DNA from: Streptomyces sp. NBC_00239
Lineage (GTDB): Bacteria; Actinomycetota; Actinomycetes; Streptomycetales; Streptomycetaceae
Length of the DNA stretch: 64,000 nucleotides
Direction of reading: 5' to 3'
Assembly (NCBI RefSeq): GCF_036194065.1
Contig: NZ_CP108095.1
Span: 5,580,001-5,644,000, forward strand
The notes below the pieces were generated by a model. It was not told where the DNA came from. It saw nothing but the letters and a program-made list of their open reading frames with translations, and did no database searches. Numbering within the stretch: the stretch's first letter is position 1; each line of letters opens with the position of its first letter. Below, in pieces: positions 1-64,000 of the stretch. Position numbers and translations under genes: made by a program.

Positions 1-818
1 AGAGTCTTCACCATCGAGTCGATGATCCGCATATTGGCCTGGTGCGGAATGAAGACGTCCAGGTCGTCGGCGGTGATGCCGGCCGCGTCGAGCGCCTGCT
101 GGGCCACCTTGGCCATCTCGAAGACGGCCCAGCGGAAGACCGCCTGACCCTCCTGCGTGATGGCCGGGAACTTCTCGGCGGTGTCCGTGCTGCGGTACTG
201 GTCCCACGGCACGGTCTGCTTGATGGTCTCGGACTTGTCGCCCTCGGAACCCCAGATGGTGGGGCCGATGGCCGGCTCGTCCGAGGGGCCGACGATCACG
301 GCGCCCGCGCCGTCGCCGAACAGGAAGGCCGTCGCGCGGTCTTCGAGGTCGGTCAGGTCGGACAGCCGCTCCACGCCGATGACGAGGACGTGCTTGGCCG
401 AGCCCTCGACGACCAGACCCTTGGCCAGGGTCAGCCCGTAGCCGAAGCCCGCGCAGCCCGCCGAGATGTCGAACGCGGCCGGCTTGCCCGCGCCGATCCG
501 GTCCGCGATCTCCGTCGCGACCGCGGGAGTCTGCTTGAAGTGCGAGACCGTCGAGACGATCACGGCGCCGATCTGCTCCGGCGAGATGCCGGCGTCCGCG
601 AGGGCCTTGCCGGCCGCCTCGACGGACATGGCGGCGACGGTCTCCTGCGGCGAGGCCCAGTGCCGGCTCGTGATGCCCGAACGGGAACGGATCCATTCGT
701 CGGACGAGTCGATCGTCTCGAGGATGACCTCGTTGGGCACCACGCGGGTCGGGCGGTAGCCGCCGACCCCGAGGATGCGGGCGTACGGAGACCCCTGAGC
801 AGGTTTGATCTTCGACAT
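1..818 (-). CDS. fabH: 3-oxoacyl-ACP synthase III (KAS III), 3' end outside window
   Basis: Condenses a short acyl-CoA primer with malonyl-ACP to start type II fatty-acid synthesis in the cytosol. Reading leftwards from the ATG at 818, the protein starts MSKIKPAQGSPYARILGVGG. It shows the KAS III active-site cysteine in SAGCAGFGYG (about residue 120), the GDGAGA segment, and the catalytic histidine in IPHQANMRI near the window edge; the Asn-containing C-terminus is cut off. The start is supported by AGAAGGAG about 8 nt upstream. It lies directly after fabD in the same direction, only 17 nt away, so the two are one operon, in the usual fabD-fabH-acpP-fabF order. The family is very strongly conserved, so the call is secure; only the incomplete end is uncertain. 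Confidence 0.96.
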   Translation of the reverse strand, partial: MSKIKPAQGSPYARILGVGGYRPTRVVPNEVILETIDSSDEWIRSRSGITSRHWASPQETVAAMSVEAAGKALADAGISPEQIGAVIVSTVSHFKQTPAVATEIADRIGAGKPAAFDISAGCAGFGYGLTLAKGLVVEGSAKHVLVIGVERLSDLTDLEDRATAFLFGDGAGAVIVGPSDEPAIGPTIWGSEGDKSETIKQTVPWDQYRSTDTAEKFPAITQEGQAVFRWAVFEMAKVAQQALDAAGITADDLDVFIPHQANMRIIDSMVKT

Positions 819-835
819 GCGGTGGGCTCCTTCTC

Positions 836-1759
836 TCAGGCCGTGTGCTCGGCGATGAGCGCGGCGGCCTTCTCGAGGTCGTCCGGCGTCTTCAGCGCCA
901 GCGTGGCCACACCCGGCAGGGCGCGCTTGGCCAGGCCCGTCAGGGTGCCACCGGGGCACGCCTCGACGATCGCGGTGACGCCCAGCTCCTTGAAGGTCTC
1001 CATGCACAGGTCCCAGCGGACCGGGTTGGCCACCTGGCCCACCAGCCGGGCGACGACCTCGGCGCCCGAGGAGACGGCCCGGCCGTCCTTGTTGGACACG
1101 TACGTCAGCGCCGGGTCGGCGGGCTCGAGGGCCTGCGCGGCCGCTTCCAGCTGCGCGACGGCCGGAGCCATGTGGTGCGTGTGGAAGGCGCCCGCGACCT
1201 TGAGGGCGACGACCTTGCGGACACCTTCGGGCTTGTCCGCCACGAGGGCCGCGATCTGCTCCGCGGTGCCCGCGGCCACGATCTGGCCGGCACCGTTGAT
1301 GTTGGCCGGGGTCAGCCCCAGCTTCTCCAGGTGCGGGAGCGTCACCTCGGGGTCGCCGCCCAGAAGGGCGGCCATGCCCGTCTCCGTGACGGCGGCGGCC
1401 TCGGCCATCGCCAGGCCACGGGTGCGCACGAGCTGCAGCGCCGCGGTGTCGTCGAGGACGCCCGCGTAGGCGGCCGCGGTGATCTCGCCCACGCTGTGGC
1501 CGGCGACGGCGCCGAAGCCCGCGAGGGAGCCCAGGGCGGAGGCCGACAGCAGGCCGGCCGCGACGAGCAGCGGCTGCGCCACCGCGGTGTCGCGGATCTC
1601 GTCCGCGTCTGCCTTGGTGCCGTAGTGGGCAAGGTCGAGCCCGATGGCGTCCGACCACGCGGCGATGCGGTCAGCAGCGCCGGGCAGTTCGAGCCAGGGG
1701 GTCAGGAAGCCGGGCGTCTGAGCGCCTTGGCCGGGAGCGACGAGTACGAGCACCCTCAC
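836..1759 (-). CDS. fabD: Malonyl-CoA:ACP transacylase
   Basis: Transfers malonyl from CoA to acyl carrier protein, supplying extender units to fatty-acid and polyketide synthases. The 307-residue protein has the full family length. The N-terminal APGQGAQTPGF loop, the nucleophile motif GHSVGE (serine near residue 95), the carboxylate-binding arginine in VRTRGLAM and the catalytic histidine in AFHTHHM are all visible. A GTG start at 1759 is used; a second in-frame GTG two codons later is possible. It is the first structural gene of the fab operon, 83 nt downstream of fasR and read in the same direction. In streptomycetes FasR binds this promoter and activates the operon. Confidence 0.96.
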   Translation of the reverse strand: MRVLVLVAPGQGAQTPGFLTPWLELPGAADRIAAWSDAIGLDLAHYGTKADADEIRDTAVAQPLLVAAGLLSASALGSLAGFGAVAGHSVGEITAAAYAGVLDDTAALQLVRTRGLAMAEAAAVTETGMAALLGGDPEVTLPHLEKLGLTPANINGAGQIVAAGTAEQIAALVADKPEGVRKVVALKVAGAFHTHHMAPAVAQLEAAAQALEPADPALTYVSNKDGRAVSSGAEVVARLVGQVANPVRWDLCMETFKELGVTAIVEACPGGTLTGLAKRALPGVATLALKTPDDLEKAAALIAEHTA

Positions 1760-1842
1760 ACTCTCTCTTGTGGATGGTCCGCGCCGCCCGTGGGGACAGG
1801 GACCAAGAACCGTCGGGGGAATTGTTGATGTCCGACAAAAGT

Positions 1843-3060
1843 CTAGGACTGAAGATCGCCCTCGGCCAGACGTCCGAGGATCAGGGCGATCCTCAGTGTG
1901 AACGCGGAACGGACATCAGAGGGTGACCAGCCGGTGACGTCTGTCACACGTCGGAGCCGGTAGCGCACCGTGTTCGGGTGTACGAACAGCATCCGAGCTG
2001 CGCCTTCGAGGCTGCTCGCCTGCTCCAGATAGACGCTCAGCGTCTCCAGCAGAGCCGAGCCCGCTTCTTCGAGCGGTCTGTAGATCTCCTCCACCAGCTG
2101 CTCGCGCGCCGAGGGGTCTCCCGCCATCGCGCGCTCCGGCAGGAGATCGTCCGCGAGCACCGGACGCGGGGCGTCCTGCCAGGCCGTACAGGCCTTCAGG
2201 CCGGCCGCGGCCGCCTGCGCGGAGCGGGTCGCCGCCAGCAGGTCCGGCACCACCGGACCGGCCACCACCGGACCGTGCGCGAACGGCCCGATCAGGGACT
2301 TCGCCACCTGGATCGGCTGGTCGCTGCCGCCCGCGATGACCACCAGCCGGTCGCCGAGCACCCCCGTGAGCACCTGGAGCTTGGCGTGCCGGGCGGCCCG
2401 CCGGATCGCCTCCACGGTCAGTTCGCTGTCCCCGTCCGGGGCCGTGCCCAGGACCACGCACACGTGCTCCGGAGAGTTCCAGCCCAGCGCCGCCGCCCGC
2501 GAGAGCGCGCCCTCGTCGGCCTCGCCGGAGAGCACCGCGTTGACGACGAGGGACTCCAGCCGGGCGTCCCAGGCGCCGCGCGCCTCGGCGGCCTGCGCGT
2601 ACACCTGGGCGGTCGCGAACGCGATCTCCCGGGCGTAGACCAGCAGCGCCTCGCGCAGCGTCGACTCGTCGCCGGGCGCGGCGACCTCCTCGATCGCCGC
2701 CTCCATGACCTCGATGGTGGTGCGCACCATCTCGACGGTCTGGCGCAGCGTGATGGCCCGGGTCAGCTCCCGGGGAGCCGTCCCGAACACGTCGGTCGAG
2801 ATGGCCTGCGGGGTCTCGGGGTGCCGGAACCACTCGGTGAAGGCAGCGATGCCGGCCTGGGCGACCAGACCGATCCACGACCGGTTCTCCGGGGGCATCG
2901 CCCGGTACCACGGCAGCATCTCGTCCATGCGGGCGATCGCGTTCGCGGCGAGGCGGCCGGAGGACTTCTCCAGCCGGCGCAGGGTTGCGGCGTGGGGATG
3001 GGCAGGATGCGCCGGGGCCGCGGGGGACTCCGGGGAGGGCTCACGATCTGGTTGGGGCAC
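1843..3060 (-). CDS. fasR: PucR-family activator of the fatty-acid synthase operon
   Basis: About 405 residues. The C-terminus holds a PucR-type helix-turn-helix (LFVHPNTVRYRLRRV, last 45 residues) after a GGDEF-like middle region, the FasR/Rv2242 architecture. I chose the GTG at 3060 (VPQPDREPSPE), because the longer reading from 3120 has an arginine-rich, non-conserved N-terminus and would overlap the start of the divergent pirin gene. Known homologues in Streptomyces coelicolor and M. tuberculosis activate fabD-fabH-acpP-fabF transcription and sense long-chain acyl-CoA. The position immediately upstream of fabD, same direction, supports the same role here. I did not identify its operator in the 83-nt gap. 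Confidence 0.88.
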   Translation of the reverse strand: MPQPDREPSPESPAAPAHPAHPHAATLRRLEKSSGRLAANAIARMDEMLPWYRAMPPENRSWIGLVAQAGIAAFTEWFRHPETPQAISTDVFGTAPRELTRAITLRQTVEMVRTTIEVMEAAIEEVAAPGDESTLREALLVYAREIAFATAQVYAQAAEARGAWDARLESLVVNAVLSGEADEGALSRAAALGWNSPEHVCVVLGTAPDGDSELTVEAIRRAARHAKLQVLTGVLGDRLVVIAGGSDQPIQVAKSLIGPFAHGPVVAGPVVPDLLAATRSAQAAAAGLKACTAWQDAPRPVLADDLLPERAMAGDPSAREQLVEEIYRPLEEAGSALLETLSVYLEQASSLEGAARMLFVHPNTVRYRLRRVTDVTGWSPSDVRSAFTLRIALILGRLAEGDLQS

Positions 3061-3118
3061 GGGACAAGACTGCCTTATCCGACCGCCCCGGCGGAGGGCC
3101 GGGGCTACGGTGGCTCCC

Positions 3119-3790
3119 ATGATTGACGTACGGCGCGGCGCCGACCGCTACCGGGGCGGAGACGCGGAAGCGGGCATCGCCACCCGGCACGCCTTCTCCT
3201 TCGGGGCTTTCTACGACCCCGACAACCTGCGCTTCGGCGCGATCCTCGCCTGCAACGAGGAGAGCCTCGCCCCGGGCGCCGGGTTCGACGAGCACCCGCA
3301 CAGCCACACCGAGATCGTCACCTGGGTCACCGAGGGCGAACTCACCCACCGGGACTCCGGCGGCCACGCCACGGTGCTGCGCCCCGGCGACGTGCAGCGG
3401 CTGAGCTCCGCCTCCGGGGTGCGGCACGTGGAGCGCAACGACGGCGAACTCCCGCTGCGCTTCGTGCAGATGTGGCTGAGCCCGGTGGAGCCGGGCGGCG
3501 CGCCCGGGTACGAGGTGGTCCGCGGCCTCGCCGACGGCACCCCGTACGAGGTGCCCACGGCGGGCGCGGTGCTGCACGTACGGCGGCCCGGGGCGGGGGA
3601 GCGCACGGCGCTGCCCGACGCGCCGCGGGTGTACGTGCACGTGGTGGCGGGCGAGGTGGAGCTGGCCGGGGACGCCGGGTCCCCGGTGCCGCTGGCCCCC
3701 GGGGACTCGGCGCGGATCACCGGCGGGCAAGGCCTGGAGATCCGCGCGCTCACCCCGGGGGAGCTCCTCGTGTGGGAACTGCCCGCCTGA
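3119..3790 (+). CDS. Pirin family protein (bicupin)
   Basis: A 223-residue cupin protein. The N-terminal half holds the pirin metal-binding signature: HPHSHTEIVTW followed by a glutamate-containing strand and VRHVERND. Pirins bind Fe or other divalent metals; bacterial members have been described as quercetin dioxygenases or as regulators of metabolic enzymes such as pyruvate dehydrogenase, and which applies cannot be read here. The ATG at 3119 (MIDVRRGADRYRGG) sits only about 60 nt from the fasR start, so the two genes are divergent and probably share a promoter region. A much longer upstream reading in this frame is only the antisense of fasR and was discarded. Confidence 0.88.
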   Translation: MIDVRRGADRYRGGDAEAGIATRHAFSFGAFYDPDNLRFGAILACNEESLAPGAGFDEHPHSHTEIVTWVTEGELTHRDSGGHATVLRPGDVQRLSSASGVRHVERNDGELPLRFVQMWLSPVEPGGAPGYEVVRGLADGTPYEVPTAGAVLHVRRPGAGERTALPDAPRVYVHVVAGEVELAGDAGSPVPLAPGDSARITGGQGLEIRALTPGELLVWELPA

Positions 3791-3821
3791 GGCGGGCGGT
3801 CCCCGGGCCGGGTGGGGCGGG

Positions 3822-6128
3822 CTACTTCAGGTAGACGATGCCGTCCGTGGTGATGGTGGGGCGGCCCGCGGTGCCCACGACGACGATCTTCAGCTTGTGC
3901 GCGGCGCTGGTCGGCCACGTCTTGGTGAAGATCGCGTCCCGGTACTTGGTGGTCGCCGACTTCAGGTCGACGGTGGCGGTCTTCACCCCGTCCACGTAGA
4001 CGTGGGCCTGGCCGGAGGTCGCGGCGCGGGACACCGTCCACGCGACCGAGCGGCCGGTGAAGCTCCAGGTCAGGCTGGAGTTCACGGAGGCGCTGGAGAG
4101 CGAGGTGCCGCCCAGGTAGCTGCTGGAGGACCGGCTGGTCCAGGTGCCGGTCCGCACCGCGGAGGTCTCCTGGAGGATCACCGGGGTGCCCGCGACGGAC
4201 GCGGCGGCGGTGTTGCCGGCGTGGTCGGCGGCGGTCAGCGTCCAGGTGGTGGCCACACCCGACTTGGCGGTCTGCGCGGAGCTCAGCGTGGTCGCCGCGA
4301 AGCCCGCGGTGAGCGGCGCGGTGAGGCGCACGTCCTTGAGGGCGCCGGTGTCGGCGGCCTTCCACGCGAGGGTGACGGGCACCGCGGTGGTGTTCACGGT
4401 GCCGGCGCGCAGGGCCAGCGAGGGCTTGGTGGTGAAGGTCGGAGCGGTGGTCTCGGCGATGACGGTGACCGCGGGGGACAGCGCGGTGCGGCCGGACTGG
4501 TGGGTGGCGCGGACCTGCACCTGGTGGCTGCCGAGGGCGAGGGAGGCGCCGGCGGAGGTCGCCGCACCGCCGGTGGTGGCCACGGGCTTGCCGTCGACGA
4601 GGAGCTCGTTCTTCGTGAGCAGCGCGGCCGGGGTGGTGGCGGTCCAGCCGACGGTGATTGCGCTCTTGGTCCAGTAGGCGGAGCCCGACAGGCTCGCGCC
4701 GGTGACGGACTTGACGGTGGGTCCGGCGGCCGGGCCGGCGGCCCAGGAGCGGATCGTGGGCAGCTGCCCGTAGAGGGTGGTGCCGGGGCACTCGGTGGCG
4801 TAGCCGTCGCGGTGGCCGGAGATCCGCTGGAAGGTCGCGCTCTGGCCGGCGGTGAACTTGCCGTTGCTGATCGCGGCGGTCATGGCGACCGTGCTGTTCG
4901 GGTCGTACTTGTACTGGCCGAGCTTCCAGGCGGCGATGCGGGCCACGGCGGTCTTGGCGGCGGCCGAGGCGTCGATGTCCGTGTAGCTGCCGATGACGGA
5001 GATGCCGGTGGTGTCGGTGTTCCAGCCCATGGTGTGGGCGCCGATGACCGGGAGGTCGAGCCCGCCCTTGCGGCCCTCGAAGATCGTGCCGCACTTGTCG
5101 ACCAGGAAGTTGTAGCCGACGTCCTTCCAGCCGTTCGTCTTCACGTGCAGCGTGTGGATGCCGCGCACGATCGCCGCGGAGTCCGCGCAGGTGTACGTGT
5201 TGCTCTGCGCGGTGTGGTGCACGAAGACGGCCTTGACCTCCTTGCCGTAGGTGGGGGCCTCGTCGTTCATCGACTCGTCGGCGCCCCACTGGGCGCGCGT
5301 GACGAAGGCCGGCTGCGGAACGGTGGAGACCGGCGCGGTGGGCGGCGGAGTGGTGGAGACGCTCGGGCTGGGCGTCGCCGAGGCGGAAGCGGAAGCCGAG
5401 GCGGAGGCGGAGGCCGACGGGCCGGTGCTCGCGGTGGGCGAGGTGGACGGGTCCGCCGAGGTGGCCGGAGCGGTCGGCTCGGTGGCGGCCGGCGTCGTGG
5501 GCGCGGCGGACTCCTCGGCGCTCTGCGAGGGGGAGGCCTCCGGAGTCTGCGTCGGTCCCTCGGTCTCGGCGCCCTCGCCCTCGGCCGCGTCCACGGCGAA
5601 GGCGGCGGGCTCGGCGCGCAGCACCCGGGAGCGGCCCGGGTCGACCATGTCCAGGCGCAGCCCGGCGGGCAGTGCGGCGCCCTTGCCGGTCACCCGGACC
5701 TCGACGCCGTCGGACGGGCCGGTCCAGGCGGGCTCGGAGACGCCGCGCAGGCCGCGCCGGGCGGCGCCGTCGTTGAAGGATTCGCCCTCGGAGCCCAGGT
5801 CCAGCCACTGCGACCAGTCGCCGGACTTCTCGGAGCGGGTGCGGACCTGGATCGTGCCGTCGACCCGGCGGGCCGGGTCGGCCCAGGACACGGCGAGCAT
5901 GCTGAAGGCCTTGGTGTCCTCGTCCTTGAAGGTGGCGCGGTTGCCGGCCACGGACAGGCCGGCCGTGCGCACCTTCGACACCACCGGTCCGGGGCCGGCG
6001 GCGCCTTGCGCCTTGCCGTCCCCCTCGCCGTCGAGGACGTCGACTCCGGTCACCCCCTGGAGGGTGAGTACGCCGATGATGCCGGTGGCGACGGTCGCGG
6101 CCGTCACCCAGATTCTGCGCGTGCGCAC
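3822..6128 (-). CDS. Secreted PGRP/N-acetylmuramoyl-L-alanine amidase with Ig-like tail
   Basis: A 768-residue exported protein that probably cleaves the amide bond between muramic acid and the peptide stem. It begins with basic residues and a hydrophobic signal segment (VTAATVATGIIGVLTL). A galactose-binding-like region follows, then a Ser/Thr/Pro linker with an alternating Ser-Ala run (about residues 185-265), then the PGRP/amidase_2 domain starting RAQWGADES. Zinc ligands are visible: HHTA, GAHTMGWN and TECPGT. The last 300 residues look like bacterial Ig-like modules ending in a beta-sandwich. GTG start at 6128 with GGAG seven nt upstream. Long antisense readings across this gene are wobble-GC artefacts. 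It stands alone, convergent with the pirin gene. Confidence 0.88.
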   Translation of the reverse strand: MRTRRIWVTAATVATGIIGVLTLQGVTGVDVLDGEGDGKAQGAAGPGPVVSKVRTAGLSVAGNRATFKDEDTKAFSMLAVSWADPARRVDGTIQVRTRSEKSGDWSQWLDLGSEGESFNDGAARRGLRGVSEPAWTGPSDGVEVRVTGKGAALPAGLRLDMVDPGRSRVLRAEPAAFAVDAAEGEGAETEGPTQTPEASPSQSAEESAAPTTPAATEPTAPATSADPSTSPTASTGPSASASASASASASATPSPSVSTTPPPTAPVSTVPQPAFVTRAQWGADESMNDEAPTYGKEVKAVFVHHTAQSNTYTCADSAAIVRGIHTLHVKTNGWKDVGYNFLVDKCGTIFEGRKGGLDLPVIGAHTMGWNTDTTGISVIGSYTDIDASAAAKTAVARIAAWKLGQYKYDPNSTVAMTAAISNGKFTAGQSATFQRISGHRDGYATECPGTTLYGQLPTIRSWAAGPAAGPTVKSVTGASLSGSAYWTKSAITVGWTATTPAALLTKNELLVDGKPVATTGGAATSAGASLALGSHQVQVRATHQSGRTALSPAVTVIAETTAPTFTTKPSLALRAGTVNTTAVPVTLAWKAADTGALKDVRLTAPLTAGFAATTLSSAQTAKSGVATTWTLTAADHAGNTAAASVAGTPVILQETSAVRTGTWTSRSSSSYLGGTSLSSASVNSSLTWSFTGRSVAWTVSRAATSGQAHVYVDGVKTATVDLKSATTKYRDAIFTKTWPTSAAHKLKIVVVGTAGRPTITTDGIVYLK

Positions 6129-6249
6129 CGGTGGTCTCCGTGTTCCCAGGGGGATGAGAAACGGAATCTACCGATCGAATTGCGCCACGCGACGGGGACG
6201 AACCGCCGGAACCCGACAGATCGCCAGCAGTCGGGGTGTGATCTGCCTC

Positions 6250-7071
6250 TCAGTGGCCGGTGGCGAGTTCGGCCAGCACCGCATCCGTGAACACCGGCCA
6301 AACGTCGACCGCCCACGGTCCGAACGCGCGGTCGGTCAGCGCGACGCACGCGGCCCGCGCGTCCGGGTCCACCCACAGGAAGGTGCCGGCCTGCCCGAAG
6401 TGGCCGAAGGTGCGCGGCGAGGACCGCTGCCCCGTCCAGTGCGGGGACTTGCCGTTCCGGATCTCCACGCCCAGCCCCCAGTCGTTGGGGGACTGGTGGC
6501 CGTAGCCGGGCAGCACGCCCTTGAGGCCGGGGTGCACCACGGCCGTGGCCTCGGCCACGGTACGCACGTCCAGCAGCCGGGGGGCCTGGAGTTCGGCGGC
6601 GAAGCGCAGCAGGTCGGCGACGGTGGAGACGCCGTCCTTGGCGGGCGAGCCGTCGAGCGAGGTCGAGGTCATGCCGAGCGGCTCCAGCACCGCCTGGTGC
6701 AGGTACTCGGCGAACGGGATGTCGGTGGCCTTGGCGATGTGGTCGCCGAGCACCTCGAAACCGGCGTTGGAGTACAGCCGGCGCTGCCCGGGCGGGGCCA
6801 TCACGCGGTGCTCGTCGAAGGCGAGGCCGCTGGTGTGGGCGAGCAGGTGGCGGATGGTCGAACCCTCGGGGCCCGCCGGCTCGTCGAGCTCGATCGCACC
6901 CTCTTCGTACGCGACGAGCGCGGCGTACGCGGCGAGCGGCTTGGTGACGGAGGCCAGCGCGAATCGGTGGTCGACCGGGCCCCGGCTCCCGACGACGGTG
7001 CCGTCGGCCCGTACGACGGCCGCCGCCGCGGTCGGTACCGGCCAGTTCTCGATCATCCGCAGGCTCTCCAT
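6250..7071 (-). CDS. Serine hydrolase, beta-lactamase/DD-peptidase-like family
   Basis: A 273-residue class C-like serine hydrolase without a visible signal peptide. The nucleophile motif SVTK is near residue 40 and the YSN motif (RLYSNAGFEVLGD) about 75 residues on, followed by HFGQAGTF in place of the KTG box. Family members include esterases, DD-peptidases and EstB-type enzymes, so the substrate is unknown. I chose the ATG at 7071 (MESLRMIENWPVP); the open frame runs on to 7464 but that stretch is antisense to the MerR gene. It is divergent from that MerR gene with a 51-nt gap, so MerR may control it. Confidence 0.85.
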   Translation of the reverse strand: MESLRMIENWPVPTAAAAVVRADGTVVGSRGPVDHRFALASVTKPLAAYAALVAYEEGAIELDEPAGPEGSTIRHLLAHTSGLAFDEHRVMAPPGQRRLYSNAGFEVLGDHIAKATDIPFAEYLHQAVLEPLGMTSTSLDGSPAKDGVSTVADLLRFAAELQAPRLLDVRTVAEATAVVHPGLKGVLPGYGHQSPNDWGLGVEIRNGKSPHWTGQRSSPRTFGHFGQAGTFLWVDPDARAACVALTDRAFGPWAVDVWPVFTDAVLAELATGH

Positions 7072-7122
7072 GCCTCCGAGCCTACTTGCTTGGAGTGCAC
7101 TCGAACCTTTTAGCGTGGTCAC

Positions 7123-7496
7123 ATGAGCCTGACGGAGACCCGGTACACGATCAGCGAGGTCGCGGCCCGCACCGGTCTGACCCAGCACACGCTGCGCTGG
7201 TACGAACGGATCGGCCTGATGCCCCACGTGGACCGGTCGCACTCCGGGCAGCGGAGGTTCAGCGACGCGGACCTGGACTGGCTGGCGTTCGTCGGCAAGT
7301 TGCGGACCACGGGGATGCCGGTGGCGGACATGGTCCGGTACGCGGAGCTCGTCCGGGAGGGCGCGCACACCTTCGACGAACGGCGCGAGCTGCTGGAACG
7401 GACCCGGCGCGACGTCCGGGCACGGATCGACGAACTCACCGGCACGCTCGCGGTACTCGACCACAAGATCGGTTTCTACACCGGAGAGGCACCACA

Positions 7497-7503
<7 letters not shown>
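7123..7503 (+). CDS. MerR-family transcriptional regulator
   Basis: A 126-residue regulator with the MerR winged helix at the N-terminus (YTISEVAARTGLTQHTLRWY, then MPHVDRSHSGQRRFSDADLD) and a dimerisation coiled coil (residues 80-115). No effector-domain cysteines are present, so a metal-sensing role is unlikely; this resembles the MerR regulators paired with aldo/keto reductases. Its stop codon overlaps the start of the downstream reductase by 7 nt, indicating translational coupling. It is divergent from the serine hydrolase. Confidence 0.92.
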
Positions 7504-8519
<1,016 letters not shown>

Positions 8520-8529
8520 GGCAACGCTC

Positions 8530-8674
8530 AGCCTCGCCGGCGCCGGAGAGGCACCCCCTTGCCCAGGCGGCACCATCGAGCCTCGCCGGCGCCCGAGAGG
8601 TACCCCCTGCCCAGGCGGCACCATCCAGCCTCGCCGGCGCCCGAGAGGTGCCCCTTGCCCAGGCGGCACCATCC
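8530..8674. repeat. Tandem array of ~48-bp units
   Basis: Three consecutive units begin AGCCTCGCCGG at 8530, 8579 and 8627, each followed by a GAGAGG...GCCCAGGCGGCACCAT body; a fourth start at 8675 runs into the palindromic element. The array lies between two convergent genes. The units share their head sequence with the palindromic element and look like satellites of it. Confidence 0.85.
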
Positions 8675-8785
8675 AGCCCCTCCGGCGTTTGAGGAGCGGG
8701 TCCGGGCGGAGCCCGGTGCCCGGCGTCAGCCGGGTTGTCTTGGGGCTCCGCCCCAAACCCCGCGCCTCAAACGCCGGCGAGGCTG
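8674..8785. repeat. Palindromic intergenic element, copy A
   Basis: About 112 bp. The left end reads CTCCGGCGTTTGAGG and the right end CCTCAAACGCCGGCGAGG, so the ends pair. Inside are two nested hairpins (GGGCGGAGCCC and TTGGGGCTCCGCCCCAA). It lies between the convergent aldo/keto reductase and DUF4429 genes, where it could end transcription from both sides. Near-identical copies occur at 36385, 43737, 51686 and 62348. Confidence 0.9.
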
Positions 8786-8849
8786 ATATCGCCTCGGGCG
8801 TCGGCGGAGCCCCGCGTGGTCTGCGGCCCCGCGCGCCCCGGTGGCGGCG

Positions 8850-9779
8850 TCAGAGTTCCGCCAGGAGCTCCGCCTTCTTCGAGCTGAACTCGGCGTCCGT
8901 CAGCAGTCCGGCGCCGTGCAGCTCGCCCAGGTGGCGGATGCGCTCGGCGATGTCGGCCGGGTCGCGGCGGGACGGGCGTACCGCCGCGACCGGCAGCGCC
9001 GGGCTCCGGCCGCGTACCGCCCGCAGCACGGCGGCGGCGAAGGGCAGCGACTCGTGCACAGGGCCGTAGCCCAGGCCGAACAGCACCGCCGCCGGGTCCT
9101 GGTCGGGCGGTACGGCCCCCGCGGCCGCACCCCCCGGCCCGCCCGGGTCCGACGTGCCCGGCGTGCCGCCCGCGCCGGCGGCCGGCGCGGCGCCGCGGGG
9201 CAGCAGGCGCAGGTGGCCGCCGGGCGCCTCGGGCGTGCGCCACTGCACCCCGCAGAGACCGTCCAGCGCGAAGTACTGGTCGCCGGCCTTCCACTTGACG
9301 CTGGAGGCGCCGGTGCGCGACCAGCGGAAGACCACCGCCGAGCCGTCGAAGGAGGCCTTCGCGTCGTACCCCTTGAAGGTGACCGGCGCCTCGGGCGCCG
9401 GGACCAGGAAGCGGGCTGCGGGCCCGGCGGAGTCGGACGGCATCGCGGCGCGCAGCTCGTCGGCGAGCCCGGCGGCGGCCGCGGTCCGCTCGCCGGGCAG
9501 CACCAGCCGGTACGGGTCGCAGTGCTCGCGCAGCTGTCCCGCGGCGGCCTCCATCAGCGGATCGGCGCCGGGCCGCGGCACCGCGCGCAGCACCACGGTG
9601 TCCCGCTTCCCGGGTTTCAGCGTCACGGCGGTCAACGCGTCGTACGGGATGCGCCGTTCGCCCAGCGCAGACCACAACCGCGGCGTGCGGATTCCCCGTT
9701 CGAAGCGGATGAGCACCGAATCCGAGTGAAACTCCCACACGGCATGATTTCCGGCCAGTACTTCACCCATGCGGCTCAT
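8850..9779 (-). CDS. DUF4429 protein with C-terminal SHOCT domain
   Basis: A 309-residue cytosolic protein. Two DUF4429-type beta-rich modules (around residues 5-110 and 135-220, the second with VTFKGYDAKASFDG) are followed by a Gly/Ala-rich spacer and a short SHOCT-like C-terminus (HLGELHGAGLLTDAEFSSKKAELL), an oligomerisation motif. The function is unknown; such proteins are common in streptomycetes. I chose the ATG at 9779 because GGGGAGG lies 9 nt upstream; a second ATG three codons on is too far from it. The longer frame to 10115 is antisense to the next gene. Confidence 0.82.
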   Translation of the reverse strand: MSRMGEVLAGNHAVWEFHSDSVLIRFERGIRTPRLWSALGERRIPYDALTAVTLKPGKRDTVVLRAVPRPGADPLMEAAAGQLREHCDPYRLVLPGERTAAAAGLADELRAAMPSDSAGPAARFLVPAPEAPVTFKGYDAKASFDGSAVVFRWSRTGASSVKWKAGDQYFALDGLCGVQWRTPEAPGGHLRLLPRGAAPAAGAGGTPGTSDPGGPGGAAAGAVPPDQDPAAVLFGLGYGPVHESLPFAAAVLRAVRGRSPALPVAAVRPSRRDPADIAERIRHLGELHGAGLLTDAEFSSKKAELLAEL

Positions 9780-9844
9780 CGTAAGCGGCCTCCCCACCGG
9801 CGTCCTCCCCACTGCCGGGGGCGATTTTCCCGCATGTACGCGTG

Positions 9845-11104
9845 TCAGTACCCTTGCGTGCCGGAAATTCCGCCGCGACACCCGGCATCGTCCTCGGCGC
9901 ACACCACGGAACCGTAGGTGCCGGTTCCGATACGTGCCAGATTGTCCACCGACACCGTGCCTGGCTCGAAGTAACCGGTATGGCCCTTCGCGCCTGCCGA
10001 AGAGATCCGGCGCGCCCCGAACTCCGGCGCCACCGGGTCCGCGCCGTGGCCCAGCCCGCCGACCTCCAGGTACGGCACGTCCGCGATCCAGTCGCCGCCG
10101 TCCCGCATCGCCCACACCCGGGCGGACGTGTCCAGGTCGTCGACGCCGCCGGCCCGCATGCCGGGGCTACCGGCGACACTCAGATCGGTGACCCGCGCAG
10201 GCAGGCCGCGCGCAGCGACCCCGCACACCACCGAGCCGTAGCTGTGGCAGAACAGGGCCACCGACGAGCGTCCGGGCAGGGCGCCGACCAGCGCCTTGAG
10301 CCGCCGCGCGCCGTCGACGGCGAGCCGCCCGGTCGCGGCGTCCATGCCGAGCCCGGTCGGGGCGGTGTAGTCGGCCCACGCGATGACCGCCGTACGGACC
10401 TCCGGCGCGGCCGCGTGCTCGGCCCCGTACAGCGCCTCGGCCATGCCGACGGGCGCGGTGTAGCGGCGGGCGGTGCGCTCGAAGGTGAGCAGGTTGGTGT
10501 CGACGCCGGGGACGATCACCGAGACCCGGCGGGCCTGGTCGAGGTCGCCGAAGACCTCGGCGGCCCGGCCGCCGCCGGTGGGGTCGAAGGCGAGGAGCTG
10601 CCGGTCGCCGCCGAGCAGCGACTCGAAGCGGTGGGCCCGGCGGCCGGCCTGCTCGCGGTCGCCCGGCGCCAGCCGGAAGTCCCCGGCGTCGGCCCGCGCG
10701 GTGCGCAGGGCCTGCTGCACGGCCCGCCGGTTGGCCCGGTAGCGGACCGCGACCGGAACACCGTTGAGATTGCCGACCGCCAGCGGGTGCCGCTCGGTGA
10801 GCCGGGACCGCTGGCCCGGGTCGAGCCGCGCGAAGAACCGGGCGATCACCGGCGCGGGCGCGTCGGAGGACGGCAGCGGACGGCCGTCGATCCGGCCGCG
10901 GTTCCACAACGTGAGGGCCGCGGCCAGGGGCGCGCCGCCGTCATCGGAGCGGTGCAGCGCCGTCCAGCCGGTGGTGGCGAGCAGGACGAAGACCACCGCG
11001 AGCGCGAGCAGGGCGCGCCGCACGGAGGGGGCGGTGGAGTGGGGCGGCGCGAGATGCCCGGGAGCGGCGGGCCCCGCGGCAAGCGCCAAGCCGGAGGAGT
11101 TCAC
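9845..11104 (-). CDS. DUF1023 alpha/beta hydrolase, membrane-anchored
   Basis: A 419-residue protein with one N-terminal membrane segment (RRALLALAVVFVLLATTGW, residues 30-48) and an extracytoplasmic alpha/beta-hydrolase domain. The nucleophile elbow is CHSYGS (serine near residue 270), with a catalytic His plausible in GHTGYFEPG near the C-terminus; these match the DUF1023 group of secreted actinobacterial hydrolases. The substrate is unknown. The GTG start at 11104 has no good ribosome site. It is read in the same direction as the DUF4429 gene, with a 65-nt gap. Confidence 0.83.
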   Translation of the reverse strand: MNSSGLALAAGPAAPGHLAPPHSTAPSVRRALLALAVVFVLLATTGWTALHRSDDGGAPLAAALTLWNRGRIDGRPLPSSDAPAPVIARFFARLDPGQRSRLTERHPLAVGNLNGVPVAVRYRANRRAVQQALRTARADAGDFRLAPGDREQAGRRAHRFESLLGGDRQLLAFDPTGGGRAAEVFGDLDQARRVSVIVPGVDTNLLTFERTARRYTAPVGMAEALYGAEHAAAPEVRTAVIAWADYTAPTGLGMDAATGRLAVDGARRLKALVGALPGRSSVALFCHSYGSVVCGVAARGLPARVTDLSVAGSPGMRAGGVDDLDTSARVWAMRDGGDWIADVPYLEVGGLGHGADPVAPEFGARRISSAGAKGHTGYFEPGTVSVDNLARIGTGTYGSVVCAEDDAGCRGGISGTQGY

Positions 11105-11211
11105 TGTCCATCAGCCTAGGAGACCCGGCGCGCGATCGGAGCACCGGGTGAGGAGGGTCACCGGCGCTGCACGGTTCTCCACCGAAATCGGACCGGCCGC
11201 CCCGGCGAGGG

Positions 11212-11892
11212 TCACGCTCCGTGCGCGGCGGGTGCCCGCCAGTCGGCGGCGAGCGCCGGAGCGAGGTGGTCGAGGTGGTCCTCGGTCAGCCGCCGGATCG
11301 CGGCCACGCTGACGTCCTCGCCCCGGCCCCAGAGCCGGCCCGTCACCCGCATCACGGCGGAGAAGGCGGCGACGGCCACCCGCGGCCGGGGGTCCGCGTC
11401 CACGTCGAGGCCCTCGCGGGCGGCGACGATCCGGGCGATCTCCTCGTCGAGTTCGGTGGAGCGGCGCAGGTGGACGGCGAGCAGCGCCGGCGTCGACTCG
11501 ATGACCTGGTACGTCCGCAGGTAGAGGTCCACCGGGACCACGTCCGCGAGGGCTTCCTCGATGCCGTCCCAGGCGCCGAGCACGGCGGCGCGCAGGGCCG
11601 CGAACGGGTTCTCCGCGGCCGGCCGGGCCCGCAGCGCCGCCATGAAGTGGGACTCGACCAGGTCCTGGACCGCGAAGGCGGCCTCCTCCTTGTTGGCGAA
11701 GTAGCGGAAGAAGGTGCGCTGCGAGACGTCGACGGCCTCGGTGATCTCGTCGACGGTCGTCTCCTCGTACCCCTTCGTGGTGAACAGCACGAGGGAGGCG
11801 CGCAGCAGGGCGTCGCGGGTCCGCTGCTTCTTGCGTTCGCGGAGGCCGGCCGGCGCCGCCGGGGCCCCGGTCCGCTCTTGCGTCATCACCAC
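11212..11892 (-). CDS. TetR-family transcriptional regulator
   Basis: About 226 residues, with a standard TetR helix-turn-helix at residues 20-65 (TRDALLRASLVLFTTKGYEE, then VDVSQRTFFRYFANKEE) and a variable all-helical ligand domain. I chose the GTG at 11892 because AGAGGA lies 5 nt upstream; ATG at 11886 is the alternative. The open frame extends to 11973 without support. No neighbouring structural gene obviously depends on it; the divergent partner is the secreted I36 protein. Confidence 0.9.
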   Translation of the reverse strand: MVMTQERTGAPAAPAGLRERKKQRTRDALLRASLVLFTTKGYEETTVDEITEAVDVSQRTFFRYFANKEEAAFAVQDLVESHFMAALRARPAAENPFAALRAAVLGAWDGIEEALADVVPVDLYLRTYQVIESTPALLAVHLRRSTELDEEIARIVAAREGLDVDADPRPRVAVAAFSAVMRVTGRLWGRGEDVSVAAIRRLTEDHLDHLAPALAADWRAPAAHGA

Positions 11893-12254
11893 TGCCGTCC
11901 TCTGTTTCCCTGTCCGGGGCCCGTGCCCGCCGCTCGCCGCCCCCGCCCGTCGCCCGCCCCGTGGGCGGCTCACCTTACCGGCGGGCGGGACGGCGGCTTC
12001 CGTTCCGGCGACGGGCGGGGCCGGACCATCACGCGCGAGGGCGCCGGAAGGTTCCCCGACGTCAACTCCAGTACCCGCCGCCGCCCCGCCGGAGCTGTCC
12101 GATGCGGTTGTCGCCTATCAGGGTGGAACTGCCGGCAAGCCCTTCCGCCCGGCCATCCGCGCAGGTCAGCGTGGGGGCCAACGGCGAACGCACCGGCTCT
12201 CGGTCCACCGGACCACCCGTGCGGGCAATACGCCGTGTGAGGAGTTGACTTCGG
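11893..12254. other. Divergent intergenic region, no gene seen
   Basis: 360 nt between the TetR gene and the I36-type gene. Short frames here have no support from codon pattern or homology. It must carry the promoters for both genes. GAGGAG at 12240 is the ribosome site of the I36 gene. Confidence 0.5.
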
Positions 12255-12671
12255 ATGCGCACGATTTCCACGGCATTCGCCGCCGCGGTGCTGACCGCCA
12301 CCGCCCTGCTGCCGAGCGGCTCGCCCGCCGCCCAGGCCGCCCCGGCGCACCGGCCCGCGCCCCAGGCCCGGGCCGCCGCACCGCCCGGGCTCGGGCCCTG
12401 CGCCACCGGGCAGCTGTGCCTGTGGGTCAAACCCGGTTTCACGGGTGGGCGGACGGTCCACGAACTCAGCGGGCTCGACGTGGACAGCTGCGTCCCGCTG
12501 CCCGCCGGCCGCACGGTGCAGGCCCTGGCCAACCGCACCGGCCGGCCGGTGACCACGTACCAGTCGGCCGAGTGCGCCGAGACCGGCGAGTTCCAGACCT
12601 ACCCGGGGGACGGGGTCTGGCTGCCCCAGTCCCCGTACCAGGTGCGGGCCTTCAAGGTCTGGGAGACCTAG
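12255..12671 (+). CDS. Secreted peptidase inhibitor family I36 protein
   Basis: A 138-residue exported protein with a clear signal peptide (ISTAFAAAVLTATALLPSG... ending near AQA). The mature part has the I36/crystallin-like pattern seen in the Streptomyces metalloproteinase inhibitor family: CATGQLCLWVKPGFTGG, then four further conserved positions (SCVPLPAGRTVQAL, YQSAECAETGEF). Four cysteines could form two disulphides. The inhibited protease, if any, cannot be inferred. GAGGAG stands 10 nt before the ATG. Confidence 0.82.
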   Translation: MRTISTAFAAAVLTATALLPSGSPAAQAAPAHRPAPQARAAAPPGLGPCATGQLCLWVKPGFTGGRTVHELSGLDVDSCVPLPAGRTVQALANRTGRPVTTYQSAECAETGEFQTYPGDGVWLPQSPYQVRAFKVWET

Positions 12672-12707
12672 CGCCGTGAACCTTGCCTGTCACAGCACCG
12701 GGCCGTC

Positions 12708-13529
12708 CTAGGCGGTCTCCCGGCCCGGGGAGAGCGGCGCGGGGGCGCCGGCGGGGACGGGTGTCTGCGGAGCGGGGACCGGCGGTACGGAGAGCGCGGA
12801 GGGGGCGTTCTCCGACAGCCGGGCCACCTCGGCCCGCAGCGCCCGGACCTCGTCGGTGAGGGTCCGGATCGCGGCGGTCTGGAGCCGTTCCTCCCGGTCG
12901 TCGCGCTCGAAGCGAGAGATGAACCAGGCGGCGATGTTCGCGGTCACCACACCGAGCAGCGCGATCCCGGAGAGCATCAGGCCGACCGCGAGCACCCGGC
13001 CGAGCCCGGTGGTCGGCGCGTGGTCCCCGTACCCGACCGTGGTCATCGTCGTGAACGACCACCAGACGGCGTCCCCGAGGTTCTTGATGTTGCCGCCGGG
13101 GGCGTCCCGCTCGACGCTCAGCACCGCGAGCGAGCCGAACATCAGCAGCCCGACCACCGCGCCCGCCACGTACGTCGTCAGCTTGATCTGCGGGGCCATC
13201 CGGGCCCGCCGGCCCACCAGCATCAGGGTCGAGACCAACCGCAGCAGCCGCAGCGGCTGGAGCATCGGCAGCAGCACCGCGGCCAGGTCCAGCCAGTGCG
13301 TGCGGACGAACCGGCGGCGGTCCTCCGCCAGGCCCATCCGCACCAGGTAGTCCAGCGCGAAGGCCGCCCACACGAGCCACTCCACCAGCATGCAGCCCTC
13401 GTGCACGGCGGGACGTGCGTCGGGGGCGATGATCGGCACGGCGTACGCGACGGCGAACGCGATCGCGCACGCCAGCAGCGGGACCTGGGTGTGCCGCTCC
13501 CAGCGGAGCTGTGCGGGCTGTTCCTTCAT
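12708..13529 (-). CDS. Voltage-gated-type potassium channel
   Basis: A 273-residue membrane protein with the potassium selectivity filter TMTTVGYGD (around residue 165) followed by an inner helix. Upstream are four or more hydrophobic segments, including an Arg-rich S4-like stretch (LRLLRLVSTLMLVGRRARM), so this is a six-helix Kv-like subunit rather than a two-helix one. The C-terminus has a coiled coil (TDEVRALRAEVARL) and a Pro-rich tail. It is isolated from other transport genes. Confidence 0.9.
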   Translation of the reverse strand: MKEQPAQLRWERHTQVPLLACAIAFAVAYAVPIIAPDARPAVHEGCMLVEWLVWAAFALDYLVRMGLAEDRRRFVRTHWLDLAAVLLPMLQPLRLLRLVSTLMLVGRRARMAPQIKLTTYVAGAVVGLLMFGSLAVLSVERDAPGGNIKNLGDAVWWSFTTMTTVGYGDHAPTTGLGRVLAVGLMLSGIALLGVVTANIAAWFISRFERDDREERLQTAAIRTLTDEVRALRAEVARLSENAPSALSVPPVPAPQTPVPAGAPAPLSPGRETA

Positions 13530-13559
13530 GCGGGCATCGTAGGGAACCCGTAAGGACGA

Positions 13560-13588
13560 GCGGGCCCCCGGCCGTGCCGGGGACCCGC
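13560..13588 (-). terminator. Hairpin downstream of aceE
   Basis: GCGGGCCCCCGGC and GCCGGGGACCCGC pair around a 3-nt loop with one mismatch. It sits about 100 nt past the aceE stop and ahead of the K+ channel gene, so it probably ends the aceE transcript. There is no U tract, as is usual in this genus. Confidence 0.6.
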
Positions 13589-13685
13589 TGCGACCTGCTG
13601 TTCCGCGGTGGCGCGCCGTTCCGCGGTGATGCGTCTCTCGTGACGCGCCTGCCGGTCGTGCGTCGTTCGGTCAGGCGTCCGTCGG

Positions 13686-16418
13686 TTACGCGTCGCCGCC
13701 CGCGGCGCCCGGGTCGGCCGCGGTGACGTCCAGCAGCTGGTACCGGTCGACCGCCTGCTTCAGCACCGAGCGGTCGATCCTGCCCGCCTTCGCGAGCTCG
13801 GTGAGGACCGCCAGCACCACCGACTGGGCGTCGATGTGGAAGAACCGGCGGGCCGCGCCGCGGGTGTCCGCGAAGCCGAAGCCGTCCGCACCCAGCGAGG
13901 TGTACGCGCCCGGCACCCAGCGGGAGATCTGGTCCGGTACGGCCCGCATCCAGTCCGAGACCGCCACGAACGGCCCCTCGGCGCCCGAGAGCTTGCGCGT
14001 CACGTAGGGCACGCGCTCCTCTTCCTCCGGGTGCAGCAGGTTGTGCTCCTCCGCCTCGATGGCGTCGCGGCGCAGCTCGTTCCAGGAGGTCGCCGACCAG
14101 ACGTCCGCCTTGACGTCCCACTCCTCGGCGAGGATCCGCTGGGCCTCCAGCGCCCACGGCACCGCCACGCCCGAGGCCATGAGCTGCGCCGGGATGGTGC
14201 CGGACCGGCCGGCGGAGACGCGGTGGATGCCGTTCAGGATGCCGTCCACGTCGACGTCCGCCGGCTCGGCCGGGTGCTGGATCGGCTCGTTGTAGACGGT
14301 CAGGTAGTAGAAGACGTCCTCGGCGTCCGGGCCGTACATGCGGCGCAGGCCGTCCTTGACGATGTGCGCGATCTCGTAGCCGTACGCCGGGTCGTAGGCC
14401 ACGCAGCCCGGGTTGGTCGACGCCAGGAGCTGCGAGTGGCCGTCCGCGTGCTGGAGGCCCTCACCGGTCAGAGTCGTCCGTCCGGCGGTCGCACCCAGCA
14501 CGAATCCGCGCGCGAGCTGGTCGGCCATCTGCCAGAACTGGTCGCCGGTCCGCTGGAAACCGAACATCGAGTAGAAGACGTAGACCGGGATCAGCGGCTC
14601 GCCGTGCGTCGCGTACGCCGAGCCCGCGGCGATCAGCGAGGCGGTGCAGCCCGCCTCCGAGATGCCGTCGTGCAGCATCTGGCCGGTCGGCGACTCCTTG
14701 TACGCGAGCAGCAGGTCGCGGTCGACCGCCTCGTACTGCTGGCCCAGCGGGTTGTAGATCTTGGCGCTCGGGAAGAACGCGTCCATGCCGAAGGTGCGGT
14801 ACTCGTCCGGCGCGATCAGCACGAAGCGCTTGCCGATCTCCTTGTCCCGCATCAGGTCCTTCAGGATGCGGACGAAGGCCATGGTGGTGGCGATCGACTG
14901 CTGGCCCGAGCCCTTCTTCGCCGTGGCGTACGTCTTGTCGTCCGGCAGCTGGAGCGGCTTCGCGCGCACCACGCGGGTCGGCACGTAGCCGCCCAGCGCG
15001 CTGCGGCGGTCGTGCATGTACTCGATTTCCGGCGACTTCGGGCCCGGGTGGTAGTACGGCGGGGCGCCGTTCTCCAGCTGGGCGTCCGTGATCGGGATGT
15101 GCAGGCGGTCGCGGAACCGCTTGAGGTCGTCGACCGTCAGCTTCTTCATCTGGTGGGTCGCGTTGCGGCCCTCGAAGTTCGGGCCCAGCGTCCAGCCCTT
15201 GACCGTCTGGGCCAGGATCACCGTCGGCTGGCCCTTGTGGGCCTTGGCCGCCGCGTACGCCGCGTAGATCTTCTTGTGGTCGTGGCCGCCGCGGCCCAGG
15301 TGCAGCAGCTGCTGGTCGGACATGTTCTCGACCATCGAGCGCAGCCGCTGGTCGCCGCCGAAGAAGTGCTCGCGGATGTACGCGCCGGTCTCGGTGGCGT
15401 ACGTCTGGAACTGCCCGTCCGGCGTCGAGTTCATCTTGTTGACGAGGATGCCGTCGCGGTCCTGCGCCAGCAGCGGGTCCCAGGAGCGGTCCCAGATCAG
15501 CTTGATGACGTTCCAGCCGGCCCCGCGGAACTGCGACTCCAGCTCCTGGATGATCTTGCCGTTGCCGCGCACCGGGCCGTCGAGCCTCTGGAGGTTGCAG
15601 TTGACGACGAAGGTCAGGTTGTCCAGGCCCTCGCGGGCGGCGATCGACAGCTGGCCGAGCGACTCCGGCTCGTCCATCTCGCCGTCGCCCAGATACGCCC
15701 AAACGTGGGACTTGGAAGTGTCCGCGATCCCGCGCGCCTCCATGTACCGGTTCATCCGGGCCTGGTAGATCGCGCCCAGCGGGCCCAGGCCCATCGAGAC
15801 GGTCGGGAACTCCCAGAAGTCCGGCATCAGCCGCGGGTGCGGGTAGCTGGAGAGGCCGTACGGGGCCTTCGACTTCTCCTGGCGGAACGCGTCGAGCTGC
15901 TGCTCGGAGAGCCGGTCCAGGAGGTAGGCGCGCGCGTAGATGCCCGGGGAGGCGTGGCCCTGGAAGAAGATCTGGTCGCCGCCGTCGCCCTCGTCCTTGC
16001 CCCGGAAGAAGTGGTTGAAGCCCACGTCGTAGAGGGAGGCGGAGGAGGCGAACGTGGCGATGTGGCCGCCCACGCCGATGCCCGGCCGCTGGGCGCGCGA
16101 GACCATGACGGCCGCGTTCCAGCGGGTGGCGTTGAGGACCTTGCGCTCGATCTCCTCGTTGCCGGGGAAGAACGGCTCGTCCTTGGTGGCGATCGTGTTG
16201 ACGTAGTCCGAGCTGCGCATCTCGGGCACGGCCACGCGCTTCTCGCGGGCCCGCTCGATCAGCCGCAGCATCAGGTAGCGGGCACGCTCGCGGCCCCGCT
16301 CGTCGACGGCGGCGTCCAGGGAGTCGAGCCACTCCCGGGTCTCCTCCGGATCGAAGTCCGGGACCTGGCTCGGCAGGCCGCCAATGATGATCGGATTACG
16401 ATCGGATGCGGAAGCCAC
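13686..16418 (-). CDS. aceE: Pyruvate dehydrogenase E1 component, homodimeric type
   Basis: A 910-residue thiamine-diphosphate enzyme that decarboxylates pyruvate and passes the acetyl group to the lipoyl E2. The thiamine-binding motif [10 protein letters not shown]...[15 protein letters not shown] is near residue 250, and [13 protein letters not shown] and the middle domain ([18 protein letters not shown]) are typical of AceE. Length and architecture match the single-chain gammaproteobacterial/actinobacterial E1, not the alpha/beta type. GTG start at 16418 with AGGA 6 nt upstream. The E2 and E3 genes are not in this window. It is divergent from the DUF3052 gene across a 470-nt gap. Confidence 0.97.
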
Positions 16419-16887
16419 GCTGTTCCTTCGCTGTCGGGGGAGGCGTGCCTTGGGTCACACCGCCTCCCATCGTGTACCGCTGCGCCAGAATCGTCATCTT
16501 TACCGCTAGGCAACCCCTCGAACCGCGGGTTCGCGAAATCCGAGGGCCACCACACCGCGGGTCCGGGAGGCGCGAGAAGGGACGGTCCGGACAGATCGCA
16601 ACCTTACGCTCAAGTGGTTTACGAGGTTCGTAAGGCCGTTCGTCCCTCAAAGAGGTAGGAAAGTCCTCAAGCACCCCTCATGGTGCTGGAATGGTGTGGC
16701 ATGAATCACCAGTGGTCACCACGGGAGTGCCTGGAGTTGCGGCGAGACGGCCGCAATCGTCACCGTTTCGACGGTCTCGGCCGTCGGGCCACTTGCGCGA
16801 TCCGCCGCGTCCGTGTGGACTACGCCCAATGCTGCGCGTACGCGCGCGGCCGAAGACATTCACCGATACATGAGCAGGAGGCACCCC
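16419..16887. promoter_or_regulatory. Divergent promoter region between aceE and the DUF3052 gene
   Basis: About 470 nt with no convincing gene. GTGGTCACCAC at 16712-16722 is an 11-bp near-perfect palindrome and a possible operator. The aceE-proximal part (16440-16560) has lower GC than the rest. AGGAGGCACCCC before 16888 is the ribosome site of the DUF3052 gene. I did not identify -10/-35 boxes confidently. Confidence 0.45.
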
Positions 16888-17319
16888 GTGAGCGCGACCG
16901 CGGACCACGCGGAGACCAGTCTGGTTTCCAGGCTGGGTTTCGAGTCCGAACAGGTGGTCCAGGAGATCGGCTACGACGATGACGTCGATCAGGAATTCCG
17001 TGAGGCCATCGAGGATCACATCGGCAGCGACCTCGTCGACGAGGAGTACGACGACGTCGCCGATGCGGTGCTGCTCTGGTTCCGGGACGAAGACGGCGAT
17101 CTGACGGACACGCTGGTCGACTCCATCAACTTGGTGGAGGACGGCGCCCTGATCCTGCTGCTGACCCCCAAGACCGGTCGTCCCGGTTACGTCGAGGCCA
17201 GCGACATCAGCGAGGCCGCCCAGACCGCGGGCCTGTCGCAGACGAAGAGCGTCAGCGTCGGCAAGGAGTGGGCCGCCAGCAAGCTGGTGACCCCCAAGGC
17301 CGCCAAGTCCAAGCGCTAG
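16888..17319 (+). CDS. DUF3052 family protein
   Basis: A 143-residue, strongly acidic cytosolic protein (VSATADHAETSLVSRLGF...). Family members are actinobacterial; the M. tuberculosis homologue is Rv2239c, next to aceE and ahpE. The function is not established; the fold is probably a SAM-independent alpha/beta domain, but that is inference. The GTG at 16888 is chosen because AGGAGG lies 7 nt upstream; the ATG at 16870 and the one at 16813 lack a site. It is followed by a strong terminator, so it is likely monocistronic. Confidence 0.85.
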   Translation: MSATADHAETSLVSRLGFESEQVVQEIGYDDDVDQEFREAIEDHIGSDLVDEEYDDVADAVLLWFRDEDGDLTDTLVDSINLVEDGALILLLTPKTGRPGYVEASDISEAAQTAGLSQTKSVSVGKEWAASKLVTPKAAKSKR

Positions 17320-17342
17320 CCACGCGCCCAGACAAGTGGATC

Positions 17343-17372
17343 AACCCCGTCGGCCCCGGTCGGCGGGGTTTC
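17343..17372 (+). terminator. Terminator after the DUF3052 gene
   Basis: AACCCCGTCGG and CGGCGGGGTT form a stable stem (one G-T pair) with a short GC loop, followed by TTTCTG. It lies about 24 nt beyond the stop codon. Confidence 0.75.
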
Positions 17373-17465
17373 TGCTGTTCCCGCGGCCCCCGCGCGGATA
17401 CGGTCCTGCCGGGGCCTCACTAGGCTGGGGCCTCACCCGAACAGCCCAACGAAGGGATGCGAGAG

Positions 17466-17924
17466 ATGGCGATCGAGGCCGGCAACAAGGCTCCGGACTT
17501 CGAGCTCAAGGACAACCACGGTGCCACCGTGCGGCTGTCCGACTTCCGCGGCGAGAAGAACGTCGTCCTGCTCTTCTACCCGTTCGCCTTCACCGGCGTG
17601 TGCACGGGTGAGCTGTGCGAGCTGCGCGACCAGCTGCCGCGCTTCCAGAACGACGACGTGCAGCTGCTGGCCGTCTCCAACGACTCGGTCCCCACCCTGC
17701 GCGTCTTCGCCGAGCAGGAAGGCCTGGACTACCCGCTGCTCTCCGACTTCTGGCCGCACGGCGAGACCTCCAGGGCGTACGGCGTCTTCGACGAGGACAA
17801 GGGCTGCGCGGTCCGCGGCACCTTCGTCATCGACAAGGACGGCGTCGTCCGCTGGACCGTCGTCAACGGCCTGCCGGACGCGCGCGACCTGAACGAGTAC
17901 ATCAAGGCCCTCGACAGCATCTGA
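17466..17924 (+). CDS. Peroxiredoxin, AhpE/PrxQ-like
   Basis: A 152-residue thiol peroxidase reducing H2O2 and organic hydroperoxides. The peroxidatic cysteine is in FTGVCTGELCELRD (near residue 45), with PFAFTG ahead of it and the conserved Arg/Trp region later (VRGTFVIDKDGVVRW). A second cysteine five residues after the first matches the PrxQ/BCP intra-helix resolving position, unlike the one-Cys AhpE of M. tuberculosis. I prefer ATG 17466 (MAIEAGNKAPDFELKD) to ATG 17457, whose AAGG would be too close. The neighbouring DUF3052 gene and aceE repeat the mycobacterial arrangement. Confidence 0.93.
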   Translation: MAIEAGNKAPDFELKDNHGATVRLSDFRGEKNVVLLFYPFAFTGVCTGELCELRDQLPRFQNDDVQLLAVSNDSVPTLRVFAEQEGLDYPLLSDFWPHGETSRAYGVFDEDKGCAVRGTFVIDKDGVVRWTVVNGLPDARDLNEYIKALDSI

Positions 17925-18043
17925 GCGGCACGGCAGCCTGGGAAATACCGGTACGGACCGGGAACCCGTCACTAGGATCGAACCGTTGATCCGGTAGCAA
18001 CCGCACGACGGGGCCCCCGCCCCACACAACCAATGGAGGACCC

Positions 18044-18619
18044 GTGGGAGTCAGCCTCAGCAAGGGCGGCAACGTCTCGCTGACCAAGGCCGCCCCCAAC
18101 CTGACGGCGGTCATCGTCGGCCTGGGCTGGGACGCTCGCACCACCACCGGGGTTGACTTCGACCTCGACGCCAGTGCTCTGCTGACGAACGACCAGAGCA
18201 AGGTGACGAGCGACGGCAACTTCGTCTTCTTCAACAACCTCAAGAGCCCCGACGGCTCGGTCGAGCACACCGGCGACAACACCACCGGTGAGGGCGAGGG
18301 CGACGACGAGGCGATCAAGGTGAACCTGGCCGGCGTGCCCGCCGACGTTCACAAGATCGTCTTCCCCGTCTCGATCTACGAGGCGGAGAGCCGCCAGCAG
18401 AGCTTCGGCCAGGTGCGCAACGCGTACATCCGCGTGGTGAACCAGGCGGACAACACCGAGCTCGCGCGCTACGACCTCTCCGAGGACGCCTCGACCGAGA
18501 CCGCCATGGTCTTCGGCGAGCTGTACCGCAACGGCGCCGAGTGGAAGTTCCGGGCCATCGGCCAGGGCTACGCCTCGGGCCTGCGGGGCATCGCCCAGGA
18601 CTTCGGCGTCAACGTCTGA
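18044..18619 (+). CDS. terD: TerD-family protein, copy 1
   Basis: A 191-residue calcium-binding stress protein starting [19 protein letters not shown]. TerD motifs are all present: [16 protein letters not shown] (the acidic calcium site), [14 protein letters not shown] with GEGEGDDE, and the C-terminal [21 protein letters not shown] start at 18044 with GAGG 6 nt upstream. Ter proteins form membrane-associated complexes with TerC that are thought to sense metals or stress. It is the first gene of the Ter locus and has a hairpin terminator after it. Confidence 0.96.
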
Positions 18620-18651
18620 GGCAGCAGCACCACCGCAGTACGTACCTCCGT

Positions 18652-18684
18652 CCGGCGCCGCGCACCCCGTGTGTGCGGCGCCGG
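18652..18684 (+). terminator. Hairpin between the two terD genes
   Basis: CCGGCGCCGC and GCGGCGCCGG are perfectly complementary 10-mers 13 nt apart, shortly after the first terD stop. They may end or attenuate transcription between the paralogues, allowing unequal expression. Confidence 0.6.
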
Positions 18685-18779
18685 ACCGGGTTGTGCCACC
18701 GCGCGGACGGGTTTGCGGCCGCGCGGACCGGCGCAGACCGGGTTTGTCAGCACACCGTCGTCCGGGGAGGACCACGATC

Positions 18780-19355
18780 ATGGGCGTCACACTCGCCAAG
18801 GGGGGAAATGTCTCCCTTTCCAAGGCCGCACCGAATCTCACCCGGGTGCTCATCGGGCTCGGCTGGGACGCGCGCTCCACGACGGGGGCGGACTTCGACC
18901 TCGACGCCAGCGCCCTGCTGTGCCAGAACGGCCGGGTGCTCGGCGACGAGTACTTCGTCTTCTACAACAACCTGACGAGCCCCGAGGGCTCCGTCGAACA
19001 CACGGGCGACAACCTCACCGGTGAGGGCGACGGGGACGACGAGTCGATCCTCATCGACCTCACCCTGGTGCCGGAGCGGGTCGACAAGATCGTCTTCCCG
19101 GTCTCCATCCATGACGCCGACGCCCGCCGCCAGACGTTCGGCCAGGTCACGAACGCGTTCATCCGCGTGGTGAACCAGGCGGACGGCCAGGAACTCGCGC
19201 GCTACGACCTCTCCGAGGACGCCTCCAGCGAGACCGCGATGATCTTCGGCGAGGTCTACCGGTACGGGGGCGAGTGGAAGTTCCGTGCAGTGGGGCAGGG
19301 GTACGCGTCGGGCCTGCGGGGCATCGCTCTAGACTTCGGGGTCAACGTTTCGTAA
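18780..19355 (+). CDS. terD: TerD-family protein, copy 2
   Basis: A 191-residue paralogue of the preceding gene, very similar along the whole length ([56 protein letters not shown]). Both carry the calcium-binding acidic residues. ATG at 18780 with GGGGAGG 8 nt upstream. It is followed after 47 nt by the TerC-like membrane gene, so those two are probably co-transcribed. Confidence 0.96.
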
Positions 19356-19402
19356 AGCCGCGCTCGACGCGGGGGAGACCCGTACTTACCGATGGGGTGC
19401 CA

Positions 19403-20524
19403 GTGGTTCTGAAAACCTTCGGCTGGTCGTTCGCCATTACGGCGATCGGACTTGCCTTCGCCGCCTGGCAGTGGGGGTGGGAGGCGTTCGGGGTCGTACT
19501 GATCCTGTCGATCCTCGAAATCTCGCTGTCCTTCGACAACGCGGTGGTCAACGCCGGAATCCTGAAGAAGATGAATGCCTTCTGGCAGAAGATCTTCCTC
19601 ACGATCGGCATCCTGATCGCCGTCTTCGGCATGCGACTCGTCTTCCCCGTGGCGATCGTCGCGATCAGCGCCCAGGTCGGGCCCATCGAAGCCGTCCAGC
19701 TCGCGTTGGACCACCCCGACCAGTACGAGGCGCTCGTCACCGACGCGCACCCGGCCATCGCGTCCTTCGGTGGCATGTTCCTGCTGATGATCTTCCTCGA
19801 CTTCATCTTCGAGGACCGGGACATCAAGTGGCTGGCCTGGCTGGAGCGGCCGCTGGCCAAGCTCGGCAAGGTCGACATGCTGTCGGTCTGCATCGCGCTG
19901 ATCGCCCTGCTCGTCTCGGCGATGACCTTCGCCACCGAGGCCCACACCAGCACGGGCCACCTGGACAAGTCCGCCACCGTGCTGCTCGCGGGTGTCGCCG
20001 GTCTGATCACCTACCTCATCGTCGGCGGCCTCTCCTCGTACTTCGAGGACAAGCTCGAAGAAGAGGAAGAGCGCGAGCACGAGGAGGAGGAGAAGGCCAA
20101 GGCCGAGGGCAAGCCGGTCTCCGCGGTCGGCCTCGCCGGCAAGGCGGCCTTCTTCCTGTTCCTCTACCTCGAGGTGCTCGACGCGTCGTTCTCCTTCGAC
20201 GGCGTCATCGGCGCCTTCGCCATCACCAACCAGATCTTCTGGATGGCGCTGGGTCTGGGCATCGGCGCCATGTACGTCCGGTCGCTCACGGTCTACCTGG
20301 TCCGCCAGGGCACCCTGGACGACTACGTCTACCTGGAGCACGGCGCGCACTACGCGATCGGCGCCCTCGCCGTGATCCTGCTCGTCACCATCCAGCACGA
20401 GATCAGCGAGATCATCACGGGTCTCGTCGGCGTCGTGCTGATCGCCTGGTCCTTCTGGTCCTCGGTGCGCCGCAACAAGCGCATCGCGGCCGAGGACGGC
20501 GCGGAGGTCACGTCCGGGGTGTGA
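19403..20524 (+). CDS. TerC-like integral membrane protein (DUF475 family)
   Basis: About 373 residues with roughly nine membrane helices. It carries the paired TerC signatures SFDNAVVNAGIL (helix 2) and SFSFDGVIGAFAIT (helix 6), with acidic residues inside the membrane, and a charged loop of Glu/Lys (EEEEEREHEEEEKAKAEG, residues 220-240) on the cytosolic side. TerC proteins anchor the Ter complex and are linked to metal efflux or metalation of secreted enzymes. I chose GTG 19403 because GATGGGG stands 5 nt upstream; GTG 19397 is the alternative. Confidence 0.88.
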   Translation: MVLKTFGWSFAITAIGLAFAAWQWGWEAFGVVLILSILEISLSFDNAVVNAGILKKMNAFWQKIFLTIGILIAVFGMRLVFPVAIVAISAQVGPIEAVQLALDHPDQYEALVTDAHPAIASFGGMFLLMIFLDFIFEDRDIKWLAWLERPLAKLGKVDMLSVCIALIALLVSAMTFATEAHTSTGHLDKSATVLLAGVAGLITYLIVGGLSSYFEDKLEEEEEREHEEEEKAKAEGKPVSAVGLAGKAAFFLFLYLEVLDASFSFDGVIGAFAITNQIFWMALGLGIGAMYVRSLTVYLVRQGTLDDYVYLEHGAHYAIGALAVILLVTIQHEISEIITGLVGVVLIAWSFWSSVRRNKRIAAEDGAEVTSGV

Positions 20525-20669
20525 CCCGGCCGTGAATGCGGAACGCTTCTTCCGAGGGGCGGCACGGGGTTCCCGGGCCGCCCCTCGGGCTCTTTGCGCA
20601 CGGCCTTTTCCGGGTACGGCCCTTCCGGGGCACGGCCCTTTCGCTGACGGATGTCCTTGGGGGGCAGGG

Positions 20670-21410
20670 GTGGGGTTCTTCGACGGCCTGAGGGGTGGCC
20701 GGGCGGCGCAGTTCCAGTCGGGCAGCGCGTCGTCCAATGCGATCGAGCTGACCAAACGGCAGCCGACGGTCTCGCTCAGCAAGCAGGGCGCGGTCACGGG
20801 CAATCTGCGCGTGAACCTGTCCTGGCGGATGCGGACCTCCGACTTCGGCGGCAGGTCCGGGCAGAGCGGCCGGCTGCTGCGGCACCCGTCCAAGCTGTTC
20901 AAGCCGGAGATCGTGCAGGCCCACACCCAGGGCATGGTCAACGTCGACCTGGACATCGGGTGCCTGTACGAGCTGACGGACGGCAGCCGGGGCGTGGTCC
21001 AGCCGCTGGGCAACTTCCTCGGGGACATCAACAGCCCGCCGTACGTGAAGCTCAGCGGGGACGACCGGTTCGGCGCCCCGTCCGGCGAGACGATCTTCGT
21101 CAACCTCGACCACGCCGACAAGATCAAGCGGCTGCTGGTGTTCGTCTACATCTACGACCAGACGCCCGCCTTCGACCGGACGCACGCGCTGGTCACCCTC
21201 TACCCGACGACGGGCCCGCGGATCGAGATCTCCCTCGACGAGCGCCAGCCGCAGGCGCGCTCCTGCGCGGTGCTGATGCTGGAGAACGTCCGGGACGAGC
21301 TGATCGTGCGGCGCGAGGTGAAGTTCGTGTACGGCTTCCAGGCGGAGCTGGACCGGCTCTACGGCTGGGGACTCCAGTGGGGGCGCGGCTACAAGACGGC
21401 CAAGGCGTGA
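20670..21410 (+). CDS. TerA/TerD-superfamily tellurium resistance protein
   Basis: A 246-residue cytosolic protein beginning GFFDGLRGGRAAQFQSGSA. It has a TerD-like core (LSKQGAVTGNLRVNLSWRM, VDLDIGCLYEL) with an acidic segment, and a C-terminal ELDRLYGWGLQWGRGYK that fits TerA/TerF-type proteins rather than classic TerD. The GTG at 20670 follows GGGGGGCAGG. It is 145 nt downstream of the TerC-like gene in the same direction. Whether it should be called TerA or TerF cannot be settled without alignment. Confidence 0.78.
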   Translation: MGFFDGLRGGRAAQFQSGSASSNAIELTKRQPTVSLSKQGAVTGNLRVNLSWRMRTSDFGGRSGQSGRLLRHPSKLFKPEIVQAHTQGMVNVDLDIGCLYELTDGSRGVVQPLGNFLGDINSPPYVKLSGDDRFGAPSGETIFVNLDHADKIKRLLVFVYIYDQTPAFDRTHALVTLYPTTGPRIEISLDERQPQARSCAVLMLENVRDELIVRREVKFVYGFQAELDRLYGWGLQWGRGYKTAKA

Positions 21411-21522
21411 CGGCCAAGGCGTGACGGCCGGGGTGCTCGACGCCTGACGGCGACGGGATGGCGGCGGCCCGGGTGCGGGCCGCCGGCCGGTGTGAGCGCG
21501 GCGGTCAGTGCGTGCGCGGTGG

Positions 21523-22365
21523 TCAGTGCCGGATGAACTGCGGGCCCTGGAGCGGCATCCGGAAGGCCGGGTCGCCGCCGTGCGCCGGCCCGGGCGCCGG
21601 GACCGGCTGCGGGTAGCCGTAGCCGCCCTGCCCGCCCGCACCCGCGCCGCCGAACGCGTCGGTCGCCGCGCCGGCGTGCTGCGTGGCCGGCGGGGACTGC
21701 GTACGGGGGCCGGGGGCGGCCATCGCCTCGGTCCGCGGCGTGGCGGTAGACGGCCCGGTGGGCTGCGGCGGGGCGGTCTGGCGGGTGGCGCCGGGATCCG
21801 GCTCGCCCTGGTTCTCGTCCACCGAGATGCCGTGGTCGGTGGCCAGCCCGACCAGCCCGTCGGAGTAGCCCTCACCGAGCGCCCGGAACTTCCAGCCCTC
21901 GCCGCGCCGGTACAGCTCGCCGCAGATCAGCGCCGTCTCCGCGCCGGTCTCGGGCCGTACGTCGAAGTAGGCGAGCGGCTCGGCACCGCCCTCGACGGTG
22001 GCGTCGTACAGCAGGATCCGCAGGTCGCGGACCTTCTCGAAGGGGACGTCCTCGGCGGAGGCGACCACCAGCACCCGGTCCACCACGGCCGGCACGGCGC
22101 CGAGGTCCGCCTGGATGGCGTCGGTGACGTCCTCGCCCAGCCGCTTCTTGCCCAGCCGCCACACCGACCCCGAGGGGTGCCGGGGCTGGTTGTAGAAGAC
22201 GAAGTCCTCGTCGGAGCGCACACGGCCGTCCCGGCCCAGGACCAGGGCCGAGGCGTCCACGTCCGGGACCTCCGGGCCGGTGGTCCAGCGCAGCACCGCC
22301 CGGACCGCCGTCGGCGTCACGGGGACGTTGGAACCCTTCTGCATCGCGTGCGTCATGCCCGTCAT
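21523..22365 (-). CDS. TerD-domain protein with disordered C-terminal tail
   Basis: A 280-residue protein. Residues 1-190 form a divergent TerD domain (VPDVDASALVLGRDGRVRS, FVFYNQPRHP, ICGELYRRGEGWKFRALGEG), and the rest is Pro/Ala/Gly-rich and probably disordered. The glycine-rich ligand loop is shortened relative to the two classic TerD copies, so calcium binding may be altered. ATG at 22365 with GGGAGG 5 nt upstream. It is convergent with the TerA-like gene and divergent from the CitE-like gene. Confidence 0.85.
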   Translation of the reverse strand: MTGMTHAMQKGSNVPVTPTAVRAVLRWTTGPEVPDVDASALVLGRDGRVRSDEDFVFYNQPRHPSGSVWRLGKKRLGEDVTDAIQADLGAVPAVVDRVLVVASAEDVPFEKVRDLRILLYDATVEGGAEPLAYFDVRPETGAETALICGELYRRGEGWKFRALGEGYSDGLVGLATDHGISVDENQGEPDPGATRQTAPPQPTGPSTATPRTEAMAAPGPRTQSPPATQHAGAATDAFGGAGAGGQGGYGYPQPVPAPGPAHGGDPAFRMPLQGPQFIRH

Positions 22366-22496
22366 CCTGCCCTCCCGGAGCGGAGCGGGACAATGCGGCC
22401 CCCCTTCGCGCCCGCTTTGCCGCGCCCCTTGTCCTGAGAGCGGAGCGTGGGCATGGTGCGAGAGGGTTACCTGAATTTCATGTGCTTGGGGAACTC

Positions 22497-22523
22497 TTGA
22501 CACTCATTCGTACGTACTATTAC
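22497..22523 (+). promoter_or_regulatory. Possible promoter of the CitE-like/PRTase operon
   Basis: A consensus TTGACA (22497-22502) is followed 15 nt later by TATTAC (22518-22523), about 45 nt before the ATG at 22567. The -35 is perfect but the spacer is short, so assignment is tentative. Confidence 0.4.
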
Positions 22524-22566
22524 CGGCCACGCCAGTTGGGCCGCCGAGGCAGTACGGGGGAAGCAC

Positions 22567-23730
22567 ATGCGTCACTTCGGGCATATATCGCCCGCTCTCC
22601 GCGAGGAGCTCTTCCACCGGGAACCGTGCGAATTCACTGCCGAATCGCCCGCTCGGATCCTCGCCGCCGCCCTCGGTGCCACCCTCTACAGTCCCGCCAC
22701 CCGGCCCCGGCTCGCCGAGGACGTCCGTAAGCAGGCCGCCCGCGGAGTCGTCTCGATGGTCCTCTGCCTGGAGGATTCCATCGGTGACGCCGAGGTCGCC
22801 GAGGCCGAGGAGAACCTCGTCCGGCAGTTCGCCGCGCTCGACGCGCAGGGCGGGGAGCTGCCGCTGCTCTTCGTACGGGTCCGGGTCCCGGAGCAGATTC
22901 CCGACCTCGTGGACCGGCTCGGAAGCTCCGTGCGAAGGTTGGCCGGATTTGTGCTTCCGAAGTTCACCGAGGACCGCGGAGAGCTCTTCCTCGACGCCGT
23001 CGCGCGGGCGGAGGCCACCTCGGGACAGCGCCTCTTCGCCATGCCCGTACTCGAATCGCCCGAGTTGCTCCATCTGGAGACCCGGGTGGAGACGCTCGCC
23101 GGGATCTCGCGGGTGGTCAACCGGCACCGCGACCGCGTACTGGCGCTGCGGCTGGGCGTCACCGACTTCTGCTCCGCGTACGGGCTGCGCCGCACCCCCG
23201 ACATGACCGCGTACGACGTCCAGATCGTCGCCGGGGTCATCGCCGACGTCGTGAACGTGCTCAGCCGGGCCGACGGCACCGGCTTCACCGTCACCGGGCC
23301 GGTCTGGGAGTACTTCCGTCACCAGGAGCGGATGTTCAAGCCGCAGCTGCGCCGCAGCCCCTTCCTCGAGGGCGAGGCCGAGGAACTGCGCACCGCGCTG
23401 ATCGAGCACGACCTCGACGGGCTGCTCCGCGAGATCGAGCTGGACCGGGCCAACGGGCTGCTGGGCAAGACCTGCATACACCCCGCCCACGTGACCCCCG
23501 TGCACGCACTGTCCGTGGTGTCGCACGAGGAATTCAGCGACGCCGAGGACATCCTGCGGCCGGAACGGGGAGGCGGCGGCGTGCTGAGATCGGTTTATAC
23601 GAACAAGATGAATGAAGTGAAGCCGCACCGGGCCTGGGCCGAGCGCACCATGCTGCGCGCCGAGGTCTTCGGGGTGGCGAGGGAGCAGGTCGGATTCGTC
23701 GACCTGCTCACGGCCGGGCTCGCGGTCTGA
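22567..23730 (+). CDS. CitE-like HpcH/HpaI aldolase/lyase of the Ter biosynthetic module
   Basis: A 387-residue TIM-barrel enzyme of the citrate lyase beta/HpcH-HpaI superfamily. Active-site features are MVLCLEDSIGDAEV, FVRVRVPEQ, GFVLPKF, FAMPVLESPELL with a metal-binding Glu, and a conserved Asp in GVTDFCSAYG. It is longer than CitE (~290) and matches the version that Anantharaman, Iyer and Aravind described in Ter-linked operons, proposed to act in making a nucleoside-like metabolite. It reads into the PRTase fusion gene five nt later, so they are one operon. Confidence 0.87.
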   Translation: MRHFGHISPALREELFHREPCEFTAESPARILAAALGATLYSPATRPRLAEDVRKQAARGVVSMVLCLEDSIGDAEVAEAEENLVRQFAALDAQGGELPLLFVRVRVPEQIPDLVDRLGSSVRRLAGFVLPKFTEDRGELFLDAVARAEATSGQRLFAMPVLESPELLHLETRVETLAGISRVVNRHRDRVLALRLGVTDFCSAYGLRRTPDMTAYDVQIVAGVIADVVNVLSRADGTGFTVTGPVWEYFRHQERMFKPQLRRSPFLEGEAEELRTALIEHDLDGLLREIELDRANGLLGKTCIHPAHVTPVHALSVVSHEEFSDAEDILRPERGGGGVLRSVYTNKMNEVKPHRAWAERTMLRAEVFGVAREQVGFVDLLTAGLAV

Positions 23731-23735
23731 GCCCG

Positions 23736-26474
23736 GTGACGACGACGAGAGGGACAGCGGTCGACGTGGTGTGGTCGGGAACGTGGGTCGCACGGCGACT
23801 CGGCGTCGTCCTGGAGGACGGCGTGACGGGTGGGCCGGACGGGGCCGGCAGCGCTGACCGGGCCGGCGAGAGCGGCCGGGACGGCGAGACGGGCCGGGCC
23901 GGAGCGGCGGGGCGGGCCGGAGCGGCGGCCGCGCCCAGGCTGACCGAGCTGCTGGGCCTGGCCCTGCGGCGCAACCCCAAGCGGGCCCACCTGCTCGTCT
24001 CGCAGGTCCTCGGCAAGCACGTGCCGCAGTCCCCGGAGACCGTCTACCGCGCCGGCCACGACCTCGGCGTACGGGTCGGGGAGCTGCTCGGCCCCGCCGA
24101 GGCGGCCCGCGCGGTCGTCCTCGGCTACGCGGAGACCGCGACGGGCCTGGGCCACTGCGTGGCGGACGGCCTCGGCCCGGCCCCGTACCTGCACTCGACC
24201 CGGCGCCCGGTCGACGGGCTCACGGCGGCCGGCGGCTTCGAGGAGGCGCACTCGCACGCCACCTCCCACCTGCTGCTTCCCGAGGATCCGGCGCTGCTGG
24301 CAGGCGCCGGCCCGCTGGTCCTCGTGGACGACGAGTTCTCCACCGGCAACACCGTCCTCAACACCATCCGCGACCTGCACGCCCGGCACCCGCGCGCGCG
24401 GTACGTGGTGGTGGCCCTGGTCGACATGCGTTCGCCGGCCGACCGGGAGCGCCTGAACGCCTTCGCCGACGAGCTCGGCGCCCGGGTGGACCTGGTCGCC
24501 CTGGCGAGCGGCACCGTCACCCTCCCCGAAGACGTCCTCGCGAAGGGGATGGCCCTGGTCGAGGCGCTGGACCCGGGCCCGGCCACGGCCGCCACCACGG
24601 CCACGGCCCCGACCGCGGCCCCGACCCCGGCCGCGGCCACGGCACCCGCGCCCGTCCCCGCCCCGCCCGTCCGGGTCGACCTGGGCTGGCCCGCCGGGCT
24701 GCCCGACGGGGGGCGGCACGGGTTCACCGCCGCCCACCGGGAGGTCCTGGAGAAGGCCCTGCCCGAGCTGGCCGGCCGGATCGCCGACGCCCTCGGCCCG
24801 CGCCCCGGCCGGGTCCTCGTCCTCGGCAACGAGGAGCTGATGTACGCGCCGCTGCGGCTCGCGCACGCCCTGGAGGCGTCCGGCGCGGCCGCAGAGGTCC
24901 GCTTCTCGACCACCACCCGCTCGCCCGTCCTGGCCGTCGACGACCCCGGGTACGCGATCCGCACCCGGCTGGTCTTCCCCGCACACGACGACCCGGCCGA
25001 CGGCCCCGGCGACCGGTACGCCTACAACGTGGCCGGGGCGGGCTTCGACACCGTCGTGGCCGTCGTCGACTCGGCGGGCGACACCCCGGCGCTGCACGCC
25101 CCCGACGGCCTGCTGGCCCGCCTCGCCCCGCACACCGGCCGGGTCGTCCTGGCCGTCGTACCGTCCCACGTGCCCCAGGTACCCCACGAGCCGCACGCAC
25201 CTCACACACCCCATGCGCCTCACGCGTCCCACGTCCCCGACCGGCAGGAGCCGACGATGCCCGAGCCTTCCCGTGCCTGGGGCGGGCCCTCCCCGTTGCG
25301 CGGCCCGGAGTTCTCCTCGTACGCCGCCGACGACGTCGGCTGGCTGCTGCAGGACCTCTCCGGCACCGCCCTGGAGGCCCCGACCGAGGAGCGCGAGGAG
25401 GCCATCCAGGCGGGCGGCGCCCACTACGCCGAGTCGCTGCCGGTGGAGTACCAGCCGACCACCGAGTACCAGGAGTTGTACCGGGCGGCCCTCGGCGCGT
25501 CCGCGCGCCGCATCGCGCAGGCCGTCGGCACGGTCACCGAGACCGTCCTCGCCGAGCTCCCGCTCCGCGCCGGCCGCCAGGCCCGCGACCCACGACCCCT
25601 GCCCGTGCTGGTCTCCCTGGCCCGCGCCGGCACCCCCGTCGGCGTGCTGATGCGCCGCTGGGCACAGCACCGCCACGGCCTGGACCTGCCGCACTACGCC
25701 GTCTCCATCGTGCGCGGCCGCGGCATCGACGAGAACGCCCTGCGCTGGCTGGCCGCCCACCACGACCCGGCCGACGTGGTGTTCGTCGACGGTTGGACCG
25801 GCAAGGGCGCGATCACCCGCGAACTCGCCGCCGCCCTGGAGGCCCACCAGGAGAAGGCGGGGGGCCCCGGCTTCGACCCCGAGATCGTCGTGCTCGCCGA
25901 CCCCGGCGGCTGCGTGTCCACGTACGGCACCCGCGAGGACTTCCTCATCCCCTCGGCCTGCCTCAACTCCACCGTCTCCGGGCTCATATCCCGTACCGTG
26001 CTCCGCTCCGACCTGGTCGGACCCGGCGACTTCCACGGCGCGAAGTTCTACCGGGAGCTGGCCGGCGCCGACGTCTCCGTGGACTTCGTGGACGCCGTCG
26101 CCGCGCACTTCGGCGACGTCGACGAGGCCGTGGACGCCGAGGTCAAGGAGATGCTGGCCGCCGACCGCGCCCCCACCTGGGAGGGCTGGGCGGCCGTCGA
26201 GCGCATCAGCGAGGAGTACGGCATCCACGACGTCAACCTCGTCAAGCCCGGCGTCGGCGAGACCACCCGGGTCCTGCTGCGCCGCGTCCCCTGGAAGATC
26301 CTGGCCCGCCGCGGCGCGGGCGCCGACCTCGACCACGTACGCCTGCTCGCCGAGCAGCGCGGGGTGCCCGTCGAGGAGGTCGACGGCCTGCCGTACAGCT
26401 GCGTCGGCCTGATCCACCCCCGGTACACACGTGGCGCCACCGGCGCCGACGGAAAGGCAGTGGCTTCCCAGTGA
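23736..26474 (+). CDS. Fused PRTase-TRSP and StiP-type PRTase-PELOTA protein
   Basis: A 912-residue fusion of two proteins usually encoded separately. Residues 60-290 form a phosphoribosyltransferase with the PRPP loop VLVDDEFSTGNT, followed by a TRSP domain (TTTRSPVLAVDD, residues 310-465). A His/Pro-rich linker (PHEPHAPHTPHAPH, residues 480-507) joins it to a StiP-type domain (residues 508-850). That half has a second PRPP-like loop, FVDGWTGKGAI, a conserved cysteine in PGGCVSTYG, and a C-terminal PELOTA-like RNA-binding segment (WKILARRGAG...). GTG 23736 is assumed; GTG 23766 is possible. The predicted role is in the Ter-linked nucleotide-like metabolite pathway. Cysteine protease is the database label for StiP, but its PRTase motif suggests otherwise. 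Confidence 0.88.
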   Translation: MTTTRGTAVDVVWSGTWVARRLGVVLEDGVTGGPDGAGSADRAGESGRDGETGRAGAAGRAGAAAAPRLTELLGLALRRNPKRAHLLVSQVLGKHVPQSPETVYRAGHDLGVRVGELLGPAEAARAVVLGYAETATGLGHCVADGLGPAPYLHSTRRPVDGLTAAGGFEEAHSHATSHLLLPEDPALLAGAGPLVLVDDEFSTGNTVLNTIRDLHARHPRARYVVVALVDMRSPADRERLNAFADELGARVDLVALASGTVTLPEDVLAKGMALVEALDPGPATAATTATAPTAAPTPAAATAPAPVPAPPVRVDLGWPAGLPDGGRHGFTAAHREVLEKALPELAGRIADALGPRPGRVLVLGNEELMYAPLRLAHALEASGAAAEVRFSTTTRSPVLAVDDPGYAIRTRLVFPAHDDPADGPGDRYAYNVAGAGFDTVVAVVDSAGDTPALHAPDGLLARLAPHTGRVVLAVVPSHVPQVPHEPHAPHTPHAPHASHVPDRQEPTMPEPSRAWGGPSPLRGPEFSSYAADDVGWLLQDLSGTALEAPTEEREEAIQAGGAHYAESLPVEYQPTTEYQELYRAALGASARRIAQAVGTVTETVLAELPLRAGRQARDPRPLPVLVSLARAGTPVGVLMRRWAQHRHGLDLPHYAVSIVRGRGIDENALRWLAAHHDPADVVFVDGWTGKGAITRELAAALEAHQEKAGGPGFDPEIVVLADPGGCVSTYGTREDFLIPSACLNSTVSGLISRTVLRSDLVGPGDFHGAKFYRELAGADVSVDFVDAVAAHFGDVDEAVDAEVKEMLAADRAPTWEGWAAVERISEEYGIHDVNLVKPGVGETTRVLLRRVPWKILARRGAGADLDHVRLLAEQRGVPVEEVDGLPYSCVGLIHPRYTRGATGADGKAVASQ
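25246..25259 (+). promoter_or_regulatory. Internal ribosome site and ATG inside the PRTase fusion
   Basis: AGGAG (25246-25250) stands six nt before an in-frame ATG (25257) that opens MPEPSRAWGGPSPLRG, exactly where the StiP half begins. If used, it would yield a separate ~405-residue StiP protein as well as the fusion. Confidence 0.6.
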
Positions 26475-27304
26475 CCGTGCTGATCGCAAGCGATCTCGAC
26501 CGGACGCTCATCTACTCGGCGGCGGCCCTCGGGCTGACCATGCCCGACCCGCAGGCGCCCCGGCTGCTGTGCGTCGAGGTGCACGAGAACAAGCCGCTGT
26601 CCTTCATGACGGAAACGGCGGCCGGCCTGCTGGCCGCGCTGACCGAGGACCCCGACGTGGTGTTCGTGCCCACGACGACCCGCACCCGCAAGCAGTACCA
26701 GCGGATCCGTTTCCCCGGGCGCCCGGCGGCGTACGCGATCTGCGCCAACGGCGGCCAGCTGCTCGTGGACGGCGTGCCGGACCGCGACTGGCGGCGCCAG
26801 GTCGCCGCCCGCCTCGCCGCGGAGTGCGCGCCCCTGGAGGACGTACGCGCCCACCTGGTCGCGTCGGCCGACCCCGCGTGGCTGCGCAAGGAGCGGATCG
26901 CGGAGGACCTCTTCGCGTACCTGGTCGTGGAACGCGCGCTGCTGCCCGCGGACTGGGTGAAGGAGCTGACCGAATGGGCCGAGGCCCGTGGCTGGACGGT
27001 CTCGCTCCAGGGCCGAAAGATTTACGCCGTTCCGCGGCCGTTGACCAAGAGCGCGGCGATGCACGAGGTCGCCCGGCGCACCGGGGCCACCCGTACCCTC
27101 GCCGCCGGCGACTCGCTGCTCGACGCGGACCTGCTGCTCGCCGCTGACCAGGCGTGGCGCCCGGGCCACGGGGAACTCGCCGACGCCCGCTGGACGGCGC
27201 CGGACGTCACCGCGCTCGCCGAGGCGGGCGTACTGGCCGGCGAGGAAATCGTCCGCCAGTTCGGCCGCGCCGCCACCGGATCGGGCCGCCGGTCGGCAGA
27301 CTGA
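26471..27304 (+). CDS. HAD-superfamily phosphatase of the Ter module
   Basis: A 277-residue haloacid-dehalogenase phosphatase. Motif I is IASDLDRTLIYS (residues 6-17), motif II is in VPTTTRTRKQY, and motif IV is AAGDSLLDADLL (residues 215-226), with a Cof-type cap between. The GTG at 26471 overlaps the previous stop in a GTGA junction, so it is translationally coupled to the PRTase fusion. In Ter operons this enzyme is thought to dephosphorylate the metabolite. No ATP-grasp enzyme, the other usual member, is seen nearby. Confidence 0.88.
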   Translation: MTVLIASDLDRTLIYSAAALGLTMPDPQAPRLLCVEVHENKPLSFMTETAAGLLAALTEDPDVVFVPTTTRTRKQYQRIRFPGRPAAYAICANGGQLLVDGVPDRDWRRQVAARLAAECAPLEDVRAHLVASADPAWLRKERIAEDLFAYLVVERALLPADWVKELTEWAEARGWTVSLQGRKIYAVPRPLTKSAAMHEVARRTGATRTLAAGDSLLDADLLLAADQAWRPGHGELADARWTAPDVTALAEAGVLAGEEIVRQFGRAATGSGRRSAD

Positions 27305-27309
27305 GGTCC

Positions 27310-27969
27310 ATGACCAAGGGCAATTCCACCAAGATCACCGACGAGCTCTACGCGTACATGCTCGCGCACAACCCCCCGCTGGACGAGGTCCAGCGGGGAC
27401 TGGTCGCGACGACCTACGAGAAGTTCCCGAACGTCGCCGGCATGCAGTCGGCCGAGGAGCAGGGCCCGCTGCTGGCCTTCCTGGTACGGCTGACCGGCGC
27501 CCGCATGATCGTCGAGATCGGCACCTTCACGGGCTTCTCGACCCTGTCGATGGCCCAGGCCCTGCCCGCCGACGGCAGGGTGATCGCCTGCGACGTCTCG
27601 GAGGAGTGGACGGCGTACGGCCGCGAGGCCTGGCAGAAGGCGGGCGTCGCCGACCGCATCGACCTGCGCATCGCCCCGGCCCTCGACACCCTGTGTGGCC
27701 TGCCGGCCGAGCCGCACGTGGACATGGCGTACATCGACGCCGACAAGGAGAACCAGATCGCGTACTGGGAGGAGCTCGTCCCCCGGATGCGCCCCGGCGG
27801 CCTGATCGTCACCGACAACACGCTCTTCCACGGCTACGTCCTGGACGCGGAGCCGAGCGCCTCGGCCGCCGGCGTGCAGGCCTTCAACGACCACGTGGCC
27901 GCCGACCCGCGCATGGACAGCGTCCTCACCATCATCTCGGACGGGCTGACGCTGTCCCGCAAGCGGTAG
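27310..27969 (+). CDS. Class I SAM-dependent O-methyltransferase
   Basis: A 219-residue member of methyltransferase family 3 (caffeoyl-CoA/catechol-type). SAM-binding motif I is VEIGTFTGFSTLSMA (about residue 70), with acidic loop CDVSEEW, metal-binding AYIDADKENQIAYW and TDNTLFHGYV, and C-terminal ISDGLTLSRKR. These match divalent-metal-dependent catechol-like O-methyltransferases. ATG 27310 is 6 nt after the HAD stop, so it may be the last gene of the operon; its link to Ter function is inferred only from position. Confidence 0.9.
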   Translation: MTKGNSTKITDELYAYMLAHNPPLDEVQRGLVATTYEKFPNVAGMQSAEEQGPLLAFLVRLTGARMIVEIGTFTGFSTLSMAQALPADGRVIACDVSEEWTAYGREAWQKAGVADRIDLRIAPALDTLCGLPAEPHVDMAYIDADKENQIAYWEELVPRMRPGGLIVTDNTLFHGYVLDAEPSASAAGVQAFNDHVAADPRMDSVLTIISDGLTLSRKR

Positions 27970-27995
27970 CCGCGGCGGAACTCCGTTCGGGCCGG

Positions 27996-28196
27996 TCAGC
28001 CGCAGCCGCCCCCGCCACAGCACCCGCCACTGGGCGCGGGCGCGGCCGCGGTCCCGCCGACGGCGACGGCGGACAGCAGCTTGACGGTGTCGTCGTGCCC
28101 CTCGGGGCACGCGGCGGGCGCGGAGGACTCCGCCATCGGCCGGTTCAGCTCGAACGTGTCACCACAGGTCCGGCACCGGTACTCATATCGAGGCAT
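27996..28196 (-). CDS. FmdB-type zinc ribbon protein
   Basis: A 66-residue protein beginning PRYEYRCRTCGDTFEL, the FmdB zinc-ribbon start with CxxC, then a second pair in AACPEGH. The C-terminus is a glycine/cysteine tail (SGGCCGGGGCG) that could bind metal. The function of this family is a putative regulator; nothing more can be read. It is convergent with the O-methyltransferase. Confidence 0.85.
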   Translation of the reverse strand: MPRYEYRCRTCGDTFELNRPMAESSAPAACPEGHDDTVKLLSAVAVGGTAAAPAPSGGCCGGGGCG

Positions 28197-28262
28197 GCCC
28201 CAAGGCTAAGCGGAAGCCCCCCTGCCCGGGAACGGGCGGGGGGCGGCCGGTCCGGGGAGTGC

Positions 28263-30548
28263 CTACTCGTCGGCTTCGGCGTCGACCTCGGCCTCGGCCT
28301 GCTCCTCCGCCTCTTGTTCGGCGGAGTCCTGCTGTTCCTTCAGGCGCTGGTACAAGGCGTGCTTCAGCTCCTGGGCGACGGTGTGCAGACCTTCGAGCTC
28401 GTCCGTCGGGAACAGGGGTGGCCAGGTACCCAGCTTGGGTTCGAGCTCCGCCAGCGCGTCTAGCGCCTGATGGGCATCGTCGAGGGCGTTCTTGAGCGTC
28501 TGGAGTTCGAGTGCGGCGCGGTGCGAAGGTGTGAGCGCCACCCCCGCGGGTGTGGCGGCCGCACCCTGATCCGGGTGGGAGAAGGACGGCAAGGGGACGG
28601 GGTCGGAGGCCGGTGCCGGGCCGGGGGCCCGGACGGCGGACGCTGCGAACGGGGTCGCGCGCTGGACCTCCTTGTGTGCACGGTCGCGGTCGGCAGCCCA
28701 GCAGACGTCCCACTGGGTGAGGGCGACGGGCTGGTCCGTCTCATCGCGGGCGATGCGGTCGGGTGCGGAGAGGTCCACGACCACGTGTACGTAGTCCTGA
28801 CCCGTCGAGGCGGCTGCCTTGGGGATGAGCTGCCGGGAGGTGGCCGGGTTGCGCGGCAGGTGATGGGCCTCGAACCGCTGTGCCGCGAGGGCCAGTGTCC
28901 ACAGGCCCGTCTCGTTGCCCGGTCGGGCCAGGCTTCCGATGACGTCGTTGACGTTTGCGCGGAAGGGGACACCGCCCTTGTCCTTCGGGGCCATCAGGGC
29001 CGAGCCCACGTTCCGCGTGAGCAGCTTGTCCGCGATCAAGGCGATGCCGCCGGCCACGGCGAGCGTGCAGCGGGCGTCGTCGTCGCCTTTCAGCGCAGGC
29101 TCCACGAGTGAGGCGAAGTCCGCGGTCGGAACCGGATCCCACTCCCTTTCGAGGACGTCCTTGGACAGGACACCGCCATTGGACCAGGCGTTGCGGGCCT
29201 GCTTGGTGGCCTCGCGCTTCGGATCGCGCCAGGCGAAGTCGACGATGGGACCCAGTAGCGCGGCGAACGCCCTGTCGTCCATGCGCCGCACGCCCTTGAT
29301 GGCCTTCGCCTGCTGCTTCAGCAACCCGAAGAGCTCGGGGTGGGTGAAGGCGTGCACGAGGTAGACACCGCGCCACAGGGCGGTACCGGGAATGGACTGG
29401 TTCTCGAACACCCGCGGCAGGTCCTCGGGCTCCGTGCGTCCCACTGCGAGTCCGTAAATGGTCAGAAGGTCTTCCTTGGGCCAGCCGCCCAGACCGATCT
29501 GCATCACGCGCTTGAGTGCTCGCGTGGCCACTTCGACGTTCTGGGCGGCCGAATCCCATTCCTTGAACTCCAGGTGCACGGAGGCCAGGATCGAGCGCAT
29601 GGCATCGTCGAACAGGTCCACCGGCGCGAGGGTCGGGCCGCTGCCCGCGTGCTGCTGGGCACCGACCATGATCTGCGTCGGCACGGTGTAGGTCTGCGCG
29701 ATCTGGATCGCTCGCAGGCCGGGGCGATCTCCGGCCCAGTCGCCGGCGAACTGTGCTGCCAGGGCGCGGCGCCGGGCTTCACGCCCGGCGGCCATGCGTT
29801 GGGTGAGGGGCTTGCCCTCTCCCGAAGGCACGGGAGCGCTGGTGCCGAAGAGTGCTTCGGCTGCCGTGTCGGCGGCTTCGGCCGCTGAGGCGCCAGGGCC
29901 CGCGAGTACCTGCCAGGCACTCGCCAGCCGGGTGATCCCGTCCCGTACGACCAGCCCGTAGAACGATTCCGTGCCGTCCTCGAATGCGAACTCGACCGGA
30001 TGCGTGATGAGTTGCCGGGTCACCTTGCGGCTGAGGATCGACGGTGCGTACGAATTTGCCGCCAGAGTCCCCTGGATCGTCTGCCAGACGTGTTCCTTGA
30101 GGGTGCTCAGGGTGGGATAGACGTAACGCAGCAGTGTCGTCGGCCGGTCGTCGGCGGTCACGCCTTCCACTCGCGGATCGGCGACCGGCATGATCTCCAT
30201 CCCGGTTCGCGGCTGTATGCCGGGGAAGAGCTCGTGGAGCCAGGCTTTGGACGGGAGGGAACGCAGCGTCGCGCCCTCGACGTGCTCTTCCATCAGCAGC
30301 CCGTGGGGTGCGGCCTTCGACGGGCGCAGCTGCAGGGCGGCGGCCCCGGGGGTGACCACGGCCCGCGCGACGGCGTGCCAGGCGTCGGCCGGCAGCGGAG
30401 TGGCCGGGTTGGCCGTCCCGGCCGAAACGGTGTCCACCCGGTCGTCGCCCGTGGGCGCCTCGGGGAGGCTGCGCTCGACATTGGAGACGAGGACGGTCTC
30501 GCCCGCCCAGACGACCGAGACGGCCTGAGCGGGTGGCAAGTTGGTCAT
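28263..30548 (-). CDS. Unrecognised 761-residue protein, partner of DUF3800
   Basis: I do not recognise the family. The N-terminal 120 residues start TNLPPAQAVSVVWAGETVLV. Residues 120-240 contain a segment (SILSRKVTRQLITHP, then YGLVVRDGITRLASAWQVL) that resembles the DGxxR-A pattern of ParB/DndB-like domains; this is a weak similarity. The middle is largely helical and has VNDVIGSLARPGN. The last 60 residues are a Glu/Ala-rich acidic coiled coil ending EAEVDAEADE. There is no signal peptide or membrane segment. ATG 30548 has CGGAGG 7 nt upstream. It follows the DUF3800 gene, same strand, with a strong hairpin between them. Wobble GC looks lower than in flanking genes, which may indicate transfer. 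Confidence 0.72.
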   Translation of the reverse strand: MTNLPPAQAVSVVWAGETVLVSNVERSLPEAPTGDDRVDTVSAGTANPATPLPADAWHAVARAVVTPGAAALQLRPSKAAPHGLLMEEHVEGATLRSLPSKAWLHELFPGIQPRTGMEIMPVADPRVEGVTADDRPTTLLRYVYPTLSTLKEHVWQTIQGTLAANSYAPSILSRKVTRQLITHPVEFAFEDGTESFYGLVVRDGITRLASAWQVLAGPGASAAEAADTAAEALFGTSAPVPSGEGKPLTQRMAAGREARRRALAAQFAGDWAGDRPGLRAIQIAQTYTVPTQIMVGAQQHAGSGPTLAPVDLFDDAMRSILASVHLEFKEWDSAAQNVEVATRALKRVMQIGLGGWPKEDLLTIYGLAVGRTEPEDLPRVFENQSIPGTALWRGVYLVHAFTHPELFGLLKQQAKAIKGVRRMDDRAFAALLGPIVDFAWRDPKREATKQARNAWSNGGVLSKDVLEREWDPVPTADFASLVEPALKGDDDARCTLAVAGGIALIADKLLTRNVGSALMAPKDKGGVPFRANVNDVIGSLARPGNETGLWTLALAAQRFEAHHLPRNPATSRQLIPKAAASTGQDYVHVVVDLSAPDRIARDETDQPVALTQWDVCWAADRDRAHKEVQRATPFAASAVRAPGPAPASDPVPLPSFSHPDQGAAATPAGVALTPSHRAALELQTLKNALDDAHQALDALAELEPKLGTWPPLFPTDELEGLHTVAQELKHALYQRLKEQQDSAEQEAEEQAEAEVDAEADE

Positions 30549-30634
30549 GTAGGGCCTCCGTCGGTGGGTGGCGGATGTGGGAAGCTGGGGACGGCGGTCC
30601 TGGTCCGGCACGTTCGGGCAGCCAGGTCCGCATA

Positions 30635-30664
30635 CCGGGCCCCGGCCGTGAGGTCGGGGCCCGG
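30635..30664 (-). terminator. Strong hairpin between DUF3800 and the 761-residue gene
   Basis: CCGGGCCCCGGCC and GGTCGGGGCCCGG pair almost perfectly around a 4-nt loop, directly after the DUF3800 stop. It may be a terminator separating the two genes or an attenuator that sets their ratio. Confidence 0.65.
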
Positions 30665-30669
30665 ACCCT

Positions 30670-31362
30670 TCAGAGTGCGAGCGGGCCCGCGGCGTGCGGG
30701 ACGCCCTCCGCCAGCCAGGTGTGCATGAACTCCCGCCGGGGCTGGAGTGCGAGCTGCTGGAAGGCGGCGTAGGCCACCTGGTCCGCGGCCTGGAGCAGCG
30801 GGTTCCGCGGGGCCGGGACGAGCACGGGGTCGCCGATGACGTGGCGGCGGCCGACCAGGCGCCGGTGCGCCCGGCGCAGGCCCGACTCCGTGCCGTTGCC
30901 GTCGAAGACGATGAAGGCACGGCTGCCGGCGGCCGCGTGCAGGTCGTTGAGGTGCCGGACCCATGCCTCGTACAGGCCGAGCTTGACGTCACCGAACGGA
31001 ACGCCCGGCGCGCCGGCCCGATGGGCGCTGCCCACGCCGGTGGCGGGCATCGACCCGATGGCTTCCAGGGCCCGGCGGACGACGTGGCGGTAGGGGTCCT
31101 TCGCCGATGTTCCGGGAGGGCGCGGCACTCCGCGGACGGGGCGGCCGCGGCCTGCCGCGAGGTCCACCGCGTGCAGGGGGCTGTCCGTCGGGATGTCGAG
31201 GTACGGGTCGGCGGCCAGCGCCGAGCGGAACCGCAGCCAGTGGGCGCTCGCGTCGGACACGCGTCCCAGCTCGATGCGTATCCAGCCGATCACGGCGAGC
31301 CGACGTGCGTCGCCGCTGTCGTCGGCCAGGTAAATGCTGGACGGTAAGCGCGTGATGGCCAC
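30670..31362 (-). CDS. DUF3800 protein (predicted RNase H-fold nuclease)
   Basis: A 230-residue protein starting near VAITRLPSSIYLADDSGDAR. DUF3800 traits are an N-terminal strand ending in DDSGD, a central acidic strand FIVFDGNGTESGLRRAHR and a C-terminal LLQAADQVAYAAFQQ whose Asp usually completes the metal site. The fold is RNase H-like and a nuclease or integrase-like activity is predicted. The GTG at 31362 is chosen from the domain start; the longer reading to 31476 adds a basic, poorly supported stretch. It is read before the 761-residue gene. DUF3800 genes often accompany defence or mobile elements. Confidence 0.8.
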   Translation of the reverse strand: MAITRLPSSIYLADDSGDARRLAVIGWIRIELGRVSDASAHWLRFRSALAADPYLDIPTDSPLHAVDLAAGRGRPVRGVPRPPGTSAKDPYRHVVRRALEAIGSMPATGVGSAHRAGAPGVPFGDVKLGLYEAWVRHLNDLHAAAGSRAFIVFDGNGTESGLRRAHRRLVGRRHVIGDPVLVPAPRNPLLQAADQVAYAAFQQLALQPRREFMHTWLAEGVPHAAGPLAL

Positions 31363-31785
31363 GATGACCAACTCCGTACAGGGTCCTGACCAGCCAGGTT
31401 CGGCACACGCCGGGCTGTTTTCCTGTTGCAGTCGGCGAGCCGGCCGTACAAGGCGGTGGTGACCCATACCCCACACACGACGTCTGACGGCGCCGTCGGA
31501 CGCGGTTGCCGTCGCGTGCGGGCGAAGACGCGCTTGCGCTGTGCCTCAACACCGACAGCAGCCCCGCGGGCGGCCGGGCGGCCCGCCGTGGGAGCTCCCG
31601 GGGCAGCCCCCAGGCCCATACGTCGCAGCACGACCTCGTACCACGCTGATCGCAACTGTACGCGTCCGCCGGACCGCGGGTCAGGCAAATCCCGCCCCTA
31701 AACGTCGAGTTGGGGGCGGGATTCGGTCAGCTTGGGCCGGCGTGCCAGCGGCGTGGCAGGAAGTCGCCGGCTTCGGGCAGGGCTG
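31363..31785. other. Intergenic region with a hairpin, no gene seen
   Basis: About 420 nt upstream of the DUF3800 gene. CCCGCCCC (31691-31698) and GGGGCGGG (31713-31720) form a stem with a 14-nt loop, a possible terminator for the DUF4383 gene side. I saw no convincing promoter and no coding frame with a real codon pattern. Confidence 0.5.
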
Positions 31786-32511
31786 TCAGCGGGGTTGGGC
31801 GGTGAGGCCGGCGCGGGCGCGGAGGCGTTGTTCGCGCGCGGCCTGTTCGGGGTTGCGGGCCTGCCAGTACGGGTTGTCGTGGGGGAGGGCGCTGCCGACG
31901 CGGCCGTACATGCCGAACCACATCAGCATCACGCCGACCACGAAGCTGAACAGGACGTTCTGGATGTGGAACGCGAGGAAGTTCAGGCCGGTGTCGAGCA
32001 GGGCCAGGTTCACGAAGCCGCTCGCGATGAAGAGGACGCCGAGCACGATGTTGAGGGTCGAGGCGAAGGTGCCGCCGATGACCATGCCGACGAAGAGCAG
32101 CAGTCCGACGCAGATCGACAGGACGCTCAGCGCTCCGTTGGTGTTCAGCCCCAGGACCCGGTCGCCGCCGGTGTCGAAGAAGCCGATGTTGTCGGTCAGA
32201 CCGAGGATCCCGAAGGCCAGCAGCAGGAGGCCGGTCAGGCCGGCGCCGACGCGGTAGACCTTGCTGAGCTTGTGGTCGGTGGGCAGGTGCTCGTCGAGCT
32301 TGGCGTTGACGGGCTGGAAGATGTGCTTCAGGTGGAGGCGGTCCGGCTCGTACGGCCGGTCCGGCTCGTACGGCTCGTGGGCCACGTACGGCGCGTAGTG
32401 GTCGTGGGACTCGTGGCACCCGTAGGCCGCGTGCGGCGCGTCGGCCGTGTGGGGCGCACGGGAGCCGTGGCGTGCGCGTGCTTCGGGCCTGTGGGACGTG
32501 TGGGCAGACAT
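31786..32511 (-). CDS. DUF4383 membrane protein
   Basis: A 241-residue protein with about four membrane helices in the C-terminal two thirds (VGAGLTGLLLLAFGILGL, LSICVGLLLFVGMVIGG, LNIVLGVLFIASGFVNLALL, NVLFSFVVGVMLMWFG). The N-terminal cytosolic part is rich in His, Tyr and Glu-Pro-Asp repeats (PYEPDRPYEPDR), which may bind metal. ATG 32511 has GAGGAGGG 4 nt upstream. The function is unknown. Confidence 0.83.
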   Translation of the reverse strand: MSAHTSHRPEARARHGSRAPHTADAPHAAYGCHESHDHYAPYVAHEPYEPDRPYEPDRLHLKHIFQPVNAKLDEHLPTDHKLSKVYRVGAGLTGLLLLAFGILGLTDNIGFFDTGGDRVLGLNTNGALSVLSICVGLLLFVGMVIGGTFASTLNIVLGVLFIASGFVNLALLDTGLNFLAFHIQNVLFSFVVGVMLMWFGMYGRVGSALPHDNPYWQARNPEQAAREQRLRARAGLTAQPR

Positions 32512-32708
32512 GCGGCCCTCCTCTGCTCCGTTCCCCGCACCCTCCAGCATCCGCCGATGCCCATTCCGGGACAAGTCGTGCCGGCCGCGGACGGCGGAGG
32601 GGCGGGAGAGCCGGAGGGCGGGGGTGGAAGTGGAGCGGGAGCGTGGGGCCGGAGGGCGGGGGAGCGGAAGGGGAGCGTGGGCGGAAGGGGAGCGTGGGGC
32701 GGGGCTCC

Positions 32709-33953
32709 TCAGCCCACTCCGCGCTGCCCCCGCATGTCCGCCACGACGCGGCCGACCGCCGCCCGTACGTCCTTCGTCTCCTGGAGGAAGTGCCAGTAGT
32801 CGGGGTGGCGGCCCTCCAGCTCGGCCACCGCCCGGTCCAGCCGGGCCACCGCCTCGTCCAGCGGCCGCGCCTGCCGCGGGTCGGGCACGCTGCGGCCCTC
32901 CATCGCCAGCCGCTGGGCGTCCCGGATCGCGAACCGCGTCCGGTCGATCTCCTGCCGCGGGTCCTTGGCCACCGCGTCGAGCATGCGCAGCCGGTCACCG
33001 GCCGCCGACACGGCCTCGTCGGTCGCGTCGAGGAGCGCCCGTACGGTCGCCAGCAGGGCGGTCGCGTCGGCCCACCGCTGCTCCTGGCGGGCCGCGGCGG
33101 CCTCCCGCAGCCGCTCCTCGGCCTGCTGCACCGAACCGCCCGCCTGGTCCGGGACCCGCTGGAGGTCCTGCCAGCAGGCCGCGCTGAACCGGCGCCGCAG
33201 CTCGCTGAGGACCGGATCCACCTGCCCGGCCCGCGTCTGCAGGGCCTGCGCCCGGGTCCGCAGGCTCACCAGGCGTCGGTCCATCTCGGCGGCCCGTTCC
33301 GGCAGCCGCTCGGCCTCGGCCCGTACCGCCTCGGCCTCCCGCAGGATGCCGTCCGCCCGCTGGATCGTCTCCGGTACGCCGTGCTGCCCGGCGCCCTGGT
33401 TGAGCTTGGTCAGCTCGGGGGCGAGCGCCGCCAGCCGCGCCGCCAGGTCGTCGGCCCGCATCCCGGACGCCCGTACGGCATCCAGCGCGTCGCTCGCCGC
33501 GAGCAGTGCCGCCTTCGCCCGCTCCCGGGCCGGCGCCACCCGCGCGAGCTGCGTCTCCGCCTTGTCCAGCAGCGGCTGCAGGCCCTGCGCGAAGCGGTCC
33601 AGCTCGCCCTTGACCTGGAGCAGCTCGTCGCGGGCCCGCGTCAGATCGGTCCGCGCGCGCGTGGCGACCGAAGCCTCCAGCTCGGGGCGGTCCAGGTCGT
33701 ACGCGTCCACGGCCTGGATGTACGTATGACTGACCTGGTCGATCCGCTGCCCGAGCGCCACGAACCCCTCCGCGGCCTGCCGCGCGGCCGGGGAACCGTC
33801 CGCCGCGGCGATGGTCTCGATGGAGATCCGCAGGTCGCGCTGCGCGGTGTCCAACTCGTAGAAGGCCTCGGCGGCGGAGTCCTTCGCCGCCTGCGCGTCG
33901 GCCCGCCGGCTCTCGTCCCGCCCACCGAACCACCGCCGGGAAGTCGCCGTCAC
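32709..33953 (-). CDS. Long coiled-coil protein of unknown function
   Basis: A 414-residue, charged, nearly all-helical protein with coiled-coil stretches, for example around residues 85-150 (DLTRARDELLQVKGELDR) and 210-260. There is no signal peptide or membrane segment. The first 20 residues (VTATSRRWFGGRDESRR) are basic. I recognise no enzymatic motif. Similar coiled-coil proteins occur near Ter genes in streptomycetes, which is a weak association. GTG 33953 is supported by AGAGGA immediately upstream. Confidence 0.7.
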   Translation of the reverse strand: MTATSRRWFGGRDESRRADAQAAKDSAAEAFYELDTAQRDLRISIETIAAADGSPAARQAAEGFVALGQRIDQVSHTYIQAVDAYDLDRPELEASVATRARTDLTRARDELLQVKGELDRFAQGLQPLLDKAETQLARVAPARERAKAALLAASDALDAVRASGMRADDLAARLAALAPELTKLNQGAGQHGVPETIQRADGILREAEAVRAEAERLPERAAEMDRRLVSLRTRAQALQTRAGQVDPVLSELRRRFSAACWQDLQRVPDQAGGSVQQAEERLREAAAARQEQRWADATALLATVRALLDATDEAVSAAGDRLRMLDAVAKDPRQEIDRTRFAIRDAQRLAMEGRSVPDPRQARPLDEAVARLDRAVAELEGRHPDYWHFLQETKDVRAAVGRVVADMRGQRGVG

Positions 33954-34062
33954 AATTCCTCTCCCGTGCCGCGTCGCGTCCGCCATGCCCGGTCCATTCT
34001 CCCTCACGGGAACGGGTTTGCGTCCGGCCCTGCCCCGGCATGTAGGCTGTTCACTCATCCAC

Positions 34063-34134
34063 GGGTGCGTAGCTCAGGGGTAGAGCGCTGCTCTTACAAA
34101 GCAGATGTCGGCGGTTCGAAACCGTCCGCGCCCA
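34063..34134 (+). tRNA. tRNA-Val (anticodon TAC)
   Basis: A full cloverleaf. Acceptor arms GGGTGCG/CGCGCCC pair with one G-T, the D arm is AGCTCAGGGGTAGAGC, the anticodon loop CTTACAA has TAC at its centre, and the T arm is GGCGGTTCGAAACCGTC. The CCA end is not encoded. A strong terminator follows at once. Confidence 0.96.
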
Positions 34135-34143
34135 CACAGCATG

Positions 34144-34177
34144 AAGGCCCCCGACCGGTCACGGTCGGGGGCCTTTG
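34144..34177 (+). terminator. Terminator after tRNA-Val
   Basis: AAGGCCCCCGACC and GGTCGGGGGCCTT are perfectly complementary around a 7-nt loop, followed by TT. It lies 9 nt beyond the tRNA. Confidence 0.9.
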
Positions 34178-34238
34178 GCGTGCACGGGCAGAGCCTCCCG
34201 TGTGGATCATTCCTGGAAGGCGGCGGGTCGCGTGTCGC

Positions 34239-34646
34239 CTACTTGAGGTTGAGGGTCTGGGATTCGGTGGTGCCCGGCGGCCTCACGATGGTGAAGCTCT
34301 TGCTGAACGTGAGCGGCTCTCCTTCACTGTCCTGGCAGTTGACCGTGGCGTTGGCCGTCAGGCCCTTGCCCTTCGGAATGTTGGTGAAGGTCAGCGTGTA
34401 CGTCTCCGACACGTCCTCGCCCGAGAGCTGGACCGCCTTAGCCGCCCTGCCCCTGGGTGTGATCGACACCTCCGTCACGGACGCGTCCTCGAATCGCTCG
34501 CAGCTTGCCGTCCCCTCGACTTTGACCCTGCCTGAGGCTGGATTGGCGTCTGCCGTGCTGGTCAATGCCACGGGAACGGTGGCTGCCAGCGAGGCCACGG
34601 CCAGGGCGGAGCCGATCCTTCTCGCCTTGCTGCTGAAAACCCGCAT
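34239..34646 (-). CDS. Small secreted protein
   Basis: A 135-residue protein with a clear signal peptide (MRVFSSKARRIGSALAVASL... cleaved near TADANP). The mature part has one pair of cysteines (ASCERF, NCQDSEG) and a beta-rich Ig-like composition; no family is recognised. ATG 34646 has GGAG 6 nt upstream. Its base composition is lower in GC than its neighbours, and it sits just past the tRNA-Val gene, so transfer is possible but unproven. Confidence 0.75.
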   Translation of the reverse strand: MRVFSSKARRIGSALAVASLAATVPVALTSTADANPASGRVKVEGTASCERFEDASVTEVSITPRGRAAKAVQLSGEDVSETYTLTFTNIPKGKGLTANATVNCQDSEGEPLTFSKSFTIVRPPGTTESQTLNLK

Positions 34647-34659
34647 TTCCGTCTCCACT

Positions 34660-35109
34660 CATCTGCTCCGGCCCGCGTTGAGAGTGACTTCGAACTGCCT
34701 GGTTCCCGGGCCGGCCGCGGCGTGGGAATGCGCCGCATGCGGTGTGCCGTCGCTTGGGTCGATGCGCTCGCCGCCACGGCTGCGTCCCGGCCGATCGGTT
34801 GGTCTGCTTCGGGCCGGTGGTGCTGTGCACGGGGGTGGCGCGGAGTGCCGGTTCGGCCGGTGCGTATCGCCTCCGACTTACGTCAAGAGGCCTGTCGGAT
34901 ACGACTCGTGCGGCCGCGGCTACTACCACTCGACCGTATCGATCCCGGGATGGTATGTCCACTTATGGGCTAGGGGGTGAAATTGACTCCTCAACCGCCG
35001 ACCGAAGGCCGCGAGCCGTCGGAGGCTCCGTCCCGCAGGCGGGGCGGCGGGTCTGGACAAACCTACGAAGCGCGGGTCGGGGGCGGAGGGTGCGGCGCAT
35101 ACTCGGGGT
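34660..35109. other. Intergenic region, no gene seen
   Basis: About 450 nt between a secreted-protein gene and the DUF2277 gene, with interrupted frames on both strands and lower GC near 34900-34980. It probably carries promoters of both flanking genes. Confidence 0.5.
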
Positions 35110-35424
35110 ATGTGTCGGAGTATCAAGACTTTGCGGCCGCCGGCCATCCCCGAGAAGGCCTCCGAGGCGGAGATGCGGGCTGCGGCCTTGCAGTACGTGC
35201 GGAAGGTGTCGGGGTTCCGGGCACCGGCTGCGCACAACCGGGAAGTGTTCGACGCGGCCGTGGAGGCGGTGGCGGAGGCGACTCGGGCGCTGCTCGACGG
35301 GATCGAGGTGCGGGGGAGTGGAGGGCGGAGTGCTTCCCGTGCCGATCATGTCGACGGGCATGGGCACGAGCATCGGCATGAGCGCGTTCATGCCCATGCC
35401 GATGCGGTGGCCCACGGCTCGTAG
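35110..35424 (+). CDS. DUF2277 protein with histidine-rich tail
   Basis: A 104-residue protein starting CRSIKTLRPPAIPEKASEAE, the exact DUF2277 opening; residues 1-70 are the domain. The function is unknown. Residues 75-104 are unusual: HVDGHGHEHRHERVHAHADA, a histidine-rich extension that could bind metal. The DNA encoding the tail contains a 10-bp inverted repeat (CATCGGCATG at 35371 and its complement at 35395). The ribosome site is weak. Confidence 0.82.
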   Translation: MCRSIKTLRPPAIPEKASEAEMRAAALQYVRKVSGFRAPAAHNREVFDAAVEAVAEATRALLDGIEVRGSGGRSASRADHVDGHGHEHRHERVHAHADAVAHGS

Positions 35425-35456
35425 GTCGGGTCGTAGGCCGTAGGCCGTACGGGGGG

Positions 35457-35978
35457 TCAGGGGCGGTGGGCGGCGCGGCGGCGCAGGGCCCAGATGCCGG
35501 TGGCCAGGGCGGTGGCGACCAGGGCGCCGCCGATGGCGATGTCGGACAGGTCGGTCCTGTCGACGCTGCCGCCGAGGCCGCCGCGGGCCGCGCCCGGGGT
35601 GACCTGGAGGAAGACGGTGACCTGGGTGCCGCCCGCGCCGCCGCATTCGAACGTGACGCGGTGGCGGCCGGGTGTGGTGTTGCGCAGGACCTGGGCGCTG
35701 CCGAAGAGGTTGGACGACTCCAGGTTGCCCGAGGTCAGGCGGACGTCGCCGAAGGCGTCCGAGGAGGCGCGGCCGGTGCGGGTGCCGCAGCCCTCGATGT
35801 TCAGGGAGACGCGGCCGCCGGGGGCGACCGTGCTGGGCGAGACGCTGGCGCGGGGGCTGGGGTTGATGGCCGCGGTTGGCGCTGCCGCTGCCGTGGTGGT
35901 GGCGAGGGCCGTGGGCAGGGCTGCGGTTGCGGTCAGTACGGCGGCGGCCGCGAGGTGGCGGACGGTCGTCAGGTGCAT
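35457..35978 (-). CDS. Cell-surface Ig-like protein
   Basis: A 173-residue exported protein: signal peptide (VRHLAAAAVLTATAALPTAL), one beta-sandwich domain with two cysteines (EGCGTRTG, TFECGGAG), a Gly/Ala linker, and a C-terminal membrane helix followed by RRRAAHRP. There is no LPXTG motif, so anchoring is by the helix. No family assignment. GAGGAG stands 8 nt before the ATG. Confidence 0.75.
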   Translation of the reverse strand: MHLTTVRHLAAAAVLTATAALPTALATTTAAAAPTAAINPSPRASVSPSTVAPGGRVSLNIEGCGTRTGRASSDAFGDVRLTSGNLESSNLFGSAQVLRNTTPGRHRVTFECGGAGGTQVTVFLQVTPGAARGGLGGSVDRTDLSDIAIGGALVATALATGIWALRRRAAHRP

Positions 35979-36169
35979 GGACGGGACTCCTCGGCTCCTC
36001 GGAAACGGCGCGGCCAGGGCACGGATGTGACGTGGGTTCGGATGCGCGCGTTGTCTTGGACGCTAGGAGTTGGGGGCGGTGGGGGCGATCGGGGCCGGGT
36101 GAACGGGTGAGACGGCTGGGCCGCCCGGGCTACCCCGCGCCCCTACGCTGTGCCGCCGCACCCCGCCCC

Positions 36170-36384
36170 ACCTTCAGCCTGGCCGGCTCTTATCCTGCGC
36201 CACCTTCAGCCTGGCCGGCTCTTATCCTGCGCCACCGTCAGCCTTGCTGGGTGGGGGCGCCCTCTTCTGCCTCGCCGGCTGCCCGAGGGGCAACCTCTTG
36301 CCCGAGGGCAACCTCCCGTCTGGACGGCAACCTCCTGCCTGGGCGGCAACCTCCAGCATTGGCGGCTGCCCGCAGGGCAATTCC
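36170..36384. repeat. Short tandem and degenerate repeats
   Basis: A 32-bp unit beginning CTTCAGCCTGGCCGGCTC is repeated at 36172 and 36204, with a third start at 36236. It is followed by GGCAACCTC-rich, less regular copies up to the palindromic element at 36385. Confidence 0.8.
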
Positions 36385-36499
36385 CAGCCTCGCCGGCGTT
36401 TGAGGCGCGGGTCCGGGCGGAGCCCGGTGCCCGGCGTCAGCCGGGTTGCAGTCTTGGGGCTCCGCCCCAAACCCCGCGCCTCAAACGCCGGCGAGGCTG
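36385..36499. repeat. Palindromic intergenic element, copy B
   Basis: 115 bp bounded by CCTCGCCGGCGTTTGAGG and its exact complement, with the same inner hairpins as the copy at 8674. It lies upstream of the Ig-like gene and downstream of the DedA gene, which are transcribed leftwards. Confidence 0.92.
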
Positions 36500-36582
36500 G
36501 ATTTGCCGCACGCAGCGCCGACAAGCCCGGGAGTTACGCCCCAGGGCATCGGCGGGGCTGGGGGTTGCGCCCCGGGGAGCTG

Positions 36583-37200
36583 TTACGTGGCGGGGGTGGG
36601 TGGGGGGCGCATGAGGTAGGCGGCCAGGGAGCCGGCGGCGAAGAGGGCCAGAACGGATACGGCCGTGCCGAGCCAGGTCGCGCCGAGCCACTGCGCACCG
36701 AAGTAGCCGAGCGAGACGCTGTAGCCCGCCCAGGCCATGCCGGCCAGGGCCGACCACGGCAGGAACTCCTTGATGCGGCGGTGCGCCGCACCCGCGCCCA
36801 GCGACACGATGGAACGCCCCGCCGGGGCGAAGCGCGCGATGACGACCAGCGCCCCGCCGCCCCGGCTCAGGGCGAGCCCGAGCCGTTCCTGGGCGCGGGT
36901 GAGGCGTCGCGAATTGGCGATGGCCCGGTCGATGCGTTCGCCGCCCCGCCAGGCGAGGCGGTACGCGGCGAGGTCGCCCAGTACGGAGGCGGTGGTCGCG
37001 CACACCAGCAGGGCCAGGATGTCGGGCACCTGCTCGGGCACCGGTCCGGCAGCCCCGGCGGCGGCCGCCGCGGCGGCCGCGGCGGTGATCACCAGGACCC
37101 CGCTGGGCAGCACGGGCAGGAAGACATCGAGGATGACGGAGATCGCCACCACGGCGTAGATCCAGGGGCTCGTGGTCAGCGGCCCCACTGTCTCAAGCAA
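36583..37200 (-). CDS. DedA family membrane protein
   Basis: A 205-residue membrane protein with the DedA/SNARE-associated domain: ILDVFLPVLPSGVLVITAAA near the N-terminus, then ARFAPAGRSIVSLGAGAAHR (the FxR.xP..R motif) and three further helices. DedA proteins are proposed flippases for lipid carriers such as undecaprenyl phosphate. A TTG at 37200 is used because GGGGAG lies 7 nt upstream and the segment before it does not look coding; GTG at 37185 is the alternative. The alanine run (residues 33-43) is a low-complexity helix. Confidence 0.84.
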   Translation of the reverse strand: MLETVGPLTTSPWIYAVVAISVILDVFLPVLPSGVLVITAAAAAAAAAGAAGPVPEQVPDILALLVCATTASVLGDLAAYRLAWRGGERIDRAIANSRRLTRAQERLGLALSRGGGALVVIARFAPAGRSIVSLGAGAAHRRIKEFLPWSALAGMAWAGYSVSLGYFGAQWLGATWLGTAVSVLALFAAGSLAAYLMRPPPTPAT

Positions 37201-37495
37201 AACGGGACTCCCCAGTCCGGTTGACGTACGTCGGCGAAACGCGCCGCGACGTCGCGGGGAGCGGCAGGGGCGGCTACACAGCCATACAGCGTACGCCTGG
37301 TGTTCGCTGTCCGTACGGCCGGGTCCGCCCATGTGTCAGGTCCTCGACCCGGCCCCCACGCCGGCCCGAGTCGGAGTGGGGGCCGGAGTCGACTCCGGCC
37401 CGAGTCCGCCCCGACTTCGACCCGCTCCCGGCCCGGCCCCGGCCCCGCCCCGGCCCCGACGTCGACCCGCTTCAGGCCCCGTCGCCCCCGCCCCC

Positions 37496-39187
37496 TCACC
37501 CCTCGTCCGCCGCCGCCGTCAGGTCCCGGTCCAGGGCCGGGAGCAGGTGGGCCGGGCGGCGGTCGGGGCCTCGGCCGGTGGGGGAGTGGGCCTGGTCGAG
37601 GCGGAGGTGGGCGGTGCGGGCGGTCAGGGTGAGGGTCATGAGCTGGTTGGCGAACCACGGGCCGGACGTGCGCCGCCAGGCCAGCGGCGGGCGGCCCGTG
37701 CGGCCGTGGCTGCTGAGCATGCGGCCGACCCAGCGGCCGGCCCGGCTCCAGCCGAAGCGGAAGCCGAGGCGGACCGCCCAGTGGATCGAGTTGTGCACCG
37801 GGGAGCAGGTCAGCTGGAAGATCCTCGAGGTGGTGGCGGTGCGCGGCTCGGCCACGTACGCGTGGTGGACGTCTCCGGAGAGCACCGAGACCGTCGCGGG
37901 GGCCCGGGGGCCCGTGCCCACCTGTTCGATCAGGTCGGTGAGCGCGGCGAAGGACGGCGGGAAGGCCGCCCAGTGCTCCAGGTCGCTGCGCCGGCGCAGG
38001 TCCTCGCCGATGCGGGCCCAGCGTTCGCCGCGCTCGCCGCGGCACAGTGCCGCGTCCCAGGCCTCCGCGTCGTGTATCAGCGGCGGCAGCAGCCACGGCA
38101 GCGAGGCGCCGATCAGGAGGTGGTCGTACGTGCCGTGCCCGTCGAGCGCGTTGTCGCGCAGCCACTGTTCTTCGACGGGGTCGAGCATGGCCCGCCGCTC
38201 CTCGTCGAGGACGCGCGCGCACCGGGTGTCGACGACCAGCAGCCGGGTCCCGCCGAAGTCGCGGCGGTAGCTCCACCGTACGGAGGCCGGGTCCGCGTCC
38301 GCATCGGCCGCGAACCGCCGCAGCACGTCCGTCCCGTCGGGGGTCTCCCGTACGGCCGAGTAGACGGGATCGGTGGCGAGTTCGGCCGGCGAGAGGTTGC
38401 CCAGGTGCTGGTAGACCCAGTACGTCATGAGGCCGCCGAGGACCCGTTCCCGCCACCAGGGCAGCGCGCGCCGCTCGGCGACCCAGGCGGCGCTGGTGTT
38501 CCAGTCGTCGGACAGGTCGTGGTCGTCGAAGATCATGCAGCTGGGCACGGTGGACAGCAGCCAGCGGATCTCCGGGTCGAGCCAGGACTCGTCGTAGAGG
38601 AACGTGAACTCCTCGTAGTCCGCGACCTGCGCGCCGGGCGCGTCCCGCAGGCCCCGGCGGGCGGCCAGCCGGTCGCGGGTCGCGCGGGACAGCTGGTCGG
38701 CGTACACCTGGTCGCCCAGGAGGAGCAGCACGTCGGGCCGTACGGCCGCCCCTTCCGCCCCGCTCGCGAGCCGGGCGGCGAGCGTGTCGAGGGCGTCCGG
38801 GCCGTGCGGTCCGCGGCCCTCGGCGGGCGGTGCGGCCTGCCGGCACGAGCCGAAGGTGAGCCGGAGCGGGGGTGCGGGCCGGCCCGGGGCGCGCGGTACG
38901 GGGGTGCTGATGGTGCTCGCCGGGAAGCGGCTGTCGGGCAACGGCCAGACCGTGCGCCCGTCGATCAGCACCTCGTACGCCGTGGTCGTCCCGGGGGTCA
39001 GGCCGGTGACGGGGATCAGGGCGTAGTGGTGCCCCGCGACCTGGAACGTACGCACGGAACCGCCCGCTCCGTCGGCGCAGCGGACTTCGGCCGTGCACGG
39101 CCGGTCGGCCTCGACCCACACGGTCGCCGTGTCGCCGTTCTCCCAGTCCACGTACCGCAGCAGTGGTCCAAGGCGCAGTCCGCCCAT
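37496..39187 (-). CDS. PhoD-like alkaline phosphatase
   Basis: A 563-residue metallophosphoesterase of the PhoD family. The N-terminal fibronectin-like region has GSCRQAAPP; then LLLGDQVYADQL, MIFDDHDLSDDWNTS, and SVLSGDVHHAYV supply metal ligands of the Fe/Ca type. There is no signal peptide or Tat motif, unlike secreted PhoD, so it may be cytosolic or a variant. It could hydrolyse phosphodiesters or phosphomonoesters. Monocistronic. Confidence 0.87.
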   Translation of the reverse strand: MGGLRLGPLLRYVDWENGDTATVWVEADRPCTAEVRCADGAGGSVRTFQVAGHHYALIPVTGLTPGTTTAYEVLIDGRTVWPLPDSRFPASTISTPVPRAPGRPAPPLRLTFGSCRQAAPPAEGRGPHGPDALDTLAARLASGAEGAAVRPDVLLLLGDQVYADQLSRATRDRLAARRGLRDAPGAQVADYEEFTFLYDESWLDPEIRWLLSTVPSCMIFDDHDLSDDWNTSAAWVAERRALPWWRERVLGGLMTYWVYQHLGNLSPAELATDPVYSAVRETPDGTDVLRRFAADADADPASVRWSYRRDFGGTRLLVVDTRCARVLDEERRAMLDPVEEQWLRDNALDGHGTYDHLLIGASLPWLLPPLIHDAEAWDAALCRGERGERWARIGEDLRRRSDLEHWAAFPPSFAALTDLIEQVGTGPRAPATVSVLSGDVHHAYVAEPRTATTSRIFQLTCSPVHNSIHWAVRLGFRFGWSRAGRWVGRMLSSHGRTGRPPLAWRRTSGPWFANQLMTLTLTARTAHLRLDQAHSPTGRGPDRRPAHLLPALDRDLTAAADEG

Positions 39188-39292
39188 CCAACTCCCCCTC
39201 CTCCGTAGCCCCTTGAATCAAGGTACGACGGGGAGGGGGACGATGGTTCCGGATCGCTCCGGGAGATCCGGTATTCCGCCAGGTGGGACCGG

Positions 39293-39934
39293 TCAGCAGC
39301 CGTTGAGGACGTTCGTGAGGGCGGTCTTCTCGGCGGAGTCCATGCTCAGGCCGTAGTACTGCTTCACGTCGACCCAGGCGCGGGCGTAGGTGCAGCGGTA
39401 GGCGGTGCGGGACGGCAGCCAGGTGCCCGGGTCCTGGTCGCTCTTGGCCTGGTTGACGTTGTCGGTCACGGCGATCAGCTGCGGCCGGGTGAGGTCGTTG
39501 GCGAACTGCTGGCGCTTGGTGGTGGTCCAGGAGTTCGCGCCCGAGCGCCAGGCCTCGGCGAGGGGCACCATGTGGTCGATGTCCAGGTCGGAGGCGACGG
39601 TCCAGGTGGCGCCGTCGTACTCGGAGTACCAGCTGCCGCTCACGGAGGCGCAGGCGGAGTCGGTGACCACGTTCACGCCGTCGCGCTTGAGGACGGTCTC
39701 GCGGGTGTTACAGGTGCCCGAGACGGTGCTCCAGTGCGGGAACAGGGTCCGGCTGTAACCGCTGGTGGAACCCGCCGGCTGCGGGGTCACCGTGGCCAGG
39801 TAGGCGCGCGCGGCGGCGGCGCTGATCGGGGCGGGCATCGCGGCCTGGGCGGCGGGAGCGTTCACGAGGGCGGCGGTGGCGAGCGTTCCGATTGCTGCGA
39901 GCATGCCAAATCGACGCGCGTAGATACCGGACAT
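39293..39934 (-). CDS. Secreted HNH (DUF1524-type) nuclease
   Basis: A 213-residue exported protein. The signal peptide (FGMLAAIGTLATAALVNAPAA) is followed by the beta-beta-alpha nuclease core DLDIDHMVPLAEAW (HNH histidine) and a C-terminal TAYRCTYARAWVDVKQYYGL. Four cysteines suggest disulphides. Secreted members of this family degrade extracellular DNA or RNA, probably for nutrient recovery. GAGGAG before the ATG. Confidence 0.88.
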   Translation of the reverse strand: MSGIYARRFGMLAAIGTLATAALVNAPAAQAAMPAPISAAAARAYLATVTPQPAGSTSGYSRTLFPHWSTVSGTCNTRETVLKRDGVNVVTDSACASVSGSWYSEYDGATWTVASDLDIDHMVPLAEAWRSGANSWTTTKRQQFANDLTRPQLIAVTDNVNQAKSDQDPGTWLPSRTAYRCTYARAWVDVKQYYGLSMDSAEKTALTNVLNGC

Positions 39935-40179
39935 GAGGGACTCCTCGGTGCGGGGGGCTGGCGGCGTAAGGACCCCGGCGGGGCCCGGCCATCGTGGCGG
40001 CGCCGGGTTTCGCCCAGGCGGGCGCCAGGTGACAGCGTGGCGACATGGGCACGTCAGATCAAGGTGCCCAACCGGCGAGATTCAAGCGGAAGTTGAGATT
40101 CCAGGCGATTGCGGGCGGTGCTCCGGTCGGATATGGGCCGAAGGTCCCTTACAGGCCGCGCGGGGCGTCCCGTATCCTG

Positions 40180-40303
40180 GAGGCGCAGAAGGGGAGTAGC
40201 TCTTCGCCGGACCGTCGACATACTGCTGGGTCATCCCAGCCGGCGCCCGGAGGCAGGCCGTGGTCGTTCCGACCGGCGGCGGGCCAGCGAGACCTTCGGC
40301 CGC
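40180..40303 (+). ncRNA. yybP-ykoY (manganese) riboswitch
   Basis: The two diagnostic conserved loops are present in order: AAGGGGAGTAGC (40189-40200) with GACATACT after it, and AGCGAGACCTTCGGCC near 40286-40301, separated by a variable GC hairpin. The motif senses Mn2+ and usually controls exporters. It lies about 110 nt upstream of the TMEM165/GDT1 gene, a known target class. The start and end are approximate. Confidence 0.88.
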
Positions 40304-40411
40304 AATGTCCTTGTGTACCCACAGGGCGTTGTCGAGCCGAAGCGACCCCTGAAGAACCCCAGGTCTCTCGGTACGGCAGCGTTCTGCCCGACCGATTGAG
40401 GAAACCCCTCC

Positions 40412-40990
40412 GTGATCAGCTTCACCATCATGGCGATCGTCTTCGGCCTCGTCTTCGTCGCCGAGCTGCCCGACAAGACGGCCCTCGCCGGACTCATGCT
40501 CGGCACCCGCTACCGCGCGTCGTACGTCTTCGCCGGTGTCGCCGCCGCCTTCGCCGTGCACGTGGCGCTCGCCATCGCGGCCGGCAGCGTGCTGACGCTG
40601 CTGCCGCACCGGCTGGTGCAGGCGGTCGTCGGTGTCCTGTTCCTGGCCGGCGCGGCGATGCTGCTGCTGAAGAAGGACGACGGGGACGAGGAGGTCAAGG
40701 CGCCCGCCGACCAGTCCTTCTGGAAGGTCTCCGGGGCGGGCTTCATGCTGATCCTGGTCGCCGAGTTCGGCGACCTGACCCAGATCATGACCGCGAACCT
40801 GGCCGCCCGCTACGACGACCCGCTCTCCGTCGGCCTCGGCGCGGTGCTGGCCCTGTGGGCGGTCGCTGGCCTGGGCATCGTCGGCGGCCGCACGCTGATG
40901 AAGTACGTGCCGCTCCGCCTGATCACGAAGATCGCCGCCGCCGCGATGGTCGCGATGGCGGCCTTCAGCCTGTACGAGGCGATCGCCTGA
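40412..40990 (+). CDS. TMEM165/GDT1-family manganese/calcium exporter
   Basis: A 192-residue membrane protein with two inverted copies of the UPF0016 motif: FVAELPDKTALAGL (residues 15-28) and LVAEFGDLTQIMTANL (residues 112-128). The acidic residues form the cation path. Homologues export Mn2+ or exchange Ca2+. About six helices. GTG start at 40412 with GAGG 14 nt upstream. The upstream Mn riboswitch supports a manganese efflux role and predicts induction by excess Mn. Confidence 0.9.
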   Translation: MISFTIMAIVFGLVFVAELPDKTALAGLMLGTRYRASYVFAGVAAAFAVHVALAIAAGSVLTLLPHRLVQAVVGVLFLAGAAMLLLKKDDGDEEVKAPADQSFWKVSGAGFMLILVAEFGDLTQIMTANLAARYDDPLSVGLGAVLALWAVAGLGIVGGRTLMKYVPLRLITKIAAAAMVAMAAFSLYEAIA

Positions 40991-41068
40991 CCCGTCCGGC
41001 AGGACCGGTCACGGAGGGGCCCCGCCACTTCCCACCTCGGTGGAGTGGCGGGGCCCTGTCCGTGCCGG

Positions 41069-41281
41069 TCAGACGCCGACGCCGCCGAGCCGGTCGCCCT
41101 TGACGCCTGCGATGAACGCGGCGAACGCGGCGGCGGTGACGTCCAGCACCGGACCGCGCGCGTTCTTGGAGTCGCGGACGGGGACCACGCCGAGCGAACC
41201 GGCGAGGTTGGCGGCGACCTCGACGCACTGGCCGCCGTTGTTGCTGTACGAGGACTTGTACCAGTGGAGTTCGGACGTCAC
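41069..41281 (-). CDS. DUF397 protein, copy 1
   Basis: A 70-residue protein with the DUF397 pattern LHWYKSSYSNNGGQCVEVA, VPVRDSKNARGPVL, and AAFAAFIAGV. DUF397 proteins accompany DUF5753 helix-turn-helix regulators in streptomycetes and may act as small toxins or partners. It is nearly identical at DNA level to the next gene, indicating tandem duplication. Confidence 0.9.
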   Translation of the reverse strand: MTSELHWYKSSYSNNGGQCVEVAANLAGSLGVVPVRDSKNARGPVLDVTAAAFAAFIAGVKGDRLGGVGV

Positions 41282-41309
41282 GGGGTGCCCTTTCGTACGG
41301 GGTGGCGGG

Positions 41310-41507
41310 TCAGAGCTGCCCGGTCTTGACGCCGGCCACGAACGCGGCGAACGCGCCGGTGGCGATGTCCAGCACGGGGCCGCTGGTGTTCTTGGAGTCG
41401 CGGACGGGGACGATGCCGTGCGAACCGGCGAGGTTGGCGGCGACCTCGACGCACTGGCCGCCGTTGCTGCTGTAAGAGGACTTGTACCAGTGGGGCTCGG
41501 TCGTCAC
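41310..41507 (-). CDS. DUF397 protein, copy 2
   Basis: A 65-residue paralogue of the preceding gene (PHWYKSSYSSNGGQCVEVAA, VPVRDSKNTSGPVLD). Its start overlaps the stop of the DUF5753 regulator by 4 nt (ATGA), so it is translationally coupled to that gene; copy 1 follows 28 nt later. Confidence 0.92.
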   Translation of the reverse strand: MTTEPHWYKSSYSSNGGQCVEVAANLAGSHGIVPVRDSKNTSGPVLDIATGAFAAFVAGVKTGQL

Positions 41508-42334
41508 AGGATGCCCTTTCGTACCTCGTGGATCATGGCCGCGGATGTCGCCTGCGACATCGCTTCGACCTGTAGTTGATGGTAGGCCGTCAACATCGGG
41601 TGTACGAACCTCATATCGCGCTCCAGCCGCCCCTGGTGTGCAGATTCGGAGTATGCGATGTGAGACCTGTTGTCCGCCAAGGTCAGCAGCGTTACCGGCA
41701 GGTCGAACGAGCGGCGCTCGCCGAGGTCGTAGGGTGCGATCTGGACGACGGTGTGCGGCAGTTGGGCAAAGGCGATCAAGTGCGCCAACTGGGCGGCCAT
41801 GCCTTTGGTGCCTCCGACGAGCCTTCGGATGCAGCTCTCGTCCAGAACCGCGTAGATCTGCGGTGGGGGAGTTCGCTCCATGGATGCCTGGCGTCGCGCC
41901 AGGAGTGTGAGCCGCTCGTCTGCCTGCCGGGTGGTGATCGCTCCTCGCTGCACGGCGCCTGATGCGATCGCGGCAGCGTACTCCGGGGTCTGGAGAAGTC
42001 CCGGGATGATGCCCACTTCGAAGAGTCGGACCTCTGCCGCAACCGCCTCGTGCGTTACGTACTCCGGGAACCCCTCCAGCAAGGCTGTTTGGCGGACTGC
42101 TCTGCCCTGCTCTTCGAATTGGTCGCCTGTCCCGAACGCTTTGTCAGCACTTGCTGAAAAGTGAGGAGTTGGAGAGCGTCGACCAGTTTCGACAGCTGAA
42201 ATGTGCGTCCCCGAGTACCCCATCCGCTCTGCCAGGTCGTCCTGAGTCCAGCCGCGTTCATCCCGCAGCATGCGCAAACGCCGACCGAACGCCGCGCCTG
42301 GTGAATCTGTGGGATCCAACTTCTTCCGGTTCAA
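41504..42334 (-). CDS. XRE-type regulator with DUF5753 domain
   Basis: A 276-residue protein. Residues 14-70 form an XRE helix-turn-helix (RMLRDERGWTQDDLAERMGY, then SGTHISAVETGRR). Residues 95-270 are the DUF5753 ligand-like domain (VRLFEVGIIPGLLQTPEYA, YDLGERRSFDLPVTLL). These proteins with DUF397 partners form a very common streptomycete developmental/antibiotic regulatory unit (for example near whiJ-like loci). It is divergent from a small Cys-containing gene. Confidence 0.92.
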   Translation of the reverse strand: MNRKKLDPTDSPGAAFGRRLRMLRDERGWTQDDLAERMGYSGTHISAVETGRRSPTPHFSASADKAFGTGDQFEEQGRAVRQTALLEGFPEYVTHEAVAAEVRLFEVGIIPGLLQTPEYAAAIASGAVQRGAITTRQADERLTLLARRQASMERTPPPQIYAVLDESCIRRLVGGTKGMAAQLAHLIAFAQLPHTVVQIAPYDLGERRSFDLPVTLLTLADNRSHIAYSESAHQGRLERDMRFVHPMLTAYHQLQVEAMSQATSAAMIHEVRKGIL

Positions 42335-42444
42335 CAGTCACCGCCCAACTCTCCGAGCAAACAACGCAAGTTGAGGACACGTCGACTGTAGGTCAGGCTG
42401 GGACCGCTCGGTAGCGGAATGACTACACAGAGGAGCGGTCGCCC

Positions 42445-42660
42445 ATGGAGGCGTACCAGGAGAGCCGGGAGAACGCGGACACGGACGTGGATTCGTTCGA
42501 GTACGCGACGTACAGCCCGGACCCCCAGACGTGCCCGGCGTGTGACATGCCGATTCCGGTCGGGACGCTCGTACGGCGGGGGATGAACTGTCGGCCGGAC
42601 GGGCCGCCCGTGGTCGCGTACTGGCACACCCGTTGCGTACGCGCGGACGGCTCGCGGTGA
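42445..42660 (+). CDS. Small protein with CxxC motif
   Basis: A 71-residue protein (EAYQESRENADTDVDSFEYA...) with a CPACDMPIPVGTLVRRG segment and a second cysteine in TRCVRADG, resembling half zinc ribbons seen in phage-like proteins. GAGGAGCG stands before the ATG. It is divergent from the DUF5753 gene and may be controlled by it. The function is unknown. Confidence 0.65.
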   Translation: MEAYQESRENADTDVDSFEYATYSPDPQTCPACDMPIPVGTLVRRGMNCRPDGPPVVAYWHTRCVRADGSR

Positions 42661-42803
42661 CCCGTCACGAACACCCGGCGCCGCGGCCGGAACGTACGTA
42701 CAGCCGCCGCATGCCGTGGCCGTCACGGCGGGGGCGGTCGCGTGGATCGTCTGCGTGGCGGTCGTCGTCGCCCGCGGGTGGGGCGCCTGAAGGTGCGGCG
42801 GGG

Positions 42804-43493
42804 TCAGGCGGCCGCGGGCGTCACGGTCAGGGTGATCGAACCGTCCGCCGCGCGCTCCACGCGGACCGCCGTCAGGTCGTTCACGTGCACGGTCGGACCG
42901 TGCTCGGCGGCGCGCGGGCCGATGCCGATCACGCGCATACCGGCCGCCAGACCGGCCTCGATGCCCGCGCCGGAGTCCTCGAAGACGATGCAGTCGGCGG
43001 GGGCGAAGCCCAGTTCGGCGGCGCCCTTGAGGAAGCCCTCCGGGTCCGGCTTGCTGGCGGAGACCGACTCGGCGGTGACCCGGACGTCGGGCATCGGGAG
43101 CGCGGCGGCCGCCATGCGGGCCGTGGACAGGGGCCGGTCGGCCGAGGTGACGAGCGCGTGCGGGAGGTCGGCGATGGCGGCCATGAAGGCGGCCGCGCCG
43201 CCGACCGGGACCACGCCGTCCATGTCCGCGGTCTCGCGGGCGAGCATCACGGCGTTGTCGGCGTAATTGAGTTCCATCGGGCGGTCCGGGAGCAGGACGG
43301 CCATGGTCGCGTAGCCCTGGCGGCCGTGGACGACCTTCAGGGCCTCGTCGGCGTCCAGTCCGTGCTCCAGCGCCCAGGCGCGCCAGCACCGTTCTACCAC
43401 CGCGTCCGAGTTGACCAGGGTGCCGTCCATGTCCAGGAGGAGGGCGCGGGCGGTCAGGACGACAGGGGCGGTGGCGGTGGTGCTGGCCGGCAT
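42804..43493 (-). CDS. HAD-superfamily phosphatase (subfamily IA)
   Basis: A 229-residue HAD hydrolase with motif I LLLDMDGTLVNSD, a helical cap, SADRPLSTARM, and motif III/IV KPDPEGFLKGAAELGF...CIVFEDSGAGIEAG. This is the beta-phosphoglucomutase/sugar-phosphatase-like group; the substrate is unknown. ATG 43493 has GGAG 8 nt upstream; the longer reading to 43568 lacks support. Confidence 0.9.
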   Translation of the reverse strand: MPASTTATAPVVLTARALLLDMDGTLVNSDAVVERCWRAWALEHGLDADEALKVVHGRQGYATMAVLLPDRPMELNYADNAVMLARETADMDGVVPVGGAAAFMAAIADLPHALVTSADRPLSTARMAAAALPMPDVRVTAESVSASKPDPEGFLKGAAELGFAPADCIVFEDSGAGIEAGLAAGMRVIGIGPRAAEHGPTVHVNDLTAVRVERAADGSITLTVTPAAA

Positions 43494-43736
43494 CGGCGGG
43501 GCTCCAGACGGGCGCGGAAAGAGAACAAGCAGCCCCGCCCACCGGTCAGGGAGTGAAGGCGGGGCCACTTTGTTTCTACACGATACAAAATACAGGCTGG
43601 TCTACGCCAGTGCCGGCGTGTCGCCGGAGAATGCGGGATCGGTGCGGAGTGTGGGCCGCGCCCCGCCGATTCCGGCTTCGCCGGTGAGTAGGGGCTTGCG
43701 CGGAGTGGCGGACATCACGGGCTCGTGGGGCAATCC

Positions 43737-43849
43737 CAGCCTCGCCGGCGTTTGAGGAGCGGGTCCGGGCGGAGCCCGGTGCCCGGCGGAGCCGGGTTGT
43801 TCTTGGGGCTCCGCCCCAAACCCCGCGCCTCAAACGCCGGCGAGGCTGG
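43737..43849. repeat. Palindromic intergenic element, copy C
   Basis: 113 bp with the same ends as the other copies and an inner GGGGCTCCGCCCC hairpin. It is followed up to about 43980 by degenerate partial copies (GGCACCGGCGAGGCTGAGG). It lies between two leftward genes, upstream of the HAD gene. Confidence 0.92.
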
Positions 43850-44003
43850 ATGTTGTGCCCCGGGGCACCGGCGAGGCTGAGGCGGGCTGCGCCCCGGCCC
43901 CGCCCAGGGCGTCGGCGGGCTGGAAGTTGCGCCCCAGGGGTGTCGGTGAGGCTCGGAGGGCCTCCCCGGCACCGGTGAGGGGGTGTGGCGGCTGTGGGGC
44001 GGG

Positions 44004-45341
44004 TTACGGCTCGTGGGACTGGGCTTCCAGGGATCGGCGGGTCGCCGGGCCGTAGACGCCCTCGGGGTCGCCGATGACGTTCGCCCACTGCTGGTAGTCG
44101 GCGACGGCACTCTCCACGAAACGGCCGTACTTGCCGTTCGCCGGACCCCAGTACCAGCCCATCTCGCTCAGCCGGAGCTGGAGCTCCTCGACGTCCGGGC
44201 CGGTGTCGCCGCGCCGGAGGACCTGGCCCTGCGGCGGGGAGTTCGTCGGGCTGGGGGAGCGGGTGGCGCTCCGGGACGGTGAGGGCGAGGCGGATCCCGT
44301 GCGCGGCGCGGTGGCGGTGGCGGTGGGGGAGGCGTCGGCCGAGGCCGAGGTCGTGGCGTCCGCGGACGCGTCGGCCGTCGCCGTGGCGGCAGCGGTCGGC
44401 TCGTCGTTCTCCGTGGCCGCGCCCTCGGTGGCCGTCGGCGGGGCCGTGTCGGGGGCGAGGCTCAGGTCGGGCGCGGAGAGCTTGGGGTCGGGCAGGGCGA
44501 CCCGGTCGCTCTCACCGCCATCGCCCGAGAACAGCCCGGCGGCCAGCGCACCGGCCCCGAGCACCACGACGGCCGCGCCGATCGCGAGCGGCAGCGCCCT
44601 GCGCCGCCCCCGGCCCGAGCCGTCGCGGCCGCGGGGGCCGCGACCCGCCGGCGCCCCGGGTGTCGCCTGCAACTGCACGGTCTCGTCGACGATCAGCGCC
44701 CCCGGCCCGTACCCGTCGGCCGGGGCGGGCACCTGACCGTCGGGGCCGGCCGCGCCACCGGGACCGGCGTACGCGCCGGCCGGGGCGTACGGATCGGCCC
44801 GTCCGTCCCCGTACCCGCCGTCGGGGGCGTAGGCGTCCGGCTGCCCCTGCCCCTGCCCCTGCCCCTGCCCCTGCGGGTACCCGCCGCCCGCGGCGTACGC
44901 GTCGGGCTGCCCGTACCCGCCGGGCTGCGGGTGGTCGGCGGGGCGGGCGTACGGGCTGGGAGGTGCGTACGACTCGGTGGGCGCGGGCGCGGCGGGCTGC
45001 GCGGGGGCGGACGGGTGGGCGTACGGGCCGGGCTGGGCGTACGAGCCGGGCTGGGCGTACGGGCCGTTCGGGGGGACGGGAGGGAGGACCTCGGTGACGC
45101 CGTCGGACGGGCGCGGGGACGCGCTCGGCGGGCCCCACATTTCGGCCGGGGTCGGGTGGGTGTCCGGGCTCTGGACGACGCCCAGGAGGCGCGGCGGTGC
45201 GGCCTCCGGGCCCGCGTCGCCCGCCGCGTCGGGACGGCTCATGTACGGGCGGACGCGCAGGTGGTCGAAGCCCGCTGCGGGGGAGGCGCAGGCGCACCGG
45301 CCCGCGGCAGCATCGCATTCCGGACAGCGCTCAGCGCTCAC
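44004..45341 (-). CDS. Peptidoglycan-binding membrane protein with zinc-ribbon start
   Basis: A 445-residue protein. It begins with a zinc ribbon ([16 protein letters not shown]), then a long Pro/Tyr/Gly disordered region with YAQPG-type repeats and a (Gly-Gln)5 run (residues 160-170). A membrane helix ([20 protein letters not shown]) and a Ser/Thr/Ala linker follow. The C-terminal peptidoglycan-binding domain is [20 protein letters not shown]...[15 protein letters not shown]. The cytosolic ribbon and outside binding domain suggest a wall-sensing or scaffold role. GTG 45341 has GGGAGGGG 9 nt upstream. Confidence 0.85.
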
Positions 45342-45469
45342 TGATGGATCCCCTCCCAGACATGTGCCTGCGATTATGCAGACCCCAGGGGGTCCGCCCA
45401 ACCCGCCCGACAGGCCATATCCGGACACACCGCTCAGGATGGAACGTGAATCGTCCTGAGGAGGAGTTC

Positions 45470-47527
45470 ATGGCTCAGGAAGTGGCCTCAGAGGCCGTGG
45501 ACCCGGCTCCGGGCTCCGGCCCGGAACACACCGAACGCAGTGTGCTCGTCGCCATCGGCGCGCTCCTGCTCGGTCTGCTCATCGCCGCCCTCGACCAGAC
45601 GATCGTGTCCACCGCGCTGCCGACCATCGTCAGCGACCTCGGCGGCATGGAGCACCTCTCCTGGGTCGTGACCGCCTACATGCTGGCCTCCACCGCGGCC
45701 ACCCCGCTGTGGGGCAAGCTCGGTGACCAGTACGGCCGCAAGAAGCTCTTCCAGACCGCCATCGTCATCTTCCTCATCGGCTCGGCCCTCTGCGGCGTCG
45801 CCCAGGACATGCCGCAGCTCATCGGCTTCCGCGCCCTCCAAGGCCTGGGCGGCGGCGGCCTGATGGTGCTGTCGATGGCGATCGTCGGCGACATCGTCCC
45901 GCCCCGCGAGCGCGGCAAGTACCAGGGGCTGTTCGGCGCCGTGTTCGGCGCGACCAGCGTCCTGGGACCGCTGCTCGGCGGTCTGTTCGTCGACCACCTC
46001 AGCTGGCGCTGGGTCTTCTACATCAACATCCCCATCGGCATCGTCGCCCTCCTGGTCATCGCCGCGGTGCTGCACATCCCGGTCAAGTCCTCGAAGCACA
46101 CCATCGATTACCTCGGCACCTTCCTCATCGCCTCCGTCGCCACCTGCCTGGTCCTCGTCGCCTCCCTCGGCGGCTCCACCTGGGCCTGGGGCTCGGCCCA
46201 GATCATCGGACTGGCCGTGCTGGGCGCGGTCCTGCTGGCCGCCTTCATCGCCGTCGAGAGGCGCGCCGCCGAGCCGGTGCTGCCGCTGGGCCTCTTCCGG
46301 ATCCGCACGTTCACGCTCTGCTCGGTGATCAGCTTCATCGTCGGCTTCGCGATGTTCGGCGCGATGGTCTACCTGCCCACCTTCCTCCAGGTCGTCCAGG
46401 GCGTCTCGCCCACCATGTCCGGCGTCCACATGCTGCCGATGGTGCTCGGCCTGCTCATCTCCTCCACCGCCTCCGGCCAGATCGTCAGCCGCACCGGACG
46501 CTGGAAGGTCTTCCCGATCGCCGGCACCGCCGTCACCGCCGTCGGACTGCTGCTCCTGCACCAGCTCCACCGCACCAGCTCCACCTGGGAGATGAGCGCC
46601 TACTTCTTCGTCTTCGGCTTCGGGCTGGGCCTGGTCATGCAGGTGCTGGTGCTGGTCGTGCAGAACTCGGTCAGCTACGCCGACCTCGGCGTCGCCACCT
46701 CCGGCGCCACCTTCTTCCGCTCCATCGGCGCGTCCTTCGGCGTCGCCATCTTCGGCACCGTCTTCACGAACCGGCTCGACGACAAGCTCGCCGAGAGCCT
46801 CGCCGGGGCCACGCTGCCGGCCGGCGCGTCGGTGGCGCAGCTGGAGGCCGACCCGCGGGCCATCGGGCTCCTCCCGCCCGAACTCCAGCCGCGCGTCCTC
46901 GACGCCTACGCCACGTCCATCACCGACGTGTTCCTCTACGCCGTGCCCGTGGTGCTGATCGCCTTCGTCGTGGCCTGGTTCCTCAAGGAGGACAAGCTGC
47001 GGACATCGGTGACCGCGCCCGACGTCACCGAGACGCTGGCCTCCAACCCCGTGCAGCGGAGCTCGCACGACGAGGTCGCCCGGGCGCTGTCGGTCCTCGG
47101 CACGCGCGAGGGGCGGCGGCACATCTACGAGAAGATCACCGCCAAGGCGGGCTACGACCTGCTGCCCGCGTCCAGCTGGCTGCTGCTGCGGATCAACAAG
47201 TACGGGTCCGCCGAGCCGGCGGTGCTCGCCGAGCGCACGGCGGTGCCGCTGCGGGCGATCACGGATGCGGCTCGGCAGGTGGAGGAGCGGGGGCTCGCGG
47301 TGCGGGACGGGTTGCCGTTGGTCCTTACGGACCGGGGGCGGGAGGCGGCGGGGCGGCTCGCCGCGGCGCGGCAGGAGTCGTTGGCGGAGCTGTTGGGGGA
47401 CTGGTGGGGGCCGGATCGGCCGACCGATCTGGTCGCGCTGGTCGGGGAGCTCAACCGGGAGCTGTGCGGGTCGGACGCGGAGGAGCCGTACGACGCGCTG
47501 CCGCGTCGGGATCACGCGGCGCGCTGA
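45470..47527 (+). CDS. DHA2-type MFS exporter fused to a MarR-like domain
   Basis: A 685-residue protein. Residues 25-500 form 14 helices of the EmrB/QacA family, with [18 protein letters not shown] and [16 protein letters not shown]; it exports drugs or lipophilic compounds by proton antiport. After the last helix a cytosolic winged helix of about 120 residues follows ([20 protein letters not shown]...[22 protein letters not shown]), similar to MarR. GAGGAGG precedes ATG 45470. It probably senses substrate or regulates its own gene through the fused domain. Confidence 0.9.
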
Positions 47528-47529
47528 GA

Positions 47530-47690
47530 CCCCCTGGGGCTCCGCCCCAGACCCCGCGCCTCAAACGCCGGCGGGGCTGGAGTGGGCGCTGCCCTCACCC
47601 GCGCCTCAAGCGCCGGCGGGGCTGGATTCGCCTCAAACGCCGGCGGGGCTGGAATCGCCCGAGCGCCGGCGGGGCGGGGTTTCGTGTCGG
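47530..47690. repeat. 27-bp satellite array of the palindromic element
   Basis: Tail sequences beginning CGCCTCAAACGCCGGC occur at 47557, 47602, 47629 and 47656; the last three are exactly 27 bp apart. The array is preceded by a GGGGCTCCGCCCC hairpin and lies between the convergent MFS and GNAT genes. Confidence 0.88.
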
Positions 47691-47691
47691 C

Positions 47692-48186
47692 TCAGGGGAG
47701 GGGTTTTTCGAACCAGTGTTGGGCGTAGGGGCCCGAGTTGTAGGCCGGGATTTCCTCGTAGCCGTGTTTTGCGTAGAGGGCGCGGGCTTCCACCAGGTCG
47801 GTTCTGGTGTCCAGGCGTATGCGGCGGGCACCCAGGGCGCGGGCGGCGTCTTCCAGGGCTGCCAGGAGCGCGCTGCCGCCGCCCGTGCCGCGCAGGGCGG
47901 GCCGTACGTACACGCGGGTCAGCTCCGCCGTGTCGGGGTCGAGCAGTCGCAGGCCGGCGCAGGCCGCCGGCTCGCCCGCGTACCGCCCGACGACGAACGC
48001 GCCGGTCGGCGCCGTCAGCCCGTCCGCGGGGTCGTCCGCGAGCCCCTCGTCCACCTCGGCCTCGGTGGCCGTCCGCCCCCAGTACCGGCCGGCGACCTCC
48101 GCGTAGTACGCCCGGCGCAGGCCGGTGGCCGCGGGGGTGCCGAAGTGCTCCGGGGCCACCACCCAACTGCTTTCGATCACGTTCAT
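47692..48186 (-). CDS. GNAT family acetyltransferase
   Basis: A 164-residue acetyl-CoA-dependent N-acetyltransferase. The acetyl-CoA loop is RPALRGTGGGSALLAAL (R/Q-x-x-G-x-G), with VYVRP before it and ALYAKHGYEEIPAYN near the C-terminus. The substrate is unknown. ATG 48186 (NVIESSWVVAPEHF) is taken as the start, since the open reading to 48294 lacks a ribosome site. Confidence 0.87.
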   Translation of the reverse strand: MNVIESSWVVAPEHFGTPAATGLRRAYYAEVAGRYWGRTATEAEVDEGLADDPADGLTAPTGAFVVGRYAGEPAACAGLRLLDPDTAELTRVYVRPALRGTGGGSALLAALEDAARALGARRIRLDTRTDLVEARALYAKHGYEEIPAYNSGPYAQHWFEKPLP

Positions 48187-48292
48187 GGCGTCATTGTGCG
48201 GGCCCGGCGCCCCGCCCCGCGTGGAATATCCACAGGGCCGGGCGGATGATGGGAAAAGGTGTAAAACGCACGACTGAAGGGTGTGAAGCGCC

Positions 48293-48688
48293 ATGTCGGA
48301 GCATCCGGACGCTGCTCTCGTGCGCCGTGGCTACGAGGCCTTCGGCAAGGGGGACATGGACACCATGTCCTCCCTCATGACTGCTGACGTCATCCACCAC
48401 GTGCCGGGCAACAATCCGTTCTCCGGCCACCACAAGGGGCGTGAGAACGTCCTCGACCTCTACCGTCGCCTCGGCGAGGAGACGAACGGCACGATGAAGG
48501 CCGATCTGGGAACGGTGCTGGTCGACGGCCGCGGGCACGTCATGACCGTCCACACCTTCCGGGCCGACCGCGGAAACCGCGGCATCGAGATCCAGGGCGG
48601 CCTGTTCTTCACGATCGTCGGCGGGAAGATCAGCGACATCGACGAGTGCACGGCGGACATCGACGAAGAAGACGCGTTCTGGAGTTGA
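48293..48688 (+). CDS. SnoaL/NTF2-like protein
   Basis: A 131-residue cone-shaped alpha+beta protein. The pattern LVRRGYEAFGKGDMDTM...DVIHHVPGNNPFSGHHKGREN is typical of the SnoaL-like group of nuclear transport factor 2 folds. Members include polyketide cyclases and epoxide hydrolases, but no catalytic residues can be assigned here. It is divergent from the GNAT gene. Confidence 0.88.
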   Translation: MSEHPDAALVRRGYEAFGKGDMDTMSSLMTADVIHHVPGNNPFSGHHKGRENVLDLYRRLGEETNGTMKADLGTVLVDGRGHVMTVHTFRADRGNRGIEIQGGLFFTIVGGKISDIDECTADIDEEDAFWS

Positions 48689-48745
48689 CGCCCGCCGCAA
48701 CGGCCGACGCCCGCCGGACAACCGGTGGGCGCCGTCCGTTCCCCG

Positions 48746-49075
48746 TCAGGCCTGCTTCGGCGCCGCCTGCTGGACGACCTCGAACGACCACAGCGTCGAG
48801 CCGGAAGCCGCCGGCTTCGGCCGCTCGCCGCCGGCCGCGCCGCCGCCCTGGTGCGCCGCCTTCATCGGGCCCTCCATCCACGCCTGGAACGCGGCCTCGT
48901 CACGCCAACGGGTGTACACGAGGTAGGTGTCGGTGCCCTCGATCGGGCGCAGCAGCTCGAACCACTCGAAGCCGTCGGAGTTCTCGACGGATCCCGCGCG
49001 CGCGGAGAACCGCTTCTCCAGCTCCTCGCGCTGCTCGGCCGGCACGGTCAATGCGTTGATCTTCACGATGCTCAT
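48746..49075 (-). CDS. Antibiotic biosynthesis monooxygenase-like protein
   Basis: A 109-residue ABM-fold protein (dimeric alpha-beta barrel): SIVKINALTVPAEQREELEK, DGFEWFELLRPIEG, and TDTYLVYTRWRDEAAF. Members include heme-degrading and quinone-forming monooxygenases as well as non-enzymatic proteins. The C-terminus extends with a Gly/Pro segment. ATG 49075. Confidence 0.87.
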   Translation of the reverse strand: MSIVKINALTVPAEQREELEKRFSARAGSVENSDGFEWFELLRPIEGTDTYLVYTRWRDEAAFQAWMEGPMKAAHQGGGAAGGERPKPAASGSTLWSFEVVQQAAPKQA

Positions 49076-49214
49076 GGCGCCATCCTGTCAAAGGCGCGGT
49101 GCGGCGCGAGTTGGGACCGCGCATCGCGCATCGGCCGCCGCACTATCGTCGTCCGGGCAACACCGGATCTGCCGCAGCGCAGACGAGGCGAACACGGCGG
49201 GAGGCCGGCGGGGC

Positions 49215-51515
49215 GTGGCGGAAGCGGCGGAGCACACCGGGGCGAACGGACATGCCGGAGTGACAGACCGCGGCGGCATACGCGGCGCGAGCGGGGTGGC
49301 CGACGGGGCGACTGCCGGCCGGGCCCGGACGGCCGCCGGATCGGCCCGGGCGGCCGCGCGCCCGACCCGCGGGGCCCGCGTGACCCGCGTGATCCTGTGG
49401 TTGGTGGCCGGCGTGCTGGCCGTCCGGCAGGCCGCCGACGTGCTGCGGCTCCCGCCCGGCGACCGGTTCGCGGGGCTCGGGTCGTGGACCGGTCCGGACG
49501 GTGTCCTGCACGTCACCGGCGGCCTCTACGAAGGGGCCGGCGCCCGCTTCACCGGTACGCCCTTCGCCGGGCTCGTCCTCGGCCCACTCGCCGGCTCCGC
49601 CCAGCAGGCCCTCGCGGTCGCGTGGACCCTGGGCACGCTGCTGCTGGTCGCGGGCGTCGCCGTCATCGCCGCACGGGCCCTGCCGGGGATGGGGACGGGG
49701 GCGGGGGCGGGCTCGGGGCAGCGGCCGGGGCGCGCCGCGGGGGTCGCCACGCCCGCCGCGATCAGCCTCATGCTGGTGTCGCTGCCGGTGCGGGACACCT
49801 TCTCGCTCGGCGAGGCGGGCATCGTCCCCGTGCTGCTGGTCCTCGTCGGCGTCGTCACGTGCGCGCCCGTGGCCACCTCCGAAACCATGTCCGAAGGCCG
49901 GGCCGGAGCGGGGGCGGGGCCCGGTGCGGGTGCGGGTGCCGGTGCCGGGGCCGGGGTGCTCGTCGGGGTCGGTGCGGCGCTCCAGCCGGCGCTGCTGCTC
50001 TTCGCGGTGCTGCTGTGGGCGACCGGCCGCCGCGCCGCCGCCCGCGCCACCGGTGCCGCCTTCGCCGGCTGCTCCCTGCTGGCCTGGGCGGCGATGCCGG
50101 GCGACTCCTGGACGTACTGGATCCACCACCTGGCCGGCGCCGGGCTCGGCGGGCCACCCGACGGGACCGCCAACCAGTCCCTGCACGGGGCGCTGCTCCG
50201 ACTCGGCCTGACCGGCCCCGCCGAGATCGCCCTCTACCTGCTGCTCGCCGTCGCCGTCGGCCGCCTCGCACTGCGGCGGGCGGTCCGGTACGCGCGGGAC
50301 GGGCAACTGCTGCTCGCCGCCGCGGTCACGGGCTGCGCGGCGGTCGCCGTATCGCCCGCCGGATGGCGGCACCAGCTGCTGTGGGTGCTGCTCGCGCTGG
50401 CCGGCAAGGCCGGGGTGCGGGCCGCCGACCGGCCCGTGTGGCCGGTGACCGTCCTCCTCGTGACGACCCTGTCGAGCGATGTGCTGCTGCCGAACCTGGC
50501 CGCGCTGGCGCCCGTACGGGACAACGTGCTGCTGCTGACGGCGCTCGCGGCGGCGTGCGTCGTGCCGTTCCTCGCGCGGGGGTCAGGGGGCGACGGGGGG
50601 TCGGGCGTGACGGGCGTCGGGGCGGTGGCGGTGGCGGTGTCGGTGTCGGTGCCGGTCGCTCGCGCGGCTTCGGCCTCGGGGTCGGGGTCGGGGTCGGTGA
50701 CGGGGGCGTTGCCCGGGCGGGCGCGGTGGTCGCGAATACCGCTTCTGCCGTTCTGGCGGCGGGTGGCGAGCCGTCCGAACCTGCTGCTGGAACTGCTGCT
50801 GATCCGGGTCGGGTACTCGCTGTACGCGCACATCCGGGCCGCGGCGCCGGCCGGCCGGGCCGACGCGGAGCGGCACGCCGGGAGCGTCCTGTCCGCCGAG
50901 CGGGTGCTCGGGATCGACATCGAGTACGCGGTCAACCGGGCGGTGGCCGGGGTGCGTTGGCTGGAGGGCTTCTGCAACTTCTACTACACGTCGTTCCACT
51001 TCGTGGTCCCGCTGGCGGTGCTGGGGGTCCTGTACTGGCGGCGGCCAGCGGACTACCGCTGGGCGCGGGCGGCGCTGGGGCTCGCGACGGTGCTGGCGCT
51101 GGCGGGCTTCTGGCTGTTCCCGCTCGCGCCGCCACGGCTGATGCCGGGGCTTGGTTTCGTCGACACGGTGCACGGGGTGCAGGACCTCGCGCACCCGCAG
51201 TACGGGCCGATGACCGCGATCTCCAACCAGTACGCGGCGATGCCGTCGCTGCATTTCGGCTGGTCGCTGTGGTGCGGGGTGGTGGTCGGGGTGCTGGCTC
51301 CGCGGCTGTGGCAGAAGGTGGTGGGTGCGGTGCATCCGGTGGTCACGGGGTGTGTCATCGTCGCCACCGCGAATCATTGGGTGCTTGATGCGGTGGGTGG
51401 TGCGGTGGTGGTGGGGGCCGGGTTCGGGCTGGTGCGCGTGCTTTCCGGGCCGCGGACGGCGGAGCCGGGCGAAGCCCGTCAACCCCGCACCACCTTCAGC
51501 CGTGCCGGCGGCTGA
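49215..51515 (+). CDS. Bifunctional GT87 glycosyltransferase and PAP2 phosphatase
   Basis: About 766 residues. The first 450 form a multi-helix GT87/DUF2029-type mannosyltransferase region (polyprenol-phosphate-mannose dependent), and the last 260 are a PAP2-type domain: SLYAHIRAAAPAG, NFYYTSFHFVVPLAV, MPSLHFGWSLW with catalytic His, and TANHWVLDAVGG. The domains are separated by a low-complexity Val/Ala/Ser/Gly linker. Probable roles are glycolipid or wall glycan assembly. The GTG at 49215 is chosen by GGGAGG 10 nt upstream; the reading to 48927 is antisense to the ABM gene. Confidence 0.82.
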   Translation: MAEAAEHTGANGHAGVTDRGGIRGASGVADGATAGRARTAAGSARAAARPTRGARVTRVILWLVAGVLAVRQAADVLRLPPGDRFAGLGSWTGPDGVLHVTGGLYEGAGARFTGTPFAGLVLGPLAGSAQQALAVAWTLGTLLLVAGVAVIAARALPGMGTGAGAGSGQRPGRAAGVATPAAISLMLVSLPVRDTFSLGEAGIVPVLLVLVGVVTCAPVATSETMSEGRAGAGAGPGAGAGAGAGAGVLVGVGAALQPALLLFAVLLWATGRRAAARATGAAFAGCSLLAWAAMPGDSWTYWIHHLAGAGLGGPPDGTANQSLHGALLRLGLTGPAEIALYLLLAVAVGRLALRRAVRYARDGQLLLAAAVTGCAAVAVSPAGWRHQLLWVLLALAGKAGVRAADRPVWPVTVLLVTTLSSDVLLPNLAALAPVRDNVLLLTALAAACVVPFLARGSGGDGGSGVTGVGAVAVAVSVSVPVARAASASGSGSGSVTGALPGRARWSRIPLLPFWRRVASRPNLLLELLLIRVGYSLYAHIRAAAPAGRADAERHAGSVLSAERVLGIDIEYAVNRAVAGVRWLEGFCNFYYTSFHFVVPLAVLGVLYWRRPADYRWARAALGLATVLALAGFWLFPLAPPRLMPGLGFVDTVHGVQDLAHPQYGPMTAISNQYAAMPSLHFGWSLWCGVVVGVLAPRLWQKVVGAVHPVVTGCVIVATANHWVLDAVGGAVVVGAGFGLVRVLSGPRTAEPGEARQPRTTFSRAGG

Positions 51516-51539
51516 CGCGCGGGCCCGGGCGGAGCCCGA

Positions 51540-51685
51540 TACCCCGCGTCACCTCCAGCCTTGCCCGCTGCCCGGCGTGACCCCCGGGGTGCAACCTCCA
51601 GCCTTGCCGGCTGCCTGGCGTGCCCCCTGGGGCGCGACCTCCAGCCTTGCCGGCTGCCCGGCGTGACGCCCGGGGCGGCGATATC
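51540..51685. repeat. Degenerate tandem repeats before element D
   Basis: Units starting CCTCCAGCCTTGCCGGCTG recur near 51551, 51595 and 51639, with spacing close to 44 bp and some variation. Confidence 0.75.
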
Positions 51686-51797
51686 CAGCCTCGCCGGCGT
51701 TTGAGGCGCGGGGTTTGGGGCGGAGCCCCAAGAACAACCCGGCTCCGCCGGGCACCGGGCTCCGCCCGGACCCGCGCCTCAAACGCCGGCGAGGCTG
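51686..51797. repeat. Palindromic intergenic element, copy D (inverted)
   Basis: 112 bp with the standard ends but its interior in the opposite orientation to copies A-C. It lies between the convergent GT87-PAP2 and P450 genes. Confidence 0.92.
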
Positions 51798-51930
51798 GAT
51801 GTTGCCCCTCGGCCATCCGGCGAGGCTGGATGTTGCCCCTCGGGCATCCGGAGAGGCTGGATGTTGCCCCTCGGGCATCCGGTGAGGCTGGGGCGGGCTG
51901 TGCTCGGGTCCGCCTCAAACGCCGGCGAGG
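51791..51930. repeat. 31-bp tandem satellite
   Basis: GAGGCTGGATGTTGCCCCTC starts at 51791, 51822 and 51853, with a partial copy at 51884, exactly 31 bp apart. A further tail copy (CGCCTCAAACGCCGGCGAGG) ends the array near 51930. Confidence 0.88.
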
Positions 51931-52013
51931 CTGGGGGCTGCGGCCCCGGCGGGGTTGGGCGGCGGCAGGGGGCGGGGCGTGGGTGGGGGGCCGCCTGCCG
52001 CCGGGTTCGGGGG

Positions 52014-53258
52014 TCAGGGGTGGGTCACCTGGAGTTCTTTGATGCCGTTGAGCCAGGACGCGCGGAGCCGCCGCGGCCCCGCCCCGGTCAGCCGCAAGTC
52101 GGGAAGCGCGTCGGCGAGCGCGTTGAAGATCAGGTCGATCTCCAGGATCGCCAGGGACTTGCCGAGGCAGAAGTGCGGGCCGCCGCCGCCGAAACCGAGG
52201 TGCGGGTTCGGGTCGCGGGTGATGTCGAAGCGGTCGGGGCCGGTGAAGACCTCGGGGTCGTGGTTGGCGGAGGAGTAGAACAGCCCCACCCGGTCGCCCG
52301 CCTTGATCTTCTGGCCGCCCAGTTCGGTGTCCTGGGTGGCGGTGCGCTGGAAGGACACCACGGGGGTGGCCCAGCGGACGATCTCCTCGGCGGCCGTGGC
52401 CGGGCGCTTCTCCTTGTACAGCTCCCACTGTTCGGGGTGCGTCAGGAAGGCGTGCATGCCGTGGCTGATCGCGTTGCGGGTGGTCTCGTTACCCGCGACC
52501 GCCAGGAGGAGGACGAAGAACCCGAACTCGTCGGAGCCCAGGTTGCCCTGGCCCTCGGCGGCGACGAGCTGCGTCACGATGTCCTTGGCCGGGCATTCCT
52601 TGCGGGCGGCGGACAGGTTCATCGCGTACCCGATGAGTTCCATCGCCGCGTTGGCGCCGACCTCTTCGGTGATGGCGTACTCGGGATCGTCGTACGCGAT
52701 CATCTTGTTCGACCAGTCGAAGATCCTGGTCCGGTCCTCCTGCGGCACCCCGATGAGTTCGGCTATGGCCTGGAGGGGCAGCTCGCAGGCGACCTGGGTG
52801 ACGAAGTCGAAACTCCCGTTGCCCGCACCGGACTTCGCTGACTCGACGATCCGCCCGGCCCGGTCGCGCAGGGCCTCCTCCAGGCCGCGGATGGCGCGCG
52901 GGGTGAAGCCGCGCTGCACGATCTGGCGGACGCGCGTGTGTTCCGGCGGATCCATGTTCAGCATGATCAGGCGCTGGGCATCTATGGCATCGCGCTGGAT
53001 GTGCTCGTTGAAGCGGATGATCGCGGTGTTGGTGGTGGAGGAGAACAGCTCCGGGTGCGTGGAGACGTACTTGACGTCCGCGTGCCGGGTCACGGCCCAG
53101 TAGCCCTCGTCGTCGAAGCCGGTGATGCCGCGCGGCTGCGGGCACCACCAGACCGGTGCGGTCTGCCTCAGCTGTGCGAACTCCGGGAAGGGGACGCGGG
53201 CTTGGAGGAGATCGGGGTCGGTGGCGTCGAACCCCTCGGGAAGCGCTGGGCAGGGCAT
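52014..53258 (-). CDS. Cytochrome P450, CYP125/CYP142-like
   Basis: A 414-residue soluble P450. The I-helix is AVAGNETTRNAISHGM, the signature of the CYP125/142/124 sterol and fatty-acid omega-hydroxylases, followed by ExxR in EEIVRW and the heme loop FGGGGPHFCLG. LNMDPPEHTRVRQIVQRGF also fits CYP125. In mycobacteria CYP125 oxidises the C26 position of cholesterol-type sterols. ATG 53258 is used, with TTGGAG 6 nt upstream; the extension to 53408 is in the intergenic operator region. It is divergent from the thiolase. Confidence 0.86.
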   Translation of the reverse strand: MPCPALPEGFDATDPDLLQARVPFPEFAQLRQTAPVWWCPQPRGITGFDDEGYWAVTRHADVKYVSTHPELFSSTTNTAIIRFNEHIQRDAIDAQRLIMLNMDPPEHTRVRQIVQRGFTPRAIRGLEEALRDRAGRIVESAKSGAGNGSFDFVTQVACELPLQAIAELIGVPQEDRTRIFDWSNKMIAYDDPEYAITEEVGANAAMELIGYAMNLSAARKECPAKDIVTQLVAAEGQGNLGSDEFGFFVLLLAVAGNETTRNAISHGMHAFLTHPEQWELYKEKRPATAAEEIVRWATPVVSFQRTATQDTELGGQKIKAGDRVGLFYSSANHDPEVFTGPDRFDITRDPNPHLGFGGGGPHFCLGKSLAILEIDLIFNALADALPDLRLTGAGPRRLRASWLNGIKELQVTHP

Positions 53259-53304
53259 CGGCAACTCCAAAGTCTGACGGCCCATCAGAAGCTGTCCTGA
53301 AAGG

Positions 53305-53322
53305 TAGTAACGAGTTCTAGAA
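53305..53322. promoter_or_regulatory. Operator-like sequence upstream of the P450
   Basis: TAGTAACGAGTTCTAGAA, about 50 nt upstream of the P450 start. It contains GTTCTAG, the mirror of the half-site in the site at 53422, and partly fits the TetR-type KstR consensus TNNAACNNGTTNNA. Confidence 0.5.
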
Positions 53323-53421
53323 GTGACAAGGGTCGCGGCGGCACGTCTTGCGTGCGGGAATCGTGTAAGTGCCGTGCACGACCCTTGCGTAGCGGGGGCT
53401 CCGGTCATAAGACTGCGGGGA

Positions 53422-54697
<1,276 letters not shown>

Positions 54698-54723
54698 GCC
54701 CCCGCGGTCCCTGGGGATGGGGG

Positions 54724-54767
54724 AAGGCCCCGGTGGCCGGCCAGGGGAGGCCGGCCACCGGGGCCTT
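54724..54767. terminator. Bidirectional terminator after the thiolase
   Basis: A perfect 19-bp stem: AAGGCCCCGGTGGCCGGCC and its complement separated by 6 nt. It is located between the convergent thiolase and lytic transglycosylase genes. Confidence 0.92.
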
Positions 54768-54829
54768 CGTATGTCTGCTGCGTCTGCTGTCCGGTGCCTG
54801 CCGGCTCTGGGACCGCTGCCGCCGGTGGT

Positions 54830-55234
54830 TTAGTACCAGTGGTTCTGCTGCCAGAAGTTCCAGGCGCCGACGGGGCTGCCGTAGCGGTCGTTCATGTAGT
54901 CCAGGCCCCACTTGATCTGGGTGGCGGGGTTGGTCTTCCAGTCCGAGCCGGCGGAGGCCATCTTGGAGGCCGGGAGGGCCTGGACCAGGCCGTACGCGCC
55001 GGAGGCGGAGTTGGTGGCGGTGTGGTTCCAGCCGCTCTCGTGGGACACGATGTTGCTGAAGGCCTGGAACTGGGCCGCGTCCGGGATCATCCGGTGCGCG
55101 ATCGCCTTGGCGTCCATGGGGGCCGCCTGCGCCGGAACGGCGGCAAGCAGGGAACCGGCGGCGCCGAGAGCGACGACGGTGCCCGCGAGGGCCTTCTTGG
55201 AAGCGGCGATACGGCGGATGACGGCGTGGGACAC
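54830..55234 (-). CDS. Secreted lytic transglycosylase-like protein
   Basis: A 134-residue exported protein: signal peptide (KKALAGTVVALGAAGSLLAA, cleaved near AQA), then an SLT-like fold with the catalytic Glu in NIVSHESGWNH, the motif SGAYGLVQALP and the end YGSPVGAWNFWQQNHWY. It is shorter than true Slt, and similar to resuscitation/aggregation-type secreted transglycosylase-like proteins. GTG 55234 is the first with GGAAGG upstream. Confidence 0.87.
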   Translation of the reverse strand: MSHAVIRRIAASKKALAGTVVALGAAGSLLAAVPAQAAPMDAKAIAHRMIPDAAQFQAFSNIVSHESGWNHTATNSASGAYGLVQALPASKMASAGSDWKTNPATQIKWGLDYMNDRYGSPVGAWNFWQQNHWY

Positions 55235-55569
55235 GGAAAGCCTTCCATCGGGAACAAGGGCGGTCGCCGCATGCCGAAGACATGCGTGAGCCACTCACGC
55301 AAAGGAGAGGGGTTCGTCCGCGGCGGGTGTTGCACCCGGGCCGGCTGGCGACATCAACCAGTTAGCCAGGCCGCCGGCGGCCTGGCAACGACGCCCGGTA
55401 CTAGCCCCGATCGCAGCCGCCGCCCAACGGCCCCCCGCGGGCCGGGGCCGCATCCGCGCAGGTCGGCACCGGCGTGAAGGGGGGTCCGGCGGCGGGCCGG
55501 GGGGCTACTACCGCGGCTCGTATGTGACGTGGGTCCTGTGGGCCGCCTCACCGCCACAGGCCCCCGATC
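55235..55569 (-). promoter_or_regulatory. Leader region of the transglycosylase gene with alternative hairpins
   Basis: Two stems overlap: CGCATG (55268-55273) pairs with CATGCG (55281-55286), and GCGTGAG (55284-55290) with CTCACGC (55294-55300); three bases are shared so they are mutually exclusive. Farther up is a 22-bp perfect palindrome at 55365-55386. It looks like a regulatory leader; I could not match it to a named riboswitch. No gene is seen. Confidence 0.5.
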
Positions 55570-56529
55570 TCACCCCGAGTGACCGCCCGTACCCCTTTCA
55601 GGGGTGTGTCCCGGCCCACTTCCGCCCCCAGAATCGAAGGAAACCGGCGCATCGAACGCCGCTTTCCTAGTCGCCCGCCGCAGTGCCCGCAGCACCGTCC
55701 CGCCCAACAGCATCGTCAGGACGACCGTGAGCACGGCCCGGCCCAGGTCCCAGCCCATCGAGGTCGCCAGGCAGTACGCGAGGAAGCGGACCAGGTTCTC
55801 GTGGAGCGGATCGCTGGCCTGGAAGGACACCCCGCTGCCCAGCCCCGCGATCAGCGGCCAGCCTTGCAGGTTCATGACCGTGCCGTACGCGAACGCCGCC
55901 GCGAAGCCGTACGCCGACAGCATCACCAGCTCGGCCCGGCCCCGGATCCGCTCCGGCCCCGGCAGCAGGCCCGCGCCCAGCGCGAACCAGCCCATCGACA
56001 GCATCTGGAACGGCATCCACGGTCCGACCCCGCCCGTGAGCAGCGCGGACGCGAACATCGTGACCGCGCCGAGTACGAAACCGAAGCCGGGCCCCAGCAC
56101 CCGGCCGCTGAGCACCATCAGGAAGAACATGGGCTCCAGGCCGGCGGTGCCCGCGCCCAGCGGGCGCAGCGCCGCCCCCACGGCGGCCAGCACCCCCAGC
56201 ATGGCGACGGCCTTCGCGTCCATGCCGCTGTCCGCGATGGTCGCCACCACGACGGCCACCAGTAGCGGGAGCAGCGCGGCGAACAGCCAGGGGGCGTCCT
56301 TCGAGTGCGCGAGCCCGGACTGGCCGTCGGCGAGCAGCGGCCAGCCGAAGGCGGCGATGCCGATGAAGGTGACGAGGGCCAGGGCGGCGGCGGCGCGGGG
56401 GCCGATGCGGATGGGGCGAGTGCGAGTGCGAGTGCGGGTGCGTGTGCGTGTGCGGGCAGGGGTGCGGGCGCTGGCAGGGGTGCGGGTGCCCGGCCGGTCG
56501 TGGGTGCCGGATCGGCTTCGGGTGGTCAC
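55570..56529 (-). CDS. ECF transporter S component
   Basis: A 319-residue substrate-binding membrane subunit with about six helices (ALALVTFIGIAAFGWPLL, FMVLSG.../GFVLGAVTMFASALL, GVGPWMPFQMLSMGWFALG) and a C-terminal helical pair. The N-terminal 45 residues are disordered and contain a Thr-Arg run (TRTRTRTRTRTR, residues 28-39). It lacks the CbiM-type HxP motif at the start, so a nickel/cobalt importer is unlikely. GTG 56529 overlaps the ATPase stop (GTGA). The substrate is inferred from the riboswitch to be cobalamin or a precursor. Confidence 0.85.
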   Translation of the reverse strand: MTTRSRSGTHDRPGTRTPASARTPARTRTRTRTRTRTRPIRIGPRAAAALALVTFIGIAAFGWPLLADGQSGLAHSKDAPWLFAALLPLLVAVVVATIADSGMDAKAVAMLGVLAAVGAALRPLGAGTAGLEPMFFLMVLSGRVLGPGFGFVLGAVTMFASALLTGGVGPWMPFQMLSMGWFALGAGLLPGPERIRGRAELVMLSAYGFAAAFAYGTVMNLQGWPLIAGLGSGVSFQASDPLHENLVRFLAYCLATSMGWDLGRAVLTVVLTMLLGGTVLRALRRATRKAAFDAPVSFDSGGGSGPGHTPERGTGGHSG

Positions 56530-58289
56530 GGGGTCTCTCCGAGGGCTGCGGCGACCTGCGCGACCGTGAGCCAGTGGCCGGGCGCGAGGATCTTGGCGAC
56601 CTGCGGGGCGAAGGCCGGGGAGGACACCACCACCTCGGCCGTGGGGCCGTCCGCGACGATCTCGCCGCCGGCGAGGATCACGACCCGGTGCGCCAGTTCG
56701 GCCGCGAGCTCCACGTCGTGCGTGGCCAGCACGATGGCGTGGCCCTCGGCGGCCAGGGCGCGCAGGATCTCGACGAGCCGGGCCTTGGCCGCGTAGTCCA
56801 GACCGCGGGTCGGCTCGTCCAGGAGCAGCAGGCCGGGGCGGCCGGTGAGGACCAGGGCCAGGGCGAGCGCGAGGCGCTGGCCCTCGGAGAGGTCGCGGGG
56901 GTGCGTGTCGTCGGGGACGTCCGGGAGCAGGGCGGAGACCAGGTCCCGGCAGGTGCCGGGGGTGGCGCCGGCGTCGGCGTCCGCCGCCGTGCACTCGGCG
57001 GCGACCGTGTCCGCGTAGAGGAGGTCGCGGGGTTCCTGCGGTACGAGGCCGACTCGGCGGACCATGTCCGCGGGCGGGGTGCGGTGGGGGGTCAGGCCGG
57101 TGACCCGCACCGAGCCGGTGGTGGGCTCCAGGGTGCCGACGAGGGTGTTGAGGAGGGTGGACTTGCCGGCGCCGTTTCGCCCCATGAGGGCGATGGTTTC
57201 GCCGGGCGCTACCGCCAGGTCTATGCCGCGGAGTACCTCTGTGCGGGCTCGGCGTACGCCGAGGTTTGTGGCCTTGGCCGGCGGCGCGGGTGCGGGGTGG
57301 GGTGTGGGCGGGGGCGTTTTGCGGAGGCGGGCGAGCAGGCGGCGGCGCGCCGGGGCTGCGGGGGCTCCGCCCCCGGACCCCCGCGCCTCGAACGCCGGCG
57401 AGGCTGGAATCGCCTCGAACGCCGGCGGGGCTGGAATCGCCTCAAGGGCCGGCGGGGCTGGATTGGAGGTGGTTGTGGCCAGGCGGGCTCGTAGGGGCGG
57501 GGATTGGCGGCGGGCGTCTCGGATGGTGAGGGGGAGGGGGGTCCAGTCGGCGAGGCGGCCCAGGGAGACGATCGGGGGGTGGACGGGGGAGACGGCCATG
57601 ATGTCGGCGGGGGTGCCGAGGATCGGGGCGGTTCCGGGGGAGGGGAGCAGGAGGACCTGGTCCGCGTACTGGACGACGCGTTCGAGACGGTGTTCGGCCA
57701 TGAGGACGGTCGTGCCCAGGTCGTGGACCAGGCGCTGGAGGACCGCGAGGACCTCCTCGGCGGCGGCCGGGTCCAGCGCCGAGGTGGGCTCGTCCAGCAC
57801 CAGGACCCGCGGGTGCGGCGTCAGGACGGAACCGATCGCGACGCGCTGCTGCTGCCCCCCGGACAGGCTCGCGATCGACCGGTCGCGGAGTTCGCCGAGC
57901 CCCAGCAGGTCGAGGGTCTCCTCGACCCGGCGGCGCATCACCGCGGGGGCCAGCCCGAGCGACTCCATGCCGTACGCGAGCTCGTCCTCGACGGTGTCGG
58001 TCACGAAGTGGGCCAGTGGGTCCTGGCCCACCGTGCCGACCACGTCGGACAGCTCGCGCGGCATGTGGGTACGGGTGTCCCGGCCCGCGACCGTGACCCG
58101 GCCGGTCAGCGTGCCGCCCGTGAAGTGCGGGACCAGCCCCGATACCGCGCCCAGGAGGGTCGACTTGCCGACCCCGGACGGGCCGACGAGCAGCACCAGT
58201 TCGCCCTCGGGGAGCGTGAAGTCCGCGTCCCGCAGGCTGGGCGCGGCGGCGCCGTCGTACGTCACCGACACCTGCTCGAAGCGGATCAC
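56526..58289 (-). CDS. ECF transporter fused double ATPase
   Basis: A 587-residue protein with two ABC ATPases. The first has Walker A GPSGVGKST, Walker B RVLVLDEPTSALDP and signature LSGGQQQRV; the second has GRNGAGKST, LSEGQRLAL and LLLLDEPTRGLD. This is the fused EcfA-A' form. The ~75-residue linker (about residues 270-345) contains three 9-residue repeats PPAFEAIPA encoded by the 27-bp satellite. GTG 58289 overlaps the T-component stop (GTGA). Confidence 0.94.
   Translation of the reverse strand: MIRFEQVSVTYDGAAAPSLRDADFTLPEGELVLLVGPSGVGKSTLLGAVSGLVPHFTGGTLTGRVTVAGRDTRTHMPRELSDVVGTVGQDPLAHFVTDTVEDELAYGMESLGLAPAVMRRRVEETLDLLGLGELRDRSIASLSGGQQQRVAIGSVLTPHPRVLVLDEPTSALDPAAAEEVLAVLQRLVHDLGTTVLMAEHRLERVVQYADQVLLLPSPGTAPILGTPADIMAVSPVHPPIVSLGRLADWTPLPLTIRDARRQSPPLRARLATTTSNPAPPALEAIPAPPAFEAIPASPAFEARGSGGGAPAAPARRRLLARLRKTPPPTPHPAPAPPAKATNLGVRRARTEVLRGIDLAVAPGETIALMGRNGAGKSTLLNTLVGTLEPTTGSVRVTGLTPHRTPPADMVRRVGLVPQEPRDLLYADTVAAECTAADADAGATPGTCRDLVSALLPDVPDDTHPRDLSEGQRLALALALVLTGRPGLLLLDEPTRGLDYAAKARLVEILRALAAEGHAIVLATHDVELAAELAHRVVILAGGEIVADGPTAEVVVSSPAFAPQVAKILAPGHWLTVAQVAAALGETP
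57360..57463 (-). repeat. Satellite of the palindromic element inside the ATPase gene
   Basis: GGGGGCTCCGCCCCC at about 57360-57374, followed by three 27-bp units starting at 57384, 57411 and 57438. The unit is 9 codons, so the reading frame is preserved. Confidence 0.9.
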
Positions 58290-59842
58290 TTGCTCTCCTG
58301 CGGAGGTGTTGCGGACGGCGGTACGGGGGCCACGAAGGCGGGGAGCAGGCCGATCAGGACGGCCGCGGCCGGCCACAGCGGCAGCACCGGGGCGACCAGG
58401 GGGACCACGCCGGGGTGCAGGGCCTCGGGGTCGACGGACGCCGCCCGGATCAGCAGTGCGGCGACGGCCGCCCCCGACCCGGCCACCAGCCAGGACCGCG
58501 CGCCCCACCGGTCGGGGCGGTAGCGGGTACGGACACTGCGGCGCCCGCCGAGCCGGAGCCCGGCCAGCGCGCACACCAGCCCGCCCAGGAGCACCGGCAG
58601 GCCGTAGCGGGCGCCCTCGGCGGCGAGCAGGCCGTACGTACCGGCGCACATGCCGAGCAGGCCGCCGAGGGTGAGGACGTTGGTGGTGTGCCGGACCGCG
58701 GGCGGGACGTGGGCGGTGCGGCCGTAGCCGCGGGCGTCCATGGAGGCGGCCATGGCGACGGACCGTTCCAGCGCGCCTTCGAGTACGGGCAGGCCGATCT
58801 GGAGGATCGCCTTGATCCCGCCGGTGGGGCGGCCGCGCAGCCGGCGGGCGGTGCGGAGGCGGGCGATGTCCGCGACCATGTTCGGCGCGAAGGTCATCGC
58901 GACGACGACCGCGACCCCGGCCTCGTACAGGGCGGCCGGAAGGGACTTCAGCAGCCGGGCCGGGTTGGCGAGGGCGTTCGCGGCGCCGACGCAGATGAGC
59001 AGCGCGGCGAGCTTCGCGCCGTCGTAGAACGCGAACACGAGCTGCTCGGCGGTGACCGTCCCGCCCAGGCGGATGCCCTCGGCCCAGACGGGCAGCGGGA
59101 CCTCCGGCAGGGCGAGGAGGGTGTGCGAGCCGGGGATCGGCGAGCCGAGCGCCACGGAGAAGACGAGGCGCAGGGCGATGACGAACAGGCCGAGCCGGAC
59201 GAAGGCGCCGTACGAGCGGGCCCAGGGGGCGTCGGTCTTGCGGGCCGCGACGACGTAGCCGGCGACGCCGACGATCAGGCCGAGGAGGAGGGGGTTGGTG
59301 GTGCGGGAGGCGGCCGTGGCCAGGCCGAGCGCCCACAGCCACCACGCGCCGGCGTGCAGCGCGTTGCCCCGGGCGGCGACGGGCGCGGACCAGCCGGTCG
59401 CGGCTGCCGCTGCCGTTGCCGCTGCGTGCCGGCTGGTACGGGTGGCCCGGCGGGTCGGGGTGTGCGGGGTGTGCGGCGCGGGCCCGGTGGCGGCGGTCTC
59501 GTGCCCGGGTGCGGCCCGGCGGGGGCGCGCCCGGCCTCCGGCCGGTCCGGTGCACCCACCCGCACCACCCGTGCGGGAGGCGGGACGGGTGCGGGTGGCC
59601 CCCGCGGCGGCAGGCCGCCCACCGTCGGCGGCTGCGGGGCCGTGGTCGGTTCCCGCGGACCCGTGGTCGGTGGCCACAGGCTCGTGACCGGCGGTTGCGG
59701 GGCCGTTGCCGGTGGCGGCCGTGGGCTCGTCGGCTGCGGGTACAGGGCCGTGGCTGGTGGCTGCGGGGCCGGGGTCGGCCGGTGCAGGGACGTGGGTGGT
59801 GGCCGGGGATCGGTCCTCGGGTTTCGGGTCCTCGGGGGTCAT
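58286..59842 (-). CDS. ECF transporter T component (CbiQ/EcfT family)
   Basis: A 518-residue integral membrane scaffold. The last 350 residues carry the CbiQ pattern: LGLATAASRTTNPLLLGLIV, AFYDGAKLAALLICVGAAN, the coupling motif SMDARGYGRTAH (Ala-Arg-Gly), and LLLAAEGARYGL. The first ~160 residues are a disordered Ala/Pro/Gly/Thr region not usual in the family. ATG 59842 overlaps the upstream stop (ATGA). Confidence 0.92.
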   Translation of the reverse strand: MTPEDPKPEDRSPATTHVPAPADPGPAATSHGPVPAADEPTAATGNGPATAGHEPVATDHGSAGTDHGPAAADGGRPAAAGATRTRPASRTGGAGGCTGPAGGRARPRRAAPGHETAATGPAPHTPHTPTRRATRTSRHAAATAAAAATGWSAPVAARGNALHAGAWWLWALGLATAASRTTNPLLLGLIVGVAGYVVAARKTDAPWARSYGAFVRLGLFVIALRLVFSVALGSPIPGSHTLLALPEVPLPVWAEGIRLGGTVTAEQLVFAFYDGAKLAALLICVGAANALANPARLLKSLPAALYEAGVAVVVAMTFAPNMVADIARLRTARRLRGRPTGGIKAILQIGLPVLEGALERSVAMAASMDARGYGRTAHVPPAVRHTTNVLTLGGLLGMCAGTYGLLAAEGARYGLPVLLGGLVCALAGLRLGGRRSVRTRYRPDRWGARSWLVAGSGAAVAALLIRAASVDPEALHPGVVPLVAPVLPLWPAAAVLIGLLPAFVAPVPPSATPPQESK

Positions 59843-60522
59843 CGGTTGCGGCGGCGGGACTGGAGGACGGCGGCTGCGGCGAGGGCCAGGACGGCGGCGA
59901 TGCCGGCGAGCAGGCCGAGGGAGGGGCCGCCGCCGTCGTCGGACTCGGCGGTCGGAGCCGTTCCCGGGGCCGTGCCCGGAGACGTCCCCGGGGTCGAGGC
60001 CGGTTCGCGGGCCGCCACCTGGTCGCCGCAGCCCTGGCGGGGGTAGCCGGAGATGGCGCAGAGGAGGGCGGCGCTGTTGTAGCGGAGGGGCTTGGCGACC
60101 GAGGCCAGGGCCTCGGCGGCCGAGGCGGCAGGCGGAACCGACGCGCACGCGGTGCGCGGGGCGGCCGTCGGCGGGGTCTCGCCGGGCGGGGCGTCCGCCG
60201 CCTCGCCGAAGTCGATGACCAGGGCCACCCGCTTGCGGTCGTCCTCGGCCGGGGTGGCCGCGCAGATCTTCGCGAAGTCGGGGGCCGACCGCGGCTTCGA
60301 CGAATCGGCGGAGTCCTCGCTCACCGAGAAGCGGAAGCCGACCGTGTCGCCGTCGGCGGGCCGGACCAGGGACGGCCCCTGGGACGCGTACGTCCACCGC
60401 CCGCCGACGCCGTCCCAGAACGACCAGTACCGGTAGCCGGCGGCCAGCGCGGGGCCCGCCCCCAGCAGGGTGAGGAGGATCCCCACCGCCAGGGGCAGGA
60501 CCGCGAGGCGCCGGCGGATCAC
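59839..60522 (-). CDS. SCO2322-like membrane-anchored surface protein
   Basis: A 227-residue exported protein. Signal peptide: LAVLPLAVGILLTLLGAGPA. Residues 29-70 read YRYWSFWDGVGGRWTYASQG then LVRPADGDTVGFRFSVS, a beta-fold pattern like DUF4430, the beta domain of transcobalamin and intrinsic factor. Four cysteines and a Pro/Thr linker follow, then a C-terminal helix and RRRNR anchor. GTG 60522 overlaps the previous stop (GTGA). Confidence 0.85.
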   Translation of the reverse strand: MIRRRLAVLPLAVGILLTLLGAGPALAAGYRYWSFWDGVGGRWTYASQGPSLVRPADGDTVGFRFSVSEDSADSSKPRSAPDFAKICAATPAEDDRKRVALVIDFGEAADAPPGETPPTAAPRTACASVPPAASAAEALASVAKPLRYNSAALLCAISGYPRQGCGDQVAAREPASTPGTSPGTAPGTAPTAESDDGGGPSLGLLAGIAAVLALAAAAVLQSRRRNR

Positions 60523-61796
60523 GGCTGCTGCTTCTTCCGGCGGCCGCTCAGCAGGATGCCGATGCCGATGCCGGCCACCGCGCCCGCGCCGACGATCCAC
60601 ACGATGTTCTGGTTGCCGGAAGAGTCGTCCTTCTTCTCTTCCCGGGCGTCGTTCGCGTCGCCGGACGTGCCGGTCACCGGGGAGGCCTCCGGGCCCTGCG
60701 CGTTCAGCTGTGCCACCAGGTCGGTGCCGCCGAACGCCTTCGGGTCGGCGCCGGCCGCGTGCGCGGCCAGGATCAGCTGCGCGTACCCGGCGGGGCCGGC
60801 CGTCTTCGCCCACGCCCCGTGGTTCTTCTCCAGCCAGGCCAGCGGCTTCGCGGCGGCCGCCTTGTGGCCGCCGGCCGCGAGGGCGACGACCGCGTCCGCG
60901 GTGTTGCCGTAGTCGGGCTGGTCGGTGGCGCCCGGCATGGCGGACATCAGGTGGTCGCCGGTCTTCGCCATCGTCGTCGCCAGGTAGTCGGCCGCGCCCA
61001 TCGCGGACTGCGCCGCGTCCTGCGGGCCGCGCTTGCAGGCGACCGGCTTCGAGGCGATCGGCACGTCGGCCTTCGGAGCCTCGACGACCAGACCCTTGCC
61101 GAGCACGCCGAGCGCGGCGGCGGCCGTCGCGTCCGCGTTGGCGGGCAGCTTGCCCGCCTTGTCCGGCTGGTAGGCGAACGCGCCCATGTCGGCGGCGGTG
61201 GAGACGCCCTTCTGCTCGCAGGCCAGCTGCAGCACGGTCAGCGCGTCGTAGGAGGTCTTGCCGCCCTTCGACTTCACCGCGTCCGGCTTCTCGCCGGCGG
61301 CGGCCAGGGCGCCCGCGACGATGGCCGTCGAGTTCGCGTCGCTGGGCGCACCGGGGCCGGGGCTGTACGCCCAGCCGCCGTCCTCGTTCTGTACGGACTT
61401 CAGCCAGCCGACGGCCTTCTTGACGGTGGCCTCGCGGCCGCCGACCGCGGCCAGCGCCTGCACGGCGGCGGCCGTGGCGTTGGAGTCGGCCATCGTCTTG
61501 GCGTCGCAGGCCTTCGACGCGTCGGCGCGGAAGGCGGCGAACGAGCCGTCCGCGCACTGCTGGCCGGCCAGCCAGTCCACGGCCTGGCCGGCGGGCCTGA
61601 GACCGGCCGTGTGCTGGGCGAGGAACGCCAGGGACTGGCGCCACACGCCGTCGTACGTCGGGTCGTTCTTGCCGTAGAGGCCCGAGGGGATCACCGGGGC
61701 GGGAGAGGGCGAAGGCGCGGCGAACGCGGCGGGGGCGGCGACCACGCAGAGTACGGCGGAGGCGGCGAGCGCGGCTGCGCTGCGGCGGACGTTCAT
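60519..61796 (-). CDS. Surface alpha/alpha-barrel protein (prenyltransferase/intrinsic-factor fold)
   Basis: A 425-residue exported protein, first gene behind the cobalamin riboswitch. After a signal peptide (SAAALAASAVLCVVAAPAAF), repeated helical hairpins with QW-type ends are visible: WLAGQQCADGSFAAF, WLKSVQNEDGGWAYSP, and NADATAAAALGVLGKG. This is the alpha6/alpha6 toroid shared by squalene/prenyltransferase enzymes and cobalamin-binding transcobalamin/intrinsic factor; no enzyme active-site DxDD is seen. It ends with a membrane helix (VWIVGAGAVAGIGIGILLSG) and RRKKQQP. It likely captures cobalamin. Confidence 0.87.
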   Translation of the reverse strand: MNVRRSAAALAASAVLCVVAAPAAFAAPSPSPAPVIPSGLYGKNDPTYDGVWRQSLAFLAQHTAGLRPAGQAVDWLAGQQCADGSFAAFRADASKACDAKTMADSNATAAAVQALAAVGGREATVKKAVGWLKSVQNEDGGWAYSPGPGAPSDANSTAIVAGALAAAGEKPDAVKSKGGKTSYDALTVLQLACEQKGVSTAADMGAFAYQPDKAGKLPANADATAAAALGVLGKGLVVEAPKADVPIASKPVACKRGPQDAAQSAMGAADYLATTMAKTGDHLMSAMPGATDQPDYGNTADAVVALAAGGHKAAAAKPLAWLEKNHGAWAKTAGPAGYAQLILAAHAAGADPKAFGGTDLVAQLNAQGPEASPVTGTSGDANDAREEKKDDSSGNQNIVWIVGAGAVAGIGIGILLSGRRKKQQP

Positions 61797-61914
61797 GGCG
61801 GGCGGGTGCCTCTCCTGCTGGGGAGCGGAGCAGACACGGCACGCGGGGGTACCGGGCTCCGGCTCCGTATACCTCGACGGTGCCGGCCACCGGGGTCGGT
61901 GGCGCGAGCCGTGC

Positions 61915-62025
61915 ACGTCCGGTCGGGTGGTCCGGCTCGCCGCGGCTTGGCGGCTTACGGTTGCGGGTCAGCGCCGGGTTCTCACCGGTCTTCCCCCAAG
62001 CGGAGTGATAACGACCGCCCCACTC
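61915..62025 (-). ncRNA. Cobalamin (B12) riboswitch
   Basis: Reading leftwards, the core GGGAAGACCGGTGAGAACCC then GACCCGCAACCGTAAGC (around 61953-61996) matches the conserved cobalamin aptamer. The B12 box AGCCGGACCACCCGACC is at 61921-61937. GGTCG (62012-62016) pairs with the end of the box to close P1. It is about 120 nt upstream of the first gene of the ECF operon and should repress it when cobalamin is plentiful. Confidence 0.9.
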
Positions 62026-62159
62026 TACCGGCCGCCTCCCCCGACCCGCCCGCCCCGCCGCCCGGGCCCGATGACCCCGCCCGGCCCCGACCTGCCCGGG
62101 CCGACCCGCCTGCGCCCGGCGGCCCCGCCCGGCCTGGTCAATGCCCTGATGTGCCACCT

Positions 62160-62347
62160 CCCGCCTCGCCGGTGCCCTGGGGCTTAACCCCCGGCCTCGC
62201 CGGTGCCCTGGGGCTCCCGCCCCCGGCCTGGCGGGTGCCCTGGGGGCAACTTCCAGCCCTTGTCGGCGCTGCGTGCGGCAATCCCCAGCCTCGCCGGTGC
62301 CCTGGGGCTCCCACCCCCGGCCTGGCGGGTGCCCTGGGGGCAACTTC
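62160..62347. repeat. ~100-bp direct repeat
   Basis: A block containing GCCTCGCCGGTGCCCTGGGG and CTGGCGGGTGCCCTGGGGG is present twice, starting near 62185 and 62288, with one substitution between copies in the central GGGGCTCCC stretch. Confidence 0.8.
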
Positions 62348-62457
62348 CAGCCTCGCCGGCGTTTGAGGCGCGGGGTTTGGGGCGGAGCCCCAAGGCAACC
62401 CGGCTCCGCCGGGCACCGGGCTCTGCCCGGGCCCGCTCCTCAAGCGCCGGAGGGCTG
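62348..62457. repeat. Palindromic intergenic element, copy E
   Basis: About 110 bp, left end CCTCGCCGGCGTTTGAGG and a diverged right end CTCCTCAAGCGCCGGAGG, between two leftward transcripts. Confidence 0.88.
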
Positions 62458-62650
62458 GGGGTGCGCGGGGTTGTCGGGCTCTGCCCGGGCCCGCTCCTCA
62501 AGCGCCGGAGGGGCTGGGGGTGGGCGGGGTTGCCGGGCTCTGCCCGGGCCCGCTCCTCAAGCGCCGGAGGGGCTGGGGGTGCGCGGGGTTGTCGGGCTCT
62601 GCCCGGGCCCGCTCCTCAAGCGCCGGAGGGGCTGGGGGTGCGCCAGAGGG
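62417..62650. repeat. 59-bp tandem array
   Basis: Units beginning CGGGCTCTGCCCGGGCCCGC start at 62417, 62475, 62534 and 62593. They are almost identical, with a half unit at the end. Each carries a CTCTGCCCGGGC hairpin and the CTCCTCAAGCGCCGGAG tail. Confidence 0.92.
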
Positions 62651-62663
62651 GCTGGGGGTGGGG

Positions 62664-63887
62664 TCAGAGGGCTCGGTAGCGGGTGGGGGTGGTGGTGGGG
62701 ACGGGTTCTGCGCGGCCTTGTTTGACGAGACGGCGCAGGTGCGCTTCCGCTTCGGAGACGGCGATGTTCCGCGAGCCGTACGGGATCTGCTCCCACGGCC
62801 GGTTCCACTCCATCCGCTCCGCCAACTCCCACGGAGTCAACGGCTCGCGCAGCAGTTCCCGCAGCCCCGCCAGCCGTTCCTCGTGGTGCGCGAGCAGCTC
62901 CCGCACCCGGCCCGGCGCGTCGGTGAACGCGTACTGGTGGGCCGGGAGCACCTCGGCGGGTCGCAGGCGGCCGATCCGTTCCAGGGAGTCGAGGTAGTCG
63001 CCGAGCGGGTCGGTGGCCCGGGTGACGCCGTGCTCGTCGGGGGCCTCGTACAGGCCGATGTGCGGAGAGATGCCGGGCAGCAGGTGGTCGCCGGAGAAGA
63101 GGCGGCCGTTGCCGGGGAGGTTCGCCGGGTGCGCCTCGTCCAGGTGCAGGCAGACGTGCCCGGGCGTGTGCCCGGGGGTCCAGATCGCCCGCAGCCGGCG
63201 CCCGGCCAGCGGCAGCAGCTCGCCGGGCTCGATCTCACGGTCGGGCAGGGCCGCGTTCAGTCCGGGCAGGGTGCGTGTCCGGCCGGAGTCCCGCGCGGCG
63301 CGCAGCGGGGCCAGGTGTTCCTCGGGGGCGCCGGCGGCGGCGAGCTTGTCGCCGAGGTAGTCGAGCCAGACGCCCGGGTCGACCTCGCGGGTCCGCCGGA
63401 CGACCTCGGTGTCGGCGGCGTGCATGGCGATCCACGCGCCGGAGGCCTCCCGGACGCGGCCGGACAGGCCGTGGTGGTCGGGGTGGTGGTGGGTGATGAC
63501 CACGCCGTGGACGTCCGCGACGTCGATGCCGAGTGCGGCGAGTCCCGCGACCAGGGTGTCCCACGAGGCGGGATCGTCCCAGCCGGTGTCGACGAGCACC
63601 GGGCCGCGGTCGGTGTCGAGGACGTGGACGAGCGTGTGCCCGAGCGGATTGTCGGGAATCGGCACCCGGATCCCCCAGACACCCCCACCGTGATCCGTCA
63701 CGCCGACGGAGTCGTGGGCGGAGCCGTGCGCCGGCGCCGGTGTCGGCGAACCGCCCGCGCCCGGCGACCCGTCCGGGCCCGGCGACCCGTCCGGGCCCGG
63801 CGACCCGTCCGGACCCGGCGACCCGGACGACCCCCGCGGCCCGGACGACCCGTACGCATCCTGTGACGCCTGCGGCACCTCTGGCAT
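62664..63887 (-). CDS. MBL-fold metallo-hydrolase with collagen-like N-terminus
   Basis: A 407-residue hydrolase. The zinc motif HHHPDHHG (ITHHHPDHHGLSG) with further ligands in WTPGHTPGHVCLH, FSGDHLLPG and LPAHQYAF fits the beta-lactamase fold. The family includes lactonases, glyoxalases and thioesterases. Residues 15-45 are a disordered GSPGPD tandem repeat. The C-terminal winged helix-like region (EAEAHLRRLVKQGRAEPV) is typical of MBL hydrolases in actinobacteria. ATG 63887 has AGGGGG upstream. Confidence 0.88.
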   Translation of the reverse strand: MPEVPQASQDAYGSSGPRGSSGSPGPDGSPGPDGSPGPDGSPGAGGSPTPAPAHGSAHDSVGVTDHGGGVWGIRVPIPDNPLGHTLVHVLDTDRGPVLVDTGWDDPASWDTLVAGLAALGIDVADVHGVVITHHHPDHHGLSGRVREASGAWIAMHAADTEVVRRTREVDPGVWLDYLGDKLAAAGAPEEHLAPLRAARDSGRTRTLPGLNAALPDREIEPGELLPLAGRRLRAIWTPGHTPGHVCLHLDEAHPANLPGNGRLFSGDHLLPGISPHIGLYEAPDEHGVTRATDPLGDYLDSLERIGRLRPAEVLPAHQYAFTDAPGRVRELLAHHEERLAGLRELLREPLTPWELAERMEWNRPWEQIPYGSRNIAVSEAEAHLRRLVKQGRAEPVPTTTPTRYRAL

Positions 63888-63914
63888 GGCAGCCCCCTGT
63901 CTTCCGTTCACTTT

Positions 63915-63928
63915 AACGAGAACTCGTT
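63915..63928. promoter_or_regulatory. Palindromic operator upstream of the MBL hydrolase
   Basis: AACGAGAACTCGTT, a perfect 6+6 inverted repeat, about 28 nt before the ATG of the MBL gene. It resembles TetR-family operators of fatty-acid or acyl-CoA regulons. The 70 nt beyond it to the window end contain no gene start I can support. Confidence 0.6.
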
Positions 63929-64000
63929 CCATTGGTAGCCCAAGTCGACTACCTGTCACGGTTCTTGAGTGACCGCCGGATCCCGCCGCCGACCCTCCGA

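Follow-up and report, generated by a model that had tools for sequence, protein, structure and literature searches.

A probable corrinoid ECF importer operon of Streptomyces with a surface protein identified by sequence as a circularly permuted transcobalamin-type beta-grasp

Introduction

To our knowledge, ECF importers form a class thought to need S, T and A components alone. Surface capture of B12 ahead of a dedicated importer is described in Bacteroides for the lipoproteins BtuG, BtuH and DUF4465, which we take to be surface B12-binding families of that genus; according to the accessible part of the literature, they are other families by name, belong to a Gram-negative outer membrane and are TonB-dependent. 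The mammalian intrinsic factor, haptocorrin and transcobalamin are each one unpermuted, soluble chain.

For Gram-positives, transcobalamin-class beta-grasp capture beside CbiO/CbiQ genes was predicted in 2007 (PMC1796856). In the available part of that paper, the transcobalamin-type SLBB proteins are secreted or anchored beta-grasp proteins, with or without an alpha/alpha toroid, which accompany a CbiO-like ATPase and a CbiQ-like protein and were proposed to scavenge B12. ECF-CbrT, the cobalamin importer of Lactobacillus delbrueckii, combines S, T and two ATPases, works without surface partners and shares the common ECF module, as its accessible account has it (PMC5997447). An ECF module and riboswitches are also named for acI bacteria, while the available portion of that paper names no surface beta-grasp protein (PMC5301498).

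Here we analyze a window of 64,000 nt from Streptomyces sp. NBC_00239 (NZ_CP108095.1, positions 5,580,001 to 5,644,000, forward strand), whose minus strand carries an operon of five genes at 55570-61796 downstream of a cobalamin riboswitch. Compared with the SLBB proteins as outlined in PMC1796856, the chain order here is circularly permuted by sequence, the toroid and the beta-grasp are separate anchored proteins, and the unit also includes an S component, fused ATPases and a riboswitch. Unlike the mammalian carriers, the putative B12 binders, known from sequence, are two membrane-anchored chains, one of them permuted. The operon resembles ECF-CbrT in its S, T and two ATPases and in the cobalamin-class substrate proposed here, but its module is dedicated and its ATPases are fused. 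The acI module is the same kind of unit, with an SCO2322-type gene, T, fused ATPases, S and a riboswitch.

Results

Gene layout and the ECF module

In order, the operon encodes an SCO2321-family toroid protein (60519..61796), an SCO2322-family protein (59839..60522), an EcfT-type transmembrane subunit (58286..59842), a fused EcfA-EcfA' ATPase (56526..58289) and an S component (55570..56529), all on the minus strand. All four junctions are 4-nt overlaps, and the coordinates thus bear out the layout given by the sequence-only reading. Its two secreted, membrane-anchored surface proteins are likewise supported by signal peptides read by eye in both and by C-terminal anchors, located at 60540..60608 (minus strand, residues about 397-419, hydrophobic by eye) in the SCO2321-family protein and at 59848..59928 (minus strand, residues 199-225, a GPS-CTERM membrane anchor/sorting segment matching NF040681 at 35.5 bits) in the SCO2322-family protein.

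The other three genes provide an EcfT subunit, two ATPase subunits with their motifs and a membrane S component, and thereby support the assignment as an ECF importer made earlier. The T subunit has a long low-complexity N-terminal extension and the sequence MDARGYG, presumably the ARG motif; it matches CbiQ weakly (18.1 bits, cut-off 25), and all three T orthologues tested exceed the cut-off (26.7-33.4 bits). Two ABC_tran stretches lie within the one ATPase protein, and Walker A, signature and Walker B were read by eye. The S component matches ECF_trnsprt with 32.8 bits, above a cut-off (30.7) reached by none of the three S orthologues tested (best 29.3). No CbiM or CbiN family match of the S protein was found in Pfam or NCBIfam, and a comparison of the S family with solved structures gave no sequence match, not even to CbrT.

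Cobalamin riboswitch

The aptamer occupies 61906..62013 on the minus strand. At the Rfam gathering score, a scan of the whole window found a tRNA alone. Under relaxed filters, RF00174 matches its core at 61995-61929 with 24.8 bits (E 2.5e-4 in 601 bases), below the gathering cut-off of 31.5 bits. Some related operons pass this cut-off (4/12, 4/8 and 6/13 sources in three scans); in the first of these scans, the same-genus orthologues L031-L041 account for 4 of 11. A custom model, built from 16 upstream regions with the window's own among them, scores 62013-61906 at 92.6 bits and finds the riboswitch in 68/71 loci. Because the related operons and the custom model detect the riboswitch, the miss at the gathering score is overturned. 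The helices covary, with 35 cells showing two-sided changes against a shuffle mean of 10.9, and 94.6% of the helix cells are paired, compared with at most 50.3% in slid versions. The signal is not due to chance, and the clear aptamer reported earlier is confirmed. The sequence-only reading had also called for an RF00174 search and would have given up the riboswitch had there been no hit; the relaxed match answers the search, whereas the default threshold would have led to a wrong rejection.

The custom model has five further matches in the window's genome, each upstream of a B12- or cobalt-related gene: a ribonucleotide reductase, an enzyme under B12-switch control; a Peripla_BP_2/FecCD/ABC set; CobN; CobD/CbiB with a CobQ-type gene; and CbtA. 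The conserved core with covarying helices and the B12-regulon gene context were both found, which places the element in Rfam clan CL00101. Downstream of the aptamer, a possible hairpin CCGTCGAGGTATACGG lies at 61865..61880 on the minus strand (the pattern occurs twice in the window, against an expectation of 0.09). At several other loci, inspection by eye shows CCGTCGAGG again 3' of the aptamer, and the hairpin may serve as a kissing loop.

The permuted beta-grasp protein

The second surface protein matches SCO2322_fam (NF040672) with 217.6 bits (cut-off 85). The family named by the sequence-only reading is thus confirmed, and the description can be sharpened: by sequence, its domain is recognizable as a circularly permuted transcobalamin/intrinsic-factor beta-domain. 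The canonical transcobalamin-type SLBB order is S1-S2-helix-S3-S4-S5. In the window's protein S4-S5 come first, followed by S1-S2-helix-S3, so we file it as a permuted derivative rather than a plain member. In a doubled-sequence test the permuted order was found in 38/38 domains; the cutting rule found no motif in L091, L097, L101 and L105, which are outside this count, nor in L116, which is outside the canonical HMM, and the reordered merge holds all but 3 of the 38. A curated native-order model matched over cut-off in 135/394 genomes.

The predicted structure of the SCO2322 domain (residues 28-172, 60007..60441, minus strand) is a single compact domain with a pLDDT of 95.7, and its strand order is a cyclic shift of that in the canonical model. 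Sequential aligners found no PDB match for the permuted model; the link to transcobalamin therefore runs via the canonical relatives. For one of these (P0318, chosen for modelling by its length, not its gene context), the predicted structure matches B12 carriers best, with the next fold scoring about 3 Z units lower. A B12-carrier-like beta-grasp is thus predicted for the canonical relative, and SLBB membership of SCO2322 itself follows solely through homology in the doubled-sequence test. The DUF4430 Pfam model missed the canonical relatives in 7/7 standalone proteins tested.

It is scarcely credible that the reversed halves are separate half-domains shuffled by fusion. With a predicted rather than solved SCO2322 structure, and one not superposable here on the canonical model, there would be room for such an origin, but the uniform order across the tested domains, the breadth of the native-order matches and the compact, cyclically shifted model all argue for circular permutation.

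Tryptophan, arginine and cysteine positions are invariant in the permuted domains, and a hydrophobic C-terminal stretch is present in 37/41 permuted proteins (the anchor count used 41). The canonical domain occurs in tandem copies at L047. As part of the split-intrinsic-factor version discussed below, and at the same even balance as that version, the permutation may have arisen by tandem duplication and trimming of the canonical domain, which would have changed where the anchor sits with respect to the binding face.

The toroid protein

In the animal B12 carriers, the half that is not beta-grasp belongs to the alpha/alpha toroid class. The first surface protein matches SCO2321_fam (NF053823) with 591.9 bits (cut-off 300) and SQHop_cyclase_C with 29.6 bits (cut-off 26.1). 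By sequence it is closest to squalene-hopene cyclases and prenyltransferases (GGTase beta), with transcobalamin further off. The toroid was not found in 16/29 loci, nor in 10/12 whole genomes, and a joint pocket of toroid and beta-grasp is therefore not general. No single protein fusing the toroid to the permuted domain was noticed among the loci examined. Since many otherwise similar operons are without the toroid, we regard the beta-grasp as central to the partnership and assign the toroid an enhancing role. The earlier pairing of two surface proteins with the importer accordingly holds for the beta-grasp, while the toroid is optional.

Distribution and linkage

The S family is present in 209/394 class genomes searched. 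The T, A and S genes adjoin the permuted gene in 24/29 loci; at L102, L108 and L110 the riboswitch and surface genes are present with S on a separate contig, and at L101 and L105 neither ECF genes in the examined stretch nor a match to S anywhere in the genome were found. An importer without a beta-grasp protein is rare; 51 genomes have S only, 13 of which were inspected. With this spread and the prediction of 2007 (available in part, PMC1796856), calling external capture unusual in Gram-positives was too strong. The acI-like loci L091, L097 and L104 have an SCO2322-type gene, T, fused ATPases and S behind an AdoCbl-class riboswitch. They differ from the Streptomyces operon in that no toroid was found, and their permuted proteins keep the domain without a C-terminal anchor.

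Discussion

We consider it likely that the operon encodes a corrinoid, most probably cobalamin, ECF importer with its own surface capture proteins. A surface protein resembling an animal B12-carrier domain suggests that the importer probably has its own external vitamin-catcher, and the external capture step proposed earlier is retained as the likeliest role. By analogy with its class, the riboswitch would permit expression of the five genes at low cobalamin. In this proposal the two surface proteins form a split transcobalamin: the membrane-tethered SCO2322 beta-grasp, plus the membrane-tethered SCO2321 toroid where present, would retain the corrinoid on the outer side and transfer it to the S component, with uptake powered by EcfT and the fused ATPases. 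For and against weigh about evenly on a stronger version, in which the pair is a split intrinsic factor, clamping the corrinoid between tethered toroid and permuted beta-grasp and delivering it to the dedicated S as an obligatory surface subunit. If the beta-grasp proves obligatory, it would be an exception to the S/T/A-only rule for ECF importers.

Gram-positive surface capture was already predicted; what our search of openly accessible papers other than preprints did not turn up is a description of the permutation or of its connection with this importer. The SCO2321 and SCO2322 families, carried across Streptomyces, gain a testable function; a widespread bacterial importer is linked to the fold by which animals absorb B12; and SCO2322 offers a natural circular permutant of a B12-carrier domain for comparing binding mechanisms.

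The surface proteins could instead bind no substrate and act as envelope scaffolds, fixing the importer in place within the cell wall, as the C-terminal anchors on both and the frequent hydrophobic C-termini of the permuted proteins might suggest. We find this quite unlikely, given a predicted fold match specific to B12 carriers, the invariant residues and the acI-like versions that keep the domain without the anchor. As for the substrate, a cobalt or nickel importer under riboswitch control is very improbable. In its favor are the CbiQ-type T subunit and, behind a like switch in the window's genome, CbtA, which is probably a cobalt transporter; however, the S protein lacks a CbiM/CbiN match, a transcobalamin-type partner would make little sense if the substrate were a free ion, and riboswitch and operon are retained in reported B12 auxotrophs. 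A CbiMNQO cobalt importer was rejected on the missing CbiM match and the B12-carrier fold of the partner. The earlier preference for cobalamin over cobalt is thus supported, with a corrinoid as the likely substrate.

Salvage of a corrinoid other than finished cobalamin, or of a precursor (cobinamide or other cobamides), by B12-making actinomycetes is unlikely, yet it has more in its favor. The window's genome encodes B12 synthesis and a second, riboswitch-linked Peripla_BP_2-FecCD-ABC importer, so that the need for the operon is not obvious there; CobB/CobQ-type genes lie close to the operon in G520 and G631; and ECF-CbrT accepts cobalamin and cobinamide, according to the available part of PMC5997447. 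Against it stand the acI bacteria. The named strains are reported, in the available portion of PMC5301498, to be without B12 synthesis, and the imported product should then be almost directly usable. For these abundant lake bacteria, the SCO2322-type protein is a candidate for the surface protein that works with their predicted B12 importer. Strong CobB/CobQ-type matches are absent from 5/6 acI-like genomes. Against our main reading, G488 has one such match of 105.8 bits, and 4/6 of the acI-like genomes also encode a full-length FecCD permease.

Organization of the operon and its riboswitch

In the window the operon comprises five minus-strand genes (61796 to 55570) that overlap by 4 nt at every junction, as described in the sequence-only reading. 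The first gene encodes a 425-residue SCO2321-family protein (NF053823, 591.9 bits) with an SQHop_cyclase_C toroid above cut-off, and the second a 227-residue SCO2322-family protein (NF040672, 217.6 bits) with a C-terminal GPS-CTERM anchor. By profile search, the third, fourth and fifth genes encode an EcfT-like protein (T), a single chain with two ABC ATPase domains (A) and an ECF S component (S). Within the linker joining the two fused ATPase domains, three tandem 27-nt units lie in frame (57384–57464). Near-copies of the unit core are scattered across the window (14 matches at ≤3 mismatches versus 0.01 expected, two of them being linker units), so an interspersed repeat seems to have become part of the protein as a linker. 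By eye, the T and S proteins (59400–59842 and 56400–56529) have long N-terminal extensions of low complexity, rich in Pro/Ala/His or with RTRTRT repeats.

The RF00174 cobalamin riboswitch expected upstream of the operon was recovered at 24.8 bits once filters were relaxed, but the Rfam scan at the gathering score (31.5 bits) found none in the window. RF00174 or its clan exceeded the gathering score in same-genus loci L031, L035, L037 and L040 (4 of 12 sources) and in L045, L046, L049 and L050 (4 of 8; the L050 match lies on the strand opposite its operon). At the same threshold, 6 of 13 further loci matched RF01482 (L091, L097, L104), RF01689 (L094, L096) or RF00174 (L100). L049 holds several cobalamin riboswitches in one 14-kb locus (four at gathering score), around toroid, beta-grasp and ECF genes.

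A model, R1, was built from 16 upstream regions, the window's among them. The riboswitch helices covary, with two-sided changes in 8 of 21 pairs and 35 such cells against a shuffle mean of 10.9, and helix pairing dropped from 94.6% to at most 50.3% when partner columns were slid. The element was detected in 68 of 71 loci, a set that includes the 16 training regions and two pairs of entries that by length are one contig each (L087/L177 and L091/L125); it was not found in L199 or in L101 and L105, whose stretches are both without ECF genes. On the window's genome, R1 gave six matches at E ≤ 0.001, the window's own and five others, which precede genes for ribonucleotide reductase, a Peripla_BP_2–FecCD–ABC importer, CobN, CobD/CbiB followed by a CobQ/CobB-type gene, and CbtA, probably a cobalt transporter. 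The Streptomyces ribonucleotide reductase is under the control of a cobalamin riboswitch. These downstream genes provide an independent check that the operon element is a cobalamin switch.

Circular permutation of the SCO2322 domain

The curated SCO2322 model matched 54 of 396 genomes of the phylum, 13 of them above cut-off. In four of the matching genomes below cut-off, one open frame carried two part-matches in swapped order (model 61/70–141 first, 3/5–66 second). Inspection of these and further loci yielded proteins with the canonical strand order of the transcobalamin beta-domain (S1-S2-helix-S3-S4-S5); in SCO2322, S4-S5 comes first. An HMM of 12 canonical proteins was applied to 38 SCO2322-type domains. 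In native order their best single stretch scored 40.8 bits at the median; when each sequence was doubled, all 38 gave a continuous match spanning almost all of the model (median 87.65 bits). The window's domain rose from 40.9 to 87.7 bits (model 2–116 of 119), and shuffled or reversed controls reached at most 3.0 bits. Profile–profile comparison extended likewise from 44 columns (score 101.6) to 110 (193.3) upon doubling. The AlphaFold2 model of SCO2322 (pLDDT 95.7) places strands at 2–12, 15–18 and 32–41, then 70–77, 96–102, helix 108–115, 119–121 and 127–130. In that of canonical P0318 (mean pLDDT 82.5, domain mostly >90) the elements lie at 66–72, 80–86, helix 92–98, 103–106, 110–117, 136–143 and 166–173, and the order shift between the models agrees with that in sequence. 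By sequence and predicted fold, SCO2322 is a circular permutant of the transcobalamin-type beta-grasp domain. Both families share the precomputed Pfam number PF28005.1.

In L047 (3397–6279), a single protein combines a toroid, two tandem canonical beta-grasp domains and CW_binding_2 repeats, a plausible intermediate type for permutation by duplication. The parts of PMC1949818 consulted list the transcobalamin type in canonical order, and their two mentions of circular permutation both concern the E1/UFD domain. Our literature search did not find SCO2322–SCO2325, PF28005 or a permuted transcobalamin domain named; for SCO2321 the sole match was a transdermal delivery peptide paper. Six canonical-order proteins (P0253, P0267, P0277, P0278, P0299, P0318) are annotated 'flagellar hook-length control protein' or 'ABC transporter substrate-binding protein', of which at least the first looks like a misnomer.

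Constant and optional partners of the importer

In a search covering 394 genomes of the class, 162 matched the SCO2322 model (135 above cut-off) and 209 the S family (E ≤ 1e-12); 158 had both, 51 S only and four SCO2322 only (G402, G491, G500, G633). Thirteen of the 51 S-only genomes, hand-picked and nine from one family, were inspected: in twelve, T is immediately preceded by a gene for a canonical-order beta-grasp protein and an R1 riboswitch is present, and the contig of the thirteenth ends inside T. The importer thus seems to be accompanied almost always by the riboswitch and by a transcobalamin-type beta-grasp protein, canonical or permuted.

Other features vary. Of the 29 permuted loci L083–L111, 24 have T, A and S side by side. 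In L102, L108 and L110, a riboswitch, toroid and permuted beta-grasp have no T, A or S next to them and the S gene of the genome is on another contig, so the surface pair can form a separate unit. The genomes of L101 and L105 gave no S match, and their SCO2322-type genes have diverged motifs; an orphan use of the domain is possible there. Thirteen of the 29 permuted loci have a SCO2321 toroid, which a search of 12 whole genomes recovered in 2. Membrane anchoring of permuted proteins is common, not universal: a hydrophobic C-terminal stretch occurs in 37 of 41, is absent from acI-like L091, L097 and L104, and is narrowly missed by L099. The same-genus genome G171 bears a second, paralogous operon (L050, 5437–11866) with a canonical-order beta-grasp, its own riboswitch, a toroid after S and a DUF4430 match just past it. 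Operons L202, L204, L205, L211 and L214 have a further match to the canonical beta-grasp, which overlaps the S frame or comes after it.

Substrate and proposed capture mechanism

Three lines point to a corrinoid substrate: the partner protein has the fold of B12 carriers, the riboswitch is part of the B12 regulon, and acI lake bacteria have the unit. Secreted transcobalamin-type SLBB proteins, often toroid-fused and encoded with CbiO/CbiQ genes, were predicted in 2007 to scavenge B12, and their clade was termed a Gram-positive innovation (PMC1796856, in part). The SCO2322/ECF unit was found in records CP015603–CP015605, which PMC5301498 gives as the acI strains IMCC25003, IMCC26103 and IMCC19121. 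That paper reports finding no B12 synthesis in its acI strains, and an ECF module behind cobalamin riboswitches as their putative cobalamin transporter. The B12 domain of methionine synthase is present in all six acI-like genomes searched, which belong to one family; in two of them a stop interrupts the match. Five gave no CobB/CobQ-type match above 40 bits, and G488 has one at 105.8 bits. A full-length FecCD permease occurs in four, with a partial 29-bit match in G471 and none in G488.

The window's genome itself carries CobN, CobD/CbiB and CobQ/CobB-type genes and the second riboswitch-linked importer, which argues against a simple scavenging role there. In two other genomes, G520 and G631, CobB/CobQ-type genes lie 2–5 kb from the SCO2322 gene, as would fit a salvage function. 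For the probable corrinoid importer, we infer that the anchored beta-grasp domain would capture substrate at the membrane surface, aided by the toroid where present, and hand it to S, with T and the fused ATPases driving uptake. ECF-CbrT was shown to work with S and the ECF module alone (PMC5997447). The SCO2321 toroid is nearer by sequence to cyclases than to the alpha-domain of B12 carriers.
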